From IMG/VR virus record IMGVR_UViG_3300032278_000141, positions 1 to 21,221 of that record: a DNA stretch of 21,221 nt. The stretch is one strand, 5' to 3'. The number at the start of each line of letters is the position of its first letter. Within the stretch, counting starts at the first letter, position 1. The position numbers and the translations under genes were made by a program. Shown one piece after another: positions 1-21,221 of the stretch. The stretch is from a virus. The notes beneath the pieces are model-generated. The model saw only the letters and a list, made by a program, of their open reading frames with translations, made no database searches and had not been told where the DNA came from.

Positions 1-2970
1 TTCTGAAGTATCAGCATTATCAACAATATAAGACTCTATAGTTCCATACCTACAGTTACCACTACCATCATCTGCACCATCAAAATATATACGAGAATGA
101 GCCGCTCCTTCTATCCCTCCTTGGGTTTTTATCGTGAGGGATGCCCCATGACCTGTATTCTCTATATTAAGACCTGAAAACTGGGGGCTATCTTCTGTCC
201 CTACACCCAAAGCTGAAGCTGCTAATGCTGCTGTAGTTTGACCCGTACCCCCATTTGCTATTCCTAACGTACCAGTAACAGTAGATAAGTTATTAACTTC
301 AGCGGTTAAATATCCTGGGGAACTGTGATTACCCCAATCATAAGCGGTATTCCAATTTTTTCTGTCAATAGTAACAATATTGTCGTAGTCGGCAAAGAAT
401 TCATTATCAACAGTAGAATACGCCCTAGCTGGAGGCGTGAAATCCTCAGTCCATCTGGCTACACCCTTAGAGATTCTAATCTCATCTAAATAACCATTTA
501 TACATGTAGGAGCAGAGACACCTCGTCTACCTATATATATATCTGATGCTGTTGTGTGAAGTGTTGTACTATCGTTGACTGTAGCTTCTTCTACACCATT
601 AACAAAAAGTTTTATATCGTCTGAACTATCCCTTGTGACTGCTACATGATACCAGTTCGCCACTGAAAATGTACTAGTTCCAATCAAGTCAACATGAAGC
701 CCAACACCAACACCAGTAGAAACATAAAAGTGAGCTTTTAATGCAGTATCGGAACCATCTATTTGAAGAGTAAATTGCCCGTCATAATTAGTTGATAAAA
801 AAGCATGTGAAGAGAATATTGGATTAAAATTATTATTTGAAGAATTTAAATAAACCCAAGATTCAATTGTGAACTCTCCATCCATTTGCCAATCTGAATG
901 AGATGATAATGACAAATTATCATCAGTACCGTCAAAATATATAGAAGTGCCACCAAATTTCTGTTTTGTATCTTGATGAGAGGCATCACTGCCAACAGTA
1001 ATAGTGTGACCAGTAGAACCCGAATCTATAAAAGTAGCACTGTTGTCAGTAGTATCAGAGTGAATCAACAACTTAGTGTAAGAATCTACTTCCCCTCTAA
1101 TAGAACCTTTAACTTCCAATAACCCTTGAGGTGCAGTGGTTCCTATACCTACATTACCGTCTGATAATATTTTTACTCTAGTAGTACCACCAGGCTGAAG
1201 ATTAATAGGAATAGTGCCAGAAGTTTCTATTTGCATTCCGGAAGTAGTGCCAATCAATCGACCTCTCATTGCATCAGCCTGAGATAAATCTAAAATCCCA
1301 CCAGAAGTTGCATCATTTATCTCTAATACTGTATATCCAGAAATAGAAGTTGGTGAAATGGTTCCGATTCCTACGTTACCATTTGAATCTATTGCAAAAT
1401 GTGGAGAATCTAAACCTGCACCAGCTTTTATCCCAAAATATGGTATTGTTTGATTTACACCTAAGCTGAAATTATTTGTTCCCGCAGATGTAACAAATTC
1501 AAGCCAATTCCAAGAACTTGAACCACTACCCTTTAATCTTACAGATGGATTTCCACCATATACTTCTAACCCCTGATATGTATTTTCTGGATTATCTGTT
1601 CCAATGCCCACATTACCACTATATTCACTTAAAATAACGTTGCCAGAAGCATATGCTTCTATAACGGGTAACCCTGAAGTATCATTGGCAGAAAACAACA
1701 CGTCAGACAAGTCATCAGAGACACTGAGCAACTCTCCAGCAGTACCGTGAACTTCGAACTTGTCCGTTGGCGAATCAGTCCCGATGCCCACGTTACCCGT
1801 GCTGTAATAAATATCGCTACTACTAGTTGTCCACTGTGATTGATTTGGTATTGAGGCCCAACTTCCATCTTTTCTTAAAAATTCATTAGCATGTGTGCCA
1901 TGTCCTGCTAAAACGAGACCCGCAACATATGAGTTGCCAGCCCCCATAACACTATATGTAGTATTGTTCGGTGAGGCCCAACTTCCATCTTTTCTTAAAA
2001 AAGTGCTATTGTGTGTACCACTTCCAGCAGCAACTAAGCCAGTAGCATAAGAATTCCCAGAACCCATTGTGGTACCCACCCCACCATCAGCTTTAAGAAA
2101 CTGAGATGAAGTGCCACTGGTTTTTATAAACGAAGTGGCTTCAACAGCCTGACCAGTAATAAACTTATCACCACTACTGAAATAAGTTATGGACTTTAAT
2201 GCTGTTGTTCCCGGAATGACAATACCAGAATCAGTAGCTTTAGCATCTGTAGTATTACTGACAGAATGATGTATGGCTCTTGTTGTAGCAGATGTAGCTG
2301 TCGTTGGTATCGAAAAACTATTTGTGCCTATATAAGTAGTAACATAAACATCTGTAGGCACTCCAGAAGCTCCATTAGCATCAGCATCAATATAAACAGA
2401 TTGACCATTGGTAATAGAATGACCATTAGAAGTTATAGTTGCTATCGTCCCATTAGTTACAACACCCGCTTCAATCATTCCCCCGGGTACACCTAGTGCT
2501 AAGGTCTCATCTTCAACTATTGTAGAAGTAGTATTTAATTGAGTCGTTACGCCCTGGACATCTAGATTGCCACTTACTGTCAAATCACCAGATAAATCTA
2601 AGCTGGCAAAAGACACATCATCTGTAGCTGTAATACCTTGCCCCCAACTCAAATTCCCATTAGATCCGTCTGTGATTAGGGCTTGACCCGCAAGCCCCTG
2701 AGTTCCGGGCAAAGTTATAGTTATATTAGATGCTACTGATGCTGGGGCTTGAAGCGCCACATAATTAGTTCCATTTGTAGTTGCTTCTTCAAACCTAACA
2801 TCATACTGATTTTTTATTAGCAGATTTCCGCCTGCTACAGTAAGAACACTGATATCACTATCAAATTCAACTCGTTCTGAAACTGCATCAATGCCTACAA
2901 AACCTTTATTGGGAACTGTTAATGCAAAAGCAGCTTCGACAACCTCACGGCCATCAAAATAAACAGGCAT
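1..2970 (-). CDS. Tail fibre/adhesin-like virion protein with LamG domain (3' end cut by window)
   Basis: The frame is open for 990 codons from an ATG at 2970 (SD GAGGA about 7 nt upstream) to the window edge, so the C-terminus is missing. Residues ~1-300 resemble the N-terminal part of marine-phage fibre proteins ('LDLSGDLTVSGNLDVQGVTT'). Two near-identical 40-residue units carrying FLRKDGSWAS follow at ~320-375. Four NVGIGT motifs lie at ~390, 453, 532 and 604, as in fibres and adhesins that often end in an S74 intramolecular chaperone. A concanavalin-A-like LamG domain spans ~630-850 (FDGTDDNLSL, FTIESWVYL, WYHVAVTRD, LDEIRISKGVARW). Then comes the fibre repeat NGGTGQTTAALAAL. By family the protein should sit on the virion and bind the host surface; LamG suggests glycan binding (inference). 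An S74 chaperone may lie beyond the edge. Confidence 0.85.
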   Translation of the reverse strand, partial: MPVYFDGREVVEAAFALTVPNKGFVGIDAVSERVEFDSDISVLTVAGGNLLIKNQYDVRFEEATTNGTNYVALQAPASVASNITITLPGTQGLAGQALITDGSNGNLSWGQGITATDDVSFASLDLSGDLTVSGNLDVQGVTTQLNTTSTIVEDETLALGVPGGMIEAGVVTNGTIATITSNGHSITNGQSVYIDADANGASGVPTDVYVTTYIGTNSFSIPTTATSATTRAIHHSVSNTTDAKATDSGIVIPGTTALKSITYFSSGDKFITGQAVEATSFIKTSGTSSQFLKADGGVGTTMGSGNSYATGLVAAGSGTHNSTFLRKDGSWASPNNTTYSVMGAGNSYVAGLVLAGHGTHANEFLRKDGSWASIPNQSQWTTSSSDIYYSTGNVGIGTDSPTDKFEVHGTAGELLSVSDDLSDVLFSANDTSGLPVIEAYASGNVILSEYSGNVGIGTDNPENTYQGLEVYGGNPSVRLKGSGSSSWNWLEFVTSAGTNNFSLGVNQTIPYFGIKAGAGLDSPHFAIDSNGNVGIGTISPTSISGYTVLEINDATSGGILDLSQADAMRGRLIGTTSGMQIETSGTIPINLQPGGTTRVKILSDGNVGIGTTAPQGLLEVKGSIRGEVDSYTKLLIHSDTTDNSATFIDSGSTGHTITVGSDASHQDTKQKFGGTSIYFDGTDDNLSLSSHSDWQMDGEFTIESWVYLNSSNNNFNPIFSSHAFLSTNYDGQFTLQIDGSDTALKAHFYVSTGVGVGLHVDLIGTSTFSVANWYHVAVTRDSSDDIKLFVNGVEEATVNDSTTLHTTASDIYIGRRGVSAPTCINGYLDEIRISKGVARWTEDFTPPARAYSTVDNEFFADYDNIVTIDRKNWNTAYDWGNHSSPGYLTAEVNNLSTVTGTLGIANGGTGQTTAALAASALGVGTEDSPQFSGLNIENTGHGASLTIKTQGGIEGAAHSRIYFDGADDGSGNCRYGTIESYIVDNADTSE
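1852..2001 (-). repeat. Direct repeat of 120 bp unit in fibre gene
   Basis: An exact 30-base match occurs at 1852-1881 and 1972-2001, offset by exactly 120 bp (40 codons). The flanking codons are related but diverged (NSYVAGLVLAGHGTH and NSYATGLVAAGSGTH). It encodes two tandem copies of a unit containing FLRKDGSWAS, evidence of duplication inside the fibre gene. Confidence 0.85.
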
Positions 2971-3003
2971 AATATTTCCTCTTATGGCTTATTTCTTAAA
3001 AGC

Positions 3004-3372
3004 TTAAGCCAATCTGGATACTATTCTAACATATGCAGTTCTAGAAGTTGCATTATCATTAACGACTTTAATTTCGATCTGATCGCCAGATTTGCAAAGA
3101 ACAGGTGTGTTAGGCAAATACAAAAAACTGCTAGTTACTAAAGTTGTCAGATTATTCTCACTAATAACAGTATCATATTCATTAGACACAGATTCTTCTG
3201 CTAAAAGTTTAATTGTAACAACAATATTTCCCGCCCCAGAAGGGGGATTAGAATCAAGAGTAGCCGAAATATTTTCTATATAAAAGGGTTTGTCTGTGGA
3301 AGGGTATGTGAGGGTGACATTACTACCAGAGCTTATAGAACCAGTAGCAGTAGATGTCTCAACAGAAGCCAT
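3004..3372 (-). CDS. Small predicted beta-rich virion-associated protein, unknown function
   Basis: A 122-residue protein rich in Ser, Thr and Val in alternating patterns (TATGSISSGSNVTLTYPS, NIVVTIKLLAEE, DQIEIKVVNDN). This suggests an all-beta fold such as a decoration, Ig-like or tail-completion protein. No catalytic motif or membrane segment is visible. Its ATG overlaps the stop of the preceding gene by one base (TGATG), with no clear SD of its own, so it is probably translationally coupled. It lies between the capsid-side gene at 3372-3767 and the fibre gene. That position supports a virion or assembly role, but I do not recognise the family. Confidence 0.7.
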   Translation of the reverse strand: MASVETSTATGSISSGSNVTLTYPSTDKPFYIENISATLDSNPPSGAGNIVVTIKLLAEESVSNEYDTVISENNLTTLVTSSFLYLPNTPVLCKSGDQIEIKVVNDNATSRTAYVRIVSRLA

Positions 3373-3767
3373 CAGGCTATAGGGGAGTATCTATTTTCGT
3401 AGTCTTTGAGAAGGAGTTTCTCTGTGACTAATAAATCAACATCAGATCTTATTGATTGCCAGGCGACATTCATTTCTGATCCAATAGCTCCAATCTTTAT
3501 CGGAGCACTATTTTTAACAATTGCCAAAATTTCTAGTTGTGTAGGGGATAAATTGGCCCCCGACTCATTAGAATCAGGGGCCAAAACTTCGGAATCTTCG
3601 TCATCTTCAGAATCATTTGATCCTGCATCTTCAAACCAATCAGAAAAAGTTTCAATAAGTCTTTGACCTTCTGCATCAGAGACTTCTTTAACTTCTCCTA
3701 TTCTAGAAAAAGACACAGTAGGACCAGTATAACTGGCCCTATCTGCGGAAATGAATCTAATGTTCAT
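3372..3767 (-). CDS. Unknown capsid-adjacent protein with C-terminal winged-helix-like region
   Basis: A 131-residue protein directly downstream of the major capsid gene. Residues 1-46 (MNIRFISAD ... EVKEVSDAEGQRLIETF) follow the pattern of small phage proteins found after capsid genes: a short beta strand, then a segment ending in 'A..LI..G'. Residues ~47-72 are an acidic low-complexity linker. Residues ~73-130 (LSPTQLEILAIVKNSAPI, MNVAWQSIRSDVDLLVTEKL) look like a winged helix: helix, helix, recognition helix and beta hairpin. ATG with SD GGAGA at 9 nt spacing. A winged helix in the structural cassette is unusual. It could be a connector or assembly factor, or bind DNA. Function is not established. 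Confidence 0.7.
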   Translation of the reverse strand: MNIRFISADRASYTGPTVSFSRIGEVKEVSDAEGQRLIETFSDWFEDAGSNDSEDDEDSEVLAPDSNESGANLSPTQLEILAIVKNSAPIKIGAIGSEMNVAWQSIRSDVDLLVTEKLLLKDYENRYSPIA

Positions 3768-3784
3768 AGAGATTGTTCTCCAGG

Positions 3785-5287
3785 CTAGCCAATATTATAA
3801 ACCATACCTGCAACTTTTTTAGCTGCTACAAATCTACTGCCAAAAGCTGTTCGGAAAGTCAAAACAAATCTACGACGATCTGTTTCTATTTCTTCACGAC
3901 TCTTAATAGTTACATCTCGTTTTTGTCCAACAACAAAGGCATTAGTATGATAAATAACGGCTGACCCCAAAGTATTTCCACTACCAGCAAGAACTCCAGT
4001 TGCACTAGCTGCTCGAATTAATTCTGTTCTGATAATTGGAATACCCAAAACACTAGCTAATTGTCCTTTATCTATTGTCATTTGCGCTTCTCCGATTTTG
4101 TCACGGGTTAGCACTTCAGAAATAGTTAAAAGATCTAGATAAGTTTTCAGGGGGCAAAGTAAACGCATATTGGGCGGATCATAAAACACTTCATTCGTAG
4201 TTCCATCTTTGAAACCACCCAACATTGTTTTAATATCAGCAATAGTAATTGCATTACCGCCGCCATCAACAGAATTGTCAGCAAAATTGCCACCTATCGC
4301 TGTTTTTCTTAGACCCAAGAAGTTCTTTCGAGGATCATTAGCGTCAGTGACACCGCCAGCGGCATCCATGTGAGTTCCGCTTTCATTATCGCCATTAATA
4401 ACACCATCATCGATACCTTTAGCTGCGGCTACTTGCATCTCAGGAATAGTGATATCTTGAACAACATTAACAATACTATCTTCAACAGCTTCTTCCTCGA
4501 TTTCAACACGAACAGCCATTTTGACAGGCGTCAATGTGATGTTTCGAGAACCTGGAGTAGCAGCGCCAATCCAGTTCGCAGAAGTTAGATTGTCTGAAGT
4601 TTGAGTTCCATAAGCGGCCACAGAAATTCCACTGCCAGCACCCGGAATCTTCATTGAATCAGTGCCTTGCGGAATCGTAACACTTGGGAAAGTGCTAGTA
4701 ACTTCATAGTTCTGTTCCATTCTGTTAATGAAATCAGCACTAAACACTGTCGGTATCCATTCAAGACCAGATCCGGCAGTAGTATTATCTAACGCTTTGG
4801 CCAATTCGGTGTTTTTACGAAAATATGTATCGTAATAATTCAATTCTTGCGGATGACGTTTCAGAAAATGAGATAATACAATACAAGTATCATTATGTTT
4901 CTGCAATTCAGAAACAACTTCTTCACGACCTCTAAACTTATCAGCAGGTGTATCGACCATTTTCTTAATAAGTTCTAAGTTCGTACCATTCTCAGTTTCA
5001 GCACGAGCATCATCAGTGGATTGATATTCGTGTCCAGACTGATAATCATCACGAACAGACTTCCGCATATTTGCTTCTAACTTGCCAAAGTCTTCCATCT
5101 GTTCTTTATGCTTTGTATCATACTCTTCTTTAAACTTATCCATCCGTTCTGCTAGATCAGATGTCAAAGCTTCTTGAATATCAGCATCTCGTCTTTTCTT
5201 ATTGATTGTCTCTAAATTATTGCGCCATTTAGTAGCAATCTCAGTAATCTCACGTTTTGCATTTATATGAGCAGTCTTCTCAGCCAT
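3785..5287 (-). CDS. Major capsid protein, HK97 fold
   Basis: A 500-residue protein in the canonical capsid position after protease and scaffold genes. Residues 1-~115 are highly charged and coiled-coil-like (EITEIATKWRNNLETINKKR, MDKFKEEYDTKHKEQMEDF), as in the delta/scaffolding region of HK97-type capsid precursors. The rest has family features: the N-arm/E-loop region ('EWIPTVFSADFINRMEQNYE', VTIPQGTDSMKIPG), a central P-domain region and the terminal strand-rich segment ending with RTAFGSRFVAAKKVAGMV. It forms the icosahedral shell. ATG with SD GAGGTGG about 8 nt upstream. The N-terminal helical region is probably removed by the protease encoded at 5907-6791 (inference from HK97-type maturation). 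Confidence 0.92.
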   Translation of the reverse strand: MAEKTAHINAKREITEIATKWRNNLETINKKRRDADIQEALTSDLAERMDKFKEEYDTKHKEQMEDFGKLEANMRKSVRDDYQSGHEYQSTDDARAETENGTNLELIKKMVDTPADKFRGREEVVSELQKHNDTCIVLSHFLKRHPQELNYYDTYFRKNTELAKALDNTTAGSGLEWIPTVFSADFINRMEQNYEVTSTFPSVTIPQGTDSMKIPGAGSGISVAAYGTQTSDNLTSANWIGAATPGSRNITLTPVKMAVRVEIEEEAVEDSIVNVVQDITIPEMQVAAAKGIDDGVINGDNESGTHMDAAGGVTDANDPRKNFLGLRKTAIGGNFADNSVDGGGNAITIADIKTMLGGFKDGTTNEVFYDPPNMRLLCPLKTYLDLLTISEVLTRDKIGEAQMTIDKGQLASVLGIPIIRTELIRAASATGVLAGSGNTLGSAVIYHTNAFVVGQKRDVTIKSREEIETDRRRFVLTFRTAFGSRFVAAKKVAGMVYNIG

Positions 5288-5289
5288 TG

Positions 5290-5910
5290 TTAAGCCACCT
5301 CGCTTAATAGATTCTCAATTTCGGAATTAAAAGTGTCAAAGTCTTCACCAGAAATATCACCCGCTTCATATTTTTCATTCATTTCAGCAGATAATTCTGT
5401 CAAAGTTTCTAACATTTCAGGAGTAACTATCGATTCATCCTCTTGTTCAGATTCAACAACCGATATCTGCGGACCTTCATCCGTATCGCCTTCCGACTCA
5501 ACGACGGATTCTTCTTCTTTCGAAGTCATTTGATCTTTAATTTCATTGACTGTTTCTAATAAAGTACCAAAACTTTCAGCATTACTAGAAAGATTTTCAG
5601 TCATGTTTTCTACAAGAGATGTCAACTCAGACACTCTTGATTGCAACTCTTCCATTTCGATTGATGATTCACTATCAGATGCAATTACAGCATCACTAGA
5701 ATCAATATCGGAATCTTCTTTCACATCTGACATTTCCAAATCCATATGCCCCGATTCATTTTTTACTAATTTATAATAAGCTTTCGGAACAGCGCCATCA
5801 TCAACAAGTGAAACTATTCTAACTTTTAAGTTTCTAATTCTCGCCTTACGTCGCCGAGGATTGCCCTCTTCATCTTCATCTTCTAATTCAACAACATTAT
5901 CTTTAATCAT
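5290..5910 (-). CDS. Acidic scaffold-like head assembly protein
   Basis: A 206-residue, strongly acidic protein between protease and capsid genes. A short basic segment (PRRRKARIRNLKVRIVSLVDDGAVPKAYY) at ~18-46 resembles the 'SLVD.GAV....F' motif often found next to XkdF-type proteases. The remainder is rich in Asp, Glu and Ser with heptad-like helices (MEELQSRVSELTSLVENMTE) and no catalytic motif. Its ATG overlaps the protease stop (ATGA), and it ends 2 bases before the capsid ATG, so it is tightly coupled to both. Size, charge, coiled coil and place fit an internal scaffolding protein. This is inferred from context, since scaffold sequences are poorly conserved. Confidence 0.65.
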   Translation of the reverse strand: MIKDNVVELEDEDEEGNPRRRKARIRNLKVRIVSLVDDGAVPKAYYKLVKNESGHMDLEMSDVKEDSDIDSSDAVIASDSESSIEMEELQSRVSELTSLVENMTENLSSNAESFGTLLETVNEIKDQMTSKEEESVVESEGDTDEGPQISVVESEQEDESIVTPEMLETLTELSAEMNEKYEAGDISGEDFDTFNSEIENLLSEVA

Positions 5911-6791
5911 TGAACAGGAATCCTTTCACCCTCGCCTTCGATTGAATAAGCTCGAATTTTTCCATCTTTTATAAGTTGCCAGACATCATCATTTCCGACA
6001 AAGACATCTAAAATCCAAGTTCCTTTTTTGATAATTTCACCGTCGCCATAAAAGTCAACATCATTCTTCAAGACAACAGACTCAATAGGAACAACACCAT
6101 CCGTAAAATCATCATAATTTGACGAATGCAAAATATTGATTTGTTGAAAATCTTTCATAAACCCATGAGCGGCTTTTACAATTTCATCAGCTTCTATTAA
6201 GTCATTTTGCAAATCAACAGAATTGGGAATAAGAACAGGACCGCTAATAATTCTTTCATCTTCACTCACGCTCTTAATAACAGCGGTTAATTCTGTCGTA
6301 TGTTTATTTGATTCATCGCTTTTTCTCATACGTCTTCTCTTCCGCCTTTCGTCTATTTTCCCTTTTGCCTCATTAACAACACGTTTCATTCCACTAACGC
6401 CCGATGCATTAATAGTTCCCCACTTAATATTTGCAATTGCACCGTTTAATCCTACGCTATTGTAATGTCGAGTCGCAAAACGTTCTCTTTTCTTTATCCA
6501 CGTCAAAACACCTAATGTTCGCTTCCCATCCCGATATCGTCCCCATACACGAAACGAATCATCTCCCGTAAAGGATGTAGGTGGATTGCCCCCAGTACCA
6601 GCACGTTTCCACAATTCTGGATAATTCTTTTTTAAATCAATTGCATAAGCATAACTAAATTGCTTAAATTGACTATTTAAAAGAGACACCTTTTTATTAC
6701 GACCTTTTTTGGGAAAATCTGTCATTGCCTTCTTACGGGATGAAGCCTTCTTTTTGGGTTTCTTTCTGGGCTTATTATAATGGTGAGGCAT
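5907..6791 (-). CDS. XkdF-type prohead serine protease with basic N-terminal domain
   Basis: A 294-residue protein. Residues ~165-294 match the XkdF-like prohead protease pattern (Peptidase_S78_2): ERIISGPVLIPNSVDLQND, H222 in ILHSS, GTWILDVFVGNDDVWQLI and a candidate catalytic Ser283 in RAYSIEG. Residues ~58-145 (YPELWKRAG ... VLTWIKKRERFATRHY ... IKWGTIN) resemble a separate module that I believe recurs in phage head-cassette proteins. The first 35 residues are extremely Lys/Arg-rich. It should mature the capsid and scaffold during assembly. The start at 6791 has no visible SD and lies only about 9 nt from the predicted transcription start of the 6807-6836 promoter. An internal ATG at codon 23 is an alternative. 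Confidence 0.85.
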   Translation of the reverse strand: MPHHYNKPRKKPKKKASSRKKAMTDFPKKGRNKKVSLLNSQFKQFSYAYAIDLKKNYPELWKRAGTGGNPPTSFTGDDSFRVWGRYRDGKRTLGVLTWIKKRERFATRHYNSVGLNGAIANIKWGTINASGVSGMKRVVNEAKGKIDERRKRRRMRKSDESNKHTTELTAVIKSVSEDERIISGPVLIPNSVDLQNDLIEADEIVKAAHGFMKDFQQINILHSSNYDDFTDGVVPIESVVLKNDVDFYGDGEIIKKGTWILDVFVGNDDVWQLIKDGKIRAYSIEGEGERIPVQ

Positions 6792-6806
6792 AACTTATAT
6801 AAAACT

Positions 6807-6836
6807 ATGATAAATTATAATGGTACCATTTGTCAA
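6807..6836 (-). promoter_or_regulatory. Possible promoter with operator palindrome before the capsid genes
   Basis: On the minus strand a perfect -35 TTGACA (6836-6831) is followed after 18 bp by TATCAT (6812-6807). The spacer holds a perfect 12-bp palindrome AATGGTACCATT (6819-6830) directly beside the -35. A TATAAT also occurs 11 bp from the -35, too close for sigma70. The promoter overlaps the portal stop codon and would give a leader of only ~9 nt before the protease ATG. Confidence 0.45.
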
Positions 6837-8167
6837 ATGGAATGAATTTTTCTATTCAATGACTTTTCTTCTATGTTATTGAAAGATTCTTCAATTGAAG
6901 CCCGTTCTTCATTACTAGAAAATCTTGCAACAGAAGGCATGTGTCCCAATCCGGGAGTATCCCCACCTTCAACATCACCCTGCAATCCCATTTTGTTTCT
7001 AACTTCATTGGGTGTCATAATTCCAGATTGTATGAATCTGAAATATCCTAACGACTCTTCCATGAAATCTTCTCTTAGACCCGCAATACCACGAGTATCA
7101 AATTCAAAATTCAACTTCGAATCAGATTCATTAGTCAAAAGAACTTTTGTTAAAGTTTGTTCTACGTTTCTAAGACGAGGCATCATTGTATCTTGCCAAA
7201 ACATTTTATATGCTGATTCTGTATTAGTAGATCCCTTAGCTAAGGCAACTAAATGATAACATCCCATATTCATTAAAGCTTTATCTCTAACAAGATCACT
7301 ACTTTGAACAAAATCAGAATCAGTAGGAGAAGGGATTTTGATATCTAAAGGTTGCAATCCTCCGCCCAATAGAAGAAGCTGATGGGCTTTGTCTGCACCT
7401 TTATATTGTCTTTCAATTAAAATCTTAAATCTTTCGAAAGCGGCATCAGATAACTCTAAGTCTGTACTAAACACCATCGATGGAACAACTGAATTCTTAA
7501 AAAAGCTTTTTCCAAACGTCGATAGATATAATTCCATAATCAACGAATCTTGCCCGGCTGTAATAGTGGGTAAACCCGTATATGTGGAAAAGGGATTAAA
7601 ATGTGTGAAATGAACAACATTATCCATTGAAACATCAATTGTCTTATCATTGACATTTCGTTTATAACTCAGTCTTTCAGATTTATCTAAGCTAATGACT
7701 TCGACTAGATCCGGTCTTTCAACATGAATTTTAATAGGAATGGAACCGAATAGTTTTTCATCAACAGGCCTAACTGGTTTTTCAAGAAACCAATAAGAAT
7801 TGCCTGCAAGTTCTAAAAAAGCAAATGTTCTAACGAGTAATTCAAATCTTGTTAATATACGATTGGGATCATCTAATAACTCTTGAAGTGGATGATCATC
7901 AATGTATTCTCTATCGCCACTAGCAGTCGATCTATAAATTTTCAGAGGGACCATGGCTGCATTAGTCGCTATAGTATTAACACCACAAAAAACCCATAAA
8001 ACATTTCTATATGCATTTAAAAGATTCGCTTGAGACTCCCTATCAGGACTTTCATTTTGTCCGGAATGAATCTTATATAATAGATCATCATCAAAAACAT
8101 GATTAGATGTTTTCAAAGATTTAGCCAGTTTTAAAAATGTTGTTGCTATTGCATTTCGTATAGCCAT
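6833..8167 (-). CDS. Portal protein, HK97 family
   Basis: A 444-residue protein between terminase and protease genes, the usual portal position. The N-terminal region reads as the HK97/SPP1 portal family (Phage_portal): YRNVLWVFCGVNTIATNAA then MVPLKIYR, 'LQELLDDPNRILTRFELLVR', LELAGNSYWFLEK, and the later STFGKSFFKNSVVPSMVF and AYKMFWQDTMMPRLRNVEQ segments. It forms the dodecameric DNA channel at one capsid vertex and docks the terminase. ATG with AGGAT-type SD upstream. Length is typical. The gene ends inside the -35 box of the promoter proposed for the capsid genes. Confidence 0.93.
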   Translation of the reverse strand: MAIRNAIATTFLKLAKSLKTSNHVFDDDLLYKIHSGQNESPDRESQANLLNAYRNVLWVFCGVNTIATNAAMVPLKIYRSTASGDREYIDDHPLQELLDDPNRILTRFELLVRTFAFLELAGNSYWFLEKPVRPVDEKLFGSIPIKIHVERPDLVEVISLDKSERLSYKRNVNDKTIDVSMDNVVHFTHFNPFSTYTGLPTITAGQDSLIMELYLSTFGKSFFKNSVVPSMVFSTDLELSDAAFERFKILIERQYKGADKAHQLLLLGGGLQPLDIKIPSPTDSDFVQSSDLVRDKALMNMGCYHLVALAKGSTNTESAYKMFWQDTMMPRLRNVEQTLTKVLLTNESDSKLNFEFDTRGIAGLREDFMEESLGYFRFIQSGIMTPNEVRNKMGLQGDVEGGDTPGLGHMPSVARFSSNEERASIEESFNNIEEKSLNRKIHSI

Positions 8168-8206
8168 AATACCAATCCTACAATAATGCTTATTTTATTG
8201 TCAACA

Positions 8207-10039
8207 TTAACTTCGATTCATTAAAGTATAGTAATTCATCATGTCATCAAAAACAAGCATAAAATCTTTGTTATCAAACGGAATCTCGTCCATATTTAAT
8301 TCGGATAAAGGATTAAGATTATCTTTAATATAATTCATTATGACATCATCCCCTTTTTGGGGACTGAATTCAGTATTTAAAGTTATCGAGTTATCAAATG
8401 TATAATCTTTAAATCCAAACAGAGCCCTTTGATTTCTATCAATTCTATCAAACATCTCAAACTCGTCATCATCATCTTCAAAATTAACAACATGAAATTT
8501 AAGAGCTGCCCCATATGACTTTTTAGCCGCCTCAGCAGCAAACATCCATGACATCAACATATCATTGCTGGGATAATCGGGATACATTTTCACTTCCATC
8601 AAAAAACGATCCCAATCAGATGAAGGTAAAGAACTACCATCTATTACGCCTTGACTACGACTTGGATAATTAAATCTCCATTTGTCATTGATAATTTCTA
8701 TTGATATTCTTTCTAAAGAACTATGTTTGGCAACACCTGTAGTAAAAGGCTTAATAGGTAAAGATTCACGAGTATTTGCATTCAATGCATCGACAATATC
8801 ATCTTGAAGAGCATTATTTTCAACATAAATTAATTCCGGCTGATAAATATCGTAGTAATCTTTAATTTTTTGAACTTTTTCAGTAACTCTCCAAGCCCCA
8901 ACAGCAACATCTATCACATAATGTCTTTCTTCATCAACAGCTATTACTGTAATGGCTGTGCCTTGTCTTTTCTTAGTAGACAGGTCAACTCCCATGAATT
9001 TTCGACATTTATTTCTTATATATTCAATATCATAGTCTCGTTTACCTAAGGATTCAAAATTCTCATCAAAAGGTCTTTCTTCTGTACTTGAAGTTCTACA
9101 TCTTCGATTTCGATTATAACTTATCAGATCATTAGTTCTTTCATCATCTAATTTTTGTCGAGTATGACGATCAGGCCAATCAACCCATCTATATCCATCA
9201 ACAATATCTTCTTCATCAAATGAATACTTAATGCAATTCCACCCCTTCTTTTGTTCCAAATAATGCATCAAATCATTGCTTCTCCAAGCTGTACCGACAC
9301 ACACAATCTGTCCGCCTTCAATGACGCATTTTTCTAAGGTGTTTGTATACCACTCGATAACTTTTTCAATTTCGCCCTGAGTTGCTGTATTATGTTGTCC
9401 CAAAACATCATCTAGTAAAACAAGATCAAATCGTGATCCCAAAATAGATTTTGATCCCACTCCATAGCTAACGATTGAAGAATCTTTAGAAACTAAAGGT
9501 CTATCAATAAGAATACTATCAACAGTCCATTTCTTGGGTTTTTTTACATTTATTTCATCCATCATGGGTCTCAATTTTGGAAAACACTTTTTTAAATCTG
9601 GATCAGACATTGTGTACTGTTTGATTGTCGAAAGTATTCTTTTCGATTGATGAGATGCGGACGAAATAATTGCTATTCTTAAATTTGAATCGACACCCAG
9701 ACTCCACAAACAATAAGCTACAGAAAAAAGAGTAGACTTTCCTGTTTCACGAGGTGAAAACACAATCAGTCTCTCATTATCTTGAAGCATCTTGCACCAT
9801 TCTCTGTGAAATCCCTGCAATTCTATATTATGGCCTACCCCAGTACTTGTATTAATTCTTTTTTCATCTTTGATAACTAATTCGCAAAACGATTCAAAAG
9901 AAAATTGGGCCGTACTCGATAAATACTCTTTATACAAATAGTCTAATAAAGCGAGTTTTTCTTTCTTGCTGGTATTTAAAGAAAGAACTTTTCTAACCAT
10001 TTGTTTGGGCAAATTAGAATATTTATTATTCTTCGTCAT
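8207..10039 (-). CDS. terL: Terminase large subunit (ATPase and nuclease)
   Basis: A 610-residue packaging motor protein. The ATPase half shows Walker A SPRETGKS (residues 95-102), Walker B LVLLDD (206-211) and a coupling segment VCVGTAW (~246-252). The C-terminal RNase-H-like nuclease starts with FMGVDLSTKKRQG (candidate catalytic D352). It continues with a second acidic residue in LIYVENN (E407) and a late Asp in SNDMLMSWMFAAEAA. All expected catalytic positions appear present. It translocates DNA into the prohead through the portal and cuts concatemers. Its ATG lies 14 nt inside the end of the small-subunit gene, indicating coupling. The packaging mode (cos or pac) is not visible from the sequence. 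Confidence 0.95.
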   Translation of the reverse strand: MTKNNKYSNLPKQMVRKVLSLNTSKKEKLALLDYLYKEYLSSTAQFSFESFCELVIKDEKRINTSTGVGHNIELQGFHREWCKMLQDNERLIVFSPRETGKSTLFSVAYCLWSLGVDSNLRIAIISSASHQSKRILSTIKQYTMSDPDLKKCFPKLRPMMDEINVKKPKKWTVDSILIDRPLVSKDSSIVSYGVGSKSILGSRFDLVLLDDVLGQHNTATQGEIEKVIEWYTNTLEKCVIEGGQIVCVGTAWRSNDLMHYLEQKKGWNCIKYSFDEEDIVDGYRWVDWPDRHTRQKLDDERTNDLISYNRNRRCRTSSTEERPFDENFESLGKRDYDIEYIRNKCRKFMGVDLSTKKRQGTAITVIAVDEERHYVIDVAVGAWRVTEKVQKIKDYYDIYQPELIYVENNALQDDIVDALNANTRESLPIKPFTTGVAKHSSLERISIEIINDKWRFNYPSRSQGVIDGSSLPSSDWDRFLMEVKMYPDYPSNDMLMSWMFAAEAAKKSYGAALKFHVVNFEDDDDEFEMFDRIDRNQRALFGFKDYTFDNSITLNTEFSPQKGDDVIMNYIKDNLNPLSELNMDEIPFDNKDFMLVFDDMMNYYTLMNRS

Positions 10040-10649
10040 TTTCTAATTCTTGTATTAATTCTATTTCTGAAACATCGTCTAAAATAACACCATCTGATGA
10101 TTCGACATTTCGATTATCTTGAAAAAGATTAAAAAATATTTGTTGTGTTTTCTCGCTAACGCCTTCTATTTTATCCTGTTCTCTAACATCCACACTATCG
10201 CCAGTTAATTTAATATAAGAATCAATTAAATCTTTTGTAGCACGAGCTTGTTCAATAACTGTCATTTCAGAATCGTCTACATGGCGACTAATTAAATCCA
10301 TAGCTTTTTCAGCTACAGCAGAACCCAATTTCGCTTTTTGTTCAGCAACTGTTGTATCCAAAACCTCAACTGTTTTCATTCTAACCTTCTGATAATGTTC
10401 CCTTTTTATAGCATCCCAATTTTCAGCTTTTATCCATTTTCTAACAATGCTAACAGGTATCCCGCAAGAAACAGATGCCGCAACAGCATCTTCTGAGTTA
10501 ATATAAGCCATGAGAGCATATTCCTTTTGCATCTCAATCGCCATGGGTTTATTATATACTCCACGTTGTAAATCTAATATTTCCCGTTCAGCTTTTTTAC
10601 TCTCTCGTCGAAGCTGATTATATTCTTTTAAGGTTTCTTTCTTATTCAT
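10026..10649 (-). CDS. terS: Terminase small subunit
   Basis: A 207-residue protein directly upstream of terL and overlapping it. A charged helical N-terminus precedes a helix-turn-helix at ~53-73 (SEDAVAASVSCGIPVSIVRKW) followed by IKAENWDAIKREHYQ, typical of small terminases that recognise packaging sites. The middle (AVAEKAMDLISRHVDD, IEQARATKDLIDSYIKLTG) looks like an oligomerisation helix pair, and the tail is acidic. I start it at the ATG at 10649 because the open frame further upstream is antisense to the zinc-finger gene. Only a weak AGG lies upstream. The start shares the CATG tetranucleotide with the start of the divergent gene at 10648. Confidence 0.85.
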   Translation of the reverse strand: MNKKETLKEYNQLRRESKKAEREILDLQRGVYNKPMAIEMQKEYALMAYINSEDAVAASVSCGIPVSIVRKWIKAENWDAIKREHYQKVRMKTVEVLDTTVAEQKAKLGSAVAEKAMDLISRHVDDSEMTVIEQARATKDLIDSYIKLTGDSVDVREQDKIEGVSEKTQQIFFNLFQDNRNVESSDGVILDDVSEIELIQELENDEE

Positions 10650-11088
10650 GACAAAATACTGCCTGACATGCGACTCAAATCTAGAACACTCAAAATATAG
10701 ATACAAAAAATACTGTTCAAGACAATGTGACCCCGACATAGGAACAAGAAAATATAAGAGACCATGTATTGTATGTGGACAAGATTTTATTACTAAAACA
10801 AGAAATAATAGATCTGAAACTTGCAGTTCTGAATGCAATCAAACACATAGAGAAAATATAGAAGTAATTGATTTTTGTATCACTTGTGGAGAAAAAATAT
10901 CACACAACAAAAAAGGACACTACGGAGTCAAAAGATTTTGTGGGCATAAATGCAAAGATAAGTACGTAAAATACATGACAGATGAAGACAAAAAAGTACA
11001 AAAAGCTATTAGAAGTCAATTGCTGGCAATGACATACAAACAACAAATAAAAGATTTAAAAGCTTTCGTCAAAACATTTAGTCAGTAA
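10648..11088 (+). CDS. Cys-rich protein with three tandem treble-clef-like zinc fingers
   Basis: The only convincing plus-strand protein gene. Its 146 residues carry three Cys4 units: CLTC with CSRQC (~5-26), CIVCGQDF with CSSEC (~40-63) and CITCGEKI with CGHKC (~77-101). A helical, Lys-rich tail follows. Fingers of the form 'C..CG..F ... CS..C' are common in phage proteins associated with HNH or homing endonucleases, but no nuclease motif is seen. It is inserted between terS (divergent, start codons overlapping) and the small gene ending at 11078 (convergent, 11-bp overlap), as expected for a mobile or moron-type insertion. A possible promoter is TTTACT at 10596-10601 with TATATT at 10619-10624 (17-bp spacer). 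The SD is weak. Confidence 0.82.
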   Translation: MTKYCLTCDSNLEHSKYRYKKYCSRQCDPDIGTRKYKRPCIVCGQDFITKTRNNRSETCSSECNQTHRENIEVIDFCITCGEKISHNKKGHYGVKRFCGHKCKDKYVKYMTDEDKKVQKAIRSQLLAMTYKQQIKDLKAFVKTFSQ

Positions 11089-11284
11089 TATGAATATTTG
11101 CTTCCTCTTGCTTAGAATCTAGAATTTTATTGACTTCACGACGAAATTTATGAATTTCAAAAGCTATTTGACCGTAGGCTTTCATAATAGATTCGCTTTG
11201 TTCAGGTATCAACTTGGGGGCAACCACCTCAGTTCTATCAAATCCTTCGGGGGTTACAACAATGCGTATTTCAGCTTTTTCCAT
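11078..11284 (-). CDS. Small hypothetical protein
   Basis: A 68-residue protein starting immediately after the endolysin stop (TAGATG), with a GGGGAAG SD inside the endolysin's last codons. The N-terminus is probably a beta strand (EIRIVVTPEGFD) and the C-terminal half is helical and charged (SIMKAYGQIAFEIHKFRREVNKIL). No signal peptide or membrane segment is present, so it is not an obvious spanin or holin despite following the endolysin. Its 3' end overlaps the convergent zinc-finger gene by 11 bp. Function unknown. Confidence 0.7.
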   Translation of the reverse strand: MEKAEIRIVVTPEGFDRTEVVAPKLIPEQSESIMKAYGQIAFEIHKFRREVNKILDSKQEEANIHITD

Positions 11285-11869
11285 CTAATCTTCCCCATCT
11301 TTTTTTAAGGCTTCATGTAAGTTAGTTCCCAGTCTTCTCATCCAGCCTCTCAAAAATCTATTTTGATTAGTTCGCTCTGCATCAAAACTACATCCCCTAA
11401 GAACCAAATTCGAATACCAAACTGATAATTCAGCAAAATAATCAAAAATAGTTAAGTTAGCATCCTCCAACGCCGCACGAGTACCTCGACCCGGAACACC
11501 ATCCACATCAATCCAAGAAAATGCACCCTCTTCATCATCTTTAGTGGGATTCAGTTTAGTGTTGCAAGCCATTTGCATAACTCTAGAAGCACCACCACGA
11601 CCTAGATTTACAGCAGCATCAATATATAATGGACGAATTGATTCGGGTACATTCTCTAAACCCAAGTTATTCCAATAATCAAGATAAAATTCGCCCGCGT
11701 CTTCTACTGACATTGTTTCGATTTCGTCAGTAGTAACAGAACGTTCTTTGAATTCTGAATAACTTTTTTGTGTTATTCCAAAATTGGTGGCTCCGCCTTT
11801 GTCATCTGGGTCATTTACAAATCCGCCTTCATGTTCTAAAGTTTGCGCCAACCATGATTCAAAATCCAT
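11285..11869 (-). CDS. Endolysin, GH108-type N-acetylmuramidase
   Basis: A 194-residue lysozyme. The N-terminal catalytic domain of glycoside hydrolase family 108 shows TLEHEGGFVNDPDDKGGATN followed by FGIT (residues ~10-33); E14 in the EGG motif is the expected catalytic acid. The C-terminal half matches the linked peptidoglycan-binding domain (PG_binding_3): LYIDAAVNLGRGGASRVMQ and VDGVPGRGTRAALE. It cleaves host peptidoglycan at lysis. No signal peptide is seen, so export would need a holin; the two-TM proteins at 13139 and 17415 are candidates. ATG with SD AAGGGAG. GH108 endolysins are typical of phages of Gram-negative hosts. Confidence 0.92.
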   Translation of the reverse strand: MDFESWLAQTLEHEGGFVNDPDDKGGATNFGITQKSYSEFKERSVTTDEIETMSVEDAGEFYLDYWNNLGLENVPESIRPLYIDAAVNLGRGGASRVMQMACNTKLNPTKDDEEGAFSWIDVDGVPGRGTRAALEDANLTIFDYFAELSVWYSNLVLRGCSFDAERTNQNRFLRGWMRRLGTNLHEALKKDGED

Positions 11870-11881
11870 CTAATTTCTCCC

Positions 11882-12079
11882 TTAAAAAATCAAAAACTTT
11901 TTCTTTTTCTTTATTTCCGGTCTTCCACTTTTAGTCCATCTATCTCTAGCCATTTTCAACTCACGTTCTGTGAATAAGAAATTGACTTCACCCAATAGTT
12001 TGTTTGTGTCTTTATCACCTGATAACAGGTAATAACTCGACAATTGACCAAATGTATGGCTGTTATTTTCATACCTCAT
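11882..12079 (-). CDS. Small hypothetical protein
   Basis: A 65-residue protein with no recognised domain (MRYENNSHTFGQLSSYYLL ... ERELKMARDRWTKSG). The tail is a run of lysines followed by a short hydrophobic end. I place the start at the ATG at 12079 rather than the upstream GTG at 12094. It forms an ATGA overlap with the stop of the DpdA-like gene and has a GGGAG SD 8-9 nt upstream. The helical ERELKMARDRW segment and basic tail could bind nucleic acid, but this is only an impression. It is coupled between the DpdA-like gene and the endolysin. Confidence 0.7.
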   Translation of the reverse strand: MRYENNSHTFGQLSSYYLLSGDKDTNKLLGEVNFLFTERELKMARDRWTKSGRPEIKKKKKFLIF

Positions 12080-12984
12080 AATACTTTCTCCCACTCGAAT
12101 AAGTCAAGTTGATCGTTATTTCTTGAAAATTTATACCCCTTCTCTGGAACAATAAAAGAATTGATTTCTTTATTAATATAATCCCCATATCTTAAAAACT
12201 CGGCTGCAAACTGAAAATTTACTTGTTCAAAAGTTCTGCTTTTTGTTCGACAATACGGTGATTTGTGAAGTGCTACATTTAAAGAAGATACACTAGAATC
12301 AGAAGAAGAAACCCCTACTGAATGATTCATTTGAAGTTGTTGTAAATTGCCAATACCAAAGCTATGAATTCCATATTCTTTGGGAACTAACTTTCTAATA
12401 AATTCCACAAACTCAAACTTACTCTGTAATATTGTTTCTCTGTTCCCCATATTACTATCATTACCTATACTAATCCCGCCCAATCCAAACATATAACGTT
12501 CAGAATTCAATTCGAAAGCATTTAATTCTCTATCATATAAACTCACACAATATTCATACTCCATCAAATCACAGCCCTGGATAGGCAACACTTTAATCGC
12601 ATTCGTTTCATAATCTAATAGTTTCCCTGCATTTTCTATTGTCTTTTCTATTGCCTGTATAGATGTCATGTTTGCAAGTTTTAACAACTCACTTGTTCTT
12701 CCGCCAGAACTGCTAATGGGAAAATCAATAGCTGCAATATAGTCTGGATCAATTTCATCAGCTAGATCAAACAAATATTGATTGTTATCTAACCATTCAA
12801 TCTCCCCTTTCATTCCCGCAGAAAAAAACCCAGAATCTAGAAATAGTCTTCTAGATAAATTCAAGAACTCTTTTACATGTTTAAATCTAGATACTCGATA
12901 AGCAGAAACTAAAACATCAATCTGATCGGGAACAAATTGCAAAAACTTAGATGAATCAGGCATACACTGAAAATACTTAAACAC
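12076..12984 (-). CDS. DpdA/TGT-like transglycosylase, probable 7-deazaguanine DNA modification enzyme
   Basis: A 302-residue protein with the motif order of the tRNA-guanine transglycosylase TIM barrel and its DpdA branch. These are LFLDSGFFSA (~48-56), a likely substrate-site Asp in YIAAIDFPI (D87), VLPIQG (132-137), YMFGLGGIS (164-172), IHSFGIGN (206-213) and VGVSSSDSSVSS (223-234), the last holding the candidate nucleophile D229. No full Cys4/His zinc site as in bacterial Tgt is evident, which argues against a tRNA enzyme. DpdA enzymes exchange guanine in DNA for a 7-deazaguanine. Together with phage queE (18244-18927) this suggests modified virion DNA. The start is GTG with SD AAAGG 8 nt upstream; the ATG at codon 8 lacks an SD. 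A divergent TGT-like enzyme with another substrate remains possible. Confidence 0.72.
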   Translation of the reverse strand: MFKYFQCMPDSSKFLQFVPDQIDVLVSAYRVSRFKHVKEFLNLSRRLFLDSGFFSAGMKGEIEWLDNNQYLFDLADEIDPDYIAAIDFPISSSGGRTSELLKLANMTSIQAIEKTIENAGKLLDYETNAIKVLPIQGCDLMEYEYCVSLYDRELNAFELNSERYMFGLGGISIGNDSNMGNRETILQSKFEFVEFIRKLVPKEYGIHSFGIGNLQQLQMNHSVGVSSSDSSVSSLNVALHKSPYCRTKSRTFEQVNFQFAAEFLRYGDYINKEINSFIVPEKGYKFSRNNDQLDLFEWEKVL

Positions 12985-13033
12985 AAATAATACCTTTCAT
13001 TAGCCTTTGAAATTTCATTTCCTCTCTTAAAAT

Positions 13034-13067
13034 AAAAAAACTAGTAGTAGCATTAAGCTACTACTAG
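13034..13067 (-). terminator. Strong terminator closing the accessory operon
   Basis: A perfect 11-bp stem, CTAGTAGTAGC / GCTACTACTAG (13067-13057 and 13051-13041 on the minus strand), with a 5-nt loop and seven T (13040-13034). It lies between the holin-like gene (ends 13139) and the DpdA-like gene (GTG at 12984). The plus strand has no T-tract. Confidence 0.9.
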
Positions 13068-13071
13068 CCGC

Positions 13072-13101
13072 AGTATATCATGATATCCCTAAAAGTTTCA
13101 A
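13072..13101 (-). promoter_or_regulatory. Possible promoter overlapping a palindrome upstream of the DpdA-like gene
   Basis: Minus strand -35 TTGAAA (13101-13096), 18-bp spacer, -10 TATACT (13077-13072). A perfect 12-bp palindrome ATATCATGATAT (13075-13086) overlaps the -10 and could be an operator. The predicted start is near 13065, inside the terminator hairpin at 13041-13067. If real, its transcripts meet a terminator at once and read-through would be needed to reach the DpdA-like gene. Confidence 0.4.
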
Positions 13102-13138
13102 ATATTATTTAAATCATCAAACACTTCTATACATTATC

Positions 13139-13522
13139 TCATCTCGCCTGATTGTTATGATTATTATTCTTACCATTGCCCATAGCATATGAAGTTGCTT
13201 CTTGAACTAATTGTGCGTCATCACTAGAATTATTAAACCAAAAATCCGTCAATTTGGCCTGAGTCGTCGCTGTCGCCGTAAGAAGTATTAATAAAAGATC
13301 CTGAACACTGTCAGCAATTTCTGCCTTCGTGGCAGACATAACCAATAAGCCCGCAACACTACCCACCATTACAAACAACAGTCCCGCCGAAAGGAAAAAT
13401 TTCCTCTCCTGACGATATAAAATCAATTTCAAGAGTTGCAAATTGACTTCATGGGCAAGCTCTTTATTACTAGGAGTATCTTCCCCTGAATCTGTTATAA
13501 GATTATTTGTTTCCTCATTCAT
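13139..13522 (-). CDS. Two-TM membrane protein, holin-like
   Basis: A 127-residue protein with a polar acidic N-terminus, a short amphipathic stretch (LQLLKLILYRQER) and two predicted membrane helices: FFLSAGLLFVMVGSVAGLLV (~42-61) and SVQDLLLILLTATATTQAK (~72-90). These are followed by DFWFNNSSDD, which recalls the 'FWFGSS' end of phage holins of the GTA/3-TM type. A hydrophilic Asn-rich tail closes it. A holin would permeabilise the inner membrane to release the endolysin encoded at 11285-11869. The ATG at 13522 has no clear SD. It is the last gene before the terminator at 13034-13067, so probably the final gene of the accessory operon. The holin role is inferred from topology. Confidence 0.68.
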   Translation of the reverse strand: MNEETNNLITDSGEDTPSNKELAHEVNLQLLKLILYRQERKFFLSAGLLFVMVGSVAGLLVMSATKAEIADSVQDLLLILLTATATTQAKLTDFWFNNSSDDAQLVQEATSYAMGNGKNNNHNNQAR

Positions 13523-13538
13523 AGCGATATATTATTTG

Positions 13539-13724
13539 CTATAAAATTTCCTTGTTAATATTAACAACCTCAGAAGATTGTTTTTTCCCAATATAACGCC
13601 CCGCCCCACGACTAACATTCTTCGAATTAGTTCGAATCCTTCTCTTTTTCTTCTCTTTTTCCCTTTTCTCTCTTTCTAATGCCTCCAACCTAACAGTCAT
13701 TGCCGCTACTATTCTAGCTATCAT
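13539..13724 (-). CDS. Small very basic hypothetical protein
   Basis: A 61-residue protein with a short hydrophobic start (MIARIVAAM) followed by a charged helix almost entirely of Arg, Lys and Glu (LEALEREKREKEKKKRRIR) and a basic tail. ATG with SD AGGGG about 9 nt upstream. It lies 16 bases before the next gene in the operon, so it is probably expressed. It may bind nucleic acid or another protein through a coiled coil; no family is recognised. Confidence 0.55.
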   Translation of the reverse strand: MIARIVAAMTVRLEALEREKREKEKKKRRIRTNSKNVSRGAGRYIGKKQSSEVVNINKEIL

Positions 13725-13745
13725 TATTATAAACCCCTATTAATT

Positions 13746-14057
13746 CTACAAAACATCACCATGTCGTCCTGGCGCTTTCGAACTAGAACGACTTCTTATA
13801 GTTCGACCAGTTTGCCTTTCCGTAAATCTTTCCAACATCGCTAAAACCTGTTCCATCATCCACGCTTCAGATGGTAACTTATCTATTTTTTCGTCCCACG
13901 TCATATCTGTAATCGGATTTAGTTTATATTTCTTTTCTATCTCTTTTCTGGCTTCCGAAATAACTTGAAATAATTTCTTCGACAATCCAATATCCTCTGA
14001 ATCTAATTGAATATGTTCCACTAAATTTCTTAAACTTGACGCTTGATCTTCTTTCAA
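13746..14057 (-). CDS. Hypothetical protein coupled to the histidine kinase gene
   Basis: A 103-residue, mostly helical protein (LRNLVEHIQLD, LSKKLFQVISEARKEIEKKY, AWMMEQVLAMLERFTER) with a basic tail (GRTIRSRSSSKAPGRHG). It starts at a TTG that overlaps the kinase stop as TTGA, without a good SD, so translation would be by re-initiation after the kinase. No domain is recognised. The coupling suggests it may work with the kinase, for example as a partner or output protein, but the sequence gives no direct sign of this. Confidence 0.6.
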   Translation of the reverse strand: MKEDQASSLRNLVEHIQLDSEDIGLSKKLFQVISEARKEIEKKYKLNPITDMTWDEKIDKLPSEAWMMEQVLAMLERFTERQTGRTIRSRSSSKAPGRHGDVL

Positions 14058-15430
14058 TTTGTAACAGCGTCTATTTCAGATTGAATCTCAGATAATCTAA
14101 ACGGTTTACCCAGAAATCCATTCATTCCAGATTTGAGACAATCTTCTTTTACATCCCCAACAAGACTTGCCGTCAATGCCACAATTCTAATATTCTTATT
14201 AAATTCTCTAATTAATCTAGTTGTTTCAAAACCATCTATTTCCGGCATCTGCAAATCCATAAATATTATATCATATCCATTATTCTTTTCTTTTTCTATT
14301 GCGATTTGTCCATTTTCTGCCAGTTCTACTTTAACTTCTAGTTTTTCTAAATATCGTTTAGCAACTTGTCTGTTAATTTCATCATCATCTACAACTAAAG
14401 CCGTCAAAAACTCTTTTCTTTCATAAGGCAACAATTCTAAATCGAACTCAAAAGTACTTCCTATACCAAACTTACTATTAATTCTTATTTCTCCACCCAT
14501 TCCCTCAACAAATTTTTTGCAAATTGACAAGCCCAAACCCGTTCCACCATTTTTTCGATTGTTTTTGTCATCTATTTGAGAGAACTCTTCAAAAATGTAA
14601 TCTTTTTTCGAATCAATAATGCCTATCCCAGTATCGATAACTTGAAAAAGAACATTATTACTAGAATTATCGAAAATAAGATTCAGATTAACTGTTCCTT
14701 TTTCAGTGAACTTTATAGCATTGCTAATTAAATTAATCAAAACCTGATTAATTTTCTGTTCATCGCCTATTCTCTGTTGATTAATGCTATCAAAATTATC
14801 ATTTAGAGGATTGAAAACTAAAAACAATCCTTTAGCTGTTGCTAAAGGATTCATTCTATTAATCGTTTCATGACACAAATCAATCAGTTTGAAAGGCTGA
14901 TTTTGATATTCAATCTCAAAAGAATCGTTCTTAGAGCAATCTAATAATTCGTTAACTATAGATAACAATCTATCTGATGATAATATAGCCCTGTCAATAT
15001 CCTCGTTTGTTTCTATATCCAATTTGTTTCTGTTAATCAATCCCAAACTACCCACAATTCCGTTTATGGGTGTTCTAATCTCATGCGACATTCTAGACAA
15101 GAAATCTGTTTTAGCTTGATTGGCATCTTCTGCTACTACTTGTGCATCTTCTGCTACTACTTGTGCTTTCTCTGCTTCAATCAGATTATTCAGAGCCTCT
15201 TTCAATTCAACTTTAACAGAATCCAATTGATTAGAGACAGATTTACCCACATTGTCGGCGACCATATCAATCATCTTCTGTCGCCCTGCCTGTAGATACT
15301 TCTTGTTCTCAGCAGAAATAGCCCGCTGCACAGACAGCAAGGATCGACGGTTGAAATACCCAATACCAGAAATCAGTATCGCCACCAAAATCACCTCATC
15401 AATTAGTAACTGCCACCAAGTTATTATCAT
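14054..15430 (-). CDS. Membrane-anchored hybrid sensor histidine kinase with C-terminal receiver domain
   Basis: A 458-residue protein. A single TM helix (~5-26, LLIDEVILVAILISGIGYF) is followed by a coiled coil (~27-107) and HisKA with FLSRMSHEIRTP (phospho-acceptor H116). The HATPase_c domain has N-box LINLISNAIKFT (N237), G1 DTGIGI (266-271), F-box IFEEFSQID and G2 GGTGLGLSICK (295-305). The REC domain (~343-455) has the acidic pocket VVDDD (348-350), phospho-acceptor D392 in IIFMDLQMP, T420 and K442. All catalytic residues are present, so it should be active. There is no PAS, GAF or periplasmic sensing domain. A 21-nt tandem duplication gives VVAED twice in the linker just before HisKA. 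It is 3 bases from the radical SAM gene. A phage-borne complete hybrid kinase is unusual; it may rewire host phosphorelay signalling (inference). Confidence 0.93.
   Translation of the reverse strand: MIITWWQLLIDEVILVAILISGIGYFNRRSLLSVQRAISAENKKYLQAGRQKMIDMVADNVGKSVSNQLDSVKVELKEALNNLIEAEKAQVVAEDAQVVAEDANQAKTDFLSRMSHEIRTPINGIVGSLGLINRNKLDIETNEDIDRAILSSDRLLSIVNELLDCSKNDSFEIEYQNQPFKLIDLCHETINRMNPLATAKGLFLVFNPLNDNFDSINQQRIGDEQKINQVLINLISNAIKFTEKGTVNLNLIFDNSSNNVLFQVIDTGIGIIDSKKDYIFEEFSQIDDKNNRKNGGTGLGLSICKKFVEGMGGEIRINSKFGIGSTFEFDLELLPYERKEFLTALVVDDDEINRQVAKRYLEKLEVKVELAENGQIAIEKEKNNGYDIIFMDLQMPEIDGFETTRLIREFNKNIRIVALTASLVGDVKEDCLKSGMNGFLGKPFRLSEIQSEIDAVTN
15123..15164 (-). repeat. Perfect 21-nt tandem duplication in histidine kinase linker
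   Basis: 15123-15143 is repeated exactly at 15144-15164. It encodes a seven-residue unit read as AQVVAED twice in the coiled-coil just before HisKA (residues ~89-102). Seven residues equal one coiled-coil heptad, so the frame and helix register are kept. Confidence 0.9.
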
Positions 15431-15433
15431 ATT

Positions 15434-17386
15434 TCAACCCATCATAAATTGATCTAACTGTTCTGGGTGACATTTATAGTTACCTTGCGCTCTGCCAATC
15501 CATGCTGCTTGATGACACCACATTTTCAACGTCGATTCTTGAATTTTATTCTTATAACTATAAGAAATATTACCTTTTATCAACTCAGAATCATCGTTTG
15601 AAACGAATTCTTTCCAATGATAAGAAAAATCATCTTCTTTTATTTCTTCATTTCTATCTCTAGTCATCAACAAAAATACTTGAAACTTAACAAGATCAAA
15701 AATCACTTCATATTCCGTGTTAAAGTTTTTAGAAAACTCTAAGAACAAAACAAATTTACGAATATCATTAGATAAGTCAACAGATTTTAACACACATCTC
15801 AACCATGTCGCCTCTTCAATGGGCCAAAATATATCTGAAAGTGTTTCATCATGATGATTCCACCCTCCTCCAGAGTATCCTGTCTCAATATAATCTTTAA
15901 CAGTCAAATACTCTGTGTTAAAAATAGTGTCGCCATTTTTGCAAAACTCTATGAATATCTCATAAAAATCAATATATTCTAACTTATATTTCTGATAATA
16001 GAATTTAGATATGTATTCAAGGATTCCCAAACTGTGAAACGCTTGTATCGCCCATCCATAAACAAACATCTGTTTCAAGTCTTCAGTGCTGCAAGTATTA
16101 GTACTAACTACTATATCTTCATATTCTTGAATATCACCTCTTGTCTCTACAGACGAATGCCACAAATAAATGGGAGATCGAATTGTTTTTATCTCGTATT
16201 TAGCCTTATATTTAGTCTCATTCATGGGCGCATTGACAAAAACACCACAATTATAAATAAAAACAACGGGTCGAGGAAACAAACCCATCATTTGATTAAG
16301 ACTATTTTTATAACTATCAATAGTCTCGCCTGGCATTCCCATTATTATTTCAGTATAATTTTCGAGACCCTGTCTTCTGAACTGTTTAACAAGCTGACTA
16401 TATTTATTAAATTTGATATTTTTTCTTTTAATGGCAATTAGTGTTGTGTCATCAAGAGACTGAACAGCAAGAGTTACTGCTCGTAACAAATCTGCATCTA
16501 TTAACTCTTTTGCTAAAGGTATAATCTTATCGGATGATACTTTTGCCCATGCGGGTCTAATTCTGCCTGGATAGCCCTTTTCTAGCTTCTCTTCTTTCAA
16601 TTTTCTAGTTAATTCAAAATCACGTTCAGCAAATATACCGAAGTTAGCATCGCAACAATCTATATATGATATTTTGTTATCTGCAAACCACTCAATCTCC
16701 TCGAAAAGTTTGTTTATATCCCATTTTCTCACTTTCGTTTTTGTCGCACTGCCCCAATCACAAAAAGTACATTCGAAAGGGCAGCCCCTATTTGTTTCCC
16801 ACGCAACTATGTAGTCTACGTCATCAACATCTTCGACTAAATCCCAAATCAAATTTGTCAGATAAGGTGAAGGTATACTGTCTAAATCATCAATTCTAGT
16901 TTGGGGCATTGTTCTTAACCCCCTCATCTCTAAACCGTTTATACTTGAATAATCATTGTAAGACAGATAGTTCTTATGCGACATATAGACTTCAAAAATC
17001 TGTTTTAAGGTCTTTTCCCCTTCTTGATGAACAAGAATATCAACATGAGGATAATCAGCAAAGAAATCACCTTCATAGTTAAGAGGAACCTCAGGCCCAC
17101 CATATATAACCGTGCAATCAGGATATTTGTCTTTCACTCTCTCAGCTAAAACATTTGTTATTTCCCAGTTCCAGACATAACAAGAACAAACTAACAAATC
17201 AGGATCTTCAACACGTTCAATATATTCATCTAGCTTATCTCTAAATATAAATGTTTTTTGATAATCAAACTTATCTTTGAGATTAGAAAACGAATTTATA
17301 TATGAAAACAAAGATGCAATGCTATAGGGTACATGAATAGACGATGCATACTTATAATTAAATTGTGAACTGTAGACTTTAATCAT
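15434..17386 (-). CDS. B12-binding-type radical SAM enzyme
   Basis: About 650 residues. The N-terminal ~1-135 form a Rossmann-like cobalamin-binding-type domain (LLVCSCYVWNWEITNVLA, VIYGGPEVP, HVDILVHQEGEKTLKQI) without the DxHxxG motif, as in several B12 radical SAM enzymes. The radical SAM core begins at ETNRGCPFECTFCDWGS. Its cluster cysteines are C202, C206 and C209 (CxxxCxxC), followed by YIDCCDANFG, RAVTLAVQSLDD and MGMPGET. The C-terminal ~250 residues are unassigned and aromatic-rich. Such enzymes perform radical methylations or rearrangements; the substrate is unknown. I start at the ATG at 17386 because GAGG lies 6 nt upstream; an ATG at 17392 is in frame two codons earlier. It is coupled to the histidine kinase and a two-TM gene. 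Confidence 0.9.
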   Translation of the reverse strand: MIKVYSSQFNYKYASSIHVPYSIASLFSYINSFSNLKDKFDYQKTFIFRDKLDEYIERVEDPDLLVCSCYVWNWEITNVLAERVKDKYPDCTVIYGGPEVPLNYEGDFFADYPHVDILVHQEGEKTLKQIFEVYMSHKNYLSYNDYSSINGLEMRGLRTMPQTRIDDLDSIPSPYLTNLIWDLVEDVDDVDYIVAWETNRGCPFECTFCDWGSATKTKVRKWDINKLFEEIEWFADNKISYIDCCDANFGIFAERDFELTRKLKEEKLEKGYPGRIRPAWAKVSSDKIIPLAKELIDADLLRAVTLAVQSLDDTTLIAIKRKNIKFNKYSQLVKQFRRQGLENYTEIIMGMPGETIDSYKNSLNQMMGLFPRPVVFIYNCGVFVNAPMNETKYKAKYEIKTIRSPIYLWHSSVETRGDIQEYEDIVVSTNTCSTEDLKQMFVYGWAIQAFHSLGILEYISKFYYQKYKLEYIDFYEIFIEFCKNGDTIFNTEYLTVKDYIETGYSGGGWNHHDETLSDIFWPIEEATWLRCVLKSVDLSNDIRKFVLFLEFSKNFNTEYEVIFDLVKFQVFLLMTRDRNEEIKEDDFSYHWKEFVSNDDSELIKGNISYSYKNKIQESTLKMWCHQAAWIGRAQGNYKCHPEQLDQFMMG

Positions 17387-17414
17387 CGTCATCCTCAGAT
17401 TTCACACGTTGCAT

Positions 17415-17846
17415 TCAGCCGTTACCATCACTGCCTCTTTGATCGTATAAGGCAACAACCGCAGATGAGAGTATACCCAGCATAACTAGTAATAATCTCT
17501 CAAAAAAAGCGAGTTCTTTTTCGATGCCCACAGTTCCCTTGGGTGACCACCAAGAAACCACACTCATCATCACCATACAGCCCACTAATATTAATACTCC
17601 AATGAAAACTAGCCTGACTACACTTATCTGACCCTGTGTCTTCATCAAAAACGTATTGTTTTTCTCACTAGAAGCTAAATTTTTAGCTAAATCAGTGACT
17701 TGTTCTTCAAGAATTAATATAACTTCGTGATCTGTCTTTCCTTGATAAACGGGATTAGCCGAGTGATTCGAATCGTTAATATTGTTTTCTTCCATTTCAT
17801 CATCATCATCTGTCACTATCGTAACGAAATGAAAGAAAAATGTCAA
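17415..17846 (-). CDS. Two-TM membrane protein of unknown function
   Basis: Up to 143 residues. The N-terminal ~80 residues are acidic with a short coiled coil (VILILEEQVTDLAKNLASSE). Two predicted membrane helices follow: VRLVFIGVLILVGCMVMMSV and ERLLLVMLGILSSAVVALY, with a short polar tail. A TTG start at 17846 overlaps the AP2 stop as TTGA and has AAGGA 12 nt upstream; an ATG at 17795 gives a 126-residue form with no SD. The layout resembles the holin-like protein at 13139-13522 (polar arm, helix, two TMs, hydrophilic tail), so it may be a second holin-like protein. Alternatively it may be a membrane partner of the kinase or the radical SAM enzyme. Confidence 0.65.
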   Translation of the reverse strand: MTFFFHFVTIVTDDDDEMEENNINDSNHSANPVYQGKTDHEVILILEEQVTDLAKNLASSEKNNTFLMKTQGQISVVRLVFIGVLILVGCMVMMSVVSWWSPKGTVGIEKELAFFERLLLVMLGILSSAVVALYDQRGSDGNG

Positions 17847-18244
17847 CCGAAATTTAATTCCTTAACATTATCTAAATTCATGTTTTTAACACCATTGTCA
17901 TATGCAACTGCTGCCCTATAATCTGTCTCAAATGTGCCTAGATGATGTTTTTTCCCCTTATGTATAAAAGATGCTTGCCACTTATTTTTTCGTCCCGCTC
18001 TATACGCCTGAGTATGCAAATTAACGCCTATAAACTTTGATTTGGGATAAGATCCATTACTCGATACAGATTTCGATATAGATTTAGACAAAGGTTTCGA
18101 CGCAGATTTAGAAACCGTATCTTTATAATCGTAAACCCCAACTAAAATTCGAGTCTTATTATCGTCAAAATCATAACACAAATACTCATCATCTCTACGT
18201 ATCCACAAAAGATTTAAATCCCTAATAACACTTTCTTTTTCCAT
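17843..18244 (-). CDS. AP2-domain DNA-binding protein
   Basis: A 133-residue protein with a C-terminal AP2/ERF-type domain (~70-132): SKFIGVNLHTQAYRAGR, KWQASFIHKGKKHHLGTF and TDYRAAVAYDNGVKN, ending ELNFG. These match the 'Y.GV ... W.A.I ... LG.F.T...AA.AYD ... NF' signature. A Ser/Lys-rich linker (SKSASKPLSKSISKSVSS, ~45-62) joins it to an N-terminal ~40 residues with possible beta strands. In phages AP2 domains usually sit in HNH homing endonucleases; here no HNH motif is present, so it may be a free-standing DNA binder or a decayed endonuclease. ATG overlaps the queE stop by one base (TAATG). Confidence 0.85.
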   Translation of the reverse strand: MEKESVIRDLNLLWIRRDDEYLCYDFDDNKTRILVGVYDYKDTVSKSASKPLSKSISKSVSSNGSYPKSKFIGVNLHTQAYRAGRKNKWQASFIHKGKKHHLGTFETDYRAAVAYDNGVKNMNLDNVKELNFG

Positions 18245-18927
18245 TAAATTCCTCTCTTATTTCCCCAAATATCAATATGCAATCGTGTTGAATATCTGTA
18301 TCCCCACTCTTTACACAAATCAATCACCCATTCCTGTTTATTCTGTAACTCTTCTTGATTTTTAGCTTGGGGCATTAAATATATTTTATCGCCCTTAACA
18401 CCTAAGAATCGTTGAAGATATAAAACTTCTGTAAAATCTTGTGGATACTCAATAACAAACTTTAACTGAAAATCAGTTTCATTAATCATTTTTTTCAGTA
18501 CATTCAATTGAAGTCTGTTTTTTTCTTGTAGATGTCTTTCCTTTGTTGAAATGGGAATTGAATTACTTAATTTGGGACTTATCGAAAGCAAATCAATCTC
18601 TAACGAACAAAAAATAATTCCCGCTGTTTCTATTGTTATATGATATTTTTTTTCTTTAAGAATTTGACACAATTTTATTAATTGTTGTTTCTGTAAATAG
18701 GGTTCTCCCCCTGTAATTACAATGTATTTCGTTTTGTATTGATCAATTTTATCTATCAAATTCGATAAATCGATATAGTTTTCTTCCGCTTCCCATGATG
18801 TATAAGGGGTATCACACCACAAACATCTCAAGGGACAGCCACTAAATCTAACAAATGTACTGGGAACCCCAATAAGCTGCCCTTCACCTTGAATAGAATA
18901 AAATATTTCGCTTAAATTAACCTTCAT
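18244..18927 (-). CDS. queE: 7-carboxy-7-deazaguanine synthase
   Basis: A 227-residue radical SAM protein with the QueE signature. It has EIFYSIQGEG near the N-terminus, FVRFSGCPLRCLWCDT with cluster cysteines C31, C35 and C38, ITGGEPYL (71-78), TIETAG, 'ISPKLSNS' and a C-terminal TRLHIDIWGN. It converts 6-carboxy-tetrahydropterin to CDG, the committed step to preQ0, queuosine and phage deazaguanine DNA bases. Other pathway genes (folE, queD, queC) are not in this window; they may lie elsewhere or come from the host. The ATG at 18927 abuts the U-tract of a terminator hairpin and has no upstream SD. The conserved N-terminus rules out a later start. First gene of the accessory operon. Confidence 0.95.
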   Translation of the reverse strand: MKVNLSEIFYSIQGEGQLIGVPSTFVRFSGCPLRCLWCDTPYTSWEAEENYIDLSNLIDKIDQYKTKYIVITGGEPYLQKQQLIKLCQILKEKKYHITIETAGIIFCSLEIDLLSISPKLSNSIPISTKERHLQEKNRLQLNVLKKMINETDFQLKFVIEYPQDFTEVLYLQRFLGVKGDKIYLMPQAKNQEELQNKQEWVIDLCKEWGYRYSTRLHIDIWGNKRGI

Positions 18928-18973
18928 AAAAAAAGGGCCTGAACGGGAAAAGCTATTAACCCGTTTAGACCCT
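18928..18973 (-). terminator. Terminator/attenuator directly before queE start codon
   Basis: On the minus strand, arms 18973-18960 and 18947-18934 pair over 14 positions: 12 Watson-Crick pairs, one G-U and one A-C mismatch. The loop is 12 nt, followed by seven T at 18934-18928, whose first T also closes the stem base. The next base is the A of the queE ATG at 18927. The plus strand lacks a T-run, so it works leftward. Confidence 0.8.
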
Positions 18974-19062
18974 CGCTTTCTGTATTTTAGTTGATTACTT
19001 TATACAAGACTCCGACTACAAAATCTATTTTTAAAGTTAATCATGTGTCGTTTAACACGACA
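18928..19062 (-). ncRNA. queE leader RNA or stand-alone ~135-nt RNA ending in attenuator-like terminator
   Basis: This is the 300-base gene-free stretch between the genes at 19228 and 18927, minus-strand half. The transcript from the 19069-19098 promoter would begin near 19062, carry a 5' hairpin (19046-19062), run through an unassigned ~70-nt segment and reach a terminator whose U-tract touches the queE ATG. I compared it by eye with preQ1 riboswitch consensus features and found no convincing match. It may be a new deazaguanine-responsive leader, an antitermination-controlled leader, or simply a small RNA with queE expressed by read-through. Confidence 0.5.
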
Positions 19063-19068
19063 AGTTCA

Positions 19069-19098
19069 ATTATAGCACGTATTTGCAGTCATTTTCAA
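19069..19098 (-). promoter_or_regulatory. Minus-strand promoter for the queE operon leader
   Basis: On the minus strand, -35 TTGAAA (19098-19093) and -10 TATAAT (19074-19069) are separated by 18 bp. A TG one base before the -10 makes it an extended -10. The predicted start is near 19062, where a 5-bp inverted repeat TGTCG/CGACA (19046-19062) could form a 5' hairpin or an operator. It is back to back with the plus-strand small-RNA promoter. Confidence 0.7.
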
Positions 19099-19106
19099 TC
19101 CTATAA

Positions 19107-19135
19107 TTGACTTTTTTATGTTATTCTGATATAAT
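19107..19135 (+). promoter_or_regulatory. Sigma70-type promoter for plus-strand small RNA
   Basis: -35 TTGACT at 19107-19112 and -10 TATAAT at 19130-19135, with exactly 17 bp between. This is the best sigma70 match I noticed in the window. It points right and is followed within ~85 bases by a terminator, with no ORF between. The -35 is 8 bp from the -35 of a divergent minus-strand promoter (19069-19098). Confidence 0.75.
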
Positions 19136-19141
19136 AGAATT

Positions 19142-19225
19142 GTTGTTATCGCAACAGACGAATTGCCTGCTCAATACACAAAGCGACTTAGTGTCCCCCA
19201 CCTTTGATACTAAGTCGTTTTTTTT
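19142..19225 (+). ncRNA. Candidate phage small RNA (~84 nt)
   Basis: A promoter at 19107-19135 and a strong intrinsic terminator at 19184-19225 bracket a transcript too short and ORF-poor to be an mRNA. The 5' end can fold into a small hairpin (TGTTG at 19141-19145 with CAACA at 19152-19156). A single-stranded middle follows, then the terminator stem, whose 16-nt loop holds CCCCCACCTTT. That C-rich, anti-SD-like loop resembles seed regions of small RNAs that pair with ribosome-binding sites. It is complementary to the GGGGGA SD of the gene starting at 19749. It is antisense to the spacer between that gene and queE. Transcription is inferred. Confidence 0.6.
19184..19225 (+). terminator. Intrinsic terminator of the small RNA
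   Basis: A perfect 9-bp stem CGACTTAGT (19184-19192) / ACTAAGTCG (19209-19217), a 16-nt loop, then eight T (19218-19225) on the plus strand. On the minus strand the tract after the stem is only CTTTGTG, so it would terminate leftward transcription from the 19228 gene poorly. Confidence 0.85.
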
Positions 19226-19227
19226 GT

Positions 19228-19749
19228 CTAAAATCTTTTTTTCGAGTTGGGAATTGTAATCAAGATCATTCGACTACCTTTCTCCATGTTCTCTAACTCA
19301 ACATCATCAAATCTAAGCTTCTCTTGTCCCGATTCGGGGATTAACTTGTATTGTGAGTAGTCATCCTGAATCAATCTCAATTCATCTTTCGCTTGAATTG
19401 TATTATCACTACGCATATTGACAATTGGCATTTCCTTATCCCTTTTCTTGTCAAAACGACCCACCTGAATTCCCAATATCCCTTGATCACTATTAAAGTA
19501 AATAGCCGAATTCTCCCATTTCTTTAACTTTAAATCCCCTCGCAATCTCGTATTGAAACTTATAACGCCATATTCATCAATCATTACAACTTTTGCTGTG
19601 CCATCTTTCGACTTAATCGCATCAAATCCCATCTCTTTTAATTTGTGATTCATTGTTGTCATTCCCCCATACTGACGAATTACGTCGTCTATTATCTGCT
19701 GAATTTTTCGATGATTGATTATATTTTGAAATTGTTTCGATGTCAACAT
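19228..19749 (-). CDS. Hypothetical protein, possible SpoVT/AbrB-like segment
   Basis: About 173 residues. I do not firmly recognise it. Residues ~50-95 (VVMIDEYGVISFNTRLRGDLKLKKWENSA then IYFNSDQGILGIQV) follow the 'isFN..a...L....+..v.l.y#.e...igi' rhythm seen in AbrB-like swapped-hairpin proteins. The first 45 residues are helical and basic. The start is placed at the ATG at 19749, 9 nt after a strong GAGGGGG SD; a GTG at 19767 in the same frame would have no SD. The gene begins inside the zinc-ribbon gene, overlapping it by 128 nt. Its stop lies next to the terminator of the plus-strand RNA at 19142-19225. Confidence 0.68.
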   Translation of the reverse strand: MLTSKQFQNIINHRKIQQIIDDVIRQYGGMTTMNHKLKEMGFDAIKSKDGTAKVVMIDEYGVISFNTRLRGDLKLKKWENSAIYFNSDQGILGIQVGRFDKKRDKEMPIVNMRSDNTIQAKDELRLIQDDYSQYKLIPESGQEKLRFDDVELENMEKGSRMILITIPNSKKRF

Positions 19750-19867
19750 CACAAAAATCCCCCTCACAACACGTTATACAAACCTGATGACATCTACTAC
19801 ACTGATAATGCCCGTGAACAAAGACGAGACTCAAGTTCGCACCACAAAAATCGCATCTCTTTTTCAT
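19622..19867 (-). CDS. Small Cys-rich zinc-ribbon protein
   Basis: An 81-residue protein whose first ~42 residues are a clear metal-binding motif: CDFCGANLSLVFVHGHYQCSRC then HQVCITCC and GDFCD, with paired Cys and His ligands. This resembles a small family of 'HGHxQC..C' zinc ribbons seen in bacteria and phages (my recollection). The last ~39 residues (SKYNQSSKNSADNRRRNSS) are low-complexity and are the part read in another frame by the downstream gene, so their content may be dictated by that overlap. ATG at 19867 with a weak AAGAGA SD. It may bind nucleic acid or protein; specific function unknown. Confidence 0.7.
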   Translation of the reverse strand: MKKRCDFCGANLSLVFVHGHYQCSRCHQVCITCCEGDFCDVDIETISKYNQSSKNSADNRRRNSSVWGNDNNESQIKRDGI

Positions 19868-19895
19868 AGACTTTTTTCTCTTCTTATGCTATCAT
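19867..19895 (+). promoter_or_regulatory. Possible plus-strand promoter for a second small RNA, with operator-like inverted repeat
   Basis: -35 TAGACT (19867-19872), 17-bp spacer, -10 TATCAT (19890-19895) preceded by TGC (extended -10). A 7-bp inverted repeat ATGCTAT/ATAGCAT (19886-19904, 5-bp centre) covers the -10 and could be a repressor site. It points away from the zinc-ribbon gene and towards the terminator at 19921-19973. Confidence 0.45.
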
Positions 19896-19901
19896 ATATA
19901 G

Positions 19902-19973
19902 CATCAAACTTAACTTCCGCGCTGAATGATGTTCTTCTCCAACCTGTCTGGAAGAATGTCATTCAGCTTTTTT
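19902..19973 (+). ncRNA. Candidate second phage small RNA (~72 nt)
   Basis: This short stretch lies between a promoter-like sequence (19867-19895) and a long terminator hairpin (19921-19973). No ORF is present. It is antisense to the spacer between the genes at 19976-20350 and 19622-19867. Most of the RNA would be the hairpin, with a ~19-nt unpaired 5' end. The unit repeats the layout of the candidate RNA at 19142-19225. Confidence 0.45.
19921..19973 (+). terminator. Long intrinsic terminator on plus strand
   Basis: A 17-bp stem between 19921-19937 and 19951-19967 (15 Watson-Crick pairs and two G-U), 13-nt loop, six T at 19968-19973. The minus strand side is GC-rich without a T-run, so it does not look like a leftward terminator for the gene ending at 19976. 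Confidence 0.82.
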
Positions 19974-19975
19974 CG

Positions 19976-20350
19976 TCATTCCTTATAATATAGATGAGTA
20001 TCATGAATAAATGCCCCTATACTATCCTTCTGCTTACGAGTATAATTCATATCATGATAGCCACTCCTCTCTTGAAGTTCCCTGACCTGCCCCAAAGTTG
20101 TTATTCCATTCCGCTGAAATTTCTCTAATAATCTCTTATCAAATCCACATTTTTCAATAGAAACCCCACGATTATGCTGAATAGCAGCTAAAAAATCTTC
20201 CATCGTGGGGAAATCCTTTGTTCTACCCGCCGCTAATAATTCAGAATATTCCCCCTTAAAATCCTTCTGGGGTTTCCCGGGCTCACTTTCCCACTCACAT
20301 GTCATTATAGATTTCAGTGAAGTCATCCTTGACTTCAGCTTTGAATTCAT
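19976..20350 (-). CDS. Hypothetical protein with RNA polymerase alpha-CTD-like helix-hairpin-helix tail
   Basis: A 124-residue protein. Residues ~65-120 (CGFDKRLLEKFQRNGITTL then GQVRELQERSG ... QKDSIGAFI) follow the pattern of the RNA polymerase alpha C-terminal domain and related helix-hairpin-helix folds: 'L...L...gI.T+g#L ... l..i..fl'. The N-terminal half is charged (KLKSRMTSLKSIM, PQKDFKGEYSELLAAGRTKDF). ATG with SD AAAGGA about 10 nt upstream. It sits among regulatory genes at the right end. A transcription-related or DNA-binding role is plausible, but the resemblance is by eye and weak. Confidence 0.7.
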   Translation of the reverse strand: MNSKLKSRMTSLKSIMTCEWESEPGKPQKDFKGEYSELLAAGRTKDFPTMEDFLAAIQHNRGVSIEKCGFDKRLLEKFQRNGITTLGQVRELQERSGYHDMNYTRKQKDSIGAFIHDTHLYYKE

Positions 20351-20428
20351 CTTTGTTTTTCCTTTATTTTATTACTTTTCGCCGAACATATCGATTGTAC
20401 ATACATCCTTAATTTATATCCTATTATC

Positions 20429-20450
20429 TGTAAGCTTATATAAGCTTACA
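20429..20450. repeat. 22-bp perfect palindrome, candidate operator
   Basis: The half-site TGTAAGCTTAT (20429-20439) is followed immediately by its exact reverse complement (20440-20450). The palindrome covers the stop codon of the HTH gene and lies ~80 bp upstream of the start of the next gene (20350). There is no T-run, so it is not an intrinsic terminator. Perfect symmetry without a spacer suits a dimeric regulator, perhaps the HTH protein encoded beside it (inference). Confidence 0.7.
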
Positions 20451-20892
20451 TTGCACAATCGATATCCTTAGCCAATTGATGATAATATTCTGTAATCTCT
20501 TGATGCAGCCCTGAAGAAAAAACTTCCAATATTCTGTCTAGCGTTTTTCCCTCCTCTATCCACCCGCTAACCCATCTTTTTCTGTCCGATTGCACCCGCT
20601 CAATCGTATCCAAAGTCGCATCATGACGATTTGTTACCGTCGAACCACGTAGCCTGTACGTCGATTTGGGTTTGTACCCCCTCCCTCTGCTTCCCCCATT
20701 TAGACTATCCGCTTCCGCTAATGAATCAATCTTGATTAACCAGCCCTTCGTGTTTTCTTTCTTCCTTAATGTTAAGGGCGCCTCCGCAACCCCTTCCACC
20801 GTTCTCCTCACCCATGTGTAAATCGTATACCTGCTTCTATTTACCCACTCCGCTGCCTCCCGCACCGTCATCCATTCCTCTTCATTCATCAT
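20446..20892 (-). CDS. MerR/excisionase-type helix-turn-helix protein
   Basis: A ~148-residue protein. The N-terminus (EEWMTVREAAEWVNRSRYTI then YTWVRRT, and LRKKENTKGWLIKIDSL) is a winged HTH of the MerR/excisionase (HTH_17-like) kind: helix, tight turn, recognition helix, wing. The C-terminal half is a long helical region (TLDTIERVQSDRKRWVSGWI, ILEVFSSGLHQEITEYYHQL), possibly for oligomerisation. I choose the ATG at 20892 (SD GGGAG 10 nt upstream) over a TTG at 20898. It overlaps the T5orf172 gene by 11 nt. Its stop codon lies inside a 22-bp perfect palindrome (20429-20450) that could be a regulator's operator. Likely a phage transcription regulator. Confidence 0.8.
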   Translation of the reverse strand: MMNEEEWMTVREAAEWVNRSRYTIYTWVRRTVEGVAEAPLTLRKKENTKGWLIKIDSLAEADSLNGGSRGRGYKPKSTYRLRGSTVTNRHDATLDTIERVQSDRKRWVSGWIEEGKTLDRILEVFSSGLHQEITEYYHQLAKDIDCAM

Positions 20893-21211
20893 ACTCAAAA
20901 TACTCCCTTATCTCTTCCTTAACCCCATAACTCTCTGCAAACATATTTCTATATTTTGATATTTCCTGCTCCATATTGGGAATATCAAACCATTCACCCG
21001 ACTTTAATCTATACGATTTAAATACTTTGTGATAATCCGCCTCCAACTCCTTAGGCCGCCCCGTCCAATCCTGACCCAAAACTAGCAACCCCACTGGCAC
21101 ATTGTTCTGTAACTGCCTTAACCTCTTGTCGAAATTATACGTGTACCCAATCTTTAAATAATTTGTGCCCTCCATGTTTATGAAATAAACACACCCCTCC
21201 TCCTCATTCAT
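20882..21211 (-). CDS. T5orf172/Mug113-type GIY-YIG-like protein
   Basis: A 109-residue protein matching the T5orf172/MUG113 domain, a GIY-YIG nuclease relative. The domain shows GCVYFINMEGTNYLKIGYTY (6-25), NFDKRLRQLQNN, VLGQDWTGRPKELEADYHKVF and KSGEWFDI. The YFI and KIGYT strands and the arginine helix correspond to the GIY-YIG core; the Glu in GRPKELEADYH is the usual metal ligand position. Such proteins are common in phages, often in mobile or anti-host roles. Here it stands alone without the KilA-N or Bro domain often fused to it. ATG at 21211; the bases upstream leave only a few codons of another frame before the window end. Confidence 0.85.
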   Translation of the reverse strand: MNEEEGCVYFINMEGTNYLKIGYTYNFDKRLRQLQNNVPVGLLVLGQDWTGRPKELEADYHKVFKSYRLKSGEWFDIPNMEQEISKYRNMFAESYGVKEEIREYFEYDE

Positions 21212-21221
21212 TATTCGTCAT

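Follow-up and report, generated by a model that had tools for sequence, protein, structure and literature searches.

A putative membrane-anchored hybrid histidine kinase of a virus-only family, encoded by phages beside small membrane proteins and lysis genes

The DNA analysed here, referred to as the window, is the whole of IMG/VR record IMGVR_UViG_3300032278_000141, a contig of 21,221 nt (21.2 kb) from an uncultured virus of bacteria. On the evidence of sequence comparisons, it encodes a hybrid histidine kinase belonging to a previously unnamed virus-only family, beside small membrane proteins and lysis genes. Most likely, this kinase would act as a membrane-driven phage signalling protein, feeding or perturbing a host phosphorelay around lysis. 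To the full reading, namely a short hybrid kinase confined to phages, carried near lysis genes in a mobile and optional cassette together with two small proteins (A and B), and having its output in a host phosphorelay, we assign a probability of about one half. The domain architecture, the conservation of the catalytic residues, the phage-only clade, the linkage to A and B and the exchange and deletion of the cassette were directly observed. The features discussed below are collected in Table 1.

Table 1. Positions in the window of the kinase, its domains and the neighbouring features.
Feature	Position	Strand	Basis or remark
Sensorless membrane-anchored hybrid histidine kinase, 458 aa	14054..15430	-	Pfam, hydropathy, relatives
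Single N-terminal TM helix, residues 1-27	15350..15430	-	Hydropathy; AF2 helix
Juxtamembrane coiled-coil helix, residues 40-104, AQVVAED heptad repeated	15119..15313	-	Conserved in phage family
HisKA/DHp domain, phospho-acceptor H116	14921..15115	-	Pfam and residue alignment
HATPase_c domain, N237, G1/F/G2 boxes	14432..14767	-	Pfam and residue alignment
Receiver domain, D348/D349, D392, T420, K442	14072..14398	-	Pfam and residue alignment
Small ORF, TTG start overlapping kinase stop	13746..14057	-	Homologues adjoin B or kinase in L013 and L096; near kinase in L100
Protein A: small membrane protein, TM segment, conserved KLTDFWFNNSSDDAQLV tail	13139..13522	-	In 11/12 records of group
Strongest terminator-like hairpin of region, 13 pairs, T tail	13039..13069	-	Just after A
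GH108 endolysin	11285..11869	-	Pfam; downstream of cassette
B12-binding radical SAM protein	15434..17392	-	Same tight operon; 3-nt gap to kinase
Protein B: coiled coil and two TM helices	17415..17795	-	66-76% identical in most relatives
Promoter-like TTGACA-17-TACGAT	17818..17846	-	Just upstream of B

An earlier note on this DNA, made from the sequence alone, had described a complete hybrid histidine kinase with intact catalytic elements, and both points are confirmed by our data. Specifically, three Pfam matches, all far exceeding the curated cut-offs, cover HisKA (residues 106-170, 6e-16), HATPase_c (222-333, 7e-26) and Response_reg (345-453, 3e-27). Residue alignment located H116, N237, the D266/G268/G270 box, F283, G298/G300, the acidic pair D348/D349, D392, T420 and K442. 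The protein thus has the histidine in the motif SHEIRTP, the N, G1, F and G2 boxes, and a C-terminal receiver with its DD, D, T/S and K positions, as defines a hybrid histidine kinase of the HisKA type, and by sequence this identity is well supported. The catalytic positions are moreover kept in all eight members of the family described below, in agreement with the view that the gene is not decaying. A sensor or input domain is usual, though not obligatory, in hybrid histidine kinases. Pfam and NCBIfam detected none in the window kinase, hydropathy indicated one TM segment, and AlphaFold predicted one continuous helix from residue 5 to residue 130, leading from the TM segment to the DHp domain, with low confidence between residues 50 and 100; the membrane anchor and coiled coil without input domain proposed earlier are therefore borne out. 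For the kinase, the PADLOC matches were all weak.

The helix between membrane and DHp contains an exact 21-bp tandem duplication (about 15105-15170, minus strand), which encodes AQVVAED twice. Among relatives, the copy number of this heptad varies by whole units, the kinases of contigs L098 and L101 being 7 residues shorter and that of L012 14 residues shorter, and such exact-heptad differences are what a functional coiled coil would be expected to show. In addition, mean identity within the family is 63% in the DHp domain (pairwise; the best conserved part), 48% in the juxtamembrane segment and 27% in the TM segment. The conservation of the juxtamembrane segment compared with the TM segment, taken together with the whole-heptad length changes, argues for a working signalling helix. 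The kinase of L013 departs from the heptad rule (+4 residues), which we count against our explanation. With respect to L101, the TM segment of the window kinase is 67% identical, compared to 50% over the whole protein.

The phage nature of the contig, as assumed in the earlier note, was confirmed by the identification through Pfam and PHROG of TerL, portal, capsid and GH108 endolysin genes, all on the same strand as the kinase; by its gene content, the window is part of a phage genome. The succession kinase / A / TerS / TerL / portal / capsid is found again in L099, a contig of a related phage, which makes a chimeric window contig very unlikely. Within the window the kinase gene starts 3 nt past the stop codon of the radical SAM gene and ends in a stop codon that overlaps the TTG start of the next ORF. 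The tight gene spacing, together with the promoter-like site before B and the hairpin after A, suggests a single transcription unit composed of B, the radical SAM gene, the kinase, two small ORFs and A; promoter-like sites in this region are no commoner than in shuffled sequences, so that the site before B, taken by itself, does not exceed chance expectation.

The radical SAM gene is not conserved beside the kinase in the other records. Its relatives in L002 and L003 (63-64% identical) lie within a long cluster of sugar and glycosyltransferase-like genes without a kinase, and the radical SAM protein was accordingly ruled out as a conserved kinase partner. It resembles the KedN5-family C-methyltransferases, below the cut-off, and also matches the PADLOC candidate PDC-M51A (1e-34).

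Relatives of the kinase were searched through alignment-based scans of the 2.9 million IMG/VR contigs, which led to the identification of seven further contigs encoding sensorless kinases with this architecture (L011, L012, L013, L098, L099, L100 and L101). The L099 kinase is 5'-truncated, being cut by the contig end, while the other six are full-length; a single-protein scan of viral contigs for kinase relatives gave no match. Pairwise identities among the eight proteins range from 40 to 67%. All the catalytic positions are kept, with T420 replaced by S in two kinases and one G2 glycine varying in two. The best bacterial matches listed are weaker than the phage relatives (4e-73 versus 6e-99 or better), and those listed align mostly from kinase residue 60-100 onward.

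The earlier note envisaged a single acquisition from a bacterial donor, to be traced by phylogeny of the HisKA and REC domains. No recent donor emerged from the trees; instead, a phage-only clade distributed over eight IMG/VR contigs was found. In the kinase-core tree, built from the 8 phage proteins, 79 bacterial proteins and 30 other viral-contig kinases, the phage kinases occupy one side of a branch with an SH-aLRT support of 100 and a length of 0.88; in the receiver-only tree, the clade is supported by an SH-aLRT of 98. The clade is monophyletic and free of bacterial members with respect to a bacterial sample consisting of the 80 best loci from a single scan, and a bacterial sister may lie outside those loci. 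Since both trees recover the clade, kinase and receiver were inherited together, and the long, well-supported branch indicates that the family is old. These trees rule out that the gene was recently taken up from a bacterial donor that could be traced. Between the window and L099 kinases dN is 0.43 versus a dS of 2.2, the latter being near saturation, as dS mostly was across comparisons.

Proteins A and B are recurrent companions of this kinase. The earlier suggestion that the same neighbourhood be searched for in viral metagenomes proved fruitful: besides the gene order repeated in L099, A and B recur in the kinase records. A whole-record search over a group of 12 records identified A in 11 and an intact B in 10, with a B remnant in one more, so that every record has A or B. 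In the same group the kinase is intact in eight (one cut by the contig end) and reduced to a scar in two. All eight kinase records carry A, B or both, and four of the six contigs found via B alone also carry the kinase. In L011, L012, L098, L100 and L101 the gene immediately upstream of the kinase is A or B, with B adjoining the kinase in L011, L012 and L100. L013, where B has the opposite orientation and the fragment contains no A, again counts against our explanation.

Neither A nor B had a match in 50,697 cultured-phage records, and neither gave a significant Pfam or PHROG match, so that no annotation, as a holin or otherwise, rose above noise. Both are small TM proteins near an endolysin. 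The predicted structure of B is of low confidence (69), without a fold match. A search of 399 genomes from the Halomonas phylum found no match to either protein and is uninformative on the host. A and B would be the natural candidates for an input to the kinase.

Comparison of closely related records revealed how the cassette is gained, exchanged and lost. L011 (4526-9499) and L012 (3564-8537) share a stretch of 4,974 bp at 97% identity, which ends 23 nt short of B; past this point, identity falls to 72% for B (DNA) and to 48% for the kinase (protein), which places a recombination breakpoint where the B-kinase pair begins. A second comparison involves L098 and L214/L215, in which A is 98% identical at the protein level and the flanking DNA is 86-93% identical. 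Specifically, L098 (10001-11466) contains A, the kinase and then the last TM helix of B alone, whereas L214 (10346-10859) contains A, a kinase scar in which the first codons run straight into the final ~136 nt of the receiver, and then an intact B; L215 likewise has the scar and retains B. The ancestor of these phages likely had the order A-kinase-B, each line having lost a different gene. The scar in L214/L215 and the B remnant in L098 indicate that the kinase is optional and that B and the kinase can each occur without the other, an obligate pair being ruled out by L098 and L214. In addition, the kinase was not seen in the fragments L096 and L097. The TerL proteins of L099 and L096 are related to that of the window. 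Among kinase phages the structural genes differ, with Dit-like and other tail proteins in L011 and L101 and a portal beside the kinase in L013, which argues that the cassette crosses phage lineages. In the 133-kb record L100, an ORF a few kb upstream of the kinase (4578-5873) resembles by eye a TnpB-type transposon nuclease.

TorS and BarA feed phosphorelays. Together with ArcB they gave the best curated family scores and share the HisKA-HATPase-REC core with the window kinase (TorS, TIGR02956; BarA/GacS, NF008318; ArcB, NF008302), which, in contrast to them, has no periplasmic, HAMP or PAS sensor part, and in which no C-terminal Hpt was found. The scores of these three classes remained far below the respective curated cut-offs (TorS 302/676.5, BarA 276/890 and ArcB 239/838 bits), and that of LuxQ likewise fell short (264/1200 bits). 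In ShkA of Caulobacter, an extra pseudo-receiver gates the kinase by c-di-GMP. ShkA (PDB 6qrj, labelled hybrid kinase and the best full-length fold match) and the GacS kinase core (PDB 7z8n) were the best fold matches; unlike ShkA, the window kinase lacks the pseudo-receiver and has a TM anchor.

A phage histidine kinase described earlier is reportedly AgrC of a C. difficile phage. This work (Hargreaves 2014) is considered here as cited in PMC6302217, which describes a hybrid sensor kinase on hot-spring phage genomes; that kinase is phage-encoded like ours, and is set apart, by description rather than by sequence, in that no phage-only family or cassette is described. PhoR-like histidine kinases are reported as auxiliary genes of soil phages (PMC10987575) and share with the window kinase the phage contig and the conserved active residues; they cluster with bacterial PhoR of different phyla, whereas the window kinase has a fused receiver and belongs to a phage-only family. 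On the window kinase the PhoR model scored 138 bits against a cut-off of 334.2, which separates it from PhoR-type auxiliary genes. The rarity attributed to phage-encoded hybrid kinases in the earlier note holds for the window family (8 contigs found among 2.9 million in IMG/VR) and not for phage histidine kinases generally, already reported (PMC10987575, PMC6302217). A phage-only sensorless hybrid family with an exchangeable A/B cassette was not found in the open-access papers searched.

In INPHARED, matches to the kinase are below 40% identity, and the majority of the examined ones prove to be bacterial DNA filed under a phage label (e.g. CAKLQH020000014, AGRM01000002 and several MT835xxx), so that bacterial genes inflate the counts of 'phage' histidine kinases. 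The sole genuine-looking kinase record among those examined is a 735-kb uncultured phage (LR756501, L008). Its kinase shares the HisKA-HATPase-REC organisation, is longer (a 757-residue open frame with an N-terminal part PAS-like by eye), is 29-31% identical to that of the window and was not placed in the tree of the phage family.

As to the output, a search for Hpt domains gave no match in 10 phage records (E <= 1), the window kinase included, and exactly one receiver was found per kinase record, including those of 133, 60, 41 and 39 kb, with no second receiver. All the records are probably incomplete, and an Hpt could lie outside them. This absence points to a host Hpt as the most likely destination of the D392 phosphate, or to a pairing of the phage kinase with host kinases. 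Kinase activity, input, output and timing are what we infer, and they could be connected as follows. An input from the membrane, or from membrane proteins encoded alongside, would be transmitted via the single TM helix and the heptad-tuned signalling helix; the kinase would autophosphorylate at H116 and pass the phosphate to D392 of its own receiver; the output would reach a host phosphorelay of the BarA/TorS/ArcB kind, assuming a host Hpt, and host gene expression would be altered around the time of lysis. The phosphorelay part fits the absence of Hpt and second receiver in the phage records, while the membrane and lysis part is circumstantial, deriving from conserved neighbours that are two small membrane proteins and lysis-like genes. 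Phages with this kinase would thus probably tap or override host signalling late in infection. A broader proposal, which we put forward tentatively, is that unrelated phages exchange A, B and the kinase as a self-contained cassette, in which a phage membrane protein would be a detachable sensor coupling membrane state during infection to host phosphorelays or lysis timing.

The same observations can be read differently. The kinase might be a non-sensing decoy that disables host stress or defence signalling with no need of an input, either by pairing with the hybrid kinases of the host or by draining their phosphate. The lack of a sensor domain in every family member would agree with this, as would the resemblance of the well-conserved DHp domain, in sequence and fold, to BarA/GacS and RetS. 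RetS, which inhibits GacS autophosphorylation (PMC4866733), offers a precedent, and in Serratia CRISPR-Cas is under the control of a GacAS-family system (PMC8450108). A pure decoy, however, needs no N237, ATP lid glycines or D392, yet these are kept in 8/8 kinases, and the TM anchor with its heptad-tuned helix suggests an input; we consider a decoy rather unlikely, though deserving attention. An improbable role, in our opinion, is that of a lysis timer internal to the phage, in which the kinase-receiver switch would directly target A, B or some other membrane protein of the phage without any host pathway. It would account for the missing Hpt and second receiver and for the A/B cassette near the endolysin in the window and in L096, and a downstream 143-aa protein in L011, L098 and L214 weakly resembles holin and Rz-like spanin families. 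Conversely, A and B are putative lysis proteins at most, the kinase and B were each lost independently, and we know of no receiver controlling a holin, which weighs against a timer.

That the gene is a selfish or neutral passenger (moron), with no effect on infection, is very unlikely: its deletion in L214/L215 and its absence from the L096 and L097 fragments show it to be optional, but a neutral passenger would decay, and here catalytic residues and architecture are kept in eight diverged phages of an old clade. Bacterial contamination or a chimeric contig, the danger pointed out in the earlier note, is a legitimate concern given that many public 'phage' records with kinases are bacterial DNA. 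We regard it as ruled out by the synteny with L099 and by the near-identical phages L098 and L214, in which kinase and kinase scar share one site; the same-strand operon is also continuous with TerS, TerL, portal and capsid.

Phages hijack transcription and metabolism. Intact hybrid kinases found only in phages, kept and yet swapped or lost as a cassette, would suggest that phages repeatedly resort to reading or overriding the two-component signalling of their hosts. A virus that senses the cell membrane and decides on lysis or host reprogramming by phosphotransfer becomes a testable idea, for which A and B, absent from cultured-phage records, are concrete candidate partners of the kinase.

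Further observations concern the rest of the contig. The window structural genes from portal to tail fibre are matched at 100% (the last at 99.9%) by L091 (IMGVR 3300032820_000143), which runs past the left end of the window and stops short of the kinase. A QueE-like gene (12076-12984, minus strand; phrog_2076, 1e-57) and a weakly matching TGT/DpdA-like gene (18244-18927, minus strand; Pfam TGT, E 0.013) make a 7-deazaguanine DNA modification possible in this phage. Finally, a winged-HTH protein (HTH_29; 20446-20898, minus strand), possibly a phage regulator, has homologues that directly follow the kinase gene in L099 and L101, and a further one in L214.

Follow-up and report, generated by a model that had tools for sequence, protein, structure and literature searches.

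A strong terminator that ends at the base before a start codon raises the question of how the gene behind it is expressed and, where that gene is queE, whether the RNA in front of it senses a 7-deazaguanine. This arrangement occurs in the viral record IMGVR_UViG_3300032278_000141, whose 21,221 bases were analysed as a whole and are referred to here as the window.

The queE locus and its surroundings

The window encodes a terminase, a portal, a capsid protein and a muramidase, with nearly all of its genes on the minus strand; the tRNA search detected none, and queC and queD are absent from the fragment. Close kin are scarce: relatives of the terminase were found on just two short contigs (62–71% identity), comparison of the terminase with the genome collection found no relative, and both contigs that share the terminase are without the queE region, so that no relative carries the leader region.

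As for queE (18244–18927, minus strand), profile matches assign its product to the 7-carboxy-7-deazaguanine synthase-like radical SAM proteins; it matches PHROG 2076 with an E-value of 1.4e-57 and TIGR04349 with 5.8e-35, the latter below the cut-off of the model, and the several QueE models that match all do so below their cut-offs. The protein has 45–51% identity to its best cellular counterparts versus ∼36%, over its length, to the best viral one, and a quick tree placed it, with weak support (87/52), beside a sequence from a Planctomycetota MAG; it is of the cellular rather than the phage type, and hence probably acquired. In the phages examined, queE has no leader; it adjoins queD or is found close to other genes of the queuosine pathway.

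Behind queE, genes are packed along 13523–18243 (minus strand), with intergenic gaps of −4 to 22 nt up to position 13746, and they would share the queE transcript; their families include AP2-like, two-TM, B12-radical SAM and hybrid histidine kinase proteins, among others, the TM and AP2 assignments having been made by reading the sequence. Between 14054 and 17392 (minus strand), this phage carries a B12-dependent radical SAM protein, 63–64% identical to proteins of two other viral contigs, and a complete hybrid histidine kinase that includes a receiver domain.

Directly upstream of the leader promoter lies a gene of no assigned function (19228–19767, minus strand), which had no usable family match and no relatives in the searches. 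A perfect 12/12 promoter, TTGACA-N17-TATAAT, is located at 19746–19718 (minus strand), inside the listed start of this ORF, and the true start of the gene may be further downstream.

The window also holds a TGT-superfamily-like gene, possibly DpdA-like (12076–12984, minus strand), whose product matched the Pfam TGT family at an E-value of 0.013, below cut-off, and had no close relatives in the searches. A role of queE in DNA modification may reasonably be inferred, although the weakness of the TGT match makes this a suggestion and not a result. The start of the TGT-like gene is overlapped by the stop of a short ORF, MKFQRLMKGIICV, that has a good Shine-Dalgarno (SD) sequence (12977–13018, minus strand); this could reflect either translational coupling or a one-base frameshift that hides the true start of that gene.

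Promoter, leader RNA and terminator

The extended −10 promoter claimed in the earlier note was recovered at 19098–19069 (minus strand) as TTGAAA-N18-TATAAT with the TGC extension; it agrees with the sigma70-type consensus at 11 of 12 positions and has a zero-mismatch TGNTATAAT. The predicted transcription start, at about 19062, coincides with the first base of hairpin 1, and the leader of about 135 nt that had been proposed from there to 18928 is correct in both sequence and coordinates. The 135-nt RNA folds with −42.7 kcal/mol, compared with −23.2 ± 3.3 kcal/mol in dinucleotide shuffles (z −5.97, 0 of 200).

By folding, the RNA has at its predicted 5′ end the hairpin that the note had announced (hairpin 1, TGTCGTGTTAAACGACA, 19062–19046, minus strand). 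The middle region that should follow is present, but it is not loose: it consists mostly of a second hairpin of 52 nt with an interrupted stem (hairpin 2, 19043–18992), and then of a 17-nt, mostly unpaired linker (18991–18975). These first 72 nt by themselves reach −20.7 kcal/mol, with a z of −3.8 to −4.4 against shuffles, and rank 12th among the 1764 tiles of 72 nt in the window, a comparable z being found in ∼0.7% of the tiles; the 5′ domain is thus unusual, yet less exceptional than the terminator. The leader contains no boxA.

The intrinsic terminator (18974–18928, minus strand) has an interrupted stem of 14 bp followed by U7, and its strength and position agree with what had been described: it reaches −21.7 kcal/mol by itself (z −4.3), its T7 runs from 18934 to 18928, and the seventh U adjoins the queE AUG, which begins at 18927. 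Terminators of −15 kcal/mol or better number three in the window, against 0.05 expected per dinucleotide-shuffled window. No SD precedes queE, again as noted earlier; the sole purine triplet is an AGG at −13 to −11, within the 3′ arm of the terminator, and this type of start is not unique in the window, as the start at 6791 is likewise without an SD. Taken together, the promoter, the hairpins, the terminator and its abutment on the AUG are confirmed as a real sequence feature.

Because the terminator abuts the AUG, no promoter fits between it and queE. Of the earlier proposal that queE needs read-through or antitermination, the first part holds, since polymerases that start at this promoter or further upstream have to pass the terminator to reach queE, while antitermination itself would be one way of doing so. 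In a read-through mRNA, the hairpin would end 7 nt from the AUG and would also hamper translation, which would probably keep queE expression low as long as the hairpin stays closed.

When the 3′ arm of the terminator was barred from pairing, in pseudoknot-free folding, hairpins 1 and 2 were unchanged and just a weak local hairpin formed. In this folding model, the leader has no mutually exclusive antiterminator and terminator folds, and no switch is visible.

Other promoter-terminator units of the window

Each of the four strongest terminators of the window (−16.7 to −23.2 kcal/mol) closely follows an extended −10 promoter that lies on the same strand. With a cut-off of −14.5 kcal/mol or better, promoters are paired with four of five terminators, a number that random placement reaches with p ∼1e-5 (permutation). 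The resulting units span 19062–18928 (minus strand), 19142–19225 (plus), 19902–19973 (plus) and ∼13065–13035 (minus).

The first plus-strand unit starts from a divergent promoter, TTGACT-N17-TATAAT with an extended −10 (19107–19135, 11/12), that stands back to back with the leader promoter at 19069–19098 (minus), their −35 hexamers being 8 bp apart; it is followed by a predicted small RNA of ∼84 nt with its own terminator (19142–19225, fold z −5.4). The second (19867–19973) has its promoter at 19867–19895, 77% like that at 19107 over 31 nt, and a predicted RNA at ∼19902–19973 (fold z −5.8). Neither has a sense gene ahead, and both look like free-standing small RNAs. The terminator loops of the two RNAs are C-rich (CCCCCACCUUUG in 19142–19225; CUCCAACCUG in 19902–19973) and resemble an anti-SD. 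Within the second plus-strand promoter, the −10 is overlapped by a palindrome, TGCTAT-N5-ATAGCA (19887–19903), which looks like an operator.

The second minus-strand unit (13101–13035, fold z −4.7) joins an extended promoter, TTGAAA-N18-TATACT, to a terminator hairpin, and the TGT-like gene is the first gene after it. Both minus-strand units head consecutive operons, that of queE and that of the TGT-like gene, which continues with lysin, terminase, portal and capsid; however, since the hairpin of the second unit starts right at the predicted transcription start of that unit, it may instead end the upstream operon. The search of Rfam with the units other than the leader found nothing.

A proposed terminator gate before the queE operon

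Tentatively, and with something short of even confidence, the most probable reading takes the 135-nt segment for a 5′ leader that belongs to the queE operon, in which the promoter-proximal terminator would serve as a gate following the logic of lambda tR′ and tL1; such gating would be a usual form of phage regulation, although the phage itself is uncharacterised. Host RNA polymerase would start at ∼19062 and mostly halt at 18928, freeing a short stable RNA, and the queE operon would be read once the polymerase had become resistant to the terminator, as at tR′ or tL1. Resistance could come from a phage or host factor, or from the two-hairpin 5′ domain if it acted like the put element of HK022.

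In lambda, pR′-tR′, with its 6S RNA, and pL-tL1 have promoter-proximal terminators under antitermination (Q and N, with qut and nut). More generally, the early genes of lambdoid phages mostly lie behind terminators and require a terminator-resistant polymerase (PMC9378689). The locus has the lambda-type layout, that is, a promoter and then an intrinsic terminator at the head of an operon, and it shares with tR′ and tL1 a strong host-type promoter, a short leader RNA, an intrinsic terminator and a phage operon behind it. Further, the gene of no assigned function at the leader (19228–19767) stands where Q stands in lambda, and by this analogy it would occupy the place of a Q-like antiterminator. 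There are differences, too: the terminator of this phage abuts the first start codon, and neither a protein like Q or N nor a qut or nut site was recognised in the window.

Gating is favoured because all four of the strongest terminators follow extended −10 promoters, far above chance, because both minus-strand units are at operon heads, and because the terminator and the AUG leave no room for a promoter between them. As the leader has no antiterminator fold, an agent that is external or bound to the polymerase is favoured over a switch worked by a ligand. Conversely, gating is weakened by the two plus-strand units, which have no gene to gate, and by the second minus-strand terminator, which may simply close the upstream operon; it is also weakened by the lack of boxA, of put likeness and of a recognisable antiterminator gene, the family search of the upstream genes having recognised none in a record that is a fragment.

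HK022 put antiterminates RNA polymerase via the β′ zinc-binding domain. The 5′ domain of the leader resembles it in size and position, with about 72 nt, two stem-loops, placement directly at the promoter and upstream of the terminator (PMC9378689), whereas it differs in being AT-rich and in its hairpin 1, which is much less elaborate than stem I of put. The put elements, unannotated in the HK022 record, were located by their mutual similarity, and local alignment of the 5′ domain with putL and putR gave no likeness, shuffles being as good in 42–54% of cases.

Competing explanations

The main rival fits nearly as well, although on balance we consider it less likely than gating: the RNA would be a free-standing phage sRNA acting in trans, with queE merely adjoining its terminator and expressed by leaky read-through. 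The 5′-terminal hairpin, the 3′ terminator and the own promoter are the anatomy of stable, phage-encoded small RNAs, and the two nearby plus-strand units have the same anatomy with no gene ahead; the probable acquisition of a cellular-type queE and the lack of this leader at other queE genes also fit. Unlike such RNAs, the leader runs straight into an ORF, and a packed operon would be left without its own promoter; in addition, the leader paired with the two plus-strand RNAs no better than shuffles did, and Rfam matched it to no known sRNA family.

It is improbable that the terminator closes the unit of the upstream gene (19228–19767) and that the site resembling a promoter plays no part. Operons do have terminators at their ends, and this is a plausible role for the hairpin at 13068 with respect to the operon upstream of it, but the terminator before queE lies ∼255 nt beyond the stop of the gene with an 11/12 promoter in between, queE would have no promoter, and the pairing of promoters with terminators exceeds chance by far.

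More doubtful still is the reading from which the question arose, a riboswitch in which a 7-deazaguanine or another ligand would choose between termination and read-through. Like the preQ1 riboswitches of classes I–III, the leader precedes a deazaguanine gene and combines a structured 5′ domain (z about −4) with a strong terminator, and the TGT-like gene is also behind a promoter-terminator unit; class III is known from queT leaders (PMC11625349). The impression by eye that the leader is unlike all three classes was upheld by the Rfam search, which, with all families, gave no hit at the gathering score and none credible at E-values up to 10. It further differs from them in having no overlap between an aptamer and the terminator, no competing antiterminator fold was found, and the hairpin of the second minus-strand unit, at its own start site, leaves no room for an aptamer.

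Relatives of the leader were not found either: no homologue came from a single-sequence covariance model run over ∼1 Mb of queE loci, from an exact-pattern search or from blastn against phages and plasmids, and a terminator scan of 160 other queE upstream regions gave four distant terminators and none abutting the start. Two candidates were rejected: a covariance hit at 18894–18982 (plus strand, E 0.0019) is the terminator hairpin read on its opposite strand and not an independent site, and a 58-nt match of 80% (E 3e-4) to a gene for an HNH protein in Klebsiella jumbo phages is taken to be due to chance in AT-rich DNA, its protein support covering just 13 residues. This absence argues clearly against a leader widespread among queE genes but weakly against a lineage-specific RNA, given the single-sequence model and the lack of near relatives. 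Finally, the two plus-strand units have the same promoter-terminator layout with no deazaguanine gene, so queE is unnecessary to explain it, and the proposal of deazaguanine sensing was not borne out.

No more credible would be a coupled arrangement, in which queE and the TGT-like gene, both behind terminator leaders, respond to a shared cue, either an intermediate of the pathway or a dedicated phage factor, that times DNA base modification. The least probable reading of all is leader-peptide attenuation, in which ribosomes translating the 14-codon ORF present inside hairpin 2 (19044–19000, MINFKNRFCSRSLV) would stall and shift the hairpins, as this ORF has no SD and no run of regulatory codons, is of a size expected by chance, and is accompanied by no alternative antiterminator pairing.

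Significance of the proposed gate

In conclusion, a terminator gate before the queE operon, the preferred reading, would by itself reveal no new ligand-sensing RNA. The four promoter-terminator units are compact targets for finding an antiterminator or small RNAs. A real gate would show by what means an uncultured phage family, nearly without relatives, controls a queE of cellular type together with the genes that follow.
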